A stretch of DNA of 64,000 bases from Halorubrum cibi (GTDB taxonomy: Archaea; Halobacteriota; Halobacteria; Halobacteriales; Haloferacaceae), in assembly GCF_900182635.1 (NCBI RefSeq), contig NZ_FXTD01000003.1, forward strand, positions 1-64,000, given 5' to 3'. This document shows, piece after piece, positions 1-64,000 of the stretch (position 1 is its first letter; the number at the start of each line of letters is the position of its first letter). The position numbers were made by a program, and so were the translations under genes. The notes below the pieces were generated by a model that saw nothing but the letters and a program-made list of their open reading frames with translations, was not told the origin of the DNA and made no database searches.

Positions 1-362
1 GTTCCGTGAAATCGTCTTGATGTTCGCCATCACCAACATAGAACCACTGTGTGAGCCGCTGTAACCGTGACTCAGCATCTATTCAACACAGCAGATTCGA
101 CGAGTACGAACCAGACGTCGACCTGACGCTCGCCGAGAGCAGGGTTCGGAGCCTCTCCGTCGATCGCTTCGACCTCGCCGTCGATGAACTCGGCTACGTC
201 GTTCAACTGGTGAACCTCCGACGCTCCGAGCGGACATCGCCGAGCACTACGGTCGTGACGCCGAAGAAGTCGTTCTCACGTGCGGAACGCAGAGGCGGAC
301 TACCTCACGTTCACGGGTCTCCTCAGCGACGGAGACCACAGCGTTGTCGTCTCACCGACCTC
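1..362. other. Left-edge region without a supported gene; possible remnant
   Basis: No intact gene with a start is visible here. On the minus strand, positions 275 down to 72 stay open and end in a TGA at 74-72. The translation is acidic and haloarchaeal-looking (it contains NDVAEFIDGEVEAIDGE) but has no convincing start and an in-frame stop just upstream. It could be the decayed tail of a gene or chance coding in high-GC DNA. The plus-strand frame that runs from position 51 through this region continues antisense through the aldehyde dehydrogenase and is rejected. Confidence 0.25.
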
Positions 363-1880
363 TCAGTCGCTGGTTTTGATGTCCGCCGAGAGGCCCTGTG
401 CCATCTCGATCTCCTTGGAGTTGTTCAGCGTCCAGGCGGTGCGGTCGGTGACGGCCTCGATGGCCTCACGCGCGGAGGGGTAGCCGTTGCCGGACTTCTT
501 GACGCCGCCGAAGGGCAGCTGGACCTCCGCGCCGATACACGGCAGGTTGCCGTACGCCAAGCCGATCTCGGCGCGGTCGCGGTAGTAATTGATCTGGCGA
601 TAGTCCTCCGAGATGATGGCCCCGGCGAGTCCGTACTCCGTGTCGTTCTGGATCTCGACGGCCTCCTCGACGTCGCCGTCGTACTCCATGAGCGCGACGT
701 GGGGGCCGAAGACCTCCTCGTGGGTACACGTCAGGTCGGCGTGTGCGTCCGCCTCGTAGACGAACGGGCCGACCCAGTAGCCGTCCTCGTGGCCGTCCGG
801 GATCTCCTCGGCGTCGAGTTCGGTCCGGTCGACGAGTACGTTGACGCCCTCCTCGCGGGCCTGCTCGTTGTTCCGCGTGACCTTCTCGTGGTGCTCCTCC
901 TCGATGAGCGGCCCCATGAACGTGTTCTCGTCGAGCGGGTCGCCGACGGAGACGTTCTCCGCGACCTCGACGAAGCGCTCCTTGAACTCGTCGTACACGT
1001 CCGAGTGGACGATCAGTCGCTCGGAGGAGACGCAGCGCTGGCCGGTGGTCTTAAAGGAGGACATGACCGCGGAGTGGACCGCGATGTCAAGGTCCGCCTC
1101 CTCGGTGATCACGATGGCGTTCTTGCCGCCCATCTCGCAGGCCGCGCGCTTGCCGGCGACGCCGCCGAGCTTGTCCTGGATGTGGTGGCCGACCTCGGCC
1201 GACCCCGTGAAGATCACGGTGTCGACGTCGTCGTTCTCGACGATCGCGTTGCCGGCGTCGCCGTACCCCTGGACCATGTTGAAGACGCCGTTGGGGATGC
1301 CCGCGTCCTCGAACATCTCCGCGATGATCTGCGCACACCACGGGGTCTGCTCGGCGGGCTTGAACACGACGGTGTTCCCCTCGACCAGCGCGATGGCCAT
1401 GTGCCAGTACGGGATGGCGACCGGGAAGTTCCACGGCGTGATACAGCCGGTGACGCCGCGGGGCTTCCGGCGCATGTAGGCGTCCTTCGCGGGGATCTCG
1501 GAGGGCACGATGTCGCCCTTGGGGTGGCGCGCGTCGCCGGCGGCCCACTCGACCATGTGGGCGGCCTCGACCACGTCGGCTTTCCCCTCGCTTATCTCCT
1601 TGCCGCACTCCTTCGTGACGACCTCGCCGAGCTCGTCGGTGCGCTCGCGGAGCTCGTGGTACACGTCCCAGAGGTACTCCGCTCGGTCGATCCGGGAGAG
1701 CTCGCGCCACTCCTCGAACGCCTCGTCCGCGGCGTCGACCGCGCGGTCGACGTCCGCCGGCGTTCCCTTCTGAAACTCGCCGAGCGTCTCCCCGGTGGCC
1801 GGGTTCTCGCTCTCGAACGTCTCCGTTCCCTCGCCGTCGACCCACTCGCCGTCGATGTAGTGGTTGTAGGCGTCTGCCAT
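363..1880 (-). CDS. NAD(P)-dependent aldehyde dehydrogenase
   Basis: A 505-residue cytosolic aldehyde dehydrogenase of normal family length. It shows the cofactor-binding PWNFP at 149-153, the K174 PAEQTP segment, the FTGSAEVG Rossmann turn at 224-231, the general-base Glu at about 249 in EMGGKN, and the catalytic Cys283 in TTGQRCVSSERL. These show an active oxidase of aldehydes to acids; the substrate cannot be read from sequence. The ATG at 1880 is the natural start. It diverges from an HTH_10 regulator across 86 bases, so control by that neighbour is possible but inferred. Semialdehyde substrates (succinate, 2-oxoglutarate or aminoadipate type) are reasonable alternatives. Confidence 0.9.
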   Translation of the reverse strand: MADAYNHYIDGEWVDGEGTETFESENPATGETLGEFQKGTPADVDRAVDAADEAFEEWRELSRIDRAEYLWDVYHELRERTDELGEVVTKECGKEISEGKADVVEAAHMVEWAAGDARHPKGDIVPSEIPAKDAYMRRKPRGVTGCITPWNFPVAIPYWHMAIALVEGNTVVFKPAEQTPWCAQIIAEMFEDAGIPNGVFNMVQGYGDAGNAIVENDDVDTVIFTGSAEVGHHIQDKLGGVAGKRAACEMGGKNAIVITEEADLDIAVHSAVMSSFKTTGQRCVSSERLIVHSDVYDEFKERFVEVAENVSVGDPLDENTFMGPLIEEEHHEKVTRNNEQAREEGVNVLVDRTELDAEEIPDGHEDGYWVGPFVYEADAHADLTCTHEEVFGPHVALMEYDGDVEEAVEIQNDTEYGLAGAIISEDYRQINYYRDRAEIGLAYGNLPCIGAEVQLPFGGVKKSGNGYPSAREAIEAVTDRTAWTLNNSKEIEMAQGLSADIKTSD

Positions 1881-1966
1881 GTGCGCTCGTTTTCTCCCCG
1901 GACTTCAAACTCCCCACCCTACCATGGTCGGGAGATTCTTTACCGCGCGGTGATCTAGATCGGATC

Positions 1967-2704
1967 ATGTCTTCGCTCGAGGCGAACGAGGCCGACGGGT
2001 GGTCGGGAACCCGACTGACGCTCGATCTGTGGCACCCGAACTGCTGGGCGATCGAGGCGACGAGCCGAACCGACGGCGGAGTCCTCGCTCACGCCATCTA
2101 CAACTCGCCGAAGACGAACGGCGAGACGCCGAACACGGTGAACGGTCTGTTCACCGCGTTCGCGGACACGAACGAGGAGGTGGAGGCGCTGCTCGACGCG
2201 ATCCGCGCCTCCGAGCACTCCGGGGACCTCATGGAGCTACAACAGCGGTTCGGTCGCGCCCGCGACGCCCCCGGCAACGTGGTCCGCGAGTTCTTCGTGG
2301 AGTACGACCCGACCGACATGGTGTGTCCGACCCTCCTCGAGAACGGGTTCGTCCACAGCGCCCCGGTCCGGATCGAGGACGGCCACGAGGAGTGGCAGGT
2401 GTGTTTCGTCGGCGAGCGCACCGGGATCCGCGAGTCGCTCGACGCGGTCCGCGAGGCGTCCGGCGCCGAGGTGAGCATCGAGTCGATGTCGTCGTCGGGA
2501 ACCGGCCAGAAGACCGCCCGCGAACACCGTCTCGACACGCTCACCACGACTCAGCGGGAGGTGTACGAACACGCCCGGGAGCAGGGCTACTACGAGTGGC
2601 CCCGTGGGACGTCCACGCGCGAGCTCGCCGACGACCTGGACGTCTCGAAGACGACGATGCTCGAACACCTCCGGAAGGCCGAATCAAAGCTTCTCGACCC
2701 CTAA
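1967..2704 (+). CDS. HTH_10 (bacterio-opsin activator-like) transcriptional regulator
   Basis: A 245-residue soluble protein. The last 50 residues, from about 194 (LTTTQREVYEHAREQGYYEW), form the HTH_10 helix-turn-helix with the recognition segment ELADDLDVSKTTMLEHLRKA, the C-terminal DNA-binding domain of haloarchaeal Bat-like regulators. The first about 180 residues look like the alpha/beta sensory domain common in the family and have no recognisable GAF or PAS motif. The ATG follows a weak TATA-like TTCTTTACC. It is divergent from the aldehyde dehydrogenase, so that gene is a candidate target. Ligand unknown. Confidence 0.8.
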   Translation: MSSLEANEADGWSGTRLTLDLWHPNCWAIEATSRTDGGVLAHAIYNSPKTNGETPNTVNGLFTAFADTNEEVEALLDAIRASEHSGDLMELQQRFGRARDAPGNVVREFFVEYDPTDMVCPTLLENGFVHSAPVRIEDGHEEWQVCFVGERTGIRESLDAVREASGAEVSIESMSSSGTGQKTAREHRLDTLTTTQREVYEHAREQGYYEWPRGTSTRELADDLDVSKTTMLEHLRKAESKLLDP

Positions 2705-2829
2705 CGACTCGGATATTCACGACGACACGGATCCCCGCGACGACTCGATTCGCCGGACGCGGACCGCCGACCGCCGCACGCGGACCACCGACCGACGGGT
2801 ACTAACGAGCGGCGGTCGATCGGGGCGAC

Positions 2830-4308
2830 ATGGAACTGTTCGGAACCGCGGGAGTTCGCGGTCGCGTCGAGGAGCGCGTGACGCCGGAACTCGCGCTCGC
2901 GGTCGGCCGCGCGGTGGCGGCGGAAGCGCGGGAACTGGAGGCCGGGGGCGGGACTGACGAACCGACCGGTCCGCCCGAAATCGTCCTCGCACGCGACGGG
3001 CGGGTGAGCGGGCCGGCGATCGCGGCCGCGACGGAGGCGGGGCTCGCCTCCGGCGGCGCGAAGGTCTCGCGGGCTGGACGACTCCCGACGCCGGCGCTGG
3101 CACACGCCTCGCGGGGGCGGTACGGAGTCATGCTCACCGCCTCGCACAACCCGCCGTCGGACAACGGGATCAAGCTCTTCCGCGACGGGGTCGAGTTCGA
3201 CCGCGAGCTGGAACTCGCCGTCGAGGCGCGCGTCGAGGCTGAGGAGCCGCCGGCGGCGTGGGACGCGTGGACCGAACCCGATCGGGTCGACACCCTCGAC
3301 GGATATCTCGCGGACGTTCGCGAGTACGCGACGGAGTTCGAGGCCGACGCCGATGACGCCGGCGATGCCGACGACGGCGACTCCCTCGACGGGCTCCGAA
3401 TCGCCGTCGACTGCGGCAACGGGATGTCCGCCCCGGCGACGCCGACGGTCCTGCGAGAGCTCGGCGCGACGGTCGTCACGCTCAACGGCAACGTCGACGG
3501 CCACTTCCCCGGTCGCGGGAGCAAGCCCACGCCGGAGACGCTTCGCGACCTCCGGGCGTTCGTGGCCGACGCGAACGAGGGTGTCGACGATCCGGGTCGC
3601 GACGGAGAGGGGTACGCCTTCGGGATCGGCCACGACGGCGACGCGGACCGGATCGTCGTCGTCGACGCGAACGGCGAGGTTGTCCACGAGGACACCGTCC
3701 TCGCGATCCTCGCCGAGCGGTACGTCCGGACCAGCGCCGCCGACGACCCGGTCGTGGTGACGACCCCGAACGCCTCCGGTCGGATCGACGAACGCGTCCG
3801 CGAGGCCGGCGGGCGAGTCGAGCGCGTCCGTCTCGGCGCGCTCCACGAGGGGATCGCGGCGGTGCGGGCGGAGGCGGACGCCAAGGATACGGAGGTCGTC
3901 TTCGCCGCCGAGCCGTGGAAACACGTCCACACGGCCTTCGGCGGCTGGATCGACGGCGTCTGCTCGGCGGCGGTGATGGCCGTACTCGTCGCGACCGAGG
4001 GGCTGGAGTCGCTCCGAGATCCGGTCACGGAGCGCCCGTACCGGAAGGTCAGCGTCGACTGTCCCGACGACCGGAAAGAGCGGGTCATGGCTCGGTTGAC
4101 CGAACGGCTCCCGGCGGCGTTCGAGGACGCGACCGTCGACACCGACCACGGCGTTCGCCTGGAGTTCCCCGACGCGTCGTGGACGCTCGTCCGTCCCTCC
4201 GGAACCGAGCCGTACGTCAGGGTGTACGCCGAGAGCGACGCGGTCGACGAGCTGGTCGAATCGGTCCGCGAGGTCGTCGAGGCCGCGGTCGCCGAAGCCG
4301 AGAGCTGA
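2830..4308 (+). CDS. glmM: Phosphoglucosamine mutase (phosphohexomutase family)
   Basis: A 492-residue alpha-D-phosphohexomutase that would interconvert glucosamine-6-phosphate and glucosamine-1-phosphate on the way to UDP-GlcNAc for cell-surface glycans. The start FGTAGVRG, the phosphoserine loop TASHNPPSDNGIK (Ser105), the Mg2+ loop DGDADR near 268-273 and the phosphate-binding PSGTEPYVR near 456-464 are all present. It is somewhat longer than bacterial GlmM owing to acidic inserts near 40-50 and 175-190. Haloarchaea carry several paralogues, so a phosphoglucomutase or phosphomannomutase role is not excluded. It appears to be transcribed alone. Confidence 0.82.
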   Translation: MELFGTAGVRGRVEERVTPELALAVGRAVAAEARELEAGGGTDEPTGPPEIVLARDGRVSGPAIAAATEAGLASGGAKVSRAGRLPTPALAHASRGRYGVMLTASHNPPSDNGIKLFRDGVEFDRELELAVEARVEAEEPPAAWDAWTEPDRVDTLDGYLADVREYATEFEADADDAGDADDGDSLDGLRIAVDCGNGMSAPATPTVLRELGATVVTLNGNVDGHFPGRGSKPTPETLRDLRAFVADANEGVDDPGRDGEGYAFGIGHDGDADRIVVVDANGEVVHEDTVLAILAERYVRTSAADDPVVVTTPNASGRIDERVREAGGRVERVRLGALHEGIAAVRAEADAKDTEVVFAAEPWKHVHTAFGGWIDGVCSAAVMAVLVATEGLESLRDPVTERPYRKVSVDCPDDRKERVMARLTERLPAAFEDATVDTDHGVRLEFPDASWTLVRPSGTEPYVRVYAESDAVDELVESVREVVEAAVAEAES

Positions 4309-4369
4309 CTCCCGGCTCGGCGACCGGCCGTCGACCTCGGGAGGACACGTCGGAACGGAGAGCGACGCG

Positions 4370-4376
4370 TTTATGC
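4370..4376 (+). promoter_or_regulatory. TATA-like box of the BMP lipoprotein gene
   Basis: TTTATGC lies about 25-30 bases before the GTG at 4398 and the ATG at 4404. This is the expected archaeal TATA spacing for a leaderless or nearly leaderless transcript. Confidence 0.5.
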
Positions 4377-4403
4377 CCCGCTCGCCCGGGTATGTAGGTG
4401 ATT

Positions 4404-5567
4404 ATGACGTCCGACATCGAACGGCGGCGGTTCCTGAAGGCGGCGAGCGCGGCGGGCCTCGTCGGTCTCGCGGGTTGTAGCGGCGGACCGAGCGACGGCG
4501 GCTCGGGAGACGACGGATCGAACGGCGACGACGGCTCGGGCGACGGCGGTTCGGGAGACGGCAGCTCCGGCGACGACGGCTCGGATGGGTCCGACGATGT
4601 CCCGGCGACCGTGGGCATCGTCTACTCCGACGGCGGACTCGGAGACAACTCGTTCAACGACGCGGCCCAGCAGGGTCTCATCCAGGCCGAGGAGGAATTC
4701 GGCATCCAGTACGACGAGTCCCAACCGGAGGGGACCGGCGAGTTCGGGGACTTCCAGCAGCGGTACGCCAGTTCGACGGACCCCGACTACGACCTGGTGT
4801 CGTGTATCGGATTCAACCAGACCGACGCGCTCGCGGAGAACGCGCCGCAGTTCCCCGACCAGGACTTCATGCTCGTCGACTCCGTCGTCGAGGAGGACAA
4901 CGTCGCGAGCTACGTCTTCCGCGAGCACGAGGGGTCGTTCCTGATGGGCGTGCTCGCCGCGCGGCTGACCGAGACCGACTTCTCGGCCGGGGCCGGCTCG
5001 ACGGACCCCGACTCGACGAACCTCGGGTTCGTCGGCGGCGTCGACAGCCCGGTCATCCGTCGGTTCCAGGCCGGCTTCGAGGCCGGCGTCGACTATGCGG
5101 CCGACGACGTCGACGTCACCACGAGCTACGTCGGCAGCTACGCCGACCCCTCGGGCGGACAGGAGGCGGCGCTCTCGATGTACCAGAGCGGCGCGGACAT
5201 CGTCTATCACGCCTCGGGCGCGACCGGCGTCGGCGTGTTCCAGGCGGCACAGGAGGAGGGTCGATTCGCCTTCGGCGTCGACCTCGACCAGTCGATCACC
5301 GAGCCCGAGTTCTCCGACGTGATCCTGGCGTCGATGGTGAAACGCGTCGACACCGCGGTCTACGAGTCCGTCTCGAACGTGATCGACGACGACCACCAGG
5401 GCGGCGAGTCGATCGCGCTCGGACTCGAGTCCAACGGGGTCGAGTGCGTCTACGGCGACGAGATCGGCGGCGAGGTCCCCGACGACATCGTGACCGCGGT
5501 CTCCGAGGCCCGCGACGCGATCATCGCCGGCGACATCGACGTCCCGACCGAGACGGACGGGAACTGA
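4404..5567 (+). CDS. BMP-family ABC transporter substrate-binding lipoprotein
   Basis: A 387-residue secreted solute-binding protein. The N-terminus has a twin-arginine motif (ERRRFLKAA) and a lipobox ending LAGC, with Cys25 as the lipid anchor, followed by a long Gly/Ser/Asp linker built from repeats such as GDGGSGDG, typical of haloarchaeal lipoproteins. The mature part starts with VGIVYSDGGLGDNSFND, the hallmark of the Bmp/Med/PnrA family, which binds nucleosides. An in-frame GTG at 4398 is an alternative start. Its ATPase and permeases lie 1.3 kb downstream beyond an antisense MFS gene; the four together make a nucleoside-type importer. Confidence 0.88.
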   Translation: MTSDIERRRFLKAASAAGLVGLAGCSGGPSDGGSGDDGSNGDDGSGDGGSGDGSSGDDGSDGSDDVPATVGIVYSDGGLGDNSFNDAAQQGLIQAEEEFGIQYDESQPEGTGEFGDFQQRYASSTDPDYDLVSCIGFNQTDALAENAPQFPDQDFMLVDSVVEEDNVASYVFREHEGSFLMGVLAARLTETDFSAGAGSTDPDSTNLGFVGGVDSPVIRRFQAGFEAGVDYAADDVDVTTSYVGSYADPSGGQEAALSMYQSGADIVYHASGATGVGVFQAAQEEGRFAFGVDLDQSITEPEFSDVILASMVKRVDTAVYESVSNVIDDDHQGGESIALGLESNGVECVYGDEIGGEVPDDIVTAVSEARDAIIAGDIDVPTETDGN

Positions 5568-5609
5568 ACGCGGAGACGGCGACGACTGATATCCGGCCGT
5601 CAGCGTGGA

Positions 5610-6776
5610 TCACACCGCGTCGGCGACGACGACGAGCGCGAGCGCGGCCGCTGCGAGCGAGAGGACGCCGAGAAAGGACCAGGCGGCCGCGTACCCGCTC
5701 GTGTCGACGAGGTAGCCGAACGTCGGCGGCGCGAACAGCCCGCTCGCGGTGACCGCGAGCTGGCCGGCGGCCGAGGCGGCTCCGAGCTCGTCGTCGTCGA
5801 CGAGCGTGGAGAGACAGGAGTAGTAGAGACCGGTCGATCCGAGGACGAGCGCCCCGATCCCGGCGAGGACGACGGCGGCGGTCAGCGTCGAACTCGAGGC
5901 CGGAAGCACGAAGTAAAGGACCCCGCCGCCGGCCGCCTGGACGGCGAGTATTCCGCCGGTCCGCGTCCGAGGCGACCCGGGAAGCACGTCCGCCAACGTC
6001 CCCACGGCGACCTTTCCGACGCTGCTGACGACCTGCATGGACGCGAGGACCGCGCCGGCGACCGCGACCGACGCGCCGATCGACTCGCCGACGAAGAGGG
6101 TGACGTAGCCGGTCGTCGTGTAGAACGCGGCCCCGAGACACACCCCCGAGAGCAGCAGGACCAGGTAGGTCGAATTCGACGACAGCGCGCGGAAGTCGGG
6201 CGACGTCGCCTCGCCCGGACTCGCGCGGCGATACGTCCCGAAGAAGGCGACGGCGACCAGGGACCCGACCGCGGCGGCGATCAGGAAGCCGAACCGCGGG
6301 AAGAGGACGCCGGCGGTCCCGGTCACCAGCAGGGCGCCGACCGCGCTCCCGATCGTCGGACCGATCTGCTTGATCCCGATCGCGCGGTGTTGTTTCCCCG
6401 GATCGATCCGGTCGAAGATCGCCTTGTTCGTCCCCGGCGTGGCGCTTCCGTACATCGAGCCGAGGAGGAAGGCGGCGATCAGCAACAGCGGGTACGTCGG
6501 CGCGATCGCGACCCCGAAGACGCCGACGGAGAGTCCGACGAGACCGACCGTCAGCGTACGTCTCTCGCCGAACCGGTCCGTCGCGATGCCGAAGGGGAGA
6601 AGCGAGACGGCGTACCCGAGCGTCAACGCGGCGATCACGATCCCCACCTCCAGACCGGTCAGATCGAACGCGTCCCGAAAGAGCGGCGTCCCGGCGTACA
6701 CCGTGTAGTAGCAGACGCTGGCGGCGACGTGCCAGACCGTCACGGCCGCCACGATACGCCAGAATCGCGAGACCAT
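5610..6776 (-). CDS. MFS transporter
   Basis: A 388-residue integral membrane protein with about twelve hydrophobic segments. The loop GIATDRFGERRTLTVG between helices 2 and 3 is the MFS motif A (DRxGRR type), and PGTNKAIFDRIDP follows helix 4. The substrate cannot be deduced. It is convergent with the BMP lipoprotein gene and divergent from the ATPase gene, so it splits the importer locus. This insertion is unusual for the family but the gene has the same composition as its neighbours. It is transcribed singly. Confidence 0.85.
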   Translation of the reverse strand: MVSRFWRIVAAVTVWHVAASVCYYTVYAGTPLFRDAFDLTGLEVGIVIAALTLGYAVSLLPFGIATDRFGERRTLTVGLVGLSVGVFGVAIAPTYPLLLIAAFLLGSMYGSATPGTNKAIFDRIDPGKQHRAIGIKQIGPTIGSAVGALLVTGTAGVLFPRFGFLIAAAVGSLVAVAFFGTYRRASPGEATSPDFRALSSNSTYLVLLLSGVCLGAAFYTTTGYVTLFVGESIGASVAVAGAVLASMQVVSSVGKVAVGTLADVLPGSPRTRTGGILAVQAAGGGVLYFVLPASSSTLTAAVVLAGIGALVLGSTGLYYSCLSTLVDDDELGAASAAGQLAVTASGLFAPPTFGYLVDTSGYAAAWSFLGVLSLAAAALALVVVADAV

Positions 6777-6884
6777 ACGGCGGCCTCGGCTGCCGGATGG
6801 ATAACGCTACGTGTGGCGGCGACGCGTGATCCGTTCGACGACGAACCCGCGGTCTTTTTGCCTCGCACACGGAGATACGGGTGA

Positions 6885-8573
6885 ATGAACCCGGCGGTCC
6901 ACCTTGACGGTATCACGAAGCGGTTCCCCGGGGTCGTCGCCAACGACGACGTGGACCTCGCGATAGAGCGGGGGAGCGTCCACGCCCTACTCGGTGAGAA
7001 CGGGGCCGGCAAGACCACGCTGATGAACGTGTTATACGGCCTCTACCGGCCGACTGAGGGCACGGTCGTCGTCGAGGGCGAACCTCGCTCGTTCGCGTCC
7101 CCGCGCGACGCGATCGACGCCGGGATCGGCATGATCCACCAGCACTTCATGCTCGTCGACCCCATGACGGTGTGGGAGAACGTCGTCTTGGGCAACGAAC
7201 CGAGGACGTGGGGCGGGCTCCGCGTCGACGAGAAGGCCGCGCGAGAGGCGGTGATCGAGTTGAGCGAGCGCTACGGCTTCGACGTCGATCCGGACGCCCG
7301 GATCGAGGACGTCTCGGTCGGGGTTCAACAGCGCGTCGAGATCCTGAAGGCGCTGTACCGGGGCGCGGAGGTCCTGATCATGGACGAGCCGACCGCGGTG
7401 TTGACCCCCCAGGAGGTCGAGGAGCTGTACGGCGTCTTCGAGGAGCTGACCGAGCAGGGCAAGACGATAATCTTCATCTCGCACAAGCTCGGCGAGGCGC
7501 TGTCGGCCGCCGACGAGATCACCGTCCTGCGCGACGGCGTCAACGTCGGCACCGTCGCCTCGGAGGACGTGACTCGTGAGGACCTCGCGGAGATGATGGT
7601 CGGGCGGGAGGTGCTGATGGAGCCGGCGACGACGCCACAGGAACCCGGCGATCGCGTGCTCGGCGTGACGGATCTCCGGGTCGAGGACGACCGCGGCGTC
7701 GAGGCGGTCTCGGGAGTCTCCTTCGAACTCCGTGCGGGCGAGGTGCTCGGGATCGCCGGCGTCGACGGGAACGGTCAGTCGCAGTTGGTCGAGGCGATCA
7801 CGGGGATGCGCGAGCCGGAATCGGGCTCCGTCGAGTACCTCGGCGAGCCGATGGCGGGCGCGACCCGTCGGGAGCACATCGACCGCGGGATGGCGTTCAT
7901 CCCGGAGGACCGCCACGAGAAGGGGCTGGTGATGTCCTACGACCTGGTTCAAAACGGGATCTTAGGGAGCCAACACGAGCCGCCGTTCGCCGCCGGGGGA
8001 CGGATCGACTGGAACGCGTCGACGGACCACGCCGAGTCGGTGATCGAGGCGTACGACGTCCGGCCGCCGAACCCCGACGCGGACGCGGAGTCCTTCTCGG
8101 GGGGCAACCAGCAGAAGTTCATCGTCGGCCGGGAGTTCGAGCGCGACCCGGACCTGGTCGTCGCGACCCACCCCACCCGCGGCGTCGACATCGGCTCCAC
8201 GGAGTTCCTCCACGACCGGCTGCTCGAGCTACGCGCCGAGGGGAAGGCGATACTGCTCGTCTCCTCGAAGCTCGACGAGGTCCAGGGGCTCTCCGACCGC
8301 CTCGCCGTGATCCACGAGGGTGCGTTCACCGGCGTCGTCGATCCCGCCACGGTGACCGAAGAGGAGATCGGCCTGCTGATGGCCGGCGAGACGCTCGACG
8401 ACGAAAGCGTCTCGGGCGCGGCGATCCACGACGCGGTCGACGACGGGCTCGACGGCGATGGTGCGGGCGACGGAGATGGCGCAGGCGACGGAGATGGCGC
8501 AGGCGACGGAGACGCCGACGACGAATCCGGTCCGAACCGCGAACCCGCCGCTGATGGGGGTGTGGAGGCGTGA
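6885..8573 (+). CDS. Nucleoside-type ABC transporter, duplicated ATP-binding subunit
   Basis: A 562-residue protein with two ABC modules in tandem. Module one has Walker A GENGAGKTT at 37-45, the signature-like VSVGVQQRVEI, and Walker B with DEPTAVL. Module two has the degenerate P-loop GVDGNGQSQL near 291-300 and signature FSGGNQQKFIVGRE near 403; in it the usual Walker B DEPT is replaced by ATHPTRGVD. This two-module layout is that of RbsA/YufO/NupA-type ATPases that work with BMP binding proteins. The C-terminus carries an 18-base repeat coding Gly-Asp-Gly-Ala-Gly-Asp. It overlaps the next gene by 4 bases (GTGA). Confidence 0.9.
   Translation: MNPAVHLDGITKRFPGVVANDDVDLAIERGSVHALLGENGAGKTTLMNVLYGLYRPTEGTVVVEGEPRSFASPRDAIDAGIGMIHQHFMLVDPMTVWENVVLGNEPRTWGGLRVDEKAAREAVIELSERYGFDVDPDARIEDVSVGVQQRVEILKALYRGAEVLIMDEPTAVLTPQEVEELYGVFEELTEQGKTIIFISHKLGEALSAADEITVLRDGVNVGTVASEDVTREDLAEMMVGREVLMEPATTPQEPGDRVLGVTDLRVEDDRGVEAVSGVSFELRAGEVLGIAGVDGNGQSQLVEAITGMREPESGSVEYLGEPMAGATRREHIDRGMAFIPEDRHEKGLVMSYDLVQNGILGSQHEPPFAAGGRIDWNASTDHAESVIEAYDVRPPNPDADAESFSGGNQQKFIVGREFERDPDLVVATHPTRGVDIGSTEFLHDRLLELRAEGKAILLVSSKLDEVQGLSDRLAVIHEGAFTGVVDPATVTEEEIGLLMAGETLDDESVSGAAIHDAVDDGLDGDGAGDGDGAGDGDGAGDGDADDESGPNREPAADGGVEA
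8448..8515 (+). repeat. 18-bp in-frame tandem repeat at the ATPase C-terminus
   Basis: GGCGACGGAGAT recurs at 8466, 8484 and 8502, a period of 18 bases or six codons, giving an acidic Gly-Asp/Gly-Ala tail. The copies are nearly identical, so they arose by recent slippage. Confidence 0.8.
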
Positions 8574-9919
8574 GCCGACGCGACGGCGGGCGGCTTCCGA
8601 CGGCCGCTCGCCGCGTGATCGAGCCGTTCGTCGACCGCAGCGTCGCCGAGCGGATCCTCATCAGCGTCGCGGCGATCCTGCTGTCGATCGCCGTCGGCTT
8701 CGCCATCGTGCTCGTCTCGGGGCGGATCGCGGAGTGTAGCACCGCCGCGTGGACGATGCCGGTCACCGGTCTGGGGTTCTGTTATGACCCCTTCGAGGTG
8801 TACGCCGTGTTGTTCAACGGGGCGCTCGGCTACCCGCTCGCGATCGGCGAGCCGGGGCTGTTCAACCCATCGTGGACGCCGTTCAACCTCTCGTTCGGGC
8901 TCACGCTCTCGGAGACGACGCTTTTGATCTTCACCGGGCTCTCGGTCGCGGTCGCGTTCCGCGCCGGACTCTTCAACATCGGGACGCAGGGCCAGCTCGT
9001 CGTCGGCGCGCTCGCGACCGCGCTGACGGTGCTCGCGCTCGCACCGCTGCTTCCGCCCGGGCCGATCTCCGGGATCGCCCTCGTCGTCGTCGGCACCCTC
9101 GCGGGCGCGGTCGGCGGCGGCCTCTGGGGCGCGATACCCGGCGCGTTGAAGGCGTACGCCGACGCCAACGAGGTCATCACGACGATCATGCTCAACTTCG
9201 TCGCCGCGAACGTCGCGTACGTACTGGTGTTGGAGGTGTTCCGAGCCGAGGGCTCCTCCGTCGTCGCGACGCGGTACGTTCCGGAGTACGCGCAGTTCTC
9301 TCCCTGGCTGTTCCCGGACTCCAGCGACTTCGCGCTGCTCGCGTTGGCCGTGGGGGTCGCGTTCATCGGTGCGCTCTACTACCTCGTCGAGCACACGCCG
9401 TTCGGCTACGACCTGCGCACGAGCGGGGTACAGGCGGCCGCCGCGGAGTACGGCGGCGTGAACGCGAAGCTGACGACCGTGCGGGCGATGACGCTCTCGG
9501 GCGCGCTCGGCGGCGTCGGCGGCGCGGTGTGGGTGCTGATGTCCGAGGGCCGGTGGATCGAGTCGGTGCCCGACCTCGGCTTTGACGGGATCACCGTCTC
9601 GATCCTGGCGGGGAACAACCCGCTCGGCGTGTTGCCCGCCGCGTTCCTGTTCGGCGTCCTGAAGGGCGGCGCACTCGAGATCGGGTTCCGGACGGACGTG
9701 CCGACCGAGCTCGTCGGCGTGTTGCGCGGGCTGATAATCCTCTTCGTGGCCATGCCGGAGTTCTTCCGGATGGCCGGCCGATACGCCGGCCTGGGTTCGA
9801 GCGGGCCGGGCGGGCCGGAGACGACCGCGGACGACTCGACCGGCGACGACGGATCCGGCGGCGACGGGACGACCGGCGATGCCGGCGCGGCGACCCGAGG
9901 AGGTGAGGCCGATGCGTAA
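8570..9919 (+). CDS. Nucleoside-type ABC transporter permease (large subunit)
   Basis: A 449-residue multi-pass permease of the BPD_transp_2 / YufP-NupP kind. The stretch AFRAGLFNIGTQGQ near 126-139 is the conserved family signature after the first helices; about ten hydrophobic segments follow. The C-terminal 35 residues are a hydrophilic Gly/Asp/Thr-rich tail. The GTG start at 8570 overlaps the ATPase stop by 4 bases, indicating translational coupling. It pairs with the next permease to form the membrane channel. Confidence 0.9.
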   Translation: MSRRDGGRLPTAARRVIEPFVDRSVAERILISVAAILLSIAVGFAIVLVSGRIAECSTAAWTMPVTGLGFCYDPFEVYAVLFNGALGYPLAIGEPGLFNPSWTPFNLSFGLTLSETTLLIFTGLSVAVAFRAGLFNIGTQGQLVVGALATALTVLALAPLLPPGPISGIALVVVGTLAGAVGGGLWGAIPGALKAYADANEVITTIMLNFVAANVAYVLVLEVFRAEGSSVVATRYVPEYAQFSPWLFPDSSDFALLALAVGVAFIGALYYLVEHTPFGYDLRTSGVQAAAAEYGGVNAKLTTVRAMTLSGALGGVGGAVWVLMSEGRWIESVPDLGFDGITVSILAGNNPLGVLPAAFLFGVLKGGALEIGFRTDVPTELVGVLRGLIILFVAMPEFFRMAGRYAGLGSSGPGGPETTADDSTGDDGSGGDGTTGDAGAATRGGEADA

Positions 9920-10964
9920 CCCGCTCGCGGACGTGCCCGTCCCGCTTCTCGACGACCTGATCGACGACGACTACGTGCGCTCGCTCGTCGTGGGCGTCGT
10001 CGGAACGCTGGGGACGCTGGGACTGCTCGGGCTGTTGTTCCCCGACTCCGTCGCCGGCGACCTCGCCGGCATCGTCTTCTCGGCGGGCACCGCCGAGTCG
10101 ACGGCGCGGCTCGCCGCGCCCATCGTGCTCGCCGGGCTCGGCGGCATCTTCGCCGAGAAGTCGGGCGTGATCAACATCGGACTGGAGGGACTCCTCATCA
10201 TCTCCGCGTTCGCCTCCGTCTACATCGCGTCGGTGATCGGGATCGGGAACGCGGTCCTCGGCGTTCCGGCGATCTGGATCGGATTCCTCGCCGGGATCGT
10301 CGCCTCGACGCTACTCGCCGGGGTGTTCGCGGTCGTCTGTATCGAGTTCAAAGCGGACCAGATCATCGCCGGGCTGGCGGTGTGGCTGATCGCCTTGGGG
10401 CTCGCGCCGTTCATGTCGACCGTCTTCTTCGGCGGCGTCAACACGCCGAACCTCGGCGCGAGCGTCGGATGGCGCTACTCCGCGACGATGGTCGTCATCG
10501 CGACCGCCGCCTCCTGGTGGACGCTGAACCGCACCGCGTTCGGGAAACACCTCCGGGCGTCCGGCGAGAACCCGAAGGCGCTCGACACGGTCGGCGTCTC
10601 GGTCTCGCGGGTCCGGTACGCGGGCGTGTTGCTGTCGGGCGTCCTCTCGGGCGTCGGCGGCTCGGCGCTCGCGCTCTCGATCGGCCAGTTCGTCGGATCC
10701 GGCGAGACGATGGTCCAGGGGAAGGGGTTCATCGCCATCGTGGCGTACCTGTTCGGCAACTACAACCCCCTCGGAACGCTCGGGGCCGGCGTGCTGTTCG
10801 CGGGGCTCGACGCGACGCAGATCCGGCTCCAGCAGCTCGGGTACGCGGTCCCCGACACGCTGGTTCAGACGATCCCCTACGTCGTCGTGATCGTGGTGCT
10901 CGCGTTGGTCGGGCGGACCCGGATCCCCGCGGCCGCGGGCGACCACTACGAGACCGAGGAATGA
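9912..10964 (+). CDS. Nucleoside-type ABC transporter permease (small subunit)
   Basis: A 350-residue permease of the YufQ/NupQ kind. It has the family signature GGIFAEKSGVINIGLEG, matching the position of the loop in its partner permease, and about nine hydrophobic segments. The ATG at 9912 is chosen because a strong GGAGGTGAG lies just before it and the upstream gene ends at 9919, giving an 8-base overlap; an in-frame ATG at 9879 would add 11 charged residues. It is the last gene of the ATPase-permease-permease operon. Confidence 0.9.
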   Translation: MRNPLADVPVPLLDDLIDDDYVRSLVVGVVGTLGTLGLLGLLFPDSVAGDLAGIVFSAGTAESTARLAAPIVLAGLGGIFAEKSGVINIGLEGLLIISAFASVYIASVIGIGNAVLGVPAIWIGFLAGIVASTLLAGVFAVVCIEFKADQIIAGLAVWLIALGLAPFMSTVFFGGVNTPNLGASVGWRYSATMVVIATAASWWTLNRTAFGKHLRASGENPKALDTVGVSVSRVRYAGVLLSGVLSGVGGSALALSIGQFVGSGETMVQGKGFIAIVAYLFGNYNPLGTLGAGVLFAGLDATQIRLQQLGYAVPDTLVQTIPYVVVIVVLALVGRTRIPAAAGDHYETEE

Positions 10965-11047
10965 ACTCCTCCGTGGCGATTCCGTCGGTCCCGTCGGGAC
11001 CGAAACGGGAGTAAAGAGTTTTGCCGGCGGCGGGACAGGACACGGTA

Positions 11048-12418
11048 ATGAGCATCGACGAGTACGACGTCGTCGTGGCGGGCGCGGGGACCGCCGGGTG
11101 TTACGCCGCCGCGACGATCGCGAACGAGGGGCTCGACGTCGTCATCGTCGAGCGGAAGGACGAGGAGGAGGCGGGCCACATCGCCTGCGGCGACGCGCTG
11201 AAGGGCGCCGACGCCTTCCCGGAGGCCATCCCGAAGGAACGGCTCGAACCGGCGTTCACGAACACCGGCGTCGACCACGGACGGTTCGAGATCCCACAGG
11301 AGGACACGGTCCTCGAGATCCCGGTCCCCGGCGAGCTCGCCGTCATCGACCGCTGGGAGTACGGTCGCCGGATCATCGCGGGCGCCGAGGACGCCGGCGT
11401 CGACTTCCACTACGACACCGTCATCAACGACGTGATCCAGACCGACGACGGGCGGGTCACGGGCCTGCGAGCCAACCGCGGGGGCGACCCGGTCACCTAC
11501 GAGGGCGACCTCGTCATCGACGGCGCCGGCTCGCTGTCGCTGCTTCAGGACAAGGCCGACTTCGAGGGGACCACCTTCGACACTAACGTCCGCTACTCAC
11601 AGTTCTGTTCGGCCTACCGCGAGATCGTCGAGGTCCCCGAACCCGTCGAGTGGGACGACGCGCTCGTGTTCAAGGCCACCGACCGCGCCGCGGGATACCT
11701 CTGGTACTTCCCGCGGACGGCGACGGAGATCAACGCCGGACTGGGCTTCCAGATGAACGAGGAGCCGATGCAGCTCGTCGAGGCGCTGAAACGCGACCTC
11801 CGGAACCGTCCCGAGTTCGAGGGCGCGGAGGTGCGCGACAAGCTCGGCGCGGCGCTGCCCACGCGGCGGCCGTACGACTCGGCGGTCGCGCCCGGTTACA
11901 TGGCCGTCGGCGACGCGGCCGGCCACGTGAACCCGACGACGGGCGGCGGGATCGCGGGTGCGGCCTACGCCGGGAAGTACGCGGGCGAACAGGCGGTCAA
12001 GGCCGTCTCCGACGGCGACGTGAGCGAGGAGAACCTCTGGCGGTACAACGCGCGCGTGATGGACCACTTCGGCGGTCGGTACGCCGGCCTCGACGTGTAC
12101 AACGTCCTCTCGACCGCCGTCGACGTCGACGACCTGATGGGGCTTCTCGCGTCGCTGCCGGGCGAGAAGCTCGCCGAGGCCCTGTACGAGGGCTCCACTT
12201 CGATGTCGTTCGGCCTGAAACTGAAGGCCGCCGTCAAGAGCTTCGGCTACTGGGGGACGATCCGGAACTTCTATCAGACCAAGTCGCTGGCGGACGAGTT
12301 ACTCGCCCACTACGAGTCGTACCCGACGAGCCCCGCCGCGATGGCCAACTGGACCCGCGAGCGCGACGCGATCATGGACCGCATCTACGAGACGACCGGC
12401 GCGGACGCGAAGTACTGA
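11048..12418 (+). CDS. Geranylgeranyl reductase family flavoprotein
   Basis: A 456-residue FAD enzyme. It opens with the dinucleotide-binding VVVAGAGTAGCYAAATIA, has a second FAD contact YMAVGDAAGHVNPTTGGGI near 290, and the family C-terminus. Members reduce double bonds of geranylgeranyl groups, for example saturating archaeal ether lipids or menaquinone side chains; this paralogue's substrate is not known. The ATG at 11048 follows a TATA-like GTTTTGCC at the expected distance. It is convergent with a winged-helix gene whose stop is 3 bases away. Confidence 0.88.
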   Translation: MSIDEYDVVVAGAGTAGCYAAATIANEGLDVVIVERKDEEEAGHIACGDALKGADAFPEAIPKERLEPAFTNTGVDHGRFEIPQEDTVLEIPVPGELAVIDRWEYGRRIIAGAEDAGVDFHYDTVINDVIQTDDGRVTGLRANRGGDPVTYEGDLVIDGAGSLSLLQDKADFEGTTFDTNVRYSQFCSAYREIVEVPEPVEWDDALVFKATDRAAGYLWYFPRTATEINAGLGFQMNEEPMQLVEALKRDLRNRPEFEGAEVRDKLGAALPTRRPYDSAVAPGYMAVGDAAGHVNPTTGGGIAGAAYAGKYAGEQAVKAVSDGDVSEENLWRYNARVMDHFGGRYAGLDVYNVLSTAVDVDDLMGLLASLPGEKLAEALYEGSTSMSFGLKLKAAVKSFGYWGTIRNFYQTKSLADELLAHYESYPTSPAAMANWTRERDAIMDRIYETTGADAKY

Positions 12419-12420
12419 AA

Positions 12421-12699
12421 CTACACCGGGGACGCGTCCGCGATCTCCTCGACGACCTCCCAGTGGTTTCTGGTTCCCTCCGTCGGATAGTACACCGTTC
12501 CGTAGCCGTCGCCGGTGCGCTCGACCACGTCGTGGTCGCGCAACACGTCGAGGTGATGTCGGACCGTCGTGTAGTCCAGATCGAGCCGATCGGCGAGTTG
12601 GTTGGCGTTCCGTGGACGGTCGTCTATCGCCCGCAGGATCCGGACCCGATTCGGGCCGCCTCGGGTGCCGGTGAGGACGTACCAGAGGACGGCCTCCAT
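12421..12699 (-). CDS. Winged-helix (ArsR-like) transcriptional regulator
   Basis: A 92-residue single-domain DNA-binding protein. The helix-turn-helix is visible in RPRNANQLADRLDLDYTTVR, followed by HHLDVLRDHDVVERTGDGYGT, the recognition helix and beta wing. It has no sensor domain and no metal-binding cysteines, so it probably acts as a small constitutive or protein-controlled regulator, like many haloarchaeal proteins of this size. It shares no promoter with its convergent neighbour. The target is unknown. Confidence 0.78.
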   Translation of the reverse strand: MEAVLWYVLTGTRGGPNRVRILRAIDDRPRNANQLADRLDLDYTTVRHHLDVLRDHDVVERTGDGYGTVYYPTEGTRNHWEVVEEIADASPV

Positions 12700-12812
12700 G
12701 CCTCATATCACGGGCTGCGGCCGCCTAAACCTACCGTCGCCCGAGGGTCCTGCCGGCGTGACGGGTCGCGTCGAGCCGGCTCGAGGTTGGCCGGGATCGG
12801 ACCGGGATCGGA

Positions 12813-14093
12813 TCAGGGACGGGTCTCGGCGACGTGCCGGATCGCCCGCGAGAGCACGTCGACCCCGAGGCCGATGTCGCTCTCGACGACGTCGAACGTC
12901 GAGGTGTGGTGGCCGCCGGGGTGGTCGGTGCCGACGCCGACGTAGCAGGCGAGTCCGCCGCGCTCCTGTACGCGCTCCATCATGAACGTGGCGTCCTCGC
13001 TGCCGCCGAGGTCGGCGCTCTCGACCACGCTCGTCACGCCTTCCACGTCGCGGGCGACCTCGCCGATGACGTCGGAGAGCGCGGCGTCGCTCGTCGCGCT
13101 CGGCGCGGCCCCCATCGTGGTGACGTCGACCTCGCAGTCGTGCATCTCCGCAGCCGAGTGGAGGACCCGCTCCGCGTGATCGAACATGTAGTCGGCGAGC
13201 TCCGTGCTCTCGCCGCGGACCTCGCCCTCGATGTGGGACTCCTCGGGGATGATGTTCGTCGCCGTACCGCCCCCGACGAGCCCGGCGTTCACGCGGGTCG
13301 CGCCGTCGGCGTGTCGCGGGATCGAATAGAGGTTCTGTATCGCGGCCGCCATCGCCTGAACCGTGTTCCGCCCCTGTTCGGGTCGCGCGCCCGCGTGGGA
13401 GGGCTCACCCTCGAACTCGGCGAGGAAGTGGTTCACCGCGAGGAAGCCGTCGATGCCGCTCACGACCTCGCCCGAGGGGTGATCGAGCCCGATGTGGACC
13501 GCGTAGAAGTAGTCGACGTCGTCGAGGAGGCCGGACTCGGCCATCGGCTTTCCGCCCACGATCTTCTCCTCCCCTGGCTGGAAGAACACCTTGAGCGTGC
13601 CCGAGAAGTCCGAATCGAGGATCGCGTCGACCACGCCGAGACCGATCGTCGCGTGCGAATCGTGCCCGCAGGCGTGCATGTACCCCTCGTTCTCCGAGCG
13701 GAACCCCCCGGCGGCCGGGGCGTGGTCGCCCTCCTCGGATTCGAGGATCGGCAGCCCGTCGATGTCGACGCGGAGGCCGACGACCGGCCCCTCGCCGCGA
13801 TCCACGACGGCGACGCAGCCGGTGTACCCTCCCTCGAGCTCCTCGAGTATCTCGGGGTCCGCGCCGGCCTCGCGGGCGCGGTCGGCCCACTTCGTCAACT
13901 CGTCGTCGTCCGGCACGTTCCGGCGGGAGTCCTCGTCGAGGGCGTCGGGACCGACGTGGAGCGCGTCGAGGTCGCGCTCGCGGAGCGCCTCGACGATGCG
14001 GGCGGTCGTGTAGAACTCACACCACGCCGGCTCGGGGTGGCGGTGGAGGTCGCGTCGGAACTCGCTGTACTCGTCGTCGGTTTGGACGCTCAT
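12813..14093 (-). CDS. M20-family amidohydrolase (AbgA/aminoacylase-like)
   Basis: A 426-residue metallo-amidohydrolase. FRRDLHRHPEPAWCEFYT at the N-terminus and GYMHACGHDSHATIGLG near 135-152 give the di-metal ligands of the M20D group, with the catalytic FFQPGEE near 169 and HTSTFDVVESDI near the end. The insert at 50-80 and overall length resemble aminobenzoyl-glutamate hydrolase subunit A. It would cleave an acyl-amino acid in the cytosol. It is monocistronic, with its start 20 bases after a TTTAA-containing stretch on its own strand. Confidence 0.85.
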   Translation of the reverse strand: MSVQTDDEYSEFRRDLHRHPEPAWCEFYTTARIVEALRERDLDALHVGPDALDEDSRRNVPDDDELTKWADRAREAGADPEILEELEGGYTGCVAVVDRGEGPVVGLRVDIDGLPILESEEGDHAPAAGGFRSENEGYMHACGHDSHATIGLGVVDAILDSDFSGTLKVFFQPGEEKIVGGKPMAESGLLDDVDYFYAVHIGLDHPSGEVVSGIDGFLAVNHFLAEFEGEPSHAGARPEQGRNTVQAMAAAIQNLYSIPRHADGATRVNAGLVGGGTATNIIPEESHIEGEVRGESTELADYMFDHAERVLHSAAEMHDCEVDVTTMGAAPSATSDAALSDVIGEVARDVEGVTSVVESADLGGSEDATFMMERVQERGGLACYVGVGTDHPGGHHTSTFDVVESDIGLGVDVLSRAIRHVAETRP

Positions 14094-14227
14094 ACGCTCC
14101 GAAGGCCGCCGGATATCTTAAAAGGTCGAGTGGCGGTCGGCGTCTCCTCCTTCGGCGGAACGAGCGAACGTCGGACTCGGATCTCGGCCGCACGGACGGC
14201 GATTCGGCGGCCGTGACGATCGACGAC

Positions 14228-14560
14228 TCAGTCGCGCCGGTGTCCGAGCGGCTTCTTCCGGTCGACCTCGACCTCGACGTGGATCGAGTCCGGGAAGTCG
14301 CGGGCGACGACGTCGCGGGCGATGTCGTCCGCGCCGTGGATCTCCATCGATCGCTTGTACACGTCGTAGCGCCACGGCGAGAACTCGTCGCCGGCGCGGA
14401 GGCGTTTGTACTGAGGGACGCTGACGGTCTCGGGCGAGGAGGCGTGCGGCCCCTTACACTCCGCGCCCTTTCGCTCGAGGGTGTCTTTGAGTTCCTGGAC
14501 GGTCTCGGCGAGCACGTCGCGGTCGCCGGAGGCGAAGGAGAGTTTCGTGACGAAGGTCAT
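14228..14560 (-). CDS. Stand-alone uS10/mL48-like small protein
   Basis: A 110-residue protein with the S10 fold signature: MTFVTKLSFASGDRDVLAETV, the loop AECKGPHASSPETVSVPQYK, then IHVEVEVD near the C-terminus. The central residues match the ribosomal S10 pattern (KGP..LP..R) but the protein is not in a ribosomal operon. It is a known haloarchaeal family of S10 paralogues with no assigned role. The ATG at 14560 is preferred because a TTTTTACG box lies about 40 bases before it; longer frames start with Arg/Pro-rich sequence. Confidence 0.75.
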   Translation of the reverse strand: MTFVTKLSFASGDRDVLAETVQELKDTLERKGAECKGPHASSPETVSVPQYKRLRAGDEFSPWRYDVYKRSMEIHGADDIARDVVARDFPDSIHVEVEVDRKKPLGHRRD

Positions 14561-14744
14561 GGCTGGGGGTCGTGGATGAATGGTCCCCCGAGGCGTAAAA
14601 ACACATCTACTGGCGGATCCACTCGGAGGAGGTCGAGCGTGCCGGCTTTCGCGGACCCACACAGATCGACCGAGAGCGCTCGAAAGGGTCGCGGAACCGG
14701 CAATTCCGACACCCTCTTTACTGGTGGTTGCTTACCTGAGGCTA

Positions 14745-15191
14745 ATGACGGTCGAAGCGACCAGTTCCGGAGCCATCCTCTTCCGCGATACCCGCGGCGA
14801 ACGGGAGTACTTGCTCCTGAAGAGCCGACCGGGGGACTGGGAGTTCCCCAAAGGCGGGATCGAAGGCGACGAGGAGCTCCAGCAGACGGCGATACGGGAG
14901 GTGTCCGAGGAGGCCGGAATCGACGATTTCCGCCTCATCGACGGCTTCCGTCGGGAGTACGACTACGTGTTCGAGGCCGGCGGGGAGACGATCCACAAGA
15001 CGGTCCACCTGTTCATCGCGCGCTCCTTCGAGGCGAGCGCGGAGCTCTCGAAGGAGCACCGCGACCTCCAGTGGCGCGATTACGATCAGGCCATCAACAC
15101 GATCACCCAGGACGGTCCGCGGGAGATCCTCGAGGAGGCCCACGAGTACCTCGACGAGCTGCGGGAGGAGGCCGACGACGGCTACGTCTGA
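14745..15191 (+). CDS. NUDIX hydrolase (Ap4A-hydrolase-like)
   Basis: A 148-residue NUDIX enzyme. The box GGIEGDEELQQTAIREVSEEAGI at 37-59 fits GX5EX7REUXEEXGU, with the metal-binding glutamates intact. The start TSSGAILFRDTRGEREYLLLK and the sequence WEFPKGG are those of bis(5'-nucleosyl)-tetraphosphatase members, which clear Ap4A and similar nucleotides. The ATG at 14745 leaves a normal N-terminal strand; upstream residues are basic and shadow-like. The next gene follows 60 bases later on the same strand and may be co-transcribed. Confidence 0.88.
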   Translation: MTVEATSSGAILFRDTRGEREYLLLKSRPGDWEFPKGGIEGDEELQQTAIREVSEEAGIDDFRLIDGFRREYDYVFEAGGETIHKTVHLFIARSFEASAELSKEHRDLQWRDYDQAINTITQDGPREILEEAHEYLDELREEADDGYV

Positions 15192-15251
15192 GACGGCCGT
15201 GACGGTGGCATCGACTCGATCCGGAAGAATGCGTCGCCGACGGCGACGCAA

Positions 15252-16289
15252 GTGATCCCCGACGCCGAGTTCGGCTACGAGCTGCTCGTCTGCCGGTACG
15301 CCGAGTTGGCGTGGTACCCCGGCGACGATCCACGCCCGGCGATCGTCTCCAGACAGCTCGGTACGAAGCGGCGGCGCTGGGACACCGTCGTGATCGAGGT
15401 CGATCCGGAGGCGTTCGCCGCGCGGCGAGCCTTCGGCGACCGCGCTCTCGACTCCGATCTCCTCCACGTCGTCCGGGACGCGCCGGCGACGTGGACGTGG
15501 TACCGCGACGCGCTCCCCGACCCGGGGTACCCGTGGCGGTACGTCCGGCGGGCGGTCCACCGCGCCGGGGGCCGGGAGTTGATCGAGAAACGACGGCGCG
15601 GAAACCGGATCGAGATCCGACGTCATCGGCCGTATCCGGACTGGGTCGAACGGATCGTCGCGATCGAAAACAAGCCGGACCTCGACCGATCGGCGGCGGA
15701 CGCGCTCGCCGACCAGCTCGCCCACGACGTCGAGACCGCCCTCGCCGACGAGGTCTGGCTCGCGACGGAGACGACGGGCGATCGCGTCGAGCCCGCGCTC
15801 CTCCGGGAGATGCCCGTGGAGGCGGGAATCCTGACCACCTCGTTCGCCGCCGGAGACCCCGAGAGCGACGACGATCCCGGAATCGAGGGCGTCGCCGTCG
15901 ATCCGGCCGCCGCGACCGTGGACTGGCTCCCGAGCGACCTCGCGCCGAACGACCCGAGCGAGCGCGATCCCGGGACGGTCACCCGCCGGCTGGAGATTGC
16001 CGAGCGGGCCTACGGCAAGGGGTGGCGTTCCTATCACGACACGATGCGGCCGGACTGTCGGCACTTCGAGCTTCGGCGCGCCGGCCGGGCGCTCGTTCCG
16101 CGCTGCGGGGCCAAGGACCGTTGTCCCACCGACCGGGAGTGTTCGGGGTCGTGTCCGGAGTTCTCGCCGGAACCCCCCGCGTGGCGGACGAAGGGGTGGC
16201 CGATCGAGGGCGGGCCGGGAAAGGGGATTCAGGGGCTCCTGTCGCGGCGTCGCGAGCGCGTCCGCGATCGGATCGAGCCCGAGGAATGA
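15252..16289 (+). CDS. DUF5787-type protein with PD-(D/E)xK-like motif and Cys cluster
   Basis: A 345-residue soluble protein from a haloarchaeal family I believe is DUF5787, of unknown function. The centre carries YPDWVERIVAIENKPDLD, with Pro129-Asp130, then Glu139-Asn-Lys141 and Gln155, which resembles a PD-(D/E)xK nuclease core. The C-terminus has five cysteines (269, 285, 291, 297, 301) that could bind zinc or an Fe-S cluster. The start is a GTG at 15252, so the N-terminus is less certain. It follows the NUDIX gene. The nuclease idea is inference; the motif match and cysteines are seen. Confidence 0.72.
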   Translation: MIPDAEFGYELLVCRYAELAWYPGDDPRPAIVSRQLGTKRRRWDTVVIEVDPEAFAARRAFGDRALDSDLLHVVRDAPATWTWYRDALPDPGYPWRYVRRAVHRAGGRELIEKRRRGNRIEIRRHRPYPDWVERIVAIENKPDLDRSAADALADQLAHDVETALADEVWLATETTGDRVEPALLREMPVEAGILTTSFAAGDPESDDDPGIEGVAVDPAAATVDWLPSDLAPNDPSERDPGTVTRRLEIAERAYGKGWRSYHDTMRPDCRHFELRRAGRALVPRCGAKDRCPTDRECSGSCPEFSPEPPAWRTKGWPIEGGPGKGIQGLLSRRRERVRDRIEPEE

Positions 16290-16331
16290 CGAGAAGTGAC
16301 GAGAAGCGACGAGGAGCGACGGGACTCAGAC

Positions 16332-19300
16332 TCAGACGAGCGCCGCCGCCAGCTTCTCCACCGGGTGCGGCGGCTCCGGGGCCGCCTCGTCGCGCTCCTT
16401 CAGCTGCGTGCTACAGGACGCGCCGGGCGCGACCACCTCGTCCGCGCCGCTCCCGTCGACCTGCGCGAAGAGGTCCTCGCCGATCGCCTTGCTCATCGAG
16501 TAGTGCTCGGCCTCGTAGCCGAACGAGCCGGCCATCCCACAGCAGGTGGTGTCGAGCGGCTCGACTCCGTAGCCGGCCCGCCGGAGCACGCCGACCGCGT
16601 GGTGGTCCTTCTTCGTCGCCTTCTGGTGGCAGTGGCCGTGGTAGGCGAGCCGCTCGCCGGGCGCGTCGAAGGAAAGTCCCTCGTCGAGCCGGAAGGAATC
16701 GACGTACTCCATGACGCCGAAGGTGGCTCCCGAGAGCGCCGCGACGTCCTCGTCGGGCACGTCGCTGGCGTCACCGCCGAGCAGGTCCGCGTAGTCCGAC
16801 TGGAGCATGACCGCGTCGGTGGGCTCGACGACGACCACGTCCCGGCCCGCCTCGACCTCGGGTGCGAGCGTCTCCACGGTGTCGCGGGCGGTCGCGCGCG
16901 ACTCGTCTATGAGGCCCTTCGAGTGGGGCGGCCGCCCGCTCCCCTTCACGTCCGGGATCTCCACGTGGCAGTTCGTGGCCTCAAGCACGCGCACCGCGGC
17001 CTTGCCCGCGCTCGGGCTCGTGTAGGTGGTGTACACGTCGGGGAACAGTAACACCTCGCGGTCGGCCGCCTCGCGTGGAACGCCCGCGCCGCCGCGGGCC
17101 TCGAACCAGTCGATCAGGCTCTCCGAGCGGAACGTCGGGAGGTCGCGCTCGCTCGCGATGCCGAGCGTCTTCTCGAGGACGAGCCCCGCGCCGGGGAGCT
17201 TCCCCGGCAGGTTCGACAGCGGGGCGAACCGGGAGCCGAGCGGCGCGAGGTCCTCGAACTTCCCGAGCAGCCGGGTCCTGAGGCTCGCGCCGTGCTCCTC
17301 GTGGTGGGCGTGTTCGACCTCGGCTTTCAGCTTCGCCATGTCGACGCCGCTCGGACAGTCCACCTTACAGCCCTTACACCCCACACAGAGGTCCATCACC
17401 TCGGTGACGAACTCGTCGCCGGTGGGGTCGTCGGGCAGTTCCCCGTTCATCGCGCCGCGGAGCATGTTCGCCCGGCCCCGCGTCGACTGGATCTCCTCCT
17501 CGGCGGCGCGGAAGGTCGGACACATCACGCCGCCCGTCGTCTCCTGCGGGCCGCGACAGCCGCCGCAGCCGTGACAGAGTTCGACCATCCCCTGCATCCC
17601 GTTCTCGTTGTCCCACTGCATCGCGGCGTCGAAGCCGGCGTCGAACTCGTAGTCTGCGTCGAACCGGAGGTTCTCACTCATGTCGAAGTCCCCGCAGACG
17701 TTGCCGGGGTTGAGCAGCCAGTCCGGGTCGAAGGCGGTCTTGAGGCCGCGGAACGCCTCCCAGAGGTCGTCGCCGTACAGCTTCCGGTTCCACTGGGTCC
17801 GCGCGCGCCCGTCGCCGTGTTCGCCGGAGACGGACCCGCCGAGACGGACGACCGCGTCGGTCACCCGGTCCGCGATCTCGACCATCGTCTCCACGTCGTC
17901 GACCTGCTTCGTGTCGATCAGCGGTCGGACGTGGAGCACGCCCGGGCCGGCGTGCGCGTAGAACGTCGCGAACGTCCCCGTGTCCTCGAGGATCTTCTGG
18001 AACTCGCGGGTGTACTCGGGGAGGTGTTCGGGAGGGATCGCACAGTCCTCGATGAAGGAGATGTGCTTGGCGTCGGAGGTCCGCGACAGCAGGATCGGGA
18101 GCCCCGACTTGCGCATCTTCCAGAAGCGGTCGCGCTCGTCGGCGTCGTGCGCCTCCATGGCCGCCTGAGCCCGTCGGGGTTGGGCGGTCGTCTCCGCCGC
18201 GCCCGGAGCCGGGTCGGCGACGGTCTCCGCGCCGTCGACGCGATCGGCGACGAGGTCGGCGACCTTCCGCCGGCCCGCCTCGTCGTCCTCGGCGTAGAAC
18301 TCGACGAGGAGGACGGAGTCGGTCCCGTCGGGGAGCATGCCGACGACCTCCGCGAACTCCGGGGTGTCCGCCGCCAGCCCGAGAAGCACGTCGTCCATCA
18401 CCTCGACGGCGGCGGGGTCGTGTTCGAGGACCGGGGCGACGTCCTCCATCGCGTCCAGCAGGTCGTCGTAGGTGAGAAGCGCCACCGCCTTCGTCTCCGG
18501 GATCTCGACGAGCGAGACGGTCGCCTCCGTCACCGTCGCGAGCGTCCCCTCGCTGCCCGCCATGAGCCGTCCGAGGTTGACGACGCCCTCCTCGCCGTAC
18601 TCGCCCCGGTACTCGGCGAGTAGCCGGTCGAGGTTGTAGCCGGAGACGTTACGTTTCATCTCCGGGAATCGCTCGTCGATCTCGTCGGCCTCCTCGTCGA
18701 TGACCCGGACGATCTCGGCGTGGATCCGGGCGAGGAGGTCGTCGCTCTCCGAGTCGGCGGACTCGCGGAGGTCCTCGACCCGCTCCTCGCCGAAGGTGGC
18801 GACGGTCCCGTCCGCGAGCACGACCTCCAGCTCCTCGACGTAGTGGTCGGTCTTGCCGTACTTGAGCGAGTGCGACCCGGTGGAGTTGTTGCCGATCGCG
18901 CCGCCGACCGCCGACTTGTCGCGCCAGGCGGGGTCGGGCGCGAACTTCAGGCCGTGCGGCTCGACCGCCGCGTTGAGGTCGCCGACGTACGCGCCGGCCT
19001 CGACGCGGGCGGTTCGCGCCTCGGGGTCGGCCTCGAGCACCGAGTCCAGCGCCTTGGAGAAGTCGAGGACGACGGCCTCGTTCACGGTTTGGCCGGCGAG
19101 CGAAGTACCGCCGCCACGGGGCAACACCGGAACCCCTTCCTCGAAGCAGTACTCCTGAACCGCGGCCACGTCCGCCGTCGACTCGGGGAAGACGACGCCG
19201 ATCGGCGTCACTTCGTAGGCCGAGGCGTCGGTCGCGTACAGCCGGCGCGAGTAGTCGTCGAACCGCACGTCCCCCTCGACGCGTCGGTCGAGCGCGTCGA

Positions 19301-19391
19301 CGAGGTCGGGGCGTTCGACCTCCCCGCCGGTGTACTCGAAGTTACCCCCCTCCCGCGGGTCGATCTCCGACCCGCTCGAGTGTGTTGCCAT
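16332..19391 (-). CDS. FAD/Fe-S 2-hydroxyacid (D-lactate/glycolate-type) dehydrogenase
   Basis: A 1019-residue fusion. Residues about 45-510 are a GlcD-like FAD-linked oxidase: VLPRGGGTSLAGQTV is the FAD PP-loop, and the C-terminal oxidase cap contains GEHGDGRART. Residues about 600-700 hold two 4Fe-4S motifs (CHGCGGCRGP and CVGCKGCKVDCP). The C-terminus is a GlpC-like CCG domain with HGHCHQK and TTCCGMAG. Single-chain proteins of this kind oxidise D-lactate, glycolate or 2-hydroxyglutarate and feed electrons to the respiratory chain. The ATG at 19391 begins the conserved part; upstream residues are low complexity. It is divergent from the antiporter gene. Confidence 0.88.
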   Translation of the reverse strand: MATHSSGSEIDPREGGNFEYTGGEVERPDLVDALDRRVEGDVRFDDYSRRLYATDASAYEVTPIGVVFPESTADVAAVQEYCFEEGVPVLPRGGGTSLAGQTVNEAVVLDFSKALDSVLEADPEARTARVEAGAYVGDLNAAVEPHGLKFAPDPAWRDKSAVGGAIGNNSTGSHSLKYGKTDHYVEELEVVLADGTVATFGEERVEDLRESADSESDDLLARIHAEIVRVIDEEADEIDERFPEMKRNVSGYNLDRLLAEYRGEYGEEGVVNLGRLMAGSEGTLATVTEATVSLVEIPETKAVALLTYDDLLDAMEDVAPVLEHDPAAVEVMDDVLLGLAADTPEFAEVVGMLPDGTDSVLLVEFYAEDDEAGRRKVADLVADRVDGAETVADPAPGAAETTAQPRRAQAAMEAHDADERDRFWKMRKSGLPILLSRTSDAKHISFIEDCAIPPEHLPEYTREFQKILEDTGTFATFYAHAGPGVLHVRPLIDTKQVDDVETMVEIADRVTDAVVRLGGSVSGEHGDGRARTQWNRKLYGDDLWEAFRGLKTAFDPDWLLNPGNVCGDFDMSENLRFDADYEFDAGFDAAMQWDNENGMQGMVELCHGCGGCRGPQETTGGVMCPTFRAAEEEIQSTRGRANMLRGAMNGELPDDPTGDEFVTEVMDLCVGCKGCKVDCPSGVDMAKLKAEVEHAHHEEHGASLRTRLLGKFEDLAPLGSRFAPLSNLPGKLPGAGLVLEKTLGIASERDLPTFRSESLIDWFEARGGAGVPREAADREVLLFPDVYTTYTSPSAGKAAVRVLEATNCHVEIPDVKGSGRPPHSKGLIDESRATARDTVETLAPEVEAGRDVVVVEPTDAVMLQSDYADLLGGDASDVPDEDVAALSGATFGVMEYVDSFRLDEGLSFDAPGERLAYHGHCHQKATKKDHHAVGVLRRAGYGVEPLDTTCCGMAGSFGYEAEHYSMSKAIGEDLFAQVDGSGADEVVAPGASCSTQLKERDEAAPEPPHPVEKLAAALV

Positions 19392-19560
19392 GCGACCCCC
19401 TCGCGCTCGGATCGACAAAAGTCCCCCGGGGTCGGCGAACTCGCCCGACTCGCGTCCGACGGATCGTCGAGTCGGTAGATCGCCGAGTCGGCGGATCGCC
19501 GAGTCGCCGGACGCGACGATAGAACGGCCGACACCGATGGTTTCATCCGAACACCCCTCT

Positions 19561-20628
19561 ATGGTGGGGGAAACGATGGTCCTCGGAGGCGTCCTCCCCG
19601 ACACCGCGGCCGTGAACGTCCTGGTGGTCGTCGTCGCGAGCGGAGTGATCTGGCTCGGAAGCGGGTTGCTCGAGGAGGCCGCGGACGGCCTCTCGGCGCA
19701 CTACGGGCTCCCGCCGGTCGTCCAGGGAACGGTCGTCGTCGCGGTCGGGTCGAGCTTCCCCGAATTCGCGAGCGTGGTCGTCACCGCGCTTGCCGGCGTC
19801 TTCGACATGGGGGTCGGCGCGATCGTCGGCTCCGCGATCTTCAACGTCCTCGTCGTTCCCGCGCTCTCGGGGCTCGCGACCGACGCGGACCTCGACTCGA
19901 GCCGGACGATCGTCTACAAGGAAGCGCAGTTCTACATGCTCGCGGTCTCCGTGCTCGTCATCACCTTCGCGCTCGCGATCATCTACGAGCCGGTCGCGGC
20001 CGCGGGCTCGGGAACGACCGGAGCGGCTCTGAAGGGCTCCATCACCCGCCCACTCGCCGTGGTCCCGCTTTTCGTCTACGGGCTGTACCTATTCATCCAG
20101 TGGCAGGACACCGGTGACTACGAGGCCGAACCCGACGGGACGAACGTCGCCGTCGGCCGCGAGTGGGGGAGACTCGCCGCCGGCCTGCTCCTCATCCTCG
20201 TGAGCGTCGAGGTGATGGTGTCGGCCATCGAGTCGCTCGGTCACACCTTCGGGATCCCCGAGTTCCTCGCCGGCATGACGATCGTCGCGGCGGCGACGAG
20301 CCTCCCGGACACGCTCGTCAGCGTCCGGTCCGCCCGCGACGACAACAGCGCGACCAGCCTCGGGAACGTCCTCGGGTCGAACACCTTCGACCTGCTCGTG
20401 GTCATTCCCGTCGGCGTGCTCATCGTGGGCGCGGTCCCGGTGAACTTCTCGACGGCCGTGCCGATGTTCGCCGTCCTCACGCTCGCGACGGTCCTGCTCT
20501 TCGGAACGCTCCGGACGGACCTGGCCCTGACGACGGTCGAGGCGTACGCGCTGCTCGTCACGTACCTGCTCTTCGTCGCGTGGGTCGTCGCCGAGACCGC
20601 CGGCGTGACGCGGATCCTCCCGGCGTGA
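19561..20628 (+). CDS. Sodium/calcium (cation) antiporter
   Basis: A 355-residue ten-helix membrane protein of the CaCA superfamily (YrbG-like). Two inverted alpha repeats are seen: VVAVGSSFPEFASVVVTALAG with GAIVGSAIFNVL in the first half, and IVAAATSLPDTLVSVRSA with GNVLGSNTFDLL in the second. These carry the acidic ion-binding residues (Glu in SFPE, Asp in SLPD). It would extrude Ca2+ or exchange a cation for Na+. The ATG at 19561 is used; an ATG at 19576 is also possible. It is divergent from the dehydrogenase with 169 bases between starts. Confidence 0.9.
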   Translation: MVGETMVLGGVLPDTAAVNVLVVVVASGVIWLGSGLLEEAADGLSAHYGLPPVVQGTVVVAVGSSFPEFASVVVTALAGVFDMGVGAIVGSAIFNVLVVPALSGLATDADLDSSRTIVYKEAQFYMLAVSVLVITFALAIIYEPVAAAGSGTTGAALKGSITRPLAVVPLFVYGLYLFIQWQDTGDYEAEPDGTNVAVGREWGRLAAGLLLILVSVEVMVSAIESLGHTFGIPEFLAGMTIVAAATSLPDTLVSVRSARDDNSATSLGNVLGSNTFDLLVVIPVGVLIVGAVPVNFSTAVPMFAVLTLATVLLFGTLRTDLALTTVEAYALLVTYLLFVAWVVAETAGVTRILPA

Positions 20629-20694
20629 CCCGTGCTCGGCTCGACGAGACGCGGAGGGGTTCCGCGTCAGACGGGCGTCGTTCGACAACGAACG

Positions 20695-20702
20695 CTTAAT
20701 AG
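20695..20702 (+). promoter_or_regulatory. TATA-like box of the PRC-barrel gene
   Basis: CTTAATAG lies 24-31 bases before the ATG at 20726, giving a leaderless or very short leader. Confidence 0.45.
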
Positions 20703-20725
20703 GCGCGCTCGTGACCGTATCTGAC

Positions 20726-21031
20726 ATGAACGCTGCTCCCGAGGAGATCACGTCGCTTGTCGGCAGAGAGGTGTACTCGAACAACGGCGTCTTCGTCGGC
20801 GAGGTGGAGGACGTCCGCCTCGATCTCGACACGCAATCGGTGACCGGGCTGGCGCTCGCCGAACTCAACCGCGAGCTGTTCGCCGGGCGCGTCGACGGCA
20901 ACACCGGCGTGATCGTCCCCTACCGCTGGGTGCGCGCGGTCGGCGACGTGGTGCTCATCAACGACGTCATCGAGCGGCTCGAGACCGGAACCGACGAGCC
21001 GGAAGCCGAGACGGAACAGCAGGCCACCTAG
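20726..21031 (+). CDS. PRC-barrel domain protein (possible CdpB-type)
   Basis: A 101-residue protein that is almost entirely one PRC-barrel. ITSLVGREVYSNNGVFVGEVEDVRLDL opens the barrel and NTGVIVPYRWVRAVGDVVLIND closes it, followed by an acidic disordered tail. Short free-standing PRC-barrel proteins of this size in haloarchaea include CdpB, which links SepF to the membrane anchor CdpA in the FtsZ division ring; others have roles in RNA metabolism or are unknown. Nothing nearby is a division gene, so the CdpB link is only a possibility. The ATG at 20726 is placed by the TATA-like box. Confidence 0.8.
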   Translation: MNAAPEEITSLVGREVYSNNGVFVGEVEDVRLDLDTQSVTGLALAELNRELFAGRVDGNTGVIVPYRWVRAVGDVVLINDVIERLETGTDEPEAETEQQAT

Positions 21032-21051
21032 ACCGACTCTCGAGAACCGAC

Positions 21052-21381
21052 TCAGAACGGAAGGGCGTCTCGGAGCCCGTCGAGGAACCCACCGCCACCC
21101 CGCCGCGCCTCGTCGAAGACGGGGTACAGCGCGTCGAGCAGCTCCGTCTCGTTCTCGAACTCCGACTGGGATACCTCCTCCAACCCGGCCGCCAGTTCGA
21201 TCGTTCGTCCCTTCGAGTCGTAGGGTATCTCCGGGTGGTCCAGCGCCCGAAGGATCTCCTGACTCGTCGCGGGAAACGTGAGGTCCGACTCCTCCAACCG
21301 GGCGTCGAGCGCGGCGATGCCGAACTCGATAGCCTCCGGTTCCGCGGACCCGCCGCCGCCTGGTGGGCGTGCTGCCATCAC
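21052..21381 (-). CDS. Small conserved haloarchaeal protein (DUF5789-like)
   Basis: A 109-residue acidic protein. The middle, LEESDLTFPATSQEILRALD followed by EIPYDSKGRTIELAAGLE, is a conserved haloarchaeal pattern that I match to DUF5789, with a helical C-terminus ending in a Gly-rich hinge (RRGGGGFLDGL). It has no catalytic or metal-binding pattern. It is convergent with the PRC-barrel gene, 20 bases apart. Two ATG codons at 21381 and 21378 are equivalent. Function is unknown. Confidence 0.7.
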   Translation of the reverse strand: MMAARPPGGGGSAEPEAIEFGIAALDARLEESDLTFPATSQEILRALDHPEIPYDSKGRTIELAAGLEEVSQSEFENETELLDALYPVFDEARRGGGGFLDGLRDALPF

Positions 21382-21434
21382 CCCGTCGTAACCGCTCGGC
21401 CGTCTTTAAACTCGGGTTTCGGGCCGAATCGAGG

Positions 21435-21878
21435 TCACTCGGGAAGCGACTCCGCCGGCGGCGTCGCGTCGAGGACGACCAACTCGATCCCGTCGCCGGC
21501 GCGGTCGAACGCGGCGACGAAGTCGTCGTCGTACGGCGGGACCGCGACGATCACGACGGCCGCGAGGTCGTCGGTCTTCGAGAGTTCGAGACGACCGGTC
21601 GGGTGCGAGAGGAACCGCGCCCCGCCCCGGCCCGCCGGCGTCCCGAGGTCGACGCCGAACACCGCGTTCACCGACCCGCCGACCCCGTCCAACGTGAAGT
21701 GCGTCAGCACGGGCGTCTCCGGGTCAATTCCGAGATCCGCCTCGAACTCCCCCGCTCGAGTGGCCGACAGCCGGAGGTTCACCGCGGCCGGGTCGCGCTC
21801 GGCGGCACGATCGAGAAGCACCGTCAGCAGGTCGCGGGTGACGTGGATCACGGGAGGGTGGCGTCGGTCACGGGCCAC
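21435..21878 (-). CDS. JAMM/MPN-like protein with degenerate metal site
   Basis: A 147-residue protein not assigned to a named family. FLSHPTGRLELSKTDD at 89-104 resembles the JAMM signature HxHP...PSxxD, but the first His is Leu90 and the Pro before Ser100 is Leu99, leaving only His92, Ser100 and Asp103. The following VVIVAVPPYDDDFVAAFDR matches the strand-helix that follows JAMM motifs. No helix-1 catalytic Glu is clear. It begins with GTG directly after the stop of the upstream gene (TGA 21881-21879), so the two are co-translated; a second GTG at 21851 is also possible. Probably a non-catalytic MPN domain. Confidence 0.6.
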   Translation of the reverse strand: MARDRRHPPVIHVTRDLLTVLLDRAAERDPAAVNLRLSATRAGEFEADLGIDPETPVLTHFTLDGVGGSVNAVFGVDLGTPAGRGGARFLSHPTGRLELSKTDDLAAVVIVAVPPYDDDFVAAFDRAGDGIELVVLDATPPAESLPE

Positions 21879-22574
21879 TCAGATACCGAGCGCGGACCGG
21901 AGCGTCTTCGCGTAGAGTCCGGGCGCCTTCCGGCGGGACCCCGCGAGCGCGTCCTCGATCGCCGCGCCGGCGTCCTCGAGGACGCCGACGCCGTGGCCGA
22001 CGAGAACGCGATCGGGATCGAGTCCCGAAAGCGACGTCCGCGGCGGTGTGAGCCGGAGCATCGGGTGGACGCCGAGCCGCTCGCGGTCGCCCCGGAAGTA
22101 CGACGCCGATCCGAGCGACTCGGGGACGACGAGCGTCTCCCCGTCGAAGAGCCCGACCTCCTGCCACGGCGGCAGCGTGGAGTCGCGGATCCGGATCGAC
22201 TCGAAGCCTGAGTCGGCAAGCCGGCGGCCGAACTGCTCCACCGGGGCGTCGATCTCCTCGGCGACGCCAGTCATCCACTCGGGGACGTAGACGGGGACGT
22301 CGTGGCGAGTCGCCAGGGTCGCGGCGTCGCGCTTGTGGCGATCGAGACCGACGACGACGCCGGCGACCGAGCCGAACTCCGCCAGAAGATCGTCGAGCCC
22401 GGGGGCGTCGACCGGGTCGATCACCCACACGTCGTCGTCGCTCTCCTCGTTCGGAACCGCGAGCGCGTGGCTCGCCCGTTCCATCGTCTCGCCGGGGTAC
22501 GCGATCCATCCCACGCCGCGGTCGAATCGGTCGATCTCGTGGAGTTCCGGCTCGCCGTCCTCCTTCATTCCCAT
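21879..22574 (-). CDS. Metallo-beta-lactamase-fold-like protein lacking the HxHxDH motif
   Basis: A 231-residue soluble protein. The layout (N-terminal beta strands, VWVIDPVDAPGL, then VVVGLDRHKRDAATLATRHDVPVYVP and a late LVGHGVG) follows the metallo-beta-lactamase fold, but the metal motif THxHxDH is replaced by DRHKRDA at 78-84, leaving one His and one Asp. The late GHG may keep one ligand. It is therefore likely non-hydrolytic or binds metal differently. Starts at 22574 or 22568 are both possible. It precedes the JAMM-like gene with no gap. Confidence 0.68.
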   Translation of the reverse strand: MGMKEDGEPELHEIDRFDRGVGWIAYPGETMERASHALAVPNEESDDDVWVIDPVDAPGLDDLLAEFGSVAGVVVGLDRHKRDAATLATRHDVPVYVPEWMTGVAEEIDAPVEQFGRRLADSGFESIRIRDSTLPPWQEVGLFDGETLVVPESLGSASYFRGDRERLGVHPMLRLTPPRTSLSGLDPDRVLVGHGVGVLEDAGAAIEDALAGSRRKAPGLYAKTLRSALGI

Positions 22575-22660
22575 ACGATCCCTTCGGGCGGGAGCCATTT
22601 CAACCCACGCCGCGCCGGAGTTCCGACAGCCCTTTGGATCGAGACGAAGGAGCGCTCGGC

Positions 22661-23164
22661 ATGTCCCCGGACACCGACATCACCGTCGCCGGGCGGGAGG
22701 TCGACCCCGTCCGCGGCGGCCTGTTGTTCCTCGTCGTCGGGCTGGCGATCGCCGGCTACGGCGGGTACGACTACCTCCAGCAGCAGCAGGCGATCGAGAC
22801 CGCGGAACCCGTCGAGGCGGCCGTCCTCGAGACCGACGTCGACTCCACGAGTTCGACCTCGAGCCCGGACGCGGACTACTACCCGTTCGTCCGCTACGAG
22901 TACGCGTACCGCGGAGAGACGTACGCCGCGACCGGCGTGTACCCGGCGTCGGTTCAGCGGTCGTACGACACGCGATCGGCCGCGAGGGACGTGGTAGACG
23001 AGTACGAGGCCGGCGAGACGGTCACGGCGTACGTGACACCCGACTCGCCGGGCGACGCGTTCCTCAGGAGGCAACGGTCGAACGCCCCGTTCCTCGCGGT
23101 CGTGATCGGCGCGGTCTTGGCGCTACTGGGCGGTCGATCGGCGTTGCGAGGGCGTCGGGCCTGA
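22661..23164 (+). CDS. DUF3592-like membrane protein
   Basis: A 167-residue protein with two membrane segments, at about 18-38 (GLLFLVVGLAIAGYGGYDYL) and 140-158 (FLAVVIGAVLALLGG), flanking an exposed beta domain. The segment YYPFVRYEYAYRGETYAATGVYP is the DUF3592 hallmark, in which a variable extracellular domain sits between two helices. The ATG at 22661 is favoured; an upstream ATG at 22634 adds nine charged residues. It is divergent from the MBL-like gene. Function unknown. Confidence 0.75.
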   Translation: MSPDTDITVAGREVDPVRGGLLFLVVGLAIAGYGGYDYLQQQQAIETAEPVEAAVLETDVDSTSSTSSPDADYYPFVRYEYAYRGETYAATGVYPASVQRSYDTRSAARDVVDEYEAGETVTAYVTPDSPGDAFLRRQRSNAPFLAVVIGAVLALLGGRSALRGRRA

Positions 23165-23202
23165 ACGGCCTCTCCGGACCTCGTCCCGCCCTTCCGATCT
23201 CC

Positions 23203-23754
23203 TCACTCGCCGGGCCACTTGATCGAGCAGCCGCGCGAGGGCCGGTCCGGATGCGGGACCTCCTCACCGGCGAGAACGGCGTCGACCGCGTCCCGGATGT
23301 AGAACTCCGTCGGCTCGTCGTCGGGGTTCAACGCGTCGTCGACTCGGCCGTGGTATCGGAGCCGCCACTCGCCGCCCTCGCGACCGAACAGGAACGGGTC
23401 GGGCGTACACACCGCGCCGTAGGCCGCGGTGGTCTCACCCGTTTCGTCGCGGAGGTACGCGTCGTAGGCGACCGTACCGTCCGCGACCCGTTCGCGCATG
23501 GCCTCGAAGGAGTCGTCGGGGTACTCCTCGGCGTCGTTCGGATTGATACCGACCACCGCGAGGTCGTCGTACTCGGTGGCCAACTCGTTGAGAAGACCGA
23601 ACTTCGCCTTCGCGTACGGACAGTGGTTACAGGTGAACACCACGAGCAGCGCGTCCGTCTCGAAGGAGTCGGCCGAGTACGCCTCGCCGTCGGTTCCGGG
23701 TAGCTCGAAGTCGGGTGCCGCGTCGCCGCGTTCGAGCTCGGAGTCGGATTCCAT
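23203..23754 (-). CDS. Redoxin / AhpC-TSA family thiol protein
   Basis: A 183-residue thioredoxin-fold protein. GDAAPDFELPGTDGEAYSAD is the peroxiredoxin-like start, and VVFTCNHCPYAKAKF supplies a CxxC (Cys-Asn-His-Cys) in the active-site position, followed by AVVGINPNDAEEYPDDSFEAM. This is the group of thioredoxin-family proteins often annotated as peroxiredoxin-like. It probably reduces a thiol or peroxide in the cytosol. An in-frame ATG at 23763 is a slightly longer alternative. It is convergent with the DUF3592 gene. Confidence 0.85.
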   Translation of the reverse strand: MESDSELERGDAAPDFELPGTDGEAYSADSFETDALLVVFTCNHCPYAKAKFGLLNELATEYDDLAVVGINPNDAEEYPDDSFEAMRERVADGTVAYDAYLRDETGETTAAYGAVCTPDPFLFGREGGEWRLRYHGRVDDALNPDDEPTEFYIRDAVDAVLAGEEVPHPDRPSRGCSIKWPGE

Positions 23755-23830
23755 CGCGACCATGCGGGGGCTTATCGCGCCGGATCCAAAGCCGTTCCGG
23801 CGGGGTCCGGCGTCGATCCCGGGAGTTCCC

Positions 23831-24319
23831 CTACCGGATCCCGTCCGCCGCGAGACGCACCGCCGCCGACAGCGCGAGCCAGCCGACCGCACAGGCGACG
23901 CCGACGGCGAGGAGAACCGAGAGGCCGTGAACGATCCCCGCGACCGACGAGAGCGCGGCGGCGTCGACGCCGATCGGGACGCCGGCGAAGCGCGCAGCCA
24001 CGTCGGGCGCGAACCGGCGTCCCGCCGACCCGATCCGGATCCCGACGGCCGCGACCATCGCGGCCGGCGTGATCGTCGAGAGGACGCGCGCCCAGCGGTC
24101 GGAACCGTACGCGCCGAGACCCGAGCGGTCGCGGGAGCCGTGCCGAGCGCCCCCGTCGGGGTCGGCGATACCGACCGGGTCGATCGTATCCATCGCATCC
24201 ACCGTGCCGGTCACGCGCTCGGCAGCCCTCACCGGTCGATCGCCGGACGCCCCGGTACCGGACGGGTCCCCCTCGCTCCTTCCCCTGCGAGACTCCGCGT
24301 CGTATCCGTTCGATGGCAT
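23831..24319 (-). CDS. Small hypothetical membrane protein
   Basis: A 162-residue protein not assigned to a family. The first 75 residues are charged and low complexity (Arg/Asp/Gly-rich). The last 80 hold two or three hydrophobic stretches, VLSTITPAAMVAAVGIRIG and VAGIVHGLSVLLAVGVACAV. The TATA-like TTTATGTG on the minus strand about 25 bases before the ATG at 24319 supports that start. The N-terminal part may be overcalled; starts further in (for example the Met at residue 43) would still keep the membrane part. Confidence 0.5.
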   Translation of the reverse strand: MPSNGYDAESRRGRSEGDPSGTGASGDRPVRAAERVTGTVDAMDTIDPVGIADPDGGARHGSRDRSGLGAYGSDRWARVLSTITPAAMVAAVGIRIGSAGRRFAPDVAARFAGVPIGVDAAALSSVAGIVHGLSVLLAVGVACAVGWLALSAAVRLAADGIR

Positions 24320-24435
24320 ACGCCCGGTGGCCGCGATATCGCACATAAACGTGTGGCTCCGGGCGGACGAGCGGACGATCCGAGCGAGACGGCCGTGACG
24401 CGTCGCGTGGCGGCCGCCGTCGGCGTCGGTCCGGG

Positions 24436-24442
24436 ATTTATC
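24436..24442 (+). promoter_or_regulatory. TATA-like box of small membrane protein gene
   Basis: ATTTATC lies 25-31 bases before the ATG at 24467, the normal haloarchaeal spacing. Confidence 0.45.
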
Positions 24443-24466
24443 CCGCGGTCGACCGTTCTCTCGGGC

Positions 24467-24676
24467 ATGTCGATCGTCGAACCGAGTTACCGGACCCTGC
24501 GGCTCCTGTGTGCGAACACGGTCGCGATGGTCGCGTTCCTCGCGGCGTACGTCGTCGCCCGCGAGCCCGGGGTGGCGGTCGCCGCCGCGGTCGTGATCGG
24601 CGTCATCGGCTACGTCGCTTCGAGCGTCGTCGTCGACTACGCGGTCGGCGGATCGGACGGACGAGCGGGCGGCTGA
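24467..24676 (+). CDS. Small two-helix membrane protein
   Basis: A 69-residue protein with two hydrophobic helices, LCANTVAMVAFLAAYVV and VAVAAAVVIGVIGYVASSV, and a charged C-terminus. It is too small for a clear family. The ATG at 24467 is fixed by the TATA-like box 25-31 bases upstream and by the start of hydrophobic coding. Similar tiny membrane proteins are common in haloarchaea; the role is unknown. Confidence 0.6.
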   Translation: MSIVEPSYRTLRLLCANTVAMVAFLAAYVVAREPGVAVAAAVVIGVIGYVASSVVVDYAVGGSDGRAGG

Positions 24677-24731
24677 TCGGGTCGGACTGCATATAAAAGA
24701 TCGATCGGGGTGCTCGAGCGGTCGGTTCGTC

Positions 24732-25130
24732 TCAGAACGCGTCCGAGTGGACCGCGATGTCGGCCTGGAGTTCCTCGCGGACCGCGGAGTGGACGTGACA
24801 GATGTCCTCCCCGCGCTCGACGAGCTCCGCGGCGGTGTCGTCGTCGAGGTCGGCCTCGACGTGGAGGTCGAAGGCGATGGACGCGAGGTCGTCGTCGTCA
24901 TCGAGCTCCGCGCTCGCGTCGATCTGTACCTTGCCGAGGTCGTCCTCGCCGCGCTGGCCGCCGCCGACGCGGAACGCCGGGATGAAACAGGAGGCGTACG
25001 TCGCGACGAGCGCGGCGTTCGGGTTCGGGCCGGTCTCGTCGGTCGCGTCGATCTGAAGGTCGAAGTCGCCGACCTGGCTCGTACACGCGTAGCCCTCCTC
25101 ACAGACGGTGGTGGTCTCGATGTCGGACAT
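24732..25130 (-). CDS. OsmC-family protein
   Basis: A 132-residue OsmC-fold protein. TYASCFIPAFR has the first conserved Cys and EDICHVHSAV the second, the pair that forms the peroxidatic site in OsmC/Ohr enzymes. The N-terminus is shorter than in canonical Ohr. It would reduce organic hydroperoxides or act on another thiol substrate. It is monocistronic, with the ATG at 25130. Confidence 0.85.
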   Translation of the reverse strand: MSDIETTTVCEEGYACTSQVGDFDLQIDATDETGPNPNAALVATYASCFIPAFRVGGGQRGEDDLGKVQIDASAELDDDDDLASIAFDLHVEADLDDDTAAELVERGEDICHVHSAVREELQADIAVHSDAF

Positions 25131-25205
25131 GTCGTCTCCGAGGTGGGCTCGCGCGGGCCTAAAGGTTCCTATCCCGTCCGTCTCGAAGGCCGAGCCGTGC
25201 CGGGT

Positions 25206-25931
25206 TCAGGGGTCGAGAACGTACGTCTCGTCGCCCTCCAGTACCACGGGTTCGGCGGCCGCACCGGCAGCCCTCACCTCGTTGACGAACTCGCGGGTGT
25301 CGATCTCGATCGGCGGGAACGTGTCGTAGTGCATCGGGAACACCACGTCCGCGCCCACCCAGTCGGCCGCGATGCCCGCCCCGGCCGGACCCATCGTGAA
25401 GTGGTCGCCGGCGGGCAGCGCCGCGGCGTCCGGCTCGAGATACGGGGCGATCACGTCGACCATCTCGGACATGAGACCGGTATCGCCGGCATGGTAGAAC
25501 GTCGTACAGTCGGGATCGGACTCCTGAGTCGGCTTCTTGTCGCCGATCACGAAACCGGCGGGCATCCCCGCGGAGGTGCCGTATCCCGTGTCGATCCCGT
25601 TCGAGTGGTCCGCGCGCACCATCGTCACCCACGCGTCGCCGCACTCGACGGTACCGCCGATGTTCATCCCCATGCCGCCGACGGCGTGTTCGTGTCCGAA
25701 GGTGTCCTGGACGTACCCCGTCAGCTCGGGGGTCGCGACCACCGTCGCGCCCTCGTACCGATCGGCGTCGGAGATGTGGTCGGTGTGTCCGTGCGTCAAG
25801 AGGAGGTAGTCCGGGTCGAGCTCCTCGGGGTCGACGTCCGTCTTCGGGTTGTCGAAGTGCGGGTCGATCAGTAGTTCGGTCTCGTCGACGACGACGTGCC
25901 ACGTCGAGTGGCCGTGCCAAGTGAGCTCCAT
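25206..25931 (-). CDS. UPF0173 metal-dependent hydrolase (MBL fold)
   Basis: A 241-residue metallo-beta-lactamase-superfamily protein of the UPF0173 type. [20 protein letters not shown] is the family's start, [17 protein letters not shown] is the HxHxDH metal motif, and [13 protein letters not shown] and FPMHYDTFP carry later ligands (Asp and His). All zinc ligands look intact, unlike the MBL-like protein at 21879-22574. The ATG at 25931 fits a TATA-like TTTATTAC on the minus strand about 30 bases upstream. The substrate of this broad family is unknown. Confidence 0.88.
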
Positions 25932-26133
25932 GATACGGTCGGTACATCTCAACGAAGGGTAATAAACCTCGACGCCGCGGAAGACGGATCCGCGGCCCGG
26001 CACGCGGGACGCGAAACCGGGGGGATCCTCGGGATACGAACCCACCGGTTCCCCGGGATGCGCTCCATCAGGCCCCACCGAACGTCTGATCCGACGAAAG
26101 CGATTAACCGACGCGAGCGCGAACGTCGAGCGG

Positions 26134-27165
26134 ATGCCCTCCGAGACCAGCGGCCCCGGCGCGCCGTCCGCGTGTCCGGCTTGCGGCGAGCCGGTGCCGG
26201 CCGACGCGAGTTTCTGTCCCGACTGCGGCGTCGACCTCGAAGACCGGTCCGTCCCCGCACACTGCCCCGACTGCGGCGAGCGGTTCGACGACGACGACCG
26301 GTTCTGCTCGAACTGCGGCGCGGCGCGGTCGAGAGGTGACTCGAATCCGTCCTCGAACGAACGCGAGAGCCAGCGCGCCTTCCGCCGGCGGGTTCAAGAG
26401 CACCTCGACGCGGGCTGGGAGATCGAGCGGGACGACGGCGATCGCGTCCTTCTCGTCGACAGGGGGATCGGTTCCACGGGGATCCACGTCCTCCTGTTTC
26501 TGACCACCGGCGGCATCGGAAACCTCCTGTACGGCTGGTGGCATTACGCCGAACTGGCCGAACGGCTCCGGCTCGTGCGGGGCGACTCGACGACGCCTCG
26601 TCCCCCGTCGAACGTCGACGAAGGGACGGCCGAGACCGTTTCCACCTATCTGTTGAGCGGGCTGTTGTTGCTGATCGGTGGCTGGATCGCGGCGGTGGCG
26701 GCGACCGGCGGATCGCCGGCGTTCGCGGCGATCGGCGTCGGGTTCGCCCTGCTCGGTGCCGGCATGGCACCACCGGTCCGACGGCGGATCGACCGCCGAC
26801 ACGGCGTCACGGACTTCGGCCGGCTCCGGAGCGTCGACCACCGAGTAGTTCGACCGCCCGAGCGGATCGAGGAACCCTGCGTCGTCTGTGGGGAGACGTT
26901 CGACCGTGGGCTCGTCCGGCGGCGGCGCGACGAGACCGTCCTCGCGGGCGTTCCGGTCCTGACTCACGACGAGCGGTACAACCACTACTGTGCCGACTGC
27001 GCCCGACGGGAACTGTTCGGGACTGACGACGTCGAGGTGGACGACATCGAAGTGGACCAGGTCGGGGAGGAAGACGCCGAGTCGGACGACGCGACGGGAG
27101 TGGATCGAGACCGGAAGGACGGGGAGACGGGTGAGGAGACGACGGGAGCGGCGCGTGAGCGTTGA
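26134..27165 (+). CDS. Double zinc-ribbon membrane-associated protein
   Basis: A 343-residue protein with two zinc ribbons at the N-terminus, [19 protein letters not shown] and [20 protein letters not shown] variable linker, the hydrophobic [12 protein letters not shown]-type segment at about 125-140 and two helices at 175-215 ([16 protein letters not shown], then [16 protein letters not shown]) follow. A second Cys/His group, CVVCGETF and HYCADCAR, lies near 249 and 288. Such zinc-ribbon/membrane proteins are common in haloarchaea and lack an assigned role. The tail is acidic and disordered. It is divergent from the UPF0173 gene. Confidence 0.75.
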
Positions 27166-27223
27166 GGACGGCCTCGGTCGCGGGTGGATTCCCTGCCGGC
27201 AACAACGGAGCCATTCACGAAGA

Positions 27224-27231
27224 CTTTAACC
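27224..27231 (+). promoter_or_regulatory. TATA-like box of the FAH-family gene
   Basis: CTTTAACC lies 21-28 bases before the ATG at 27252; a GGAGG also sits 4 bases before that ATG. Confidence 0.45.
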
Positions 27232-27251
27232 ATCACGTTCGATTCGGAGGT

Positions 27252-27995
27252 ATGTACTACGCACGGTTCCGCGACCCGGCCGGATCGGTCCGGAAAGGAC
27301 GCTACGACCCCGAGACCGAGACGGTCGCGTTCGGCGACGACGTGTACGACTTCGACGATCCCGACATCGACGTACTGCCGCCGGTCGATCCCTCGAAGAT
27401 CGTCTGTATCGGCCGAAACTACGCCGAACACGCCGCCGAACTCGGCAACGACGTGCCGGACCGACCGCTGCTCTTCTTGAAGGGACCGAACGCGCTCGCG
27501 GGCCACGGCGACACCGTCACCGCCCCGGAGGGGAAAGATCGGATCGACTGGGAGGCGGAGTTCGTCGTCGTGATCGGCGAGTCCTGTAAGGACGTCGCCG
27601 CCGAGGACGCGATGGACGTCGTCGAGGGGTTCACCTGTATGAACGACGTCTCGAACCGGGACGACCAGAACCGCGAGCAGAACTGGGTCCGCGGGAAGGC
27701 GTTCGACAACTCGGCCCCGCTCGGCCCCGTCGTCGCGACGCCGGACGAGGTGCCCGACGAGGCGAGCGTCGAACTCCACGTGAACGGCGAGCAGAAACAG
27801 GACGGCCACCTCGGCCAACTGATCTTCGACGTGCCGACGCTGATCGAGGAGATCACGACGTACCTGTCCTTGGAGGAGGGCGACGTGATCGCCACGGGCA
27901 CCCCCGACGGCGTCGGTCCGCTCTCGGACGGCGACACGGTCGAGGTCACCGTCGAGGGCGTCGGGACGCTCGAACACGACGTCAAGATCCCCTGA
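27252..27995 (+). CDS. Fumarylacetoacetate hydrolase family protein
   Basis: A 247-residue FAH-fold enzyme. The core motifs are PSKIVCIGRNYAEHAAELGN, FLKGPNALAGHG, and the acidic metal site WEAEFVVVIGE (Glu-x-Glu), with MNDVSNRDDQNREQNWVRGKAFD further on. This is the FAHD1 / MhpD-like group of acylpyruvases and oxaloacetate tautomerases/decarboxylases; the exact substrate is open. The ATG at 27252 starts right at the conserved N-terminal strand; upstream codons lack family similarity. Confidence 0.9.
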   Translation: MYYARFRDPAGSVRKGRYDPETETVAFGDDVYDFDDPDIDVLPPVDPSKIVCIGRNYAEHAAELGNDVPDRPLLFLKGPNALAGHGDTVTAPEGKDRIDWEAEFVVVIGESCKDVAAEDAMDVVEGFTCMNDVSNRDDQNREQNWVRGKAFDNSAPLGPVVATPDEVPDEASVELHVNGEQKQDGHLGQLIFDVPTLIEEITTYLSLEEGDVIATGTPDGVGPLSDGDTVEVTVEGVGTLEHDVKIP

Positions 27996-28118
27996 GAGGG
28001 ATCCCGGTCCGGGGTCGGACGTCCATTCGATCGATGGCCCACGATGCGGACCGATCGCACACCACGTTTCCGGTGAATCGGACGTCCCGTTCGTCGGTCG
28101 AGGGACGGTTCGGTCACG

Positions 28119-28126
28119 CTTAAGTC
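28119..28126 (+). promoter_or_regulatory. TATA-like box of hisC
   Basis: CTTAAGTC lies 23-30 bases before the hisC ATG at 28149 and is probably the promoter for the three-gene run to 30470. Confidence 0.45.
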
Positions 28127-28148
28127 CGGCCGCCGCCGACCCACGAGC

Positions 28149-29243
28149 ATGCAACCACGGGATCTCTCGGATCACTCCCCGTACGTTCCCGGCAGGGGCG
28201 TCGAGGAGGTCGCCCGCGAGCTCGGGATCGACCGATCGGACCTGATCAAACTCTCCTCGAACGAGAACCCCCACGGCCCGAGTCCGGCGGCCATCGAAGC
28301 GATCCGCGAACACGCCGAGCGGGTGAACGTCTACCCGAAGTCCTCGCACGCGGACCTCACCGACCGGATCGCCGAGGAGTGGGGCGTGTCACCCGAGCAG
28401 GTGTGGGTGTCGCCGGGAGCGGACGGCTCGATCGACTACCTCTCGCGGGCCGCCTTGGAACCCGACGACCGTGTGTTGGTCCCCGATCCCGGCTTCGCCT
28501 ACTACGCGATGTCCGCCCGATACCACCACGCGGACGTCGAGACGTACGACCTCTCGATCGACGACGGGTTCACGCAGACCGCCGAGAACGTCCTGAGCGC
28601 CTACGGCGGCGAGCGGATCGTCTACCTCACCTCGCCACACAACCCGTCGGGGTCCGTGATCCCCCTGGAGGCGGTCGAGACGATCGCCGACGCGACCGCC
28701 GAGGAGACCCTCGTCGTCGTCGACGAGGCCTACGGCGAGTTCGCGGACGTCGACAGCGCGATCCCGCTCGTGAACGACCGGGACGACGTGGCCGTCCTCC
28801 GGACGTTCTCGAAGGCCTACGGACTCGCCGGCCTCCGGATCGGCTACAGCGTCGTCCCCGAGGCGTGGGGCGAGGCGTACGCCCGCGTCAACACCCCGTT
28901 CGCGGCGAGCGAGCTGGCGTGCCGGGCCGCGCTGGCCGCGTTAGAGGACCCGTCACACGTCGAGGAGTCCGTCGAGACCGCGCGATGGGCTCGCGAGTAC
29001 ATCGACGCGGAACTCGACGCCGATACGTTCGAATCGGCTGGAAACTTCGTGCTCGCGCGGGTCGGCGACGGGAGCGCGGTCGCCGAGGCCGCCAGGGAGC
29101 GCGGCGTCATCATCAGGGACTGTACCTCCTTCGGCCTCCCCGGCTGCGTGCGGATCTCCACCGGAACCCGCGAGGACACGCGCGAGGCGGTCAAGCGGCT
29201 CAACGAGGTTCTAGCAGAGCTCGAACTCGAGGCGGAAGCGTGA
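28149..29243 (+). CDS. hisC: Histidinol-phosphate aminotransferase
   Basis: A 364-residue class-II aminotransferase for histidine biosynthesis (imidazole acetol phosphate to histidinol phosphate). It has the N-terminal LSSNENPHGPSPAA, the PLP lysine in RTFSKAYGLAGLRIGY (about Lys223), and the substrate segment GVIIRDCTSFGLPGCVRIST. Haloarchaeal HisC may also act on aromatic amino acids. It ends in TGA overlapping the GTG of the next gene by 4 bases, so the kinase is translationally coupled. Confidence 0.9.
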   Translation: MQPRDLSDHSPYVPGRGVEEVARELGIDRSDLIKLSSNENPHGPSPAAIEAIREHAERVNVYPKSSHADLTDRIAEEWGVSPEQVWVSPGADGSIDYLSRAALEPDDRVLVPDPGFAYYAMSARYHHADVETYDLSIDDGFTQTAENVLSAYGGERIVYLTSPHNPSGSVIPLEAVETIADATAEETLVVVDEAYGEFADVDSAIPLVNDRDDVAVLRTFSKAYGLAGLRIGYSVVPEAWGEAYARVNTPFAASELACRAALAALEDPSHVEESVETARWAREYIDAELDADTFESAGNFVLARVGDGSAVAEAARERGVIIRDCTSFGLPGCVRISTGTREDTREAVKRLNEVLAELELEAEA

Positions 29244-29809
29244 CCGGAACGGAGGGAGACGTGGAGGTCGACGACCGCGCCGCCGACCATTCGGATCACC
29301 CCGACCGCGTCGCCGTCACCGGCACGCCGGGAACGGGAAAGTCGACCGCGACCGCGCTGCTCGAGGGAGAGTACGACGTTATCCACCTCAACGACCGGAT
29401 CAAGGGGAACGACGACCTCTGGACCGAGCGCGACGCCGAGCGCGACACCCTCGTTGCCGACCTCGACGCGGTGGCCGACCACCTCGGCGACTGGACCGGC
29501 GTGCTCGACTCGCACCTGGCCCATCACTTCGAGGTCGACCGCGTGATCGTCCTCCGGTGTCGTCCCGAGACGGTCGAGGACCGGCTCCGCGACCGCGGCG
29601 AACCGGCGTCGACCGCGGCGGAGAACGCCGAGTCGGAGGCGCTCGACGTGATCCTCTCGGAGGCCGTCGCGGCCCACGGCATGGAGAACGTCTACGAGGT
29701 GGACACGACCGACCGGGAGCCGGAGGCCGTCGCCGACGCGATTCGGGCAGCGATCGAGGGTGCGGTCGAACCCAGTGCGGGAAGGGTCGACTTCACCGAC
29801 TACTTATGA
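29240..29809 (+). CDS. AK6/Fap7-type adenylate kinase family protein
   Basis: A 189-residue P-loop kinase: VTGTPGTGKST at about 27-37, then VIHLNDRIKG and the lid arginines in LRCRPETVEDRLRDRGE. The short lid and the family layout fit the AK6/Fap7 group, which is an adenylate kinase/ATPase involved in small-subunit rRNA maturation. The GTG start at 29240 overlaps hisC by 4 bases. The acidic 27-residue N-terminal extension (EVDDRAADHSDHPDRV) is unusual for the family. Confidence 0.82.
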   Translation: MTGTEGDVEVDDRAADHSDHPDRVAVTGTPGTGKSTATALLEGEYDVIHLNDRIKGNDDLWTERDAERDTLVADLDAVADHLGDWTGVLDSHLAHHFEVDRVIVLRCRPETVEDRLRDRGEPASTAAENAESEALDVILSEAVAAHGMENVYEVDTTDREPEAVADAIRAAIEGAVEPSAGRVDFTDYL

Positions 29810-29867
29810 ACCGGGCGGGCGTTGCGGACGGTCGAACGATGTGTCCGTCCACGGAGGAGGTACCCGC

Positions 29868-30470
29868 GTGACACTGGACCGGTTCCGGTCGGTCGCGGAC
29901 CGGCTGCTCGGTCCGTGGGTGGCGGCCGCGGCACGGCTCGGGCTCTCGCCGGATCAGGTGAGCGTGATCGCGTTCGGCGCGGCCCTCCTCGCCGCCGGCG
30001 CGTTCGCGGTCGCGGACCCCGCGTTCTACGTCCTCGGGTCGCTCCTCGTGTTGCTCAACGGCTGGCTCGACCTCGTCGACGGCGCGCTCGCCCGCGAGCA
30101 GGCGGTCGCCTCCGACGGGGGCGACCTGCTGGATCACGTCCTCGACCGCTACGCCGACATCGCCGTCATCGCGGGGTTCACCGCCGGGATCGACGCGTAC
30201 GCGCTGGGCTTCCTCGCGGTGACCGGCGTGTTGATGACGTCGTACATGGGCACACAGATACAGGCGGTCGGGATCGGCCGCGAGTACGGCGGGCTGCTCG
30301 GGCGCGCCGACCGGCTCGCGCTGATGGGGATCGTCGGCGTCGTCGCCGCCGCCTACTCCGACCCGATCGTCGCCGGGCTGAACGTCGTCGGGCTGTTGTT
30401 GGCGCTGTTTGCCGCCGTCGGCCACCTGACCGCGCTCCAGCGGTTCCTCGGCGCGTGGGGAGACCTGTGA
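29868..30470 (+). CDS. CDP-alcohol phosphatidyltransferase (archaetidylinositol-phosphate synthase-like)
   Basis: A 200-residue membrane enzyme of phospholipid synthesis. From residue 70 on it matches the family pattern D-G-x2-A-R-x8-G-x3-D-x3-D, with all three acidic residues present, and about five hydrophobic helices surround it. Its size and the position of the motif fit the archaetidylinositol-phosphate synthase group, which couples CDP-archaeol to an alcohol. The GTG at 29868 has a GGAGGAGG ribosome-binding site. It follows the kinase gene by 58 bases. Confidence 0.85.
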   Translation: MTLDRFRSVADRLLGPWVAAAARLGLSPDQVSVIAFGAALLAAGAFAVADPAFYVLGSLLVLLNGWLDLVDGALAREQAVASDGGDLLDHVLDRYADIAVIAGFTAGIDAYALGFLAVTGVLMTSYMGTQIQAVGIGREYGGLLGRADRLALMGIVGVVAAAYSDPIVAGLNVVGLLLALFAAVGHLTALQRFLGAWGDL

Positions 30471-30501
30471 CCGGCGGTCGCGTCGTCGACGCGGGTTCAA
30501 C

Positions 30502-30984
30502 TCACTCCGGGCCGGGCGTGAGCCGGTCCACCGCCGCCCCGCAGGCCGCACACGAGAGCACGTAGTCGTCGCCGTCGACCGCGTAGGTCCGGTCGCTCTC
30601 CGCGCCGCAGGCGGGACACTCCTCCTCGATGACCGCACCGTCGTCGTCCTTCGGCGCGCCGACTGCGATGACGCGTGCGGGCGTCCCCCCGACGGCGCGC
30701 GCCAGGTTCGTCGTTTCCGGCGGGACGAAGACTGCCTCGCCGGCCGCCACGGGGAGAACGCCGTCGGCCAGTTCGATCTCGAGTTCGCCCTCGAGGACGT
30801 AGAACAGCTCCTCGTGATTCGGATGTCTGTGGGTCGCCCACGGGAGCCGCTGGCCGGGTTCGGCGACGTAGTAGTTGAACCCGAACTCGGTCGCGCCGAG
30901 GGCCTCGTCGACCTCCTTCTTGTGGCTGGTGTGGTTCGGTGCGTCCGGTAGCTCCTCGACGGCGACCTTTTTCACGTCGGTCAT
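30502..30984 (-). CDS. Cupin domain protein with C-terminal zinc ribbon
   Basis: A 160-residue protein. A single cupin barrel (WATHRHPNHEELFYVLEGELEIELADG then AVFVPPETTNL) has the His/Glu metal-binding residues of motif 1. From residue 120 a C-terminal zinc ribbon (CPACGAESDRTY ... CAACGAAV) is attached, an arrangement repeated across haloarchaea. Such proteins may be sugar isomerases, dioxygenases or regulatory binders. It is convergent with the phosphatidyltransferase gene. Confidence 0.8.
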   Translation of the reverse strand: MTDVKKVAVEELPDAPNHTSHKKEVDEALGATEFGFNYYVAEPGQRLPWATHRHPNHEELFYVLEGELEIELADGVLPVAAGEAVFVPPETTNLARAVGGTPARVIAVGAPKDDDGAVIEEECPACGAESDRTYAVDGDDYVLSCAACGAAVDRLTPGPE

Positions 30985-31044
30985 GAGCGACCGATCGGCT
31001 CACGCGGGCTTAGCGCTTGTGCGGATCACGTCCCGGCCATCGAG

Positions 31045-31052
31045 TTTAAAAG
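31045..31052 (+). promoter_or_regulatory. TATA-like box of the DUF7120-like gene
   Basis: TTTAAAAG lies 23-30 bases before the ATG at 31075, a close match to the haloarchaeal TATA box. Confidence 0.5.
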
Positions 31053-31074
31053 CATCCGCCCGAAACGGTGAGTC

Positions 31075-31311
31075 ATGCCGACCTTCGAACTGAACCTCTC
31101 GGACGACGTGTACGCCGATTTCCAGCAGCTCGCCGACTCCGAGTTCGTCACCGAGGAACAGGCCGCAGAGGAACTGATCGCCTCCGGGATCGAGGCGTAC
31201 AACGTCAGCGTCGTCGACGACGATCCCCGCGACGAGATGCTGGACGGGGCGGAGAACAACATGTTCGACACCGCACAGGACCCGGGCAGCCTCGAGGACG
31301 ACCGGCTGTAG
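31075..31311 (+). CDS. Small acidic protein, ribbon-helix-helix-like (DUF7120-like)
   Basis: A 78-residue protein. MPTFELNLSDDVYADFQQLAD at the start, then VTEEQAAEELIASGIEAYN, is a strand-helix-helix pattern resembling the CopG/ribbon-helix-helix fold. The acidic C-terminus (Asp/Glu-rich, ending DDRL) is probably disordered. It matches haloarchaeal hypothetical proteins I associate with DUF7120; DNA binding is inference. It is convergent with the MFS gene that follows. Confidence 0.72.
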   Translation: MPTFELNLSDDVYADFQQLADSEFVTEEQAAEELIASGIEAYNVSVVDDDPRDEMLDGAENNMFDTAQDPGSLEDDRL

Positions 31312-31334
31312 TCACCCCCGACCTCCTCGCTTTC

Positions 31335-32519
31335 TCAGTACCCCAACCCGAGCCAACGGTTCGTCAACAGGGTGACGAGCCCGACCGCCATCACGGCCGC
31401 GAGTAAGCCGAACGCGACCGCCCATCCCGCGACGTCGGAGACGGCACCGACCACGACGCTGCCGGACGCGCCGAACACCATGTAGACGGTTCGGACGAGC
31501 CCGAAACCGGCCCCCCGCTCGGCGTCCGAGAGCAGGTCCATGAACCGCGACTGGACCGGGGCCCCCCACGACATCGCCAGCCCGACGAAGAGGACGCCGA
31601 GGACGATCGGTGCGAGTCCGGTCCCGTCGCGGGTCGAGACGACGAGGAGCGCGTACCCGACGACGCCGGACGCCATCGTGAGGATCACCGTCTCGTCCCG
31701 GCCGATCCGGTCGGAGAACGACCCGGTCAGCGGCTGGGTGCCGCCGTGGATCAGGAAGTACAGCGAGAACAGCAGCGCCGACAGCGCGCCGGAGAGCCCG
31801 CCGCCGATCTCGAGGAACGTCGGCAGGAACGAGGCGGTGGCCTGCCAGGTGAACGCGCCGAGCGTCGCCAGCCCGGTGGTGTAGAGGATCGACGGCCGCG
31901 AGAGCAACTCGGCGAGCGGGCCGACCGCGAACCGCTCGCGCATGGGCTGGTCGGGCCGACGCGGCTCGGTCGGGCGGATCCGCCACGCGAACAGCCCGAA
32001 CACGGGGACGGCGACGACGACCCCGAGCAGGACGCCCGCGCGCCATCCGTAACGCGCCCCGACCAACGCGGCCGCGGGCGGGGCGGCGAGCCCGGCGATC
32101 GGGCCGCCGGCGACGTGGACGCCGATCGCTCGCCCGATGTCGTCGAACTGTCGGGTCAGGAACGTGGTGGCGACCGAGTAGTGGAGTCCGGCGCCCGCGC
32201 CGAGGACGACGGTGAACAGCATGAACGAGAGGATCGACGGCGAGGCGGCGATGAGCAGCGAGGCGACCGCGGTCGATCCGACGGCGACGAGGATCACGGT
32301 CCGTTCGCCGTAGCGGTCGCCGAGGATCCCCGAGGGGAACTGCGAGAGCGCGTACGCGAGCCACATCCCCGACAGCGCGAGCCCGACCGTCGCGTTCGTG
32401 ACCTCGAACGCCGCGGTGATCTCCGGGACGAGCGGGCTGATCGCCAGCCGCGCCACCATCGTCGCGGTGAACGCGAGAGTACAGAGCCCGAGTGCCGTGT
32501 GTGCGTACCGCCAGTTCAC
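31335..32519 (-). CDS. MFS transporter
   Basis: A 394-residue twelve-helix MFS protein. SQFPSGILGDRYGERTVILV is the loop 2-3 motif A, and TQPLTGSFSDRIGRDETVIL in the centre is its second-half copy. The GTG at 32519 is selected because TTTTATA (32545-32539 on this strand) lies 20-26 bases upstream; longer frames add arginine-rich non-coding sequence. The transported compound is not evident. Confidence 0.87.
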   Translation of the reverse strand: MNWRYAHTALGLCTLAFTATMVARLAISPLVPEITAAFEVTNATVGLALSGMWLAYALSQFPSGILGDRYGERTVILVAVGSTAVASLLIAASPSILSFMLFTVVLGAGAGLHYSVATTFLTRQFDDIGRAIGVHVAGGPIAGLAAPPAAALVGARYGWRAGVLLGVVVAVPVFGLFAWRIRPTEPRRPDQPMRERFAVGPLAELLSRPSILYTTGLATLGAFTWQATASFLPTFLEIGGGLSGALSALLFSLYFLIHGGTQPLTGSFSDRIGRDETVILTMASGVVGYALLVVSTRDGTGLAPIVLGVLFVGLAMSWGAPVQSRFMDLLSDAERGAGFGLVRTVYMVFGASGSVVVGAVSDVAGWAVAFGLLAAVMAVGLVTLLTNRWLGLGY

Positions 32520-32538
32520 GCCGGGTTTACCGGATACG

Positions 32539-32545
32539 TATAAAA
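32539..32545 (-). promoter_or_regulatory. TATA-like box of the minus-strand MFS gene
   Basis: TTTTATA on the minus strand lies 20-26 bases upstream of the GTG at 32519, a strong AT island in GC-rich DNA. Confidence 0.5.
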
Positions 32546-32702
32546 GCAGGTTCCGATCTCGGCGGCGGTCGCCGCGTTCGGCGCGGGAACGGACTGGTTG
32601 GCCGGCGTAGTGGACGGGACGACACGGCGGAGATGCGGAACCGTTCGGACCCGTGACGACCACGGAGCAAAAAGCGAACTCACCACGGACTCCGACGAAT
32701 CC

Positions 32703-33524
32703 TCACGGATCGTTCTCGCCTGGCTCCAGGTCGCCCGTCTCCAGTCGACCGCCCTCGCGTTTCCACTCGGCCAAGCTGCCCTCGTAGAACGCGATATCGG
32801 GGTAGTCGAGCGCGCGAAGGACGGTGTAGGTGTGGCTGATGCGGCGCGCGGTGTTACAGTAGAGCACGACCCGGTCGTCGGGGTCGATCCCGCGGGACGC
32901 CAACAGCTCCCGCAGTTCCGTCTCGGGTCGGACCGTTCGAGCGTCGGTGTCGACGAGCTCGCGCCAGTCCAGCCGGACCGCGCCGGGGACGTGACCCTCC
33001 TCGTACTCCCACGCCTCGCGGGTGTCGACGATCGTCGCGTCGGGGTCGTCGACCGCGGCCGCCATCGCTTCGCGGTCGATGAGCGGGCCGTCGGCGCGGA
33101 AGGCGGCCGGGTACGTCGATGACGTCACGTCCGGCTCGTCGGTCGTCGTCGGCTGCGAGCGGTTCCAGACGGAGTAATCGCCGTCGAGCAGGTGGAGTCT
33201 CGCGGGGTCGTGGCCGTACAGTTCGGCGGTGACGAGGAAGCGCGCCGCGAAGACGCCGTGAGTGTCGTCGTAGGCGACGATCTCGTCGTCGGGATCGACT
33301 CCCGCGTCCTCGGCGATCGCGGTGAAGGCGTCCGCGCCGGGGAGCATGCCGGCCTCGGCCGCGCCGTGTTCGTCGGCCCGGAACGCGTCGAACGGGACGG
33401 AGACCGCGCCCGGGACGTGGCCGATCCCCTCGTACTCCCAGGCGTCGCGCACGTCGATCACGACGACGTTCGGGGCGTCGAGCCGCTCGGCGAGCCACCC
33501 CACGTCGACGATCCGGTCGTTCAT
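32703..33524 (-). CDS. Sulfurtransferase (tandem rhodanese)
   Basis: A 273-residue protein of two rhodanese domains. The first (VVVIDVRDAWEYEGIGHVPGAV) is inactive, and the second ends in the active loop YCNTARRISHTY, with Cys as the persulfide carrier. The layout is that of thiosulfate/3-mercaptopyruvate sulfurtransferases. It is divergent from a second tandem rhodanese 157 bases away, suggesting a paired role in sulfur transfer or cyanide detoxification. Confidence 0.88.
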   Translation of the reverse strand: MNDRIVDVGWLAERLDAPNVVVIDVRDAWEYEGIGHVPGAVSVPFDAFRADEHGAAEAGMLPGADAFTAIAEDAGVDPDDEIVAYDDTHGVFAARFLVTAELYGHDPARLHLLDGDYSVWNRSQPTTTDEPDVTSSTYPAAFRADGPLIDREAMAAAVDDPDATIVDTREAWEYEEGHVPGAVRLDWRELVDTDARTVRPETELRELLASRGIDPDDRVVLYCNTARRISHTYTVLRALDYPDIAFYEGSLAEWKREGGRLETGDLEPGENDP

Positions 33525-33681
33525 GTCTCGTCGTTCGGAGCCGTCGGTTTAACGCCTCCCTTCCGGGCGATCCCTTCCTCGCTCGGAGCCAAGGGGAATA
33601 TGTTGCCGCGATCGCCGAGGAGCGGCCGAGCGTGCCGTGACGATGGGGGATATACGTGTCCCGTTCGTACGTGTGGACGTA

Positions 33682-34551
33682 ATGAGCGATTCCGATTACG
33701 CGAACGACGTGCTGGTCTCGGCCGACTGGGTCGAACAGCGACTCGACGAGTTCGAGAGCGACGACCCCGACCTCCGGCTGGTGGAGGTCGACGTCGACAC
33801 CGAGGCGTACGACGAGAGCCACGCCCCCGGAGCGATCGGCTTCAACTGGGAGACCGACCTCCAGGACCAGACCACCCGCGACGTCCTCGAGAAGGAGGAC
33901 TTCGAGGCGCTGCTCGGCGACCACGGGATCTCCGAGGAGTCGACGGTCGTGCTGTACGGCGACAACGCCAACTGGTTCGCGGCGTACACCTACTGGCAGT
34001 TCAAGTACTACGGCCACGACGACGTGAAGCTGCTCGACGGCGGCCGCGAGTACTGGCTCGAGAACGACTACCCGACGACCGATGAGGTTCTCGAGTTCTC
34101 GGCCGTGGAGTACGAGGCGTCCGGCCCGCGCGAGTCCATCCGCGCGTACCGCGAGGACGTCGAGAACGCCATCGACCGCGGGCTTCCGCTCGTCGACGTC
34201 CGCTCGCCCGAGGAGTTCAGCGGCGAGGTGCTCGCCCCGCCCGGACTCAACGAGACCGCCCAGCGCGGCGGCCACATCCCCGGCGCGCGGAACGTCTCTT
34301 GGTCCGTCGTCACGAACGACGACGGCACGTTCAAGACCGCGGCGGAGCTCGAGGAGCTGTACGCGGAGTACGACATCGACGGCGACGAGACGACGGTCGC
34401 GTACTGCCGGATCGGGGAGCGCTCCTCGGTCGCGTGGTTCGCGCTCCACGAACTGCTCGGCTACGACGACACCGTCAACTACGACGGCTCCTGGACCGAG
34501 TGGGGCAATCTGGTCGGCGCGCCGGTAGAGAAGGGCGAAGTCGACGACTGA
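33682..34551 (+). CDS. Sulfurtransferase (tandem rhodanese)
   Basis: A 289-residue tandem rhodanese. The N-terminal half contains RLVEVDVDTEAYDESHAPGA, and the catalytic loop VAYCRIGERSSVAWF carries the CRxGxR form with the active Cys. The ATG at 33682 is favoured; an upstream ATG at 33637 would add a weak N-terminus. The last five codons (GEVDD plus stop) are part of the 78-base unit that is then duplicated downstream. It is divergent from the other rhodanese. Confidence 0.88.
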   Translation: MSDSDYANDVLVSADWVEQRLDEFESDDPDLRLVEVDVDTEAYDESHAPGAIGFNWETDLQDQTTRDVLEKEDFEALLGDHGISEESTVVLYGDNANWFAAYTYWQFKYYGHDDVKLLDGGREYWLENDYPTTDEVLEFSAVEYEASGPRESIRAYREDVENAIDRGLPLVDVRSPEEFSGEVLAPPGLNETAQRGGHIPGARNVSWSVVTNDDGTFKTAAELEELYAEYDIDGDETTVAYCRIGERSSVAWFALHELLGYDDTVNYDGSWTEWGNLVGAPVEKGEVDD

Positions 34552-34800
34552 GCGCAGCGAAGGAGTGGATTTCGGAAGATCGAACGGGGAGCGTAGCGAC
34601 CCGCGAAGCAGGGCGAAGTCGACGACTGAGCGCAGCGAAGGAGTGGATTTCGGAAGATCGAACGGGGAGCGTAGCGACCCGCGAAGCAGGGCGAAGTCGA
34701 CGACTGAGCGCAGCGAAGGAGTGGATTTCGGAAGATCGAACGGGGAGCGTAGCGACCCGCGAAGCAGGGCGAAGTCGACGACTGAGCGTAACGAAGGAGT
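34535..34800 (+). repeat. 78-bp tandem repeat including the rhodanese stop codon
   Basis: Three complete 78-base units start at 34535, 34613 and 34691, with a fourth partial, diverged copy from 34769 to about 34800. Each copy begins GCGAAGTCGACGACTGA, so the last codons and stop of the sulfurtransferase gene are repeated with the following intergenic bases. A unit is 26 codons long, which leaves an open frame in one phase, but that is a by-product of the period. Together with the stretch to 34898 it fills the gap before the rubrerythrin gene. Confidence 0.92.
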
Positions 34801-34898
34801 CGGTCTCGTGGCGAAACCGACGACCGATCGAACCGAACGCGCACCCGTTTTCGACGCCGACCGTCGCATACAACTACTCGGAGACGGTACCGAGTAGC

Positions 34899-35525
34899 AT
34901 GACTCCCGAGGAATTCATCGACGCCGTGCGCGACGACAACGAGACCGCCCTCTCTCGGCTCGGCTCGTCGAAGTCGCTGTTCGCGGACACGGAAGGCGAG
35001 ATGGAGCCCGACGCCGTCCTCTCCGCCGCCGCGACCGCCGAACACCACGCGGCCGAGACGTACGAGTCATGGGCGGAGAGCGAGGACGGCGACGTCGCCG
35101 AGGCGTTCGCGGAGACGGCCCGCGAGGAGCGCGCCCACTACGACACGGTCGCCGGCGAACTCGACGGCCACGAGCCCGGCGAGACGCCCGCGATCCAGTC
35201 GTACCTCCGCGGGCTCGACGACACCGTCGAACGGCTCGGCGGGTTCGTCGGCCGGACGCTCGCGGCCGAGAAGTCGAAGACGCAGGTGACGGGTTTCTTC
35301 GTCGGCAACGCGGACCCGCAGACCGCGGGGCTGTTCCGCTCGATGGGCGACGACCTCGACGCGCAACTCGAACGGGCGAGCGACCTCCTCGAAGCCGAGT
35401 GCGGCGACGACGAGGAAGCGTGGGAGCGCGCTCGCGAGGCCGCGAGCGGCGCGATCGGTGCGGCCTACGAGGAGTACACCGACGGCCTCGAGTCGATGGG
35501 CGTCAACCCGAAGCCGGTCTGTTAG
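34899..35525 (+). CDS. Rubrerythrin-family (ferritin-like) protein
   Basis: A 208-residue all-helical protein. Di-iron-type residues are seen in AEHHAAETYESWAE (Glu, His, Glu) and AREERAHYDTVAGEL (Glu, His), with a second pair suggested by AAEKSKTQVTGFFVG and LFRSMGDDLDAQLERA. There is no C-terminal rubredoxin-like CxxC. It likely acts in oxidative stress or iron handling. The ATG at 34899 follows CATACAAC at TATA-box distance. Confidence 0.78.
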   Translation: MTPEEFIDAVRDDNETALSRLGSSKSLFADTEGEMEPDAVLSAAATAEHHAAETYESWAESEDGDVAEAFAETAREERAHYDTVAGELDGHEPGETPAIQSYLRGLDDTVERLGGFVGRTLAAEKSKTQVTGFFVGNADPQTAGLFRSMGDDLDAQLERASDLLEAECGDDEEAWERAREAASGAIGAAYEEYTDGLESMGVNPKPVC

Positions 35526-35616
35526 CTTCCGGACGGCAGAAGCGACCAGGGCGGGCGGAGCAAGCGGGGCGACCGCGGATCAGCACGCCTTTTTCCGGCG
35601 GCCGCCGAGAGCGACC

Positions 35617-36231
35617 ATGGAGACCAGCAGTCCGGGCGACGCGGAACGTGACGGTTCGGAACGAGCCGGCGTCGCGCTATTCGTCGACGGGCCGAACGTG
35701 TTGCGCGAGGAGTTCGACGTCGACCTCGACGACGTCCGCGAGGCGGCGGAGGCGGAGGGACGGCTCGTGACGACCCGGCTCTACCTGGACGAACACGCCA
35801 CGCCCGGACTGATCCAGGCGGCCGAGGCGCGCGGGTTCGAGGTCGTCGTGACGAGCGGCGACGTGGACGTGAAGCTCGCGGTCGACGCCGCCCGCTTCGC
35901 CGCCGAGGAGCGGATGGAGACGCTCGCCATCGCCTCGCGGGACACCGACTTCAAGCCCGTACTCGAGACGGCCAACGGGTACGGCATCCGGACGCTGGCG
36001 ATCGCGCCCGGCGAGTTCGGTCGGTCGGACGCCCTCCGCAACGCCGCCAGCGACTCGGTGACGCTCGACGGGGACCTGTCGGAGACGGCCGGCAGCGACG
36101 GGTCGGGCGACCCGGAGAGAACGGAGGGTCGAGAGGGAAACGGAGATCCGGAGGGAACCGAGGATCCCGAGGGAAACGGGAACGGCGGCGTTGGTGGCGA
36201 TGATGGCGACGATTCCGGCGACGCGGAGTAG
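35617..36231 (+). CDS. NYN-domain protein (TIGR00288-type)
   Basis: A 204-residue protein. Residues 18-150 are a NYN/PIN-like RNase domain: VALFVDGPNVL (first Asp), VTSGDVDVKLAVDAARFA (second Asp) and IASRDTDFKPVLETA (third Asp). The tail after about 150 is low-complexity Gly/Asn/Glu/Pro sequence with repeated EGN/EGT units. NYN domains of this archaeal family are believed to process RNA, but this protein's target is unknown. The ATG at 35617 starts the acidic N-terminus. Confidence 0.82.
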   Translation: METSSPGDAERDGSERAGVALFVDGPNVLREEFDVDLDDVREAAEAEGRLVTTRLYLDEHATPGLIQAAEARGFEVVVTSGDVDVKLAVDAARFAAEERMETLAIASRDTDFKPVLETANGYGIRTLAIAPGEFGRSDALRNAASDSVTLDGDLSETAGSDGSGDPERTEGREGNGDPEGTEDPEGNGNGGVGGDDGDDSGDAE

Positions 36232-36268
36232 GTGATCGGCTTCGACGGTCCCGAACCGGCCGCGCTCG

Positions 36269-36961
36269 CTATCGAGGCGGCCGGCGCCCGCCCTTCCGGT
36301 CGTTCCGGGTGCGCCAGCCCTCGCGGACACGGCCGACCAGGAACGCGCCGGTCCCGCTGACGAGCGAGACGGCGACGAGGATCCCGACGCCGGCCGGTAC
36401 GACCCCGAACCGGGCGACCGCCGCGTCGACGGCGAGCTGGAAGTGTCCGAGATGGGGGATCGCGACGAGCGCCTTCGCGTGGATGAGTCGCTCGTGGACG
36501 ACCGGCGCGATCCCGGCGCTCTGGTCGTACTCGCCGTTCGCGTCGCCGTAGGTCACGTAGCCGTCGTAGGGGGCCGGACACGTCGCGATGTCGGTACAGT
36601 CGGCCCCGTCGAGGAGGTCCGGATCCGCCCGGTCGGTCCAGTCCTCCCCGGCGGTCACGCGGAACGCGACCCGGTGGAGGATCGGTCGACGCGGATCGAC
36701 CGGAGAGGTGAAGACGACGACGTCGCCGGCCCCGTCCAGTCGCGTCGGTGGGTCGTCCGCGTCGCTCCCGACGGGCTCGCTCCACGGGAACCGGTCGACC
36801 GCCGTCACGACGACGAGGTCGCCCCGCTCGACCGCGGGCTCCATGCTCCCGCTCTCGACGGCGACGAGCGGGGGCCACGCGCCGACGACCGTCACGAGGA
36901 GAAGGGCGACGGCGACGACGGCGACGGCGGGCCCGAACCGCTCTCTCGGACCGCGGATCAC
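36269..36961 (-). CDS. Signal peptidase I (archaeal, S26B)
   Basis: A 230-residue membrane protease that removes secretory signal peptides. One helix at 13-30 precedes the catalytic VESGSMEPAV (Ser39), then VDPRRPILHRVAF (His96), and YGDANGEYDQS supplies the conserved Asp region near 137. The Ser/His/Asp arrangement without a Lys dyad is that of the archaeal/eukaryotic Sec11 type. A C-terminal helix at about 197-217 gives it two membrane passes. It is divergent from gcvT. Confidence 0.9.
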   Translation of the reverse strand: MIRGPRERFGPAVAVVAVALLLVTVVGAWPPLVAVESGSMEPAVERGDLVVVTAVDRFPWSEPVGSDADDPPTRLDGAGDVVVFTSPVDPRRPILHRVAFRVTAGEDWTDRADPDLLDGADCTDIATCPAPYDGYVTYGDANGEYDQSAGIAPVVHERLIHAKALVAIPHLGHFQLAVDAAVARFGVVPAGVGILVAVSLVSGTGAFLVGRVREGWRTRNDRKGGRRPPR

Positions 36962-37093
36962 GTGTCGTATCGGGGCCGGATCGGACTTGAGGCTGTCGCC
37001 GGGCGGGCCGCGGGTACCGGCGGGACCGTCGACGGTGGAAGACGGAATCTCTCCGATGACAAGACATTAGGTACGTCCCGGAGTGGTGCCGGT

Positions 37094-38284
37094 ATGAGCG
37101 AACGGACTCCTCCGCTTCACGGCGTTCACGAGGCGCGCGGCGCGACGTTCACCGACTTCGGCGGGTGGCAGATGCCCGTCGAGTTCGACTCGATCCGCGA
37201 GGAGCACGCGGCCGTGCGCGAGGCCGTCGGCGCGTTCGACGTCTCGCACATGGGCGAACTCGAGGTGTCCGGACCGGACGCGACGACGCTGATGAACCGG
37301 CTGACCACGAACGACGCGGCGGCGCTCGACCCGGGCGACTCCCAGTACGCCGCGATCACGGACGAGGAGGGGGTCATGCTCGACGACACGGTCGTCTATC
37401 GGCTTCCCGACGGCGTCGAGGCCGGGTCGGCGACCGCGTCGCTGTCGGACCTCGTCGTCGAAACCGACGGCGACCTGGACGCGACGAGCGGCGATCCCGC
37501 GTACCTCCTCGTCCCCAACGCGGGCCACGACGAGGAGGCGGCCGAGCGCTGGGTCGACTACCGCGACGAGCACGACCTCGATGCCGCCGTCGCGAACGCG
37601 ACCGACGAGTGGGCGATGTTCGCGGTCCAGGGGCCGGAGGCGGTCGACGCGATGGAGGGGCCACTCGGTGACGGCACGTCCGCCTCGGGAGAGGCGGTCA
37701 CGGATCTGTCGAAGTTCCGGGCAACGCTTGCGACGATCGCCGACGTCACGAGCTGGACCGCGCGAACCGGCTACACCGGGGAGGACGGCTTCGAGGTGAT
37801 GTGTCCGGCGGGCGACGCCGAGGCGGTCTGGTCGGCCTTCGACGTCCAGCCGTGCGGACTCGGCGCTCGCGACACCCTCCGGATGGAGATGGGCTTTCTG
37901 CTGTCGGGACAGGACTTCGACCCCGATGAGGAGCCGCGGACCCCCTACGAGGCGGGGATCGGGTTCGTCGTCGACCTCGACACGGAGTTCGTCGGCCGCG
38001 ACGCGCTGGCGGCGGAGCGCGACGCGGGCGGTCCCGACGAGACGTTCACCGGCGTCAAGCTTCTCGAGCGTGGGGTGCCCCGAAGCGGCTACGCCGTCAC
38101 CGACGGCGACCTGACCAGGATCGGTCACCTCACCTCGGGCACGATGAGCCCGACGCTGGGCGAGCCGATCGGACTCGGCTACCTCCGCGAGGAGCACGCC
38201 GAGCCCGGAACCGAGGTGAGCGTCGTCGTGCGCGGCGACGAGAAGCGCGCCGAGGTCGTCGCGCCCCCGTTCCTCGACCGCTGA
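37094..38284 (+). CDS. gcvT: Glycine cleavage system T protein (aminomethyltransferase)
   Basis: A 396-residue folate enzyme that transfers the methylene from glycine-loaded H protein to tetrahydrofolate. The N-terminal GGWQMPVEFDSI and VSHMGELEVSGPDA, the central RTGYTGEDGFEVM, ARDTLRMEMGFLLSGQD and the C-terminal TSGTMSPTLGEPIGLGY are diagnostic. No gcvH or gcvP lies downstream; the next gene, elp3, is unrelated, so this T protein is separated from its partners. Confidence 0.88.
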   Translation: MSERTPPLHGVHEARGATFTDFGGWQMPVEFDSIREEHAAVREAVGAFDVSHMGELEVSGPDATTLMNRLTTNDAAALDPGDSQYAAITDEEGVMLDDTVVYRLPDGVEAGSATASLSDLVVETDGDLDATSGDPAYLLVPNAGHDEEAAERWVDYRDEHDLDAAVANATDEWAMFAVQGPEAVDAMEGPLGDGTSASGEAVTDLSKFRATLATIADVTSWTARTGYTGEDGFEVMCPAGDAEAVWSAFDVQPCGLGARDTLRMEMGFLLSGQDFDPDEEPRTPYEAGIGFVVDLDTEFVGRDALAAERDAGGPDETFTGVKLLERGVPRSGYAVTDGDLTRIGHLTSGTMSPTLGEPIGLGYLREEHAEPGTEVSVVVRGDEKRAEVVAPPFLDR

Positions 38285-38343
38285 GGTGGGCGGGGTCGTT
38301 CCGGCCCGACACGCTTAACTCCGAAACCCGTCGAAATGGGGCA

Positions 38344-40080
38344 ATGAGTACCGACGCGCCGAGCGACGCGGGTTCCGGCTCCGGTGGTTCCGACGACTCC
38401 GACGACGCCGAGCCCGAGGCGTTCGTCGAGACCTGCGAGCACCTCGTCGACCGGATCCTCGCGGGCGACGTGGACCGGGAGAACCTCGAGTCCGCGAAGC
38501 TCGACGCCTGCTCGGCGTTCTCCTCGCCGAAGGTGCCGAAGAACACCGAGATCCTCGATCACGCTCCTGCGGAGGCCCGCGACGACGTGATCGAGGTGGT
38601 CCGCCGCAAGCCGGTCCGGACCGCCTCCGGAGTCTCGCCCGTGGCGATCATGACCTCGCCGAAGCTGTGTCCCCACGGGAAGTGCCTCTACTGTCCCGGC
38701 GGGCCGGCCTCGGAGTTCTCCTCCGCGCAGTCCTACACCGGCCACGAACCGGCCGCCGCCCGCGGCGAGCAGAACGACTACGACCCGTACGGGCAGGTCA
38801 CCCTCCGGCTCGAACAGCTCCGGAAGATCGGCCACCCCGTCGACAAGGTGGAGCTGATCCTGATGGGCGGGACGATGACGGCGCGCTCGCACGACTACCA
38901 GGAGTGGTTCGTGAAGCGCGCGCTCCAGGCGATGAACGACTACGACCTCGAGAAGGAGCCCGAGCCCGCCGAGGGTGAGTCGTTCGCGCCCGACCCCGAG
39001 GAGACCGAGTTCGCGTACCTGGAGGACGTGATCGCGGAGAACGAGACGAACGCGATCCGCAACATCGGGACGACCTTCGAGACGAAGCCCGACTGGTGTG
39101 ACCCCGAACAGATCGACCGCATGCTCGATCTCGGGGGCACCAAGGTCGAGGTCGGTGTCCAGACCACCTACGAACGGATCAACCGCGAGATGCACCGCGG
39201 GCACGGCAACGAGGCCTCCCGCAACGCCAACCGCCGCCTCCGCGACGCCGCGTTCAAGGTCGGCTTCCACATGATGCCGGGCCAGCCGGGGATGACGAGA
39301 GAGATGTGTCTCGAGGACTTCCGCCAGCTGTTCGAGAACCCCGCGTGGCGGCCAGACTACCTCAAGATCTACCCGACGCTGGTCGTCGGCGGGACCCGCG
39401 TGTACGACCGCTGGAAGCGGGACGAGTTCGAGCCGCTCTCGAACGAGGAGGCCGCCGACCTCGTCGCCGAGGTCATGGACGTCATCCCGAAGTACACCCG
39501 CCTCCAGCGCGTTCAACGGGACATTCCCGCGGACTTCATCGAGGGCGGCGTCTGGAAGTCGAACCTCCGGCAGCTCGCCGACCGGCGGGCGGAGGAGAAG
39601 GGGATCGTCCAGCGGGACATCCGCGCCCGCGAGGTCGGCCACAACGACGCCGACCCCGACCCGGACGACGTCGAACTCGACGTCACGACCTACGAGGCGG
39701 GCGGCGGGACGGAGCATTTCGTCTCCTTCGAGGACCCCGTCCGCGACCTGCTCGTCGGGTTCTGTCGGCTGCGGTTCCCCTCCTTTGCGCCCGACCAGCC
39801 CGGCGCGCCCGGCACCGAGGGCGACGCGATCCGCCGCGAGCTCGAGGACGCGGCCCTGATCCGCGAGCTTCACGTGTACGGCAGCGAGGTCGCGATCGGC
39901 GGCGACGGCGACTGGCAGCATCAGGGGTACGGCCGGAAGCTCATCGAGCGCGCCGAGGAGCTCGCCCGCGAGGCGGGTTACCGGAAGGCGGCCGTCATCT
40001 CGGGGATCGGCGCGCGAGAGTACTACCGGAACAAGCTGGGGTACCATCAGGACGGGCCGTACGTGTCGAAGCGACTGTGA
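38344..40080 (+). CDS. elp3: tRNA uridine(34) 5-carboxymethylaminomethyl modification enzyme Elp3
   Basis: A 578-residue radical-SAM plus acetyltransferase enzyme. The cluster motif CPHGKCLYCPGG (Cys-x4-Cys-x2-Cys, about 109-117) begins the radical SAM domain, with VELILMGGTMTARSHDYQEW and VEVGVQTTYERINREM in the barrel. The GNAT domain is at about 480-575 (HQGYGRKLIERAEELAREAG). It starts the cm5U/mcm5U modification of wobble uridine. Its 25-residue Ser/Gly/Asp-rich N-terminus is a haloarchaeal acidic extension. Confidence 0.92.
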   Translation: MSTDAPSDAGSGSGGSDDSDDAEPEAFVETCEHLVDRILAGDVDRENLESAKLDACSAFSSPKVPKNTEILDHAPAEARDDVIEVVRRKPVRTASGVSPVAIMTSPKLCPHGKCLYCPGGPASEFSSAQSYTGHEPAAARGEQNDYDPYGQVTLRLEQLRKIGHPVDKVELILMGGTMTARSHDYQEWFVKRALQAMNDYDLEKEPEPAEGESFAPDPEETEFAYLEDVIAENETNAIRNIGTTFETKPDWCDPEQIDRMLDLGGTKVEVGVQTTYERINREMHRGHGNEASRNANRRLRDAAFKVGFHMMPGQPGMTREMCLEDFRQLFENPAWRPDYLKIYPTLVVGGTRVYDRWKRDEFEPLSNEEAADLVAEVMDVIPKYTRLQRVQRDIPADFIEGGVWKSNLRQLADRRAEEKGIVQRDIRAREVGHNDADPDPDDVELDVTTYEAGGGTEHFVSFEDPVRDLLVGFCRLRFPSFAPDQPGAPGTEGDAIRRELEDAALIRELHVYGSEVAIGGDGDWQHQGYGRKLIERAEELAREAGYRKAAVISGIGAREYYRNKLGYHQDGPYVSKRL

Positions 40081-40135
40081 ACCGGGCGTTTGAGCCACCG
40101 AAACGGCTAACTCGACGCTTGGCGATCGGTCCGGT

Positions 40136-41230
40136 ATGTCCCTCCACGCGGTCGACGAGATCGAGCGAGCCTTCGGCGTCACCCGCGAGTTCCTGACCCC
40201 GATCGACGTTCGTCGCTGGCTGAAACTCGCGTTCGTCGTCTTCTTCGTCGGCGGCGGCGTGAGCCTCCCGTCGGCGCAGTTCAACGCCTCCGCCCCGTCC
40301 GAGGAGATCCCCGCGGGCGACGTTCCCGGGTCGCTCCCGAACGGCCTCGCGGACGCCCTCCCCGCCGATCCCCTGGTGATCGTCGCGGCGCTCGTCGGCG
40401 CGGTCGTCCTCCTCGGCGCGCTGTTCGCGTTCGTCGGCGCAGTCATGGAGTTCGTCCTGATCGAGTCGCTCCGGACCGGCGAGGTGTCGATCCGGCACCA
40501 CTGGCGTCGCCGCTGGCGACAGGGGCTCCGCCTGTTCGGCTTCCGGATCGCCATCGGGCTCCCGATGCTCGCGCTGGTTCTCGGCTGGCTCGCGCTGCTC
40601 TTCGTCCCGCTTCTCACCGGACGCGGACTCGCGGTCCCGTTCGTGGCGTTCCTCGCCGGCATCCCGGTGCTGTTCGTCGTCGGCGTCGGCTACGGGCTGG
40701 TCTCGGGGTTCACGACCGTATTCGCCGTCCCCGTCATGATCCGCTTCGATTCGGGGGTCCTCGCGGCGTGGCGTCGGCTCTGGGGGTCGATCAGGGCGGA
40801 GTGGAAGCAGTACCTCGCCTACGCCGTGATCGCCTTTCTGTTGACGGTCGCGGTGGGACTGATCGCGTCGATCGCGGTTGGGATCGTCGCGATCCTACTC
40901 GCCGTTCCGTTCGTCGTCGTCGCCGGGATCGTCCACGTCTCCGTCTCGCTCTCGTCGACGGTCGGGTTCGCGGCCCTCGTCGGCCTCGCCGTCGTGTTCG
41001 GCCTGCTGATGATCATCATCTGGGCGCTCGCACAGGTCCCCGTCGTGACGTACCTCCGGTACTACGCGCTCCTCGTTCTCGGAGACATCGAGGCGTCCTT
41101 CGACCTCGTTTCGGACCGCCGGGAGGCGGCCGACGAACCCGATCGAGGACCAGATCGCGACGAGGGCGCATCCGATCTCGACGACGGAGTGTCCGATCTC
41201 GACGACGAAACGCCCGAGAACGATGGCTGA
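40136..41230 (+). CDS. Haloarchaeal multi-pass membrane protein (DUF7544-like)
   Basis: A 364-residue integral membrane protein. After a soluble N-terminus (HAVDEIERAFGVTREFLTPI), about six hydrophobic segments occur from residue 30 to 310, and the last 50 residues are a hydrophilic tail of Asp/Glu/Arg repeats. I associate it with DUF7544, known only from haloarchaea. The stop overlaps the start of the next gene by 8 bases (41223-41230), so the CPBP protease is translationally coupled to it. Function unknown. Confidence 0.7.
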   Translation: MSLHAVDEIERAFGVTREFLTPIDVRRWLKLAFVVFFVGGGVSLPSAQFNASAPSEEIPAGDVPGSLPNGLADALPADPLVIVAALVGAVVLLGALFAFVGAVMEFVLIESLRTGEVSIRHHWRRRWRQGLRLFGFRIAIGLPMLALVLGWLALLFVPLLTGRGLAVPFVAFLAGIPVLFVVGVGYGLVSGFTTVFAVPVMIRFDSGVLAAWRRLWGSIRAEWKQYLAYAVIAFLLTVAVGLIASIAVGIVAILLAVPFVVVAGIVHVSVSLSSTVGFAALVGLAVVFGLLMIIIWALAQVPVVTYLRYYALLVLGDIEASFDLVSDRREAADEPDRGPDRDEGASDLDDGVSDLDDETPENDG

Positions 41231-42104
41231 TCGTTCCCGAACGACGGCCGACCGCCCACGAACGACGGGAGACCGCCCGCGAGGGTGGCGGGCGTCCGTC
41301 CGCGGCGCGACGGCGCTGTTCGTACTCGGGACGCTCGGCGTCGTCGCGGTCGCGGTCGACAGCGTCCCGGTCCTCCGGGCGATCCCGGAACTGGAGTCGC
41401 TGCCGTTCCTCGCGCTCGTGCTCCTCGCGGCCGTGAACTCGACGCTGCTGTTGATCGTGTTCACGACCCTCGGTTCGGCCGCCGCGCCCCGGATCGGACT
41501 CACGTCCCACGTCTTCGCGTGGGCGTCGGGCGGGACCCTGGACTGGGCGGCCCTCCGGCGGTCGATCCCGCTCGCGGTCGTGACGGGCGCGTCGCTGTTC
41601 GCCGTCGTCGCGGTCCTCGACGTCGCGTCCGCGCCGTTCGTCAGGTTGCCCGCCGGCGAGGTGGTCGCCGACGCGGACGATCTCGGCGCCCTCGCGCCGT
41701 CGATCCCTGTTCGACTCCTCTACGGCGGGATCACGGAGGAGATCCTGCTCCGGTGGGGGATCATGGCTCCGATCGCGTTCGTCCTGTGGCGGGTAGGGAG
41801 GGCGGTCGGCGGCGGAACCGGGGGCGGCGCTGAGGCCGGGACCGAGACGCCATCCGCGGCGACGATGTGGGTCGCGATCCTCGCAAGCGCCGTCCTCTTC
41901 GGGCTCGGACACCTCCCCGTGCTGGCGTCCTCGATCGGACTGACGCCGGCGCTTATCGTCAGGACCGTCCTGTTGAACGCGATCGTCGGCGTCGCGCTCG
42001 GTTGGCTGTTCTGGCGTCGCTCGCTCGAGACCGCGATGGTCGCACACGCCGCCTTCCACGTCGCGCTCCTCGTCGTGGGCGCGATCGCGATCCGGTTGCT
42101 GTAG
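41223..42104 (+). CDS. CPBP-family intramembrane glutamic endopeptidase
   Basis: A 293-residue membrane protein with about eight helices. The CPBP (Rce1/CAAX) motifs are all visible: EEILLRWG at about 174 (EExxxR), FGLGHLP with the first His near 227 (FxxxH), and HAAFHV near 277 (second His). It would be an intramembrane protease, as in Rce1. It is coupled to the DUF7544-like gene by an 8-base overlap, which suggests that the pair act together in the membrane. Confidence 0.85.
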   Translation: MADRSRTTADRPRTTGDRPRGWRASVRGATALFVLGTLGVVAVAVDSVPVLRAIPELESLPFLALVLLAAVNSTLLLIVFTTLGSAAAPRIGLTSHVFAWASGGTLDWAALRRSIPLAVVTGASLFAVVAVLDVASAPFVRLPAGEVVADADDLGALAPSIPVRLLYGGITEEILLRWGIMAPIAFVLWRVGRAVGGGTGGGAEAGTETPSAATMWVAILASAVLFGLGHLPVLASSIGLTPALIVRTVLLNAIVGVALGWLFWRRSLETAMVAHAAFHVALLVVGAIAIRLL

Positions 42105-42218
42105 CCGTCGTTCGCCCGCGTCGCCGGTTCCGTTTCCGCACGTTCCGTCCTACCGTTCCGTCCTACCGTTCCGCCCGCACAACGACACGCCTTTTCCCGG
42201 CCCGCGTGTGGGGCCCGT

Positions 42219-44432
42219 ATGGACCCGAAGCGGGAGCTATCGAGCATCGACCTGAGCGCGCTCGTCACCGAGCTCGGCCGGTACGAGGGCGCGAAGGTCG
42301 ACAAGGCGTACCTCTACGACGACGACCTGCTCCGGCTGAAGCTACGCGACTTCGACCACGGCCGCGTCGAGCTCATGATCGAGGTCGGCGACGTGAAGCG
42401 CGCGCACGTCGCGGACCCCGCCCACGTCGCCGACGCGCCCGGACGACCGCCGAACTTCGCGAAGATGCTGCGGAACCGCCTGTCGGGCGCGGACTTCGCG
42501 GGCGTCACCCAGTACGAGTTCGACCGCATCCTCACCTTCGAGTTCGAGCGCGAGGACGAGAACACGACGCTCGTCGCGGAGCTGTTCGGGCAGGGCAACG
42601 TGGCCGCGCTCGACGAGACCGGCGAGGTCGTCGGCTCGCTGTCGACCGTCCGGCTCAAGTCCCGCACGGTCGCGCCCGGCGCGCAGTACGAGTACCCCGC
42701 CTCCCGGCTCAACCCGCTCGACGTGAGCCTCGACGCGTTCGCCCGCCACATGGACGAGTCCGACACCGACGTGGTCCGGACGCTCGCCACCCAGCTCAAC
42801 CTCGGCGGGCTCTACGCCGAGGAAGTGTGTTCCCGCGCCGGCGTCGAGAAGGAGATCCCGATCGACGAGGCGGACGAGGAGGTCTACCGGGCGCTCCACG
42901 GCGCGCTCGAGCGCATCGCCGAGCGGCTCCGCTCCGGCGACATCGACCCGCGCGTCTACGAGGAGCCGCTCGGGGACGCGGAGCTCGACGACGCGGACGC
43001 GGAGTCGGGCGACCGCCCCGTCGTCGATGTCACGCCATTCCCGCTGTCGGAACGCGAGGGGCTCCCGAGCGTCGGGTTCGACTCCTTCAACGCCGCCGTC
43101 GACGAGTACTTCTATCGGCTGGCGCGCGACGACGCGGAGGAGGCCGACGCCCCCGCCGACGCCTCGCCGTCCCGGCCGGACTTCGAGGAGGAGATCGCCA
43201 AACAGGAGCGGATCATCGAACAGCAGCGCGGCGCGATCGAGGGGTTCGAGGAGCAGGCGGAGACGGAGCGCGAGCGCGCGGAGCTCGTGTACGCCCATTA
43301 CGACCTCGTCGACGAGGTGCTCTCGACGGTCCGGGAGGCCCGCGAGAACGAGGTCTCGTGGGAGGAGATCGAGGAGACTCTCGCGGCGGGCGCGGAACGC
43401 GGGATCGCGGCCGCGGAGGCGGTCGTCGACGTCGACGGGAGCGCGGGGACGGTGACGGTCGAGCTCGACCGCGAAAGCGGCGAGGGCGACGACGCCGGCG
43501 GAACCGTGACGGTCGAACTGGAGGCCGACGACGGCGTCGAGGTGAACGCCGACCGGCTCTACCGGGAGGCGAAACGGATCGAGGAGAAGAAGGCGGGAGC
43601 CGAGGAGGCGATCGAGTCGACCCGGCGGGAGCTGGAGGCGGTCAAGGAGCGCAAAGCCGAGTGGGAGGCGGCAGACGAGGACGGCGGCCCGGCGAGTGAC
43701 GGCGAGGACGGAGAGGGCGACGGCGAGGACGAGGAGTACGAGGTCGACTGGCTCTCGCGGTCGTCGATCCCGATCCGGAGCCCCGACGACTGGTACGAGC
43801 GGTTCCGGTGGTTCCACACGTCGTCGGGCTACCTCGTCATCGGCGGGCGCAACGCCGACCAGAACGAGGAATTGGTGAAAAAATACATGGGCAACCACGA
43901 CCGCTTCTTCCACACGCAGGCCCACGGCGGGCCGGTCACGCTTCTGAAGGCGGCGGGCCCCTCCGAGTCGGCGGACCCCGTGGACTTCTCCGAGGAGACG
44001 CTGCGGGAGGCCGCGCAGTTCGCGGTCTCGTACTCCTCGGACTGGAAGGACGGCCGCGGTGCGGGCGACGCGTACATGGTCGAGCCCGACCAGGTGTCGA
44101 AGACGCCCGAGAGCGGCGAGTACATCGAGAAGGGGAGCTTCGTGATCCGCGGCGACCGCACCTACTTCGAGGACGTGCCCTGCCGGGTCGCCGTCGGCGT
44201 CCAGTGCGAGCCGGTCACCCGGGCGATCGGCGGGCCGCCCTCGGCGATCGAGGGACGGGCGGCGACGAGCGTCACGCTGGAGCCGGGGATGTACGCCCAG
44301 AACGACGCCGCGATGATGGTGTATCGGACCCTCAAAGAGCGGTTCGCCGACCAGTCGTTCGTGCGGAAGGTCGCGAGCGCGGACCGGCTCCAGGAGTTCC
44401 TGCCGCCGGGCGGCTCCGACGTCGTCGACTGA
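42219..44432 (+). CDS. rqcH: Ribosome rescue protein RqcH (NFACT family)
   Basis: A 737-residue NFACT protein that binds stalled large ribosomal subunits and helps tag or release the nascent chain. It has the N-terminal NFACT-N part (DLSALVTELGRYEGAKVDKAY, and FDRILTFEFER near 100-110), a long coiled coil at about 325-510 (ERIIEQQRGAIEGFEEQ through KKAGAEEAIESTRRELE), and the NFACT-R domain from about 525 (FRWFHTSSGYLVIGGRNADQ). The acidic insert near 485-500 is haloarchaea-specific. It is monocistronic. Confidence 0.92.
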   Translation: MDPKRELSSIDLSALVTELGRYEGAKVDKAYLYDDDLLRLKLRDFDHGRVELMIEVGDVKRAHVADPAHVADAPGRPPNFAKMLRNRLSGADFAGVTQYEFDRILTFEFEREDENTTLVAELFGQGNVAALDETGEVVGSLSTVRLKSRTVAPGAQYEYPASRLNPLDVSLDAFARHMDESDTDVVRTLATQLNLGGLYAEEVCSRAGVEKEIPIDEADEEVYRALHGALERIAERLRSGDIDPRVYEEPLGDAELDDADAESGDRPVVDVTPFPLSEREGLPSVGFDSFNAAVDEYFYRLARDDAEEADAPADASPSRPDFEEEIAKQERIIEQQRGAIEGFEEQAETERERAELVYAHYDLVDEVLSTVREARENEVSWEEIEETLAAGAERGIAAAEAVVDVDGSAGTVTVELDRESGEGDDAGGTVTVELEADDGVEVNADRLYREAKRIEEKKAGAEEAIESTRRELEAVKERKAEWEAADEDGGPASDGEDGEGDGEDEEYEVDWLSRSSIPIRSPDDWYERFRWFHTSSGYLVIGGRNADQNEELVKKYMGNHDRFFHTQAHGGPVTLLKAAGPSESADPVDFSEETLREAAQFAVSYSSDWKDGRGAGDAYMVEPDQVSKTPESGEYIEKGSFVIRGDRTYFEDVPCRVAVGVQCEPVTRAIGGPPSAIEGRAATSVTLEPGMYAQNDAAMMVYRTLKERFADQSFVRKVASADRLQEFLPPGGSDVVD

Positions 44433-44498
44433 TCCCAACGGTCTCGTTCCGGCGACGCGAGCGCGACGTTTTAACTCCTCGACGGTCGGAATCGATCC

Positions 44499-44882
44499 AT
44501 GAGCTTCGAGGCGCTGCCGGACGGCTGGCGGGTGTGGAACGAGGAGCCGAGCGGACGGGCGATCCTCGTCTACCGCCCGGACGTCTTCGACGGCGACGAG
44601 ATCCCGGCCGAGTGTCTGCCGACGATCTACCTGACCAACGGGGCGCGGAACGCCCGTCCGGGATCGGGCCAGTACGCGACCGACGAGTGGCACGTGGTCC
44701 TCTTTTTAGAACCCGAGATCGAGGCGGTCGCGGAGACGCACGGGTCGCGCGAGGCCGGTGCGGCCGCCGCCGTCGACCTCGCGGCGCGGTTCGCCGCCGG
44801 CGACGTGGACTACCGGGCGGCCTATCAGGTCCCGCGAGAGACGTACTTCGATCGGCTCGACGAGCTCGTCGGCGGGGGGTGA
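44499..44882 (+). CDS. Small conserved haloarchaeal protein (DUF5820-like)
   Basis: A 127-residue soluble protein that matches what I recall as DUF5820: LPDGWRVWNEEPSGRAILVYRPDVFDG then ECLPTIYLTNGARNARPG and WHVVLFLEPEIE. It contains no recognisable catalytic motif. A TTTTAA box sits about 28 bases before the ATG at 44499. It lies between rqcH and purF but is separated from purF by a promoter. Confidence 0.75.
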   Translation: MSFEALPDGWRVWNEEPSGRAILVYRPDVFDGDEIPAECLPTIYLTNGARNARPGSGQYATDEWHVVLFLEPEIEAVAETHGSREAGAAAAVDLAARFAAGDVDYRAAYQVPRETYFDRLDELVGGG

Positions 44883-44990
44883 TCCGGCCGGGACCGGACG
44901 CTCCCGCGGTCTCCCGTTTCACGCGTGATGATCCATACTCGTGGATAATACCGGGAGTACATGTGGGCTCGAAAACCACGAACACGAGGG

Positions 44991-44999
44991 TTTTTATCG
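44991..44999 (+). promoter_or_regulatory. TATA-like box of purF
   Basis: TTTTTATCG lies 24-32 bases before the purF ATG at 45023, the typical spacing for a leaderless haloarchaeal transcript. Confidence 0.5.
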
Positions 45000-45022
45000 G
45001 TTCCCGTCCCAGGGTCGCGTAC

Positions 45023-46522
45023 ATGAACGCCGGTGGGGACCACGCCGACGACGAGCCGCGGGAGAAGTGCGGCGTCGTCGGCGTCTCGCTCGCGGAGAGG
45101 GACGCCGCGCGGCCGTTGTACTACGCGCTGTACGCGCTCCAACACCGCGGACAGGAGTCCGCTGGGATCGTCACGCACGACGGGTTCCAGCAGCACAGCC
45201 ACGTCGAGCGGGGCCTCGTCGGCGACGCCTTCGACCCGGGCGATCTGGAGTCGCTGGCCGGCTCGACCGGCATCGGCCACGTCCGGTATCCGACCGCCGG
45301 TAGCCTCGACAAGAGCTGTGCGCAGCCCTTCTCGGTGTCGTTCAAGTCGGGATCGCTGGGGCTCTCACACAACGGGAACCTCGTGAACGCCGACGAGGTC
45401 CGCGAGGAACTGGCGGCCGCCGGCCACGCGTTCACCTCCGACGGCGACACGGAGGTCATCGCGCACGACCTCGCGCGGAACCTGCTGGAGGAGGACCTCG
45501 TCCGGGCGGTCAAACACACGATGAACCGGATCCACGGCTCCTACTCGCTCGCGATCACCCACGACGACACCGTCCTCGGCGTGCGCGACCCGATGGGGAA
45601 CCGCCCGCTGTGTATCGGGGAACTCGAGGACGGCTACGTGCTCGCGAGCGAGTCGGCCGCCATCGACACCCTCGACGGGGAGCTGATCCGCGACGTCCGC
45701 CCCGGCGAGCTCGTCGTGCTCGAGCCCGACGGGTCCGGCTACGACACCTATCAGCTCGTCGAGTCCGACTCGACGGCGCACTGCTTCTTCGAGCACGTCT
45801 ACTTCGCGCGCCCCGATTCCGTGATCGACGACGAACTCGTCTACGAAGTCCGCCGGAAGCTCGGTCGCAAGCTGTGGGAGGAGTCCGGTGTCGAGTCGGA
45901 CGTGGTGATGCCGGTCCCCGACTCCGGGCGAGCGTTCGCCACCGGCTACGCCGACGCCGCCGCGGAGACGACCGCCGACGGCGACCCGCGACCCGAGGAG
46001 GACGATGGCATCGAGTTCGCCGAGGGGCTGATGAAGAACCGGTACGTCGGTCGAACGTTCATCATGCCGACGCAGGACGAACGCGAACGCGCCGTCCGGC
46101 TGAAGCTCAATCCGATCCGGTCGACCGTCGAGGGGAAATCTGTCACCATCATCGACGACTCCATCGTCCGCGGGACGACGTCGACACAGCTCGTCGAACT
46201 GGTGCGCGAGGCCGGTGCCGAGGAGGTCCATCTCCGGATCGGCGCGCCGCCGATCGTCGCGCCGTGTTACTTCGGCATCGACATGGCGACCCGAGAGGAA
46301 CTCATCGCCTCGGACAAGTCGACGGAGGAGATCCGTGAGAAGATCGAGGCCGACTCGCTGTCGTACCTCTCGATCGACGCCGTCGCGGAGGCGCTCGACG
46401 CGAGTCGGGCGGACCTCTGTCTCGGCTGTGTGACCGGCGAGTACCCCTTCGACGTCGAGGGCGAGGCGACCGACAGGCCCGTCGAGAGCCCGTCGACTGA
46501 CGCGCCCCCGGCCGACGACTGA
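45023..46522 (+). CDS. purF: Amidophosphoribosyltransferase (PurF)
   Basis: A 499-residue enzyme catalysing the first committed step of purine synthesis (PRPP plus glutamine to phosphoribosylamine). A 15-residue propeptide precedes the catalytic Cys16 in [10 protein letters not shown]. The glutaminase part includes HVRYPTAGS and [20 protein letters not shown], and the PRPP site [17 protein letters not shown] lies near 375-391. Four cysteines (HCFFEH, APCYFG and CLGC) match the 4Fe-4S ligands of the Bacillus-type enzyme. The acidic C-terminus is Asp/Pro-rich. The 24-bp minisatellite follows it. Confidence 0.92.
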
Positions 46523-46558
46523 CTGCCGTCGATCGGTCACGATCTCCCTCTCCTCTCT

Positions 46559-46760
46559 CCCCTTCTCCTCCTTCTCCTCTCTCCCCTTCTCCTCCTTCTC
46601 CTCTCTCCCCTTCTCCTCCTTCTCCTCTCTCCCCTTCTCCTCCTTCTCCTCTCTCCCCTTCTCCTCCTTCTCCTCTCTCCCCTTCTCCTCCTTCTCCTCT
46701 CTCCCCTTCTCCTCCTTCTCCTCTCTCCCCTTCTCCTCCTTCTCCCCTTCTCCTCCTTCT
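46559..46760. repeat. 24-bp polypyrimidine minisatellite
   Basis: A 24-base unit containing CCCC repeats with exact spacing (the CCCC occurs at 46559, 46583 and 46607, then continues), giving about eight copies before degrading near 46760. On the plus strand almost every base is C or T, so the other strand is purine-only. On the minus strand it would code Gly-Glu-rich repeats, but that frame has no family and is a by-product. The whole interval 46523-46896 between purF and the next gene contains no other gene. Confidence 0.92.
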
Positions 46761-46896
46761 CCTCCTTCTCCTCTCTCCTCTTCCTCCCTCTCCTCTCTTC
46801 ACCTCCTCTCGCTTCACCTCATCTCACCTCCCCTCCCGGCGAGAGGGAACGCACGATCGGTTTTTACGCAGCGGTCCGGTAGCCTCGCCAAGGATC

Positions 46897-47400
46897 ATGG
46901 TGGACACCAGAGCCCGGATACGTAGTCACGTTCGCGAGACGCCGGGCGTCCACTTCAACCGGGTGAGCCGGGAGCTCGACATCGCCACCGGGCAGGCGCA
47001 GTACCACCTCCGCCGGCTCGTCCGCGACGACGAGATAGCCGTCGAACGCGTCGCCGGGCGCGCCCACTACTTCGATCCGACCTTCGACCCCTGGGAGCGT
47101 CGTACGATCGCGTTCCTCCGGCGCGAGACGGCGAGAGCCGTCCTTCTCCGGCTCCACGCCGAGGGCACGACGCGACCGTCGGCGCTCGCCGCCGACCTCG
47201 ATCTCGCTCGGAGCACCATCTCCTGGCACGTCTCGAACCTCGTCGACGCTGGGGTGATCGAGAAGTCCGCGGACCGACCGATGACCGTCGAACTGGCTCG
47301 ACCCGAACGGACCGCCGAGCTGCTCGACGCCGTCTCGCCGTCGCTGCCGGACCGGATCGTCGACCGGTTCGTCCGGACGGTCGACAGCCTCTTCGAGTGA
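46897..47400 (+). CDS. Tandem winged-helix transcriptional regulator
   Basis: A 167-residue protein with two winged-helix domains: the first, [20 protein letters not shown] then [11 protein letters not shown] at about 5-45, and the second, [20 protein letters not shown] then [19 protein letters not shown] at about 75-125. A C-terminal helix ([20 protein letters not shown]) could be for dimerisation. The pattern is common among haloarchaeal regulators. It precedes the SCO gene by 61 bases on the same strand, so it may be co-transcribed with or control that gene. Confidence 0.82.
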
Positions 47401-47461
47401 GGTGGATCCTGCCGAGGGGTCGGCGATCGGTGGCTCGTTCGACGACCGCACCAGACCGACT

Positions 47462-48178
47462 ATGGCCCGGAAGTCCGTCGGATCCGACATGAGACGCCGA
47501 GCGCTGCTCGGGGGGATGGGCGCGGCCGCGACCGGAACCGTCGCCGGCTGTACGACGAGACTGCTGAACGACGAGCCGGAGGGAGTCGTCCTCGAACCCC
47601 AAGAGGACCAGATCGCGGACGCCGAGGACCTCTCGTATCCCGCCCACGGCCAGCCGCTGCCCGAGTTCGAGCTTCGCGCGCCGCTCGCCGGGGAGACGAT
47701 AGCCAGCGAAGACCTCGATCGGACCGCGGTCGTCACGGCGATATTCACCTCGTGTCCCGCGGAGTGCGGGGTACTTCTCCACCGCCTCGTCGGAGTCCAA
47801 CGCCGCGTCGACGAGGCGGGGCTGACCGACTCGGTCGTCTTCCTCCCGATCACGTTCGATCCCGAGCGCGACGACGCGCGGGCGCTCCGCGAGAACGCCG
47901 AGTCGCTCGGCGTGGATCTGGAGGCGGGAAACTGGCACTACCTACGGCCGGAATCGCCCGCGGACGCGGAGGCGGTGGTCGAAGACCGGCTGGGGATCGG
48001 CTTCGAGCGGACGACGGAAAGCGAACGGATCGAGGGGTACGACTTCACGCACGCCGTGGTGACGCTGCTCGTCAACCCGGACGGGGTCGTCGAACGGGCC
48101 TATCGCGGTGAGACCATCGACCGGGACCGCGTCGCCGACGACGTCGCCGCGGTGGTCGACGCGTTCCCGGCCGAGTGA
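47462..48178 (+). CDS. SCO1/SenC-family lipoprotein
   Basis: A 238-residue Sco-fold protein involved in copper delivery to cytochrome oxidase or in thiol redox. The N-terminus has a twin-Arg-like RRRALLGG with a lipobox TVAGC that would anchor it to the membrane. The thioredoxin-fold part carries TSCPAECGVLLH with the two cysteines, and YDFTHAVVTLLVNPDGVV supplies the conserved His. Starts at 47462 or at the ATG at 47489, directly before the signal peptide, are possible. Confidence 0.82.
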   Translation: MARKSVGSDMRRRALLGGMGAAATGTVAGCTTRLLNDEPEGVVLEPQEDQIADAEDLSYPAHGQPLPEFELRAPLAGETIASEDLDRTAVVTAIFTSCPAECGVLLHRLVGVQRRVDEAGLTDSVVFLPITFDPERDDARALRENAESLGVDLEAGNWHYLRPESPADAEAVVEDRLGIGFERTTESERIEGYDFTHAVVTLLVNPDGVVERAYRGETIDRDRVADDVAAVVDAFPAE

Positions 48179-48265
48179 GCGGTCCCCGCGATCCGGGACG
48201 GATCGGTCGAGCACCGGGACTGCCGCAGGGGGAACTCACATGGTCCGCGGCTGCCTTCCACCCGT

Positions 48266-48913
48266 ATGAACGTCGACGTGCTGTTGTACGACGGGTTCGA
48301 CGAACTCGACGGGATCGGCCCGTACGAGGTGTTCGACTACGCGATCGGCTACGCCGGGGAGGAGGCCGGCGACGACCCGAGCGACGGCGGCGGTCGCGTC
48401 CGCTACGTCACCCTCGAGGAGCGCGAGACGGTGACAGCGAGCCACGGGACCCGCGTCGGCGTCGACGGCGTCCTCCCCGAGCCCGGCGACGACGACGCGC
48501 CCGACCTGCTCGTCGTTCCGGGCGGGGGGTGGAACGCACGCGACGAGACCGCGAGCGCGTGGGCGGAGGCGAACCGCGGGGCGATCCCGGCCGCGCTCGC
48601 CGACCACCACGAGGCGGGAACCCGGATCGCGAGCGTCTGTACCGGGTCGATGCTTCTCGCCGAGTCGGGGATCACGGACGGCCGCCGGGCGGTCACCCAC
48701 GCGGGCGCGGTCGACGAGCTCCGCGAGTCGGGCGCGAACGTGGTCGACGCCCGGGTCGTCGACGACGGCGACCTCCTGACCGCGGGCGGGGTCACCTCGG
48801 GGCTGGATCTGGCGCTGTACGTCGTCGAACTGGAGTTCGGCGAGGCGATCGCCGACCGAGTCGCGACCGTGATCGAGTACGAGCGTCGGTACGAGGTCGC
48901 CGGCCGCGAGTGA
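48266..48913 (+). CDS. DJ-1/PfpI family protein
   Basis: A 215-residue protein of the class I glutamine-amidotransferase-like fold. VDVLLYDGFDELDGIGPYEV is the N-terminal strand and acidic residue, and VCTGSMLLAESGI carries the nucleophilic Cys at the elbow. The length is close to the PfpI/ThiJ and AraC-N-terminal domain type. It may act as a hydrolase, chaperone or transcription cofactor. It is monocistronic and oriented like the SCO gene. Confidence 0.82.
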   Translation: MNVDVLLYDGFDELDGIGPYEVFDYAIGYAGEEAGDDPSDGGGRVRYVTLEERETVTASHGTRVGVDGVLPEPGDDDAPDLLVVPGGGWNARDETASAWAEANRGAIPAALADHHEAGTRIASVCTGSMLLAESGITDGRRAVTHAGAVDELRESGANVVDARVVDDGDLLTAGGVTSGLDLALYVVELEFGEAIADRVATVIEYERRYEVAGRE

Positions 48914-48980
48914 GGGGTTTTGAGGGGCTAGAGGGAGACCTCGAGGGATCTCGAGGGGTGTGGAGGAGAGGAGGAGGTGG

Positions 48981-49412
48981 TCACCCGTCGACGCTCGAAA
49001 CGACTTCCCCGGAGCCGTCGACCGTGATCACCGTACAGTCGAGTTGGTCGCGGAGGTAGGAGTCGATGTCGGGATCCGAGAGGAGCTTCTGGACCATGCG
49101 CCGCCAGCGGCCCGCCTGCTTCGAGCCGATGACGACGACGTCGGCGTCCTCGGCGACGATCTCCTCGAGGATGGTCTCCTCGACGAGGAAGCCGCGCCGA
49201 ATGACGAATCGGGCGCGCTCGACCCGGCCGACCCGGCCCTCGACGGCGCGTTTGAGTTCGCTTCGGGAGACGCCGCCGCTGTTCTGATACAGGTCGACGT
49301 GGAGAACGGTGAGTTCGGCGTCGCGCTCCTCGGCCACGCGAATTCCCTCCCGGAGCGTCGCCTCCGAGTGGGCCGTCACGGGATACCGGACCGGCACCAC
49401 GACCAGAGTCAT
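48981..49412 (-). CDS. Universal stress protein (UspA)-family protein
   Basis: A 143-residue UspA-fold protein. MTLVVVPVRYPVTAHSEATL is the N-terminal strand and VVVIGSKQAGRWRRMVQKLL is in the place of the ATP-binding G-2x-G-9x-G(S/T) motif, but with the glycines only partly kept. It ends in DCTVITVDG. It may bind ATP weakly or not at all. The start at 49412 is fixed by GTAAATAC on the plus strand, the complement of a TATA-like box 24-31 bases upstream. Confidence 0.82.
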   Translation of the reverse strand: MTLVVVPVRYPVTAHSEATLREGIRVAEERDAELTVLHVDLYQNSGGVSRSELKRAVEGRVGRVERARFVIRRGFLVEETILEEIVAEDADVVVIGSKQAGRWRRMVQKLLSDPDIDSYLRDQLDCTVITVDGSGEVVSSVDG

Positions 49413-49435
49413 GTCGATATCGACGCGTTCGTCAC

Positions 49436-49443
49436 GTAAATAC
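49436..49443 (-). promoter_or_regulatory. TATA-like box of the UspA-like gene
   Basis: GTATTTAC (minus strand) lies 24-31 bases upstream of the start at 49412. Confidence 0.45.
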
Positions 49444-49650
49444 GCTGTCGATACTCGGAACGATCGGGCGTTCTCACGAACGTCTCCGATTCGTTTCAAG
49501 TTCCAAAAACGAGGGAGATGTCAATAAGTACTTGTACGTGACGGACGAACGTTGGTATAACCGACGATCGGCGGGGAGAACGCCTCGAACGTGCGATATC
49601 GACTGACACACGATCGAGCGACTCCCGGGCGATCGACGGCGCATTCAATC

Positions 49651-50136
49651 ATGTACGTACCCAATCCCTTCGACTCGGACGACCGTGCGGTAAGCCCCGT
49701 TATCGGGGTCATCCTGATGGTCGCCATCACGGTCATCCTCGCGGCCGTGATCGGCACTTTCGTTCTCGGTCTCGGCGACTCGCTCGGAGACAATCAGCCG
49801 ACGGCGCAGTTAGACGTGAGTATCGAGGACGGTGCTAGTGACGAGAAGAACGTCACCATCGAACACGGCGGCGGCGACCCCATCGACTCGGAGACACTCG
49901 AGATCATCGTCACCGATGAGGATGGAAACGAAGCTACGGCATCCGGAGAGTTCTCGGATCGGTTCTCCGTCGGAGATGTTGAGTCAGGATCATTTGATGC
50001 TACAGACTCTCCTGGAGATACTGAGGAACTCCGCATCCGGATCATCCACCAGCCAAGCGAGTCGATCCTCGTTGATCAGACGATCGAGGTCGAAGATATC
50101 AATAGTATCGACGGCGGCAGCATCACGTTCAACTAG
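49651..50136 (+). CDS. Type IV pilin N-terminal domain protein
   Basis: A 161-residue class III pilin-like protein. The short N-terminus, the prepilin peptidase site [18 protein letters not shown] and the hydrophobic helix ending VLGLGDS fit archaeal pilins processed by PibD. The mature part is acidic and beta-rich. The 3' half of the gene is visibly richer in A and T (with ATT, GAT, TCA codons) than its neighbours, a possible sign of transfer or of relaxed selection. A GTG at 49591 would add 20 charged residues before the pilin motif and is less likely. Confidence 0.82.
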
Positions 50137-50570
50137 CTATCTTCTCTCCGCAGCTGAATTGTTTAAAGAGATCGAGAATACGTAGTTGCTGGTGCGGTGA
50201 ACACGTCCAAAGCCCCAGTCGCGAGGGCTCACGGCTTCGCCGTTCGCCGGTCGAGGGCTCCCTCCGGTCGCCCTCGCATGACTCGCGCGGCTCGCTGTGC
50301 TCCTCGCTCAGTCGCTTCCGCTCCTTCGCTGCGGTGCTTACGTCGCCGGGCTTCGTCCTCGCGACTGCCCCTTTGAGTCCCACCCACCCGCACCGTCCCG
50401 CACCTCACGCCTCCCCAGCCTCGCGGCTCGCTCCGCTCGCCGCGTCCCTCGCGGGCGGTTCGCGCCCTTCGGGCGCTCACCGGCGCGCCACAGCCGGGTT
50501 TCGCTCTCGGGTGCGCATTCGATCCGAATCCGGCAGCCTCGGACGCGAGCCGTAGGTTTACCTTCGGTGG
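50137..50570. other. 434-bp intergenic region with inverted repeats
   Basis: No gene is supported. The sequence has many short palindromic stretches (GGCTTCGCC, GCCCTTCGGGC and CGGCTCGCTCCGCTCGCCG) and one spaced inverted repeat: CAGTCGCGAGG at 50216-50226 and its complement CCTCGCGACTG at 50357-50367. This GC-rich hairpin-laden composition resembles common haloarchaeal intergenic elements and may end transcription of the pilin gene. A TTTACC at about 50556 may be the promoter of the following gene. Confidence 0.6.
50216..50367. repeat. Spaced 11-bp inverted repeat around 130 bp
   Basis: CAGTCGCGAGG at 50216-50226 and CCTCGCGACTG at 50357-50367 are exact complements, separated by 130 bases of hairpin-rich sequence without a gene. 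They may be the ends of a non-coding element, or of a structured transcript. Confidence 0.6.
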
Positions 50571-51821
50571 ATGGGAGTTGATGACATGGTTTCCGACGCG
50601 GAACTGGAGGCGATAGGAGAGACGGTCGCGGATCTCGAGGACGAGGCGGTCGAGTTCCTCCGGGAGATGGTCCGGACGCCGAGCGTGAACCCGCCGGGCG
50701 ACTACGCCGCGATCGTCGACCTGCTCTCGGCGCGCTACGAGGAGTACGGCTGGGACGTCGAGGTCGAGTACGCGCCCGAGACGCTCGTGGCGGAACTCGA
50801 CCTACCGCACCCGCGACCGAACGTCCTCGCGTACGCGACCCGCGGCGACGGCCCGACGATCGCGCTCAACGCCCACGTCGACACGGTCCCGGTCGAGGAG
50901 TCGAACTGGACCCACGAGCCCTTCGGCGGCGCGGTCGAGGACGGCCGGCTGTACGGCCGCGGGGCGCGCGACTCGAAGGGCCGCATCGCCGCCTACACGC
51001 TGGCGACGCGCGCGCTGGAGGAGAGCGGGCTCCTCCCCGAGGACGCCACGCTCGTGCTGGCGCTGACCGCCGACGAGGAGACGGGCGGGGAGGCGGGCGC
51101 GGGCCACGTCGTCGAGAGCGGCGCGATCGAGGCCGACTACGCGATCGTCGAGGGGAGCACCTACGCGGTCGAGTACGCCTCCTCGGGCGTGCTCACGCTC
51201 CGGGTCGACGTCGAGGGCGCGTCCGCGCACGCGGGACTCGAACCCGAGGAGGGCGCGAACGCGGTGGTCGCGGCTGCGCGGCTCGTCGAACGCCTCGACG
51301 CGCACGGCGACGACCTCGCGACCCGCGAGAGCGCGGTTCCCGGCGTCGGGAGCGCCACCTGTACGCCCGCGACGATCGAGGGCGGCGACGCGAGCAACGT
51401 CGTCCCGCCGACCTGCTCGTTCACGGTCGACCGACGGGTGCCGCCGGACCACGACGCCGCGGCCGCCGAGCGGGAGGTCCGCGACGTCGTCGCCGACACG
51501 GACCTTCCGGCGGGCACGTCGGCGACGGTGACCGCGTTGAGCCGGACGAAGGCGTTCCTGTCGGACCCCGAGGACCCGCACGTCCGCGCGGTCGCGGCCA
51601 ACGCGGACCGGGTGGTCGGCGATGTGCCCGTGCGCGGCACCCGCGGCGGCTCCGACGCCGGCCACTTCCACGCCGGCGGGACGAAGGCCGTCAAGTTCGG
51701 CCCCGGCGGCCGGGATTCGAACGTCCACGGCCCGGACGAGAACCTCGCGCTCGACCAGCTGCGGGACGCGGCGGTCGTGGTCGCCGCGAGCGTTCGCGAT
51801 GTCGGCCGCGAGGAGGTGTGA
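50571..51821 (+). CDS. M20-family deacylase (ArgE/DapE-like)
   Basis: A 416-residue binuclear zinc amidase. The metal ligands are in LNAHVDTVPVEE (His/Asp), GRGARDSKGRIAAY (Asp), TADEETGGEAG (catalytic Glu-Glu) and SDAGHFHAGGTKAVKFGPG near the end. Succinyl-diaminopimelate desuccinylase or acetyl-ornithine/-lysine deacetylase activity are the usual options; the substrate is not decided. The ATG at 50571 or 50586 could start it. It is distinct from the AbgA-like M20 enzyme at 12813-14093. Confidence 0.87.
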   Translation: MGVDDMVSDAELEAIGETVADLEDEAVEFLREMVRTPSVNPPGDYAAIVDLLSARYEEYGWDVEVEYAPETLVAELDLPHPRPNVLAYATRGDGPTIALNAHVDTVPVEESNWTHEPFGGAVEDGRLYGRGARDSKGRIAAYTLATRALEESGLLPEDATLVLALTADEETGGEAGAGHVVESGAIEADYAIVEGSTYAVEYASSGVLTLRVDVEGASAHAGLEPEEGANAVVAAARLVERLDAHGDDLATRESAVPGVGSATCTPATIEGGDASNVVPPTCSFTVDRRVPPDHDAAAAEREVRDVVADTDLPAGTSATVTALSRTKAFLSDPEDPHVRAVAANADRVVGDVPVRGTRGGSDAGHFHAGGTKAVKFGPGGRDSNVHGPDENLALDQLRDAAVVVAASVRDVGREEV

Positions 51822-51869
51822 TCGGCCGCGATCGCGTGGCCCTCCGCGGCGCATCCACCGAACGCCGTC

Positions 51870-52394
51870 TCACTCGCCGTCCAGCTCGGCCACGATCCGC
51901 TCGCGGATCGGGCTCGCGTCCACCGGGGTCCACGCCTCGACGTCGTACGTCACGTCGACGAGCGTCTCCAGTCGGTCCGCGTCGCCCTCGTTCATCGCCG
52001 AGACGGCGTCCGCCGAGAGCCGGTCGTGGACCGCTTCCGAGAGGGTTCCCCGGTCGACCGCGCGGTCCGGGACGTCGAGGATGTGCGGGAGGTCCGCCGC
52101 GTTCTCCGGCAGCGACGGGAACGCGGCCGGGCCGACCGCGAGCGGATCGGCCGCCTCCTCGGGAGCGCCCTCGTCGGTCGAGACCGCCTCCGGCGGCACG
52201 CGAACCAGCGCGTACTCCGCGACTGCGGCGTCGATGGCGGCGTCGATCGCGTCCGGGTCGACCTCGGCTCGCCGCTTGAACGCGAGCTCCGAGACCGCCC
52301 GCGAGAGCTCCTCGCGGGTGAGCCACTCGAAGAGGTCGACGACGCCGGCGAGGTCGTCGCGGGCGGCGACGCTCGGCCCGGATCCCTCGCTCAC
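51870..52394 (-). CDS. Uncharacterised haloarchaeal protein coupled to a glycosyltransferase
   Basis: A 174-residue acidic protein. The N-terminal segment RDDLAGVVDLFEWLTREELS then RAVSELAFKRRAEVDPDAID resembles a conserved haloarchaeal domain (possibly DUF7109) that may be a winged-helix-like fold. The C-terminal part is helical (HDRLSADAVSAMNEG and DRLETLVDVTYDVEAW). The GTG start at 52394 overlaps the stop of the glycosyltransferase by 4 bases, so it is co-translated with it. Function unknown. Confidence 0.62.
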   Translation of the reverse strand: MSEGSGPSVAARDDLAGVVDLFEWLTREELSRAVSELAFKRRAEVDPDAIDAAIDAAVAEYALVRVPPEAVSTDEGAPEEAADPLAVGPAAFPSLPENAADLPHILDVPDRAVDRGTLSEAVHDRLSADAVSAMNEGDADRLETLVDVTYDVEAWTPVDASPIRERIVAELDGE

Positions 52395-53560
52395 CGGTCG
52401 CCACCTCCGGTCGGCGATCCGTCTCGACGGGGCGGACTCGCGGGGTCCGTCTCCGCGACCGCCTCCGCACTCGCGACGGCCTCCAGGTCCGCCCGTGCCG
52501 CCTCGGCGACCGCCGCGGGAGAGAGGGACGCGTCCTCCCACGCCGGAAGCCGAGAGTCAGGTCCCGGCTCGGCGACGGCGTCGACGTACGTCGCGACCTG
52601 ATCGCGTTCGTCGGTGCGGTCGTACCCGAGCCCGTTGAACGCGGCGTCGGTCGCATACCGACCGATCAGTTCCTCGGCAGCTTCGCGGTAGCGGTCGGAT
52701 AGCGTGTCGTACGCGACGTCGACGCCCGCGTCGTCGACGGCGCGAAGGGTCGCCGCGCCGACCGCCCGGCTCATGTCGGCGAGGCCGGTCGGACCGTCGA
52801 CGGAGCGGTGATCGTGTTCGTACCGGCCGAGGTCGACCTGCGCGCTCCCCGCGAACCCGGCGTTCCGGAACGCCTCCCCGAGCGTGCCGATCTCGAGACC
52901 CCACCCGCGCTGGACTCGGAGCTTCGAGACGAGGTCGGCCGTCGCCGCGAACTCGCCGGCGAGCGCGTAGCGGAACGATTCGAGGTACGCCAACACGTCC
53001 GCGTCGTGGGCGTCCGCCAGCGCGCGAACGAGCGGCCGGAAGAAGAGCCGGAACAGCCGCCCGTACAGCGCGCCGTCCTCGACGCGGGCGTAGTACCCCT
53101 TCGAGAACTCGTGACCGTGGGCGAGCGGGAACAGGAGGCGGTTCACGAACGTAGGGGAGTACGTCGCCGTGTCGGCGTCGTGGACGACGACGAACTCCTC
53201 TCGCAGCGCCCGGCCGAGCGCGAGCCACACGTCCCGTCCCTTGCCGCGGTCGCCGTCGAGGCCGTGCTCGGCGAGCAGGTCGGCGAGCCGCGGCCCGTCA
53301 CACCACAGCGTCTCCACGTCGAGGTCGAACCCGTCGAGCCAGGCCGCGAACGACCCGGCCCGGTCCGGCGTGGCGCGAAGGGGGACGATCACTCGCGCGG
53401 GGTCGACGCTCTCGAGGGCGGTGAGGACCCGTTCGGCCGCGAGCGTCCCGTACTCGCGTTCCGTCATCGGCACCACGACGGCCGCGCGCCCGGTCGGCGC
53501 GTCGGGGCGGTGGTCCGTCAGCGCGTGGAGCGTGGTCACGCGCTCTTGTACGTACTCCAT
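52391..53560 (-). CDS. Glucosyl-3-phosphoglycerate synthase-like glycosyltransferase
   Basis: A 389-residue GT-A type enzyme of the GT81-like group. VVVPMTEREYGTLAAERVL opens the nucleotide-sugar domain, VVHDADTATYSP supplies a D-A-D metal site, and EFSKGYYARVEDGALYGR with RGWGLEIGTLGEA contact the sugar and phosphoglycerate. The family transfers glucose to 3-phosphoglycerate on the way to glucosylglycerate or related solutes; here that is inference from motifs. It is the first gene of a two-gene unit with the unknown protein after it. Confidence 0.8.
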   Translation of the reverse strand: MEYVQERVTTLHALTDHRPDAPTGRAAVVVPMTEREYGTLAAERVLTALESVDPARVIVPLRATPDRAGSFAAWLDGFDLDVETLWCDGPRLADLLAEHGLDGDRGKGRDVWLALGRALREEFVVVHDADTATYSPTFVNRLLFPLAHGHEFSKGYYARVEDGALYGRLFRLFFRPLVRALADAHDADVLAYLESFRYALAGEFAATADLVSKLRVQRGWGLEIGTLGEAFRNAGFAGSAQVDLGRYEHDHRSVDGPTGLADMSRAVGAATLRAVDDAGVDVAYDTLSDRYREAAEELIGRYATDAAFNGLGYDRTDERDQVATYVDAVAEPGPDSRLPAWEDASLSPAAVAEAARADLEAVASAEAVAETDPASPPRRDGSPTGGGDR

Positions 53561-53668
53561 TACCCGATCGGAGGGGGACGAGCCCCTAAATACGCACGAT
53601 ACCCGGGATCCGCGAGCGAGACGCGTTCGGCTCGGCGAGCGCGAAGCGTTCCTCGATGAGAGGCCGGC

Positions 53669-54841
53669 TCAGGTGTGCGCGGCCCCGCCGGGGACTCGGC
53701 CGACGGCGTTCAACACGGCGTAGACGACCACGAGGACGGCGAGTCCGGCGGCGGACGCGAGGAAGACGGCGTCGTAGCTCGCGCCGGCCTCGATCGCCTC
53801 GCCGACGACCCACGAGCCGGCGGCCTGCGTCGTCATCATGCCGGCGGAGTAGACGGCGTACGCCGACGCCCGCGACTCGTCGGGCAGGGAGCCGAGCAGG
53901 TACGTGTCGCCGGCCGGAAACAGCATGTGGACGGAGAAGCCGACGAGCACGCTGGCGAGGACGATCGCGACGAGCCCCGACGCGAGGACCGCGAGCACGA
54001 CGCTGACGAGGAAGGCGGTCACGATCCCGAGGATGTACGGGACGTTCGGGAGCCGGTCCGCGATCTCGCCGGAGACGATGAAGGCGGGGACGCCGGCCGC
54101 GAAGATCACGGTGAGGAGGTTTCGGGCGGTCGCCGGCGGGAGCCCCTTGTCGATCATGTACAGCTCGTAGAAGTTGAACAGCCCCTGCCAGACGAAGCTC
54201 GCCAGCCCGACGAGCACGACGCCCGCGACGATGAGCTTCCACTCCGAGCGTGCGCCCCCGAAGAAGTCCGTGTCGCTGCGGCCCGCGTCCGGGAGGTCGG
54301 TCCGGCGGGCCAAGGCGACGATGAGGACGGTCGTGAGCGCGGCCGCGACCGCGAGGCCGTAGAACGCGTACCGCCAGTCGTACCACAGCGTGACCGTGAC
54401 CACGGGCGCGGCGATGACGGCCGACAGCTGGCTCGCCATGCCGTGGATCCCCATCACGCGCCCGACGCGCTCGGGGAACAGCTCCGAGACGAACGGGTTC
54501 GCGGCGACGAAGTAGACGCCGGAGGCGCTCCCGACGACGAACGCGGCGAGCATCAGCGTCGGGACGCCGGGCGCGAGCGCGACGCCGAGCGCACCGAGTG
54601 CGAGCATCACGCCCGAGGCGAGGACGACGCCCACGCGGGAGGTCCGGGTGAGAACCCAGCCTGTCGGGATCCGCGGCGATGCGGAGCCGAGCCACGCGAG
54701 CGTGACGATGAGTCCCGCCGTCCCCTCGCGGATCGTGAACTCGTCGATGAACTCCCCGACGAGCGGCGCGAACACCACCCGCGCGAAGTTCGCGAGGAAG
54801 ACCATCGCACACAGCGAGCCGAACAGCCGGTTCCGAGACAC
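53669..54841 (-). CDS. MFS transporter
   Basis: A 390-residue membrane protein with twelve predicted helices. GWVLTRTSRVGVVLASG stands in the loop 2-3 position, with PFVSELFPERVGRVMGIHGM and FPAGDTYLLGSLPDESRASA as further conserved loops. The DRxGRR motif is weak, which is common in this subfamily. Its substrate is unknown. It is transcribed alone and is separated from the glycosyltransferase by about 100 bases on the same strand. Confidence 0.86.
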   Translation of the reverse strand: MSRNRLFGSLCAMVFLANFARVVFAPLVGEFIDEFTIREGTAGLIVTLAWLGSASPRIPTGWVLTRTSRVGVVLASGVMLALGALGVALAPGVPTLMLAAFVVGSASGVYFVAANPFVSELFPERVGRVMGIHGMASQLSAVIAAPVVTVTLWYDWRYAFYGLAVAAALTTVLIVALARRTDLPDAGRSDTDFFGGARSEWKLIVAGVVLVGLASFVWQGLFNFYELYMIDKGLPPATARNLLTVIFAAGVPAFIVSGEIADRLPNVPYILGIVTAFLVSVVLAVLASGLVAIVLASVLVGFSVHMLFPAGDTYLLGSLPDESRASAYAVYSAGMMTTQAAGSWVVGEAIEAGASYDAVFLASAAGLAVLVVVYAVLNAVGRVPGGAAHT

Positions 54842-55088
54842 GGTCGCCGTTTCCGGGGAGCCAGTACAAACGTTGCGGAACCGGCCGCTCTCCCCCGATC
54901 CCGTCGCCGGTTCTCGGTTCGATCGCGGTTCGGCTGCGATTCAGCCCCGATTCGGCCGTGGTTCGTCGCGGTTTAAGCGGCACCCGTGGCGCGGTTTCGA
55001 CCTCGGTCACGCTCGTGAACCTCCCCGCTCCGCCCCGCCATCGGCGGGACTCCTCGGCCGTCTGACGCTCGTCGTCCGCCGTGCGGGG

Positions 55089-55096
55089 TTTTTATA
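55089..55096 (+). promoter_or_regulatory. TATA-like box of the small zinc finger gene
   Basis: TTTTTATA lies 25-32 bases before the ATG at 55121, a near-ideal haloarchaeal TATA box and spacing. Confidence 0.55.
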
Positions 55097-55120
55097 CCCA
55101 CCGACGACGAACGTCGGCAC

Positions 55121-55291
55121 ATGAAATCCACGCGCAAGGCGCTACGGGACGGTGACCTGTTCAAGGACACCTACGAGCGGCTCAACTGCGCGGCGTGCGA
55201 GAAGGTACTGAAAAAGCAGAACGACCCCGACGAAGTGTTCTCGGTCCGCATCTGTCCGGAGTGCGGCGCCGAGTTCAAGGAACTCCGGTAG
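55121..55291 (+). CDS. 56-residue zinc finger protein (HVO_0758-like)
   Basis: A very short protein (56 residues) with two CxxC knuckles, LNCAACEKVL at about 22-31 and RICPECGAEF at about 43-52, forming a zinc ribbon in a basic/acidic background. It starts with MKSTRKALRDGDLF and has NDPDEVFSVR between the knuckles. From memory this fits the HVO_0758 family of Haloferax volcanii, one of many haloarchaeal micro zinc finger proteins. A strong TATA-like box at 55089-55096 supports that it is expressed. Confidence 0.85.
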   Translation: MKSTRKALRDGDLFKDTYERLNCAACEKVLKKQNDPDEVFSVRICPECGAEFKELR

Positions 55292-55357
55292 CCGCGGTCG
55301 CGCGGTTCCGTCCTCCATTCGTTTCTCGTCGTCGCCCCGTCGTCGCCCCGTCGACGC

Positions 55358-56464
55358 CTACTCGAAGACCGCGTCGAACGCCGACGCGCCGAGCGGGTCG
55401 AACGTCCCCGCGGCGACGTTCTCCCGCAGGTGGTCTGGGTCCGTCGTCCCGACGAGCGAACAGGTCACGCCCGGCGCGCTGCGCGCGAAATTGAGCGCGC
55501 GCTGGGCCGGCGTGTCGCCCGAGAGCCGCGCGTCGACGCCCGTCGGGATGGCCCCGTCCGCCGTCAGATCCCCCTGCCCGACGCTCGCGCTCGTGACCAC
55601 CGAGAGCCCGGCCTCGTGGGCGAACTCGAGCGTCGAGATCGGCTCGCCGTCGGGGTCGTCGGGGAGAAACTGATTCGCCCGCGTGAACGCGTCGGCCATG
55701 CGGACGTTGAAGGGGAGCTGTATCGCCGCGAAGCCGTGGTCGTCGTCGGGACCGACCGACTCGCCGGCCGCCTCCGCCCGGGAGAGAACCTCCCGAATCG
55801 AGAGGTACGCGTCCGCGTCCTCGGCGACGCGGAACGCGTCCCACGTCGCGACCCCGTACGCCCCGACGTCGCCCGCGATTCGTCGGCGTTCGAGCGCCTC
55901 GAAGGCGACTTCCAGGGCCTCGTACACCGCCTCCCGCGACCGCTGGGCGAGTTGCGTCTCCGGGTTGTGGACGTAGTAGCAGTCGACCGTCTCGAGGCCG
56001 AGCCGGTCGAGCGAGCGGTCGAGCGACCACTCCAGGTACCCCGGCGCGAGCGAGTGCGCGCCGGCGAGATCGCCCGGATCGACGATCCCCGGGTCGACGA
56101 ACCGCTCCCGGAGGTACGCGGCCGGGTCGTCGGGGCGCTCGCCGTCGAACGGGAGGAACCCGCCCTTCGTCGCCACCACGACCGCCTCGCGGTCGACCGT
56201 CGCGTCCCGGAGCGCCTCACCGACCACTCGCTCCGACCGCCCGCACCGGTAGTTCGCGGCGGTGTCGACGTGGTTGACTCCCGACTCGATCCCGAGTCGG
56301 AGCGTCTCCCGGAGGGCGTCGTCGACGGCGTCGGTCGGCTCGCCGAGGTACGTCCCCAGACCGACGCTCGAGGCGACGCCCGGTCCGAACCGTCTGAAGT
56401 GGGTCCGTCCGAAGGCGTCGCCGAACGCGTCGCGGTAGCCCCAGAGGGCGTCTCGGGTGGCCAT
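55358..56464 (-). CDS. Aldo/keto reductase
   Basis: A 368-residue TIM-barrel NADPH-dependent oxidoreductase. NHVDTAANYRCGRSERVVG gives the catalytic Asp/Tyr, VVVATKGGFLPF carries the Lys, and VDCYYVHNPETQ carries the His. The C-terminal cofactor-binding region is intact (CSLVGTTDPDHLRENVAA). It is longer than typical because of an extra insert around 215-260. The ATG at 56464 precedes the family N-terminus; upstream frame is Arg-rich non-coding. It is divergent from dacZ. Confidence 0.87.
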   Translation of the reverse strand: MATRDALWGYRDAFGDAFGRTHFRRFGPGVASSVGLGTYLGEPTDAVDDALRETLRLGIESGVNHVDTAANYRCGRSERVVGEALRDATVDREAVVVATKGGFLPFDGERPDDPAAYLRERFVDPGIVDPGDLAGAHSLAPGYLEWSLDRSLDRLGLETVDCYYVHNPETQLAQRSREAVYEALEVAFEALERRRIAGDVGAYGVATWDAFRVAEDADAYLSIREVLSRAEAAGESVGPDDDHGFAAIQLPFNVRMADAFTRANQFLPDDPDGEPISTLEFAHEAGLSVVTSASVGQGDLTADGAIPTGVDARLSGDTPAQRALNFARSAPGVTCSLVGTTDPDHLRENVAAGTFDPLGASAFDAVFE

Positions 56465-56669
56465 GATCGTCCGGACCGACGCGCGTGAGGCATAAAACGT
56501 GCGCGACCGGACCGCAGCCGGCCGATCGACGGCCGTCGACGGCCGTCGACGCCCACCGGCGACGCCCATCGACAAATCGACGTGACATCGCGATCGACGC
56601 TTCGAGCGTCTGACGCCCGTACGACGCCGACACAACGGTTTTACGTCCTCCCGAAGTCGTGACAGGACG

Positions 56670-57503
56670 ATGGCGTCACTCACCGACCACCTGGCCGAGC
56701 TCGTCGAGGACGCCGACGCGGTGCTCCTCTTCTCGCCGACCGCCTCGTTTCACGACCGATTCGTCGCCGACGAGGCGGGCGATCGGAGCGACGAGCGGGC
56801 GGAGATCGTCGTCGTCGCCCCCGACAACGACGTCGACGCGGACCCGTTCGTCGAGCTTCCCATCCCCTTCCGCGACGTGCGCGACCGGATCCGGTTCGGG
56901 ATCGAGGGGGCGATGGAGTCCGACCTCGTGGCCGAGGGCGACGAGGTCGTCTGCGTCGTCTCCGTCTTCGAGGGCGAGTCCGACGCGGTGATCCGCGTCA
57001 CCGTCGACGAGAACGTCCACACCGGCATCTACGACCTCTTCGTCGAGTCCCGCGCCGATCCGGGCGTCATCCGCGACGTCCTCGAGGTCGCCATCGAGCT
57101 CGGCAAGAAGGGTCAGAAGGGGAAACCCGTCGGCGCGCTGTTCGTCGTCGGCGACGCGGGCAAGGTGATGAACAAGTCCCGATCGCTCTCGTACAACCCC
57201 TTCGAGAAGTCACACGTCCACGTCGGCGACCCCATCGTGAACGTCATGTTGAAGGAGTTCTCCCGGCTCGACGGCGCGTTCGTGATCTCCGACTCGGGGA
57301 AGATCGCCTCGGCGTACCGCTACCTCGAACCCGCCGCCGAGGGCGTCGACATCCCGAAGGGGCTCGGGGCCCGGCACATGGCCGGCGGCGCGATCACCCA
57401 GGACACGAACGCGACCGCGATCGTCCTCTCCGAGTCCGACGGCCTCGTCCGGGCGTTCAAGGGCGGACGACTCGTCTTAGAGGTCGATCCGGAGGAGTAC
57501 TGA
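56670..57503 (+). CDS. dacZ: Diadenylate cyclase DacZ (c-di-AMP synthase)
   Basis: A 277-residue archaeal DacZ. The N-terminal 110 residues (HLAELVEDADAVLLFSPTAS onwards) form its pyruvate-kinase-like domain. The DisA/DAC domain from about 118 has the catalytic DGAFVISDSG (Asp201) and GLGARHMAGGA at about 232, the counterpart of the RHR motif. It makes cyclic di-AMP from two ATP, and c-di-AMP controls osmotic behaviour in haloarchaea. The ATG of the mechanosensitive channel overlaps its stop by one base. Confidence 0.92.
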   Translation: MASLTDHLAELVEDADAVLLFSPTASFHDRFVADEAGDRSDERAEIVVVAPDNDVDADPFVELPIPFRDVRDRIRFGIEGAMESDLVAEGDEVVCVVSVFEGESDAVIRVTVDENVHTGIYDLFVESRADPGVIRDVLEVAIELGKKGQKGKPVGALFVVGDAGKVMNKSRSLSYNPFEKSHVHVGDPIVNVMLKEFSRLDGAFVISDSGKIASAYRYLEPAAEGVDIPKGLGARHMAGGAITQDTNATAIVLSESDGLVRAFKGGRLVLEVDPEEY

Positions 57504-58297
57504 TGACGGGGGCGGACCCGGCCCGAACCGCGGGCGAACTGCTCGGCGTCGTCCCCGATCGGGTGTGGCTCGCGCTGTTCGTCCTCGTGCTCGGGCTCGC
57601 GCTGGCGATCCTCGTCGGGGTGATCAACCGCCGGCTGCTGGTCCGCGCCGGCGTCCCGGAGGCCATCGAGGGAACGACCTTCGAGCGCACCGCCCGCGAG
57701 TTCGACACCTCGACCGTTCGGATCGTCGCCAAGCTGTCGACGTACTTCATCGTCGCCGTCACCGTCCTCGTCGCGTTCACGGTCGCGGAGGTGCGCTACG
57801 TCGACCTCTTCTGGTCGGACGTGGCCGCGTTCGTCCCGCGGCTGTTCGTCGCCGTCCTCGTGGTGATCGTCGGGGTCGTCGTCGGGGACAAGGCCGAACT
57901 GCTCGTCGCCGAGCGGCTTCGCGGGATCAAGCTCCCCGAGGTGGGCGTGCTTCCGACGCTCGTGAAATACAGCATCGTCTACGTCGCCGCGCTCATCGCG
58001 CTCGGCCAGGTCGGCGTCCAGACGCTCGCGCTCGTCGTGTTGCTCGCGGCGTACTCGTTCGCGGTCGTCCTCCTGACCGCGCTCGCGACGAAGGACCTCC
58101 TCGCGGCGGGCGCGGCGGGGATATTCCTCCTGTTGCGCCAGCCGTACGGGATCGGCGACGAGATCCGCGTCGCCGGGCAGCGCGGGATCGTCCAGGAGGT
58201 CGACCTCTTCGTGACCCACGTCGAGACCGACGACGGCGAGCACGTCCTCCCGAATCACGCGGTCTTCCGCGAGGGGATCGTGTTGATCCGGGAGTGA
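57503..58297 (+). CDS. Mechanosensitive channel (MscS-like) protein
   Basis: A 264-residue membrane protein. A first helix near 20-40 (LALFVLVLGLALAILVGV), two more hydrophobic segments at about 78-135, and the pore-lining and beta region LLAAGAAGIFLLLRQPYGIGDEIRV at about 195-219 are the MscS signature. The family gates on membrane tension and releases solutes on dilution. Its start is coupled to dacZ through TGATG, and I recall the Haloferax dacZ also having an MscS-like gene beside it, so regulation by c-di-AMP is a sensible hypothesis. Confidence 0.85.
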   Translation: MTGADPARTAGELLGVVPDRVWLALFVLVLGLALAILVGVINRRLLVRAGVPEAIEGTTFERTAREFDTSTVRIVAKLSTYFIVAVTVLVAFTVAEVRYVDLFWSDVAAFVPRLFVAVLVVIVGVVVGDKAELLVAERLRGIKLPEVGVLPTLVKYSIVYVAALIALGQVGVQTLALVVLLAAYSFAVVLLTALATKDLLAAGAAGIFLLLRQPYGIGDEIRVAGQRGIVQEVDLFVTHVETDDGEHVLPNHAVFREGIVLIRE

Positions 58298-58373
58298 ACC
58301 TCTCGTTCGCCCGGATTCTCACGCCGTGAAAGTCGTTGGCACGCTTATGCGGGCGGAGCACCGAGAGACGCGT

Positions 58374-59072
58374 ATGAGCGCCGACTCCGACGACGCTGAC
58401 GCCGCCGACGTCGCGGACGAGACGGGTGTCGCCTGCGGCGGGTGGGACGGCAGCGAGTGCGAGGGGACCGTCCACTGTCCCCCCCGCTGTCCGCGGTTCG
58501 TCGACAAGCTCGGGGACCGGTGGACGGTTCGACCCGCCGACTCCGGGGACGCGGACCGACTCGTCGGGATGTACGAGGCGTTCACGATCGAACACCGCGC
58601 GCAGGGGCTCCCGCCGGCCGGACGCGAGCGCCGCATCGAGTGGATCGAGTCGCTCTTCGAGGAGGGAAGCAACGTCGTCGCCGAGCGCGGCGACCGGCTC
58701 CTCGGACACGCGGTGTACACCCCGACGGACGCCGCCCGCCCCGAGATCGCCGTCTTCGTCCACCCGGACGCACAGGGTCGCGGGGTGGGAACGGAGCTCT
58801 GTCGACACCTGATCGCCGACGCCGCGGCCGGCGGGCGCGAGGCGCTCGACCTGTACGTGACGTTCGACAACAAGGCCGCCCGGCACGTGTATCAGGCGCT
58901 CGGTTTCGAGACCGTCGAGCGCGACGGCGACATCCACATGGCGCTCTCGCTCGAGGACCCCATCGCGACCGAGGTGCGCTGGCCGCCGGTCGTCCGCGAC
59001 GGCCCGACCGCCCCCCCGAGAGACGACTCGGACCGTCACGACACTCCGCTTCACCCCGACCACAACGGTTAG
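58374..59072 (+). CDS. GNAT-family N-acetyltransferase with N-terminal Cys motif
   Basis: A 232-residue enzyme. Residues 50-200 are a GNAT domain: RPADSGDADRLVGMYEAFT, FVHPDAQGRGVGTELCRHL (acetyl-CoA-binding Q/RxxGxG/A) and NKAARHVYQALGFETVE. The N-terminal 45 residues have a Cys-x7-Cys-x5-Cys-x3-Cys cluster that may bind zinc. The acceptor is unknown. The ATG at 58374 is used because TTATGC about 30 bases earlier resembles a TATA box; an ATG at 58347 would overlap that box. Confidence 0.82.
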   Translation: MSADSDDADAADVADETGVACGGWDGSECEGTVHCPPRCPRFVDKLGDRWTVRPADSGDADRLVGMYEAFTIEHRAQGLPPAGRERRIEWIESLFEEGSNVVAERGDRLLGHAVYTPTDAARPEIAVFVHPDAQGRGVGTELCRHLIADAAAGGREALDLYVTFDNKAARHVYQALGFETVERDGDIHMALSLEDPIATEVRWPPVVRDGPTAPPRDDSDRHDTPLHPDHNG

Positions 59073-59101
59073 GCCCGCCCGGTCCCGACGGACCCGTACC
59101 C

Positions 59102-61564
59102 GTGGGTGACGCCATCGAGTGGCTGCGGAGCCGGCCCTATTACGAGGGACAGATCGCCGAGCACCGCCGACTCCCCGCCCGCGAGCCCGAGTACGCCGAC
59201 GTCGACCTCGAGCCGCGGCTCGCGGACGCGCTCGCGGACCGAGGCGTCGACCGCCTCTACCGCCACCAGGCCGAGGCGATCGAGGCCGTCCGCGACGGCG
59301 ACGACGTCGTCTTAGCCACCGAGACCGCGAGCGGGAAGTCGCTCGCGTACACCGTCCCCGCCTTCGAGGCCGCGATGGAGGACGGCGGGCGGACGCTGTA
59401 CGTCGGCCCGCAGAACGCGCTGATCGCCGACCAGGAGGAGTCGCTCTCGGAGCTCGCGCGCGGGCTCGGCTTCGGCAGCCGGGTCTCCGTCGCGTCGTAC
59501 ACCGGGCGGCTCTCGCGGGCCGAGAAACGGGACGTGCGCGACGCCCGCCCGACCGTCCTCCTGTCGAACCCGGACATGCTCCACTACGCGCTTCTCCCGT
59601 ACGCCGGGCGTCTCTGGGAGTGGTTCTTCTCCTCGCTGGAGCACGTCGTGATCGATGAGGTCCACAACTACCGCGGCGTCTTCGGGACGGGCGTCGCGCT
59701 CGCGATGCGTCGGCTCGCGCGAACCTGCGAGCGGTTCGGGGCGGACCCGACGTTCGTCTGCTGTTCGGCGACGATCGACAACCCGGTCGAACACGCCGCG
59801 ACGGTCACGGGCCGCGATCCCGACGGGATCACCCTCGTAGACGAGGACGCCTCCGGCCGGGGACCGCGCGACTGGGTGTTGTGGAACCCGCCGGAGTACG
59901 ACGACGACTGGGCGGAGCGCGGCAGCGGCCGCCGCAAGTCGAGCCATACGGAGAGCAAGCGGCTGTTCGTCGACCTCGTCGCGAGCGGCCGCCAGACGCT
60001 GGCGTTCACGCGGGCGAGACAGACCGCCGAGCAGTACGCCACCGACAGCGCGAGCGACCTCCGAGAGCGCGGCGAGCGCGACCTCGCCGGAAAGGTCGGC
60101 GCGTACCAGGCGGCCCTGAAGGACGACCGCCGCCGCGAGATCGAGGCTAACCTCCACGCGGGCGACCTCCGGGGCGTCTGGTCGACGAACGCGCTCGAGC
60201 TCGGCGTGGACGTGGGCGGGCTCGACGTCGTGGTCCTCGACGGCTACCCCGGAACGCGGATGTCCGCCCGACAGCGGGCCGGCCGTGCCGGGCGGGGGTC
60301 GGACCCGGCCCTGGTGGTGATGGTCGGTGGGGAGGACCAGCTGGACCAGTACCTGATGACCCACCCGGAGGACTTCTTCGAGGCCCCGCCGGAGGACGCG
60401 ATCTGCGACCCCGAGAACGACCGGCTCCTCCCCCGACACGTGGCGTGTGCCGCCGACGAGTCCTGGCTCTCGCCGGCCGACGAGGCGCACTTCGGCGGGT
60501 CGTTTCCGGAGGTCGTCGCCGACCTCACGGCGGAGGGAACGCTGGATCGGCGGGAGACCGCGGACGGGATGCGCTGGACGTACGCGGCCTCTCAGAGCCC
60601 CCAGCACGCGATGAGCTTCCGGACCACCGAGGAACGCGAGGTCGAATTGGTCGACGGCTCGAACGGGGAGTCGATCGCCACGCTCGGCTTCGTCGACGCA
60701 CTCCGGGACGCCCATCCGGGAGCGATCTACCACCAGCAGGGACGCACCTACGAGGTCGCCGACCTCGATCTCGACCGGAACGTCGCGGAGCTTCGGTCGT
60801 CGTGGGCGGACTACTACACCCAGCCGCTCACCGAGAAGTCGATCACCGTCGAGGAGGACCTCGGGGAGCGGACGCTGTCCGCGCGCCCGGACGTGCCGGT
60901 CCGCTTCGCCGATGTGACCGTCACGGAGCGGGTCACCGGATTCGTCCGCAAGGACGCGGCGACCGGCGAGTCGCTCGGCGAGTCCGCGCTCGACCTGCCC
61001 GAGACGACGCTCCGGACGCGGGCGCTGTACTTCCCGGTGCCCGAGGACCTGGAGTCGGCGATGCGGACGATCGGGGCGGCCGGCGGGAGCGATGACGGAG
61101 ACGCCGGCGACACCGGCGGTGAGGGCGACGACGCGGTCCCGAACGACGACGCGGCCCCCGGCGGCGAACACGCGTTCAACGGCGGGATCCACGCGGCCGA
61201 ACACGGGATCATCTCGCTGTTTCCGTTCCACCTGCTGTGTGATCGCGGCGACGTCGGCGGGATCTCGACCCCGTACCACCCGCACACCGACGCTCCGGCG
61301 GTGTTCGTCTACGACGGCTACCCCGGCGGCGTCGGCCTCACGCGGCGGGGTCACGCCCGGATCGAGGAGCTGATGGAGCGGACCGCCCGACTGATCGACG
61401 GCTGCGACTGCGCGGACGGCTGCCCCTCCTGCGTCCAGTCGCCCCACTGCGGCAACGCCAACGAGCCGCTCGCGAAGGCCCCCGCGGTCCGCCTGCTGGA
61501 GTCGCTGACGGACGGGGGGAAGACCGACGAGGCGGACGCGAGCGCGGCCGACCCGGCGGAGTGA
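59102..61564 (+). CDS. DEAD/DEAH helicase, MrfA/YprA-like, with DUF1998 Cys cluster
   Basis: An 820-residue superfamily-2 DNA helicase. Motif I is TETASGKSLAY (about 77-87), motif II is VIDEVHNYRG, motif III is CCSATIDNPVEH, and motif VI is ARQRAGRAGR in the second RecA domain. The C-terminal DUF1998-type region holds a Cys cluster CDCADGCPSCVQSPHC. This layout is that of YprA/MrfA and Hrq1-type helicases, linked in bacteria to mitomycin-damage repair and in yeast to crosslink repair. The GTG at 59102 is inferred from the acidic start VGDAIEWL. Confidence 0.87.
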   Translation: MGDAIEWLRSRPYYEGQIAEHRRLPAREPEYADVDLEPRLADALADRGVDRLYRHQAEAIEAVRDGDDVVLATETASGKSLAYTVPAFEAAMEDGGRTLYVGPQNALIADQEESLSELARGLGFGSRVSVASYTGRLSRAEKRDVRDARPTVLLSNPDMLHYALLPYAGRLWEWFFSSLEHVVIDEVHNYRGVFGTGVALAMRRLARTCERFGADPTFVCCSATIDNPVEHAATVTGRDPDGITLVDEDASGRGPRDWVLWNPPEYDDDWAERGSGRRKSSHTESKRLFVDLVASGRQTLAFTRARQTAEQYATDSASDLRERGERDLAGKVGAYQAALKDDRRREIEANLHAGDLRGVWSTNALELGVDVGGLDVVVLDGYPGTRMSARQRAGRAGRGSDPALVVMVGGEDQLDQYLMTHPEDFFEAPPEDAICDPENDRLLPRHVACAADESWLSPADEAHFGGSFPEVVADLTAEGTLDRRETADGMRWTYAASQSPQHAMSFRTTEEREVELVDGSNGESIATLGFVDALRDAHPGAIYHQQGRTYEVADLDLDRNVAELRSSWADYYTQPLTEKSITVEEDLGERTLSARPDVPVRFADVTVTERVTGFVRKDAATGESLGESALDLPETTLRTRALYFPVPEDLESAMRTIGAAGGSDDGDAGDTGGEGDDAVPNDDAAPGGEHAFNGGIHAAEHGIISLFPFHLLCDRGDVGGISTPYHPHTDAPAVFVYDGYPGGVGLTRRGHARIEELMERTARLIDGCDCADGCPSCVQSPHCGNANEPLAKAPAVRLLESLTDGGKTDEADASAADPAE

Positions 61565-61668
61565 GTCGCGGAGCGTTCTCCGAACACTTCGCTCCGGCCG
61601 CTCCGTCCGGCCCTCGGGCCGACGTGTCGACGCACCCTTTTGTGCCTCCGGACGGAGAGGGACACGCC

Positions 61669-62460
61669 ATGGATCTGAACCTCGACGGCGACGCGGCGTT
61701 GGTCACGGCATCGAGCAGCGGCCTGGGACGGGCCTCGGCGAAGGCGCTCGCCCGCGAGGGGGCGGACGTGCTCGTCAACGGCCGCGACCCCGAGCGTCTG
61801 GCGCGGGCCGTCGAGGAGGTCGAGTCGGTCGCGACGGGCGACGTCGTCGGGCAAACGGCCGACATCACCGAGAAAGACGAGGTCGAGGGACTCGTGACGC
61901 GGGCGATCGACGAGTTCGGCCGCCTCGATCACCTCGTCACGAGCGCGGGCGGGCCGCCCCCGTTTCGACCCCTGGAGACGGACGACGAGGAGTGGTACCG
62001 CGCGTACGACCTGCTCGTGATGAGCGTCGTCCGAGCAGTCCGGGCGGCGGCCCCGCACCTCCGCGCGGACGGCGGCGGCACGATCGTGAACATCGCCTCC
62101 AGAACGGTCAAGGAGGCCGCACCGAGCAACGTCCTCTCGAGTTCCGTTCGCATGGGCGTCATCGGGTTGGAGAAGACCCTCTCGACGGAGCTGGCACCGG
62201 AGGTGCGCACGAACGCCGTCCTGCCCGGTTCACACGAGACGCCGCGGATCGAGGAGCTGATCGAGTACGCCGTCGACCGCGGCGAACTCGAGAGCTACGA
62301 GGCCGGCGTCGAGGCGCGGACGGAGGGCGTTCCGCTCGACCGTCTGGGCGATCCGAAGGAACTCGGCGATCTCGTGGCGTACCTCTCCTCGCCGCGGTCG
62401 AGCTTCCTCAACGGGCAGGCCGTGACGATCGACGGGGGCGCGGGTTCCTCGACGCTGTAG
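61669..62460 (+). CDS. Short-chain dehydrogenase/reductase without the YxxxK motif
   Basis: A 263-residue Rossmann SDR. LVTASSSGLGRASAKALARE is the TGxxxGxG cofactor site and ADITEKDEVEGL and LVTSAGG are conserved, but the catalytic Tyr-x-x-x-Lys is replaced: the expected position reads SSSVRMGVIGLEKTLSTE. This occurs in a subgroup of SDRs, often annotated as 3-oxoacyl-reductase-like, whose activity is unclear. The ATG at 61669 is preferred. It may be a binding protein or act on a non-standard substrate. Confidence 0.82.
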   Translation: MDLNLDGDAALVTASSSGLGRASAKALAREGADVLVNGRDPERLARAVEEVESVATGDVVGQTADITEKDEVEGLVTRAIDEFGRLDHLVTSAGGPPPFRPLETDDEEWYRAYDLLVMSVVRAVRAAAPHLRADGGGTIVNIASRTVKEAAPSNVLSSSVRMGVIGLEKTLSTELAPEVRTNAVLPGSHETPRIEELIEYAVDRGELESYEAGVEARTEGVPLDRLGDPKELGDLVAYLSSPRSSFLNGQAVTIDGGAGSSTL

Positions 62461-62500
62461 GATCGACGGCGGTGCGGGTTCCTCGACGCCGTTGGGTCGA

Positions 62501-63388
62501 TCACGCCCCGGCCGCGGCGCGTTCGAGCGCCGCGGGGTCGACGTCGGCCTCGAAGAGCCGCGCGCCGCAGGCCTCACACGTCGCCGCGAGCACGTCGTAC
62601 CGCCGGCAGCAGGACTCCACGACGGTCGCGTCGAGCGTCACGACCCCGTCACACGTCGGGCACGCCTCCACGAACAGCCGGAGGCTCCCGAGCAGTTCGC
62701 TGCGCCTGGCCGTCGAGAGACTCTCCCACCCGTCCCATCGGTCCGCGAGCGTCGACGCGGCGGCGAGGTCGGCGAGGAACGCCTGTCGGGACTCCCAGCG
62801 ACCCGCGGGCTCGTTCTCGATGGACGCGACGTAGGCGTGACCGTGGTCCGTCAGGGCGACGGTCTCCGTCTCGGAGTCCGCCGCCGCGTCGAGATCCAGG
62901 AACGCCGCGAGCGCGGCCTCGTCCTCGTCGGCGTCGGCGAGGTTCCGAGCCTCCCGCCGCCACGCGTCGTGGAACCGCTCCTCGAGGACGAAGTCGTCGA
63001 TCGCCGGATCCTCGAGGAGGACGCCGGCCTCGACGAGGGCGGTTGCGGGGTCGAACGGTCCTGACTCCGTCGACTCGGCGACCGACTCGGCGGGCGTCCC
63101 GCTCGCGAAGCCGTCCCGCTCCGGGCCCTTGTCGAACAGCGCGAGCACCCGGTCGGGGAGGTACCGCTTCGTCAGCGCCGGCGTCCCGGGAACGAGGTAG
63201 CCGCGGACCCCGATCGTCGCGGCGGCGACGGCGAGGACGGCGACCGCCCAGCCGACCGAGACGGTCGCGACGGCGATGGCGAGTCCGACGGCGATGACGA
63301 GGTTGACTATCGTACACGGGAGACAGCGGTTCGACCCGGTGTACCGCGGGTCCCGAAGCCAGATCGGGAGGCGAGATAACGCGTCCAT
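62501..63388 (-). CDS. Membrane protein with CLPC motif and C-terminal Cys-rich domain
   Basis: A 295-residue protein. The N-terminus has a CLPC motif (NRCLPCTIVN, about residues 21-30) immediately before two hydrophobic segments at about 28-68 (LVIAVGLAIAVATVSVGWAV then AVLAVAAATIGVRGY). The rest is soluble and largely helical, ending in CPTCDGVV (first pair), CCRRYD and CEACGARLF (second pair), a probable zinc ribbon. A CLPC beside a helix is seen in some thiol-handling or metal-linked membrane proteins. I do not recognise the family. Confidence 0.7.
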   Translation of the reverse strand: MDALSRLPIWLRDPRYTGSNRCLPCTIVNLVIAVGLAIAVATVSVGWAVAVLAVAAATIGVRGYLVPGTPALTKRYLPDRVLALFDKGPERDGFASGTPAESVAESTESGPFDPATALVEAGVLLEDPAIDDFVLEERFHDAWRREARNLADADEDEAALAAFLDLDAAADSETETVALTDHGHAYVASIENEPAGRWESRQAFLADLAAASTLADRWDGWESLSTARRSELLGSLRLFVEACPTCDGVVTLDATVVESCCRRYDVLAATCEACGARLFEADVDPAALERAAAGA

Positions 63389-63533
63389 GCCTCATAGGGA
63401 GGCGACGACGGGACATAGGTATGACACCCCTACCGACGCGGACCCGTCACGGACCGAACCCGCGGGGTCGGTCCCGACGGGAGTCGGAGACGCCGCCGCC
63501 GTCGGCGAGGTTCGTCGACCGGATCGCGCATAA

Positions 63534-63576
63534 TCGGTGATTGATCGGTGATCGATCGGTGGTTAATCGGATGTTC
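63534..63576. repeat. Short degenerate GATCGGTG tandem repeats in intergenic DNA
   Basis: Repeats of ATCGGTGAT/GATCGGTG at about 63534, 63543, 63554 and 63565 give three or four degenerate copies in an otherwise gene-free interval of 272 bases (63389-63660). They could be an operator-like array or a simple repeat. Confidence 0.5.
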
Positions 63577-63660
63577 ACGGAGGTTTATCAGCGATCGGGT
63601 CGGGTTCGAACGCGAAAAGGTCGAATTCGAACGCCGAAAAATCACGGTCGCGGGAACGAC

Positions 63661-64000
63661 TCACCCGAAGAGCGCGTTGAGGTACACCCACCGGTCCGTC
63701 CACAGCTGGTAGCCGAGCGAGGCCGCGAACGAGGCCAGGAAGACGCTGACCCAGAGTACGGGGTCGAGCGCCGAGATCACCGGGACGCCGATCAGCGCGG
63801 CGAGGACGACGAAAAGCGAGAGCGTCCCGAGCAGGCTGTAGTACTCGCTCCAGGTGATCCCGTAGGGCGTCACGACCTCCATGTACACGTCGACGCAGCG
63901 GGCCTCCTCGGCGAGCCGGATCGTCTTCCGGTCCGACTCGTACTCGACGATCCCGCGTCTGTCGAGTTTCGGGAGATGCGTTTGGTGAAGCGAGTTGTAG
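63661..64000 (-). CDS. Winged-helix plus two-helix membrane protein, cut by window edge
   Basis: The 3' part of a gene that continues beyond 64000; the start is not in the window. The residues seen begin with the end of a winged helix (NSLHQTHLPKLDRRGIVEYE, then SDRKTIRLAEEARCVDVYME), followed by two hydrophobic segments (YYSLLGTLSLFVVLAALIG and PVLWVSVFLASFAASLGY). This pattern matches the haloarchaeal DUF7344 type, a wHTH domain with a C-terminal pair of helices. An internal GTG at 63888 is not the true start. Confidence 0.78.
   Translation of the reverse strand, partial: YNSLHQTHLPKLDRRGIVEYESDRKTIRLAEEARCVDVYMEVVTPYGITWSEYYSLLGTLSLFVVLAALIGVPVISALDPVLWVSVFLASFAASLGYQLWTDRWVYLNALFG

Follow-up and report, generated by a model that had tools for sequence, protein, structure and literature searches.

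A predicted PD-(D/E)xK nuclease with an internal winged helix and a putative four-cysteine metal site, present as a gene pair across Halobacteria

Introduction

MmcB, which is described as an endonuclease of the PD-(D/E)xK type, gives Caulobacter protection against mitomycin C (PMC9578287). The family DUF1052 has a motif of the AD-ExK type and a length of ~160 amino acids, and occurs almost exclusively in Proteobacteria (PMC1189080). The same study counts SfsA, XisH and DUF1052 among the PD-(D/E)xK proteins and describes the archaeal COG1395 proteins as a combination of PD-(D/E)xK and helix-turn-helix (HTH) domains (PMC1189080). Profile methods miss relations within PD-(D/E)xK proteins when families are small or carry large unrelated inserts (PMC1189080). 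The catalytic residues of the restriction endonuclease PaqCI are D54, E73 and K75 (PMC10201449), and the cysteines used by Cas4 SSO0001 are located at position 32 in the N-terminal part and at positions 188, 191, and 197 in the C-terminal part (PMC4176176).

DUF5787 (PF19100) is a protein family that we compared with these systems. The literature searched under the names DUF5787 and PF19100 contains no mention of the family, and the word nuclease is absent from the main text of a study on the core proteins of haloarchaea (PMC3287961). Here we present a predicted fold assignment, a set of residues that can be mutated and a recurrent neighbor gene for this near-universal haloarchaeal gene pair.

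Results

Identification and distribution of the DUF5787 genes

We analyzed a window of 64,000 nucleotides of Halorubrum cibi DNA (contig NZ_FXTD01000003.1, positions 1 to 64,000), to which the coordinates below refer. The gene for DUF5787 protein A, a predicted PD-(D/E)xK nuclease, is located at 15252..16289 on the + strand and comprises 345 codons with a GTG start. The Pfam model for DUF5787 (PF19100) matches residues 31–306 of the protein with an E of 3.1e-108 and is the sole Pfam family found at E <= 10; no NCBIfam family was matched. As the PF19100 match begins at residue 31, the conserved helix at the N-terminus, which carries E6, E10, and C14 (15252-15341), is left outside the model. All residues on which the original prediction for this protein was built (D44, E49, D51, P129, D130, E139-N140-K141, Q155, C269, C285, C291, C297, and C301) were found at these positions, and C14, absent from that list, is present in protein A as well. 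The closest relatives, among the best 80 of 503 relatives in a contig scan, share 86–89% identity with protein A and are mostly from Halorubrum.

Searching with protein A, we found matches in all 148 sampled genomes of the same family and in 240 of 242 sampled genomes of the same class, counts that include a few genomes (G069, G087, and G250; E ~1e-11 to 1e-16) in which only the paralog matches or the copy is damaged. This breadth argues that the gene is real. The paralog from the same genome, protein B, gave matches in 77 of 78 genomes of the class. With the PF19100 model we obtained matches in 81 of the 392 phylum genomes, all but one of them above the cut-off. Of the 81 genomes in this draw that belong to the same order, 80 have a PF19100 match, in two or three stretches each, and one (G159) has none. 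A wider distribution in the phylum, based on the sole match outside the order (G490), was rejected, as this is a chance match to the Cys-rich region of an apparent methionyl-tRNA synthetase. No true relative was found outside Halobacteria among the 392 genomes, and in this phylum the distribution of the family resembles that of a gene pair shared across Halobacteria. Beyond the phylum, the scope consisted of 14 named control genomes, of which Haloferax volcanii alone has a PF19100 match, and of the contig scan (best 80 of 503 relatives), and rare distant relatives may exist there. As a separate observation, genome G159 encodes an unrelated protein of 341 amino acids (L075, 1082-2107, − strand) in which an acidic strand is followed by an LIEVTRP segment, which is also nuclease-like in look.

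Sequence identity is 50–100% within A, 41–100% within B, and 24–39% between A and B. These ranges fit a single duplication before the class radiated, from which the two paralogs would derive. Viral contigs and phage records searched with A gave no match, nor did the PADLOC models; for B, one weak PADLOC match was observed (cll, E 0.069). A plasmid record of Natronorubrum bangense holds a relative.

Predicted fold and structural matches

Structural modeling with AlphaFold was carried out on 60 aligned A sequences and thus concerns paralog A only. The best model has a pLDDT of 80.9 and a pTM of 0.82, and the other four have pLDDT values of 77.2, 75.3, 72.3, and 54.1, the last being poor. The order of elements in the model is alpha-beta-beta-beta-alpha-beta, and the four-stranded mixed sheet with flanking helices that characterizes the superfamily core is present in the prediction. 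Residues 1–50 (15252..15401, + strand) are predicted to contribute helix 6-20 and the strands 30-37 and 42-50 to this core. Residues 131–196 (15642..15839, + strand) contribute strand 132-140, helix 146-162, strand 167-173, and strand 191-196, according to the model and the core alignments.

A winged-helix domain (residues 66–125; 15447..15626, + strand) was identified with VIA-align between D44 and the ExK strand. In the model it consists of helices 68-76, 84-87, and 95-107, followed by a two-stranded wing (111-116 and 119-124). The domain aligns with 2mh2 (Z 8.5, rmsd 1.7, 58 residues) and with the MarR structure 3bpv (Z 8.0, rmsd 2.2, 60 residues). D44 and E139 are 95 positions apart because of this insert, and would be close in sequence without it, like D54 and E73 of PaqCI. 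Judging from the model, the winged helix inside the motif is the distinctive part of the architecture.

A plain Foldseek search of the A model against the PDB gave no match at E <= 0.001, and winged-helix proteins formed its top rows. We then used VIA-align over 1000 Foldseek chains; among the 50 matches listed, 40 cover only residues 62–129 and 10 reach beyond the winged helix. Of the ten core-reaching structures listed, nine are nucleases or superfamily members, and two are endonucleases by structure title. The highest scores were obtained for PaqCI (8em1, Z 11.2, rmsd 3.4, 160 aligned; 8epx, Z 10.2, rmsd 3.4, 142 aligned) and for SPO1766 (3dnx, Z 10.7, rmsd 3.9, 136 aligned), which we take to be a DUF1052/MmcB protein. 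The others are XisH (2okf, Z 8.7, rmsd 2.7, 113 aligned; 2inb, Z 8.5, rmsd 2.6, 111 aligned), AF1548 (1y88, Z 8.2, rmsd 3.0, 106 aligned), presumably an Mrr-like nuclease, AF2093 (Z 7.9, rmsd 3.1, 109 aligned), the one structure outside the nine, SfsA (Z 7.7, rmsd 3.3, 129 aligned), the Pyrococcus abyssi repair endonuclease 2vld (Z 7.2, rmsd 3.0, 100 aligned), presumably NucS, and BsaWI (Z 7.2, rmsd 3.7, 125 aligned). The three rows above Z 10 weigh most, since, according to the tool, models that lack a clear match commonly reach a best Z of 7–8, and several of the core scores (7.2–8.7) are near that level. Structures of Hjc, Cas4, or AddB are not among the 50 matches listed. In BFVD no match was found at E <= 0.001, and two weak ones (E 0.071 and 0.19) carry the name MmcB-like. 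The original prediction had likened the protein to a PD-(D/E)xK nuclease, and the structure prediction supports the core fold of this superfamily (pLDDT 80.9, Z up to 11.2), with D44 in place of D130.

The profile-profile comparison envisaged for this assignment was run against the NucS and Hjc profiles only, and gave E values (hhalign, 0.15–0.35) that are not significant and fall inside the spread obtained for 10 unrelated families used as controls (0.034–0.95). When the insert was cut out, NucS had the lowest value (E 0.15; best control 0.22), with the motifs not paired; in the alignment with Hjc, IENK was paired with IEVK, over 12 columns only. The best match in a sequence-profile search of the PDB was unrelated (E 0.1). 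Weak matches to DUF7140, all below the cut-off, were observed in 8 of 40 members (best E 0.0052) and in two members of a set of 10, where they cover the Cys region (E 0.15 and 0.55).

Conserved residues point to D44, E139, and K141 as the predicted active site

For the analysis of conservation, two duplicates were removed from a 120-row alignment, which left 118 distinct sequences (71 A, 47 B). R34, E139, N140, Q155, and D159 are found in all 118 sequences, and E6, E10, Q35, G37, D44, and K141 in 117 each. The exceptions at E6, E10, Q35, G37, and D44 all trace to an out-of-frame reading of the N-terminal part at a single locus (L073), and the sole exception at K141 is K141N in one B sequence (L042). 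K141 and Q155 are separated by 13 residues in A (70/71) and by 11 in B (46/47), and 10 residues lie between ExK and Q in 27 of 30 NucS sequences. A glutamine on the helix after the ExK strand is a motif of the NucS/RecB-like nucleases, to which Q155 is comparable.

In the model, D44 (15381..15383, + strand), the predicted metal-binding Asp, is located at the start of strand 2 (residues 42–50), and E139-N140-K141 (15666..15674, + strand), the predicted ExK motif, where strand 3 ends. In proteins of the PD-(D/E)xK superfamily, these two strand ends usually meet. Q155 (15714..15716, + strand) is located on the helix after strand 3. The residues of the (P)D...(D/E)xK motif would thus be provided by D44, E139, and K141, the residue before D44 being Trp43 rather than Pro. 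The metal-binding set likely consists of E6/E10, D44, E139, K141, and Q155, as predicted from the alignment and the model.

The motif as first proposed combined E139 and K141 with D130. The conservation of E139 and K141 agrees with this proposal, but D130 is not supported as the catalytic Asp. It is Asp in 99 of 118 sequences and another residue in 19 (E in 11, N, G, and Q in 2 each, A and T in 1 each). It lies in the loop before the continuous predicted strand 132-140, at the end opposite to that with E139, about nine extended residues or 25–30 Å from E139 as estimated from secondary structure. As D130 is both variable and too far from E139 for one active site, it is probably not catalytic; being acidic in 110 of 118 sequences, it may matter in another way. 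The second option of the original prediction, with D44 in the core, is the one that agrees with the conservation and with the predicted strand.

The winged helices that are the best Foldseek matches would also fit a regulator that binds DNA and whose nuclease-like scaffold has lost catalysis. An inactive scaffold is expected to lose its acidic residues or its lysine, whereas D44, E139, K141, and Q155 are kept in 117–118 of 118 sequences and in both paralogs, and we therefore regard a regulator of this kind as improbable. That the site is conserved to this degree across paralogs of such low identity counts for a nuclease. Since both keep the full predicted site, A and B are probably both active.

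A predicted four-cysteine site in the C-terminal part

The C-terminal part of protein A contains a predicted four-Cys metal site (Zn or Fe-S), C269-x15-C285-x11-C297-x3-C301 (residues 269–301; 16056..16154, + strand). Each of the four cysteines is found in 118 of 118 sequences, and the last two gaps are 11–12 and 3 residues in all 120 alignment rows. The cluster had been proposed to comprise five cysteines, which we rejected as the fifth, C291, is variable (17/118). Across the family, the conservation expected from the original prediction thus extends to E139, K141, and four cysteines, and not to D130 or C291. C269 and C285 stand on either side of a predicted hairpin (272-278/280-285) in a block with a pLDDT of 65–84, which makes a local four-Cys site plausible. 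Folded alone, the C-terminal part has a poor pLDDT of 61.4, and no match better than E 2.1 was found for its model in the PDB. Zinc and an Fe-S cluster are about equally probable as the metal at the predicted site.

A further cysteine, C14 in the first helix, is present in 113 of 118 sequences and could be a fifth ligand. Together with Q155, which fits the Q motif of RecB-like nucleases, it allows for an Fe-S nuclease of the Cas4/AddB/Dna2 kind, in which C14 and the C-terminal cysteines would staple a 4Fe-4S cluster. Cas4 SSO0001 is in line with this, as one N-terminal and three C-terminal cysteines are used there (PMC4176176). However, the four invariant C-terminal cysteines of DUF5787 could form a site alone, where Cas4 SSO0001 has three, and the five copies that lack C14 (one of them frame-shifted) retain the other four. 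The spacing C-x15-C-x11-C-x3-C also differs from that of positions 188, 191, and 197 in Cas4 SSO0001, so that the Cas4/AddB-type arrangement suggested earlier does not describe these cysteines. An Fe-S nuclease of this kind is a possible but doubtful alternative to a nuclease with a separate four-Cys site.

Genes surrounding the two paralogs

The surroundings of the genes were compared in 41 A loci (40 fetched loci and the present one) and 20 B loci. Directly upstream of A lies a NUDIX hydrolase gene (14742..15191, + strand; PF00293, E 9.2e-17), with the start taken at 14742 in an ORF that is open from 14580. An upstream NUDIX gene co-oriented with A recurs in 37 of 41 A loci; it lies within 120 nt in 24 of the 41 and up to ~2.1 kb away in the rest of the 37. 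Divergent from it is an ORF for a paralog with the ribosomal S10 fold (14228..14662, − strand; PF00338, E 1.1e-9, below the cut-off of the archaeal uS10 model), and a divergent S10-fold gene is present in 35 of 41 A loci. DUF5797 (PF19110), a family without an assigned function, is convergent with A in 35 of 41 loci (directly downstream in L114, for example; Pfam-checked on one member), and there is no DUF5797 gene within 5 kb of A in this window. In the window, A converges instead with a gene (16332-19604, − strand) whose long product combines a FAD-linked oxidase domain with 4Fe-4S dicluster and CCG domains (Pfam); we take this product to be an ordinary fusion of the glycolate/lactate-oxidase type. 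Genes that we take to be TFS-like are located near A in 20 of 41 loci. At the B loci we observed what is presumably the gene for aIF2-gamma (16/20), a PIN-domain gene upstream on the opposite strand (14/20), and a metallo-beta-lactamase-like gene downstream (14/20).

None of the NCBIfam matches obtained with the NUDIX protein comes near the cut-off. The best is to MutT1 (E 3.9e-10), and similarity to the RNA pyrophosphohydrolase models is likewise sub-threshold (best E 3.8e-8). The recurrence of the NUDIX gene next to A and this latter similarity, along with the aIF2-gamma and PIN-domain genes near B, would be compatible with a pair acting on RNA 5′ ends, in which a 5′ phosphate or nucleotide cap would be taken off by the NUDIX protein, and the RNA then degraded or trimmed by DUF5787-A in the manner of DXO/Rai1, eukaryotic proteins of the PD-(D/E)xK fold. 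The case for such a pair is one of adjacency, and the match to MutT1 fits nucleotide cleansing equally well. Winged helices, moreover, mostly bind duplex DNA. A role in RNA 5′-end processing is for these reasons unlikely, and we consider a role in DNA repair or nucleic-acid end processing below.

Discussion

By its predicted fold and its conserved residues, DUF5787-A very probably is a member of the PD-(D/E)xK superfamily, and with somewhat less confidence we consider it catalytic. The reading that we prefer on the model and the alignment is a metal-dependent PD-(D/E)xK phosphodiesterase with a winged helix in its core and a four-Cys site, which we consider likely. In such an enzyme the usual core would comprise two helices, bearing E6/E10 and Q155, and strands 2 and 3, bearing D44 and E139-x-K141, respectively. 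D44 and E139, with E6 or E10, would coordinate Mg2+ or Mn2+ (one or two ions), and K141 would help to activate the attacking water. The winged helix would hold double-stranded nucleic acid beside the active site, and the four cysteines may hold a structural metal, with zinc and an Fe-S cluster at similar odds.

DUF5787-A likely has a housekeeping, chromosomal role in DNA repair or nucleic-acid end processing. A housekeeping role is suggested by its near-universal presence in the class, its location near information-processing genes, and the absence of matches to the phage records, viral contigs, and PADLOC models searched. A more speculative extension, to which we give a small chance, is that A and B are class-wide nucleases of a new architecture. 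In these, duplex DNA (or RNA) that docks on the wing would directly set or gate the active site and the four-Cys cluster would serve as a switch, with A and its NUDIX partner taking part in a halophile-specific end-processing or repair pathway. The predicted fold, the mutable residues, and the recurrent neighbor turn this core gene pair into the subject of a direct experiment on halophile DNA/RNA metabolism. The family is present in Haloferax volcanii, a genetic model, and A and B occur in nearly every haloarchaeal genome sampled.

Among known systems, the best structural match is to the type IIS restriction endonuclease PaqCI (Z 11.2), which shares the set of D, E, and K. It differs in that D54 and E73 are 19 positions apart, compared to 95 for D44 and E139, and in having a separate target-recognition domain. 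MmcB/DUF1052 (PF06319), a bacterial PD-(D/E)xK repair nuclease, is alike in core fold (3dnx, Z 10.7) and through the weakly matching MmcB-like phage models. At ~160 amino acids it would have no room for the winged-helix insert and the Cys tail, and PF06319 was matched neither by protein A (Pfam, E <= 10) nor among the 10 families matched by 40 A members. NucS/EndoMS (PF01939) is alike in being archaeal, in its nuclease core (2vld, Z 7.2), and in the E-x-K followed by Q 10 residues on. However, its hhalign comparison to DUF5787 is not significant, the genome that encodes protein A carries a separate NucS_C match, and to our knowledge NucS has no such insert or four-Cys site. The Fe-S nucleases Cas4 and AddB combine a nuclease core with conserved cysteines, as predicted for DUF5787, and differ in the number and spacing of these cysteines. 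In the COG1395 proteins, finally, the HTH lies between two nuclease domains, whereas the winged helix of DUF5787 is predicted to lie inside the core, between D and ExK.
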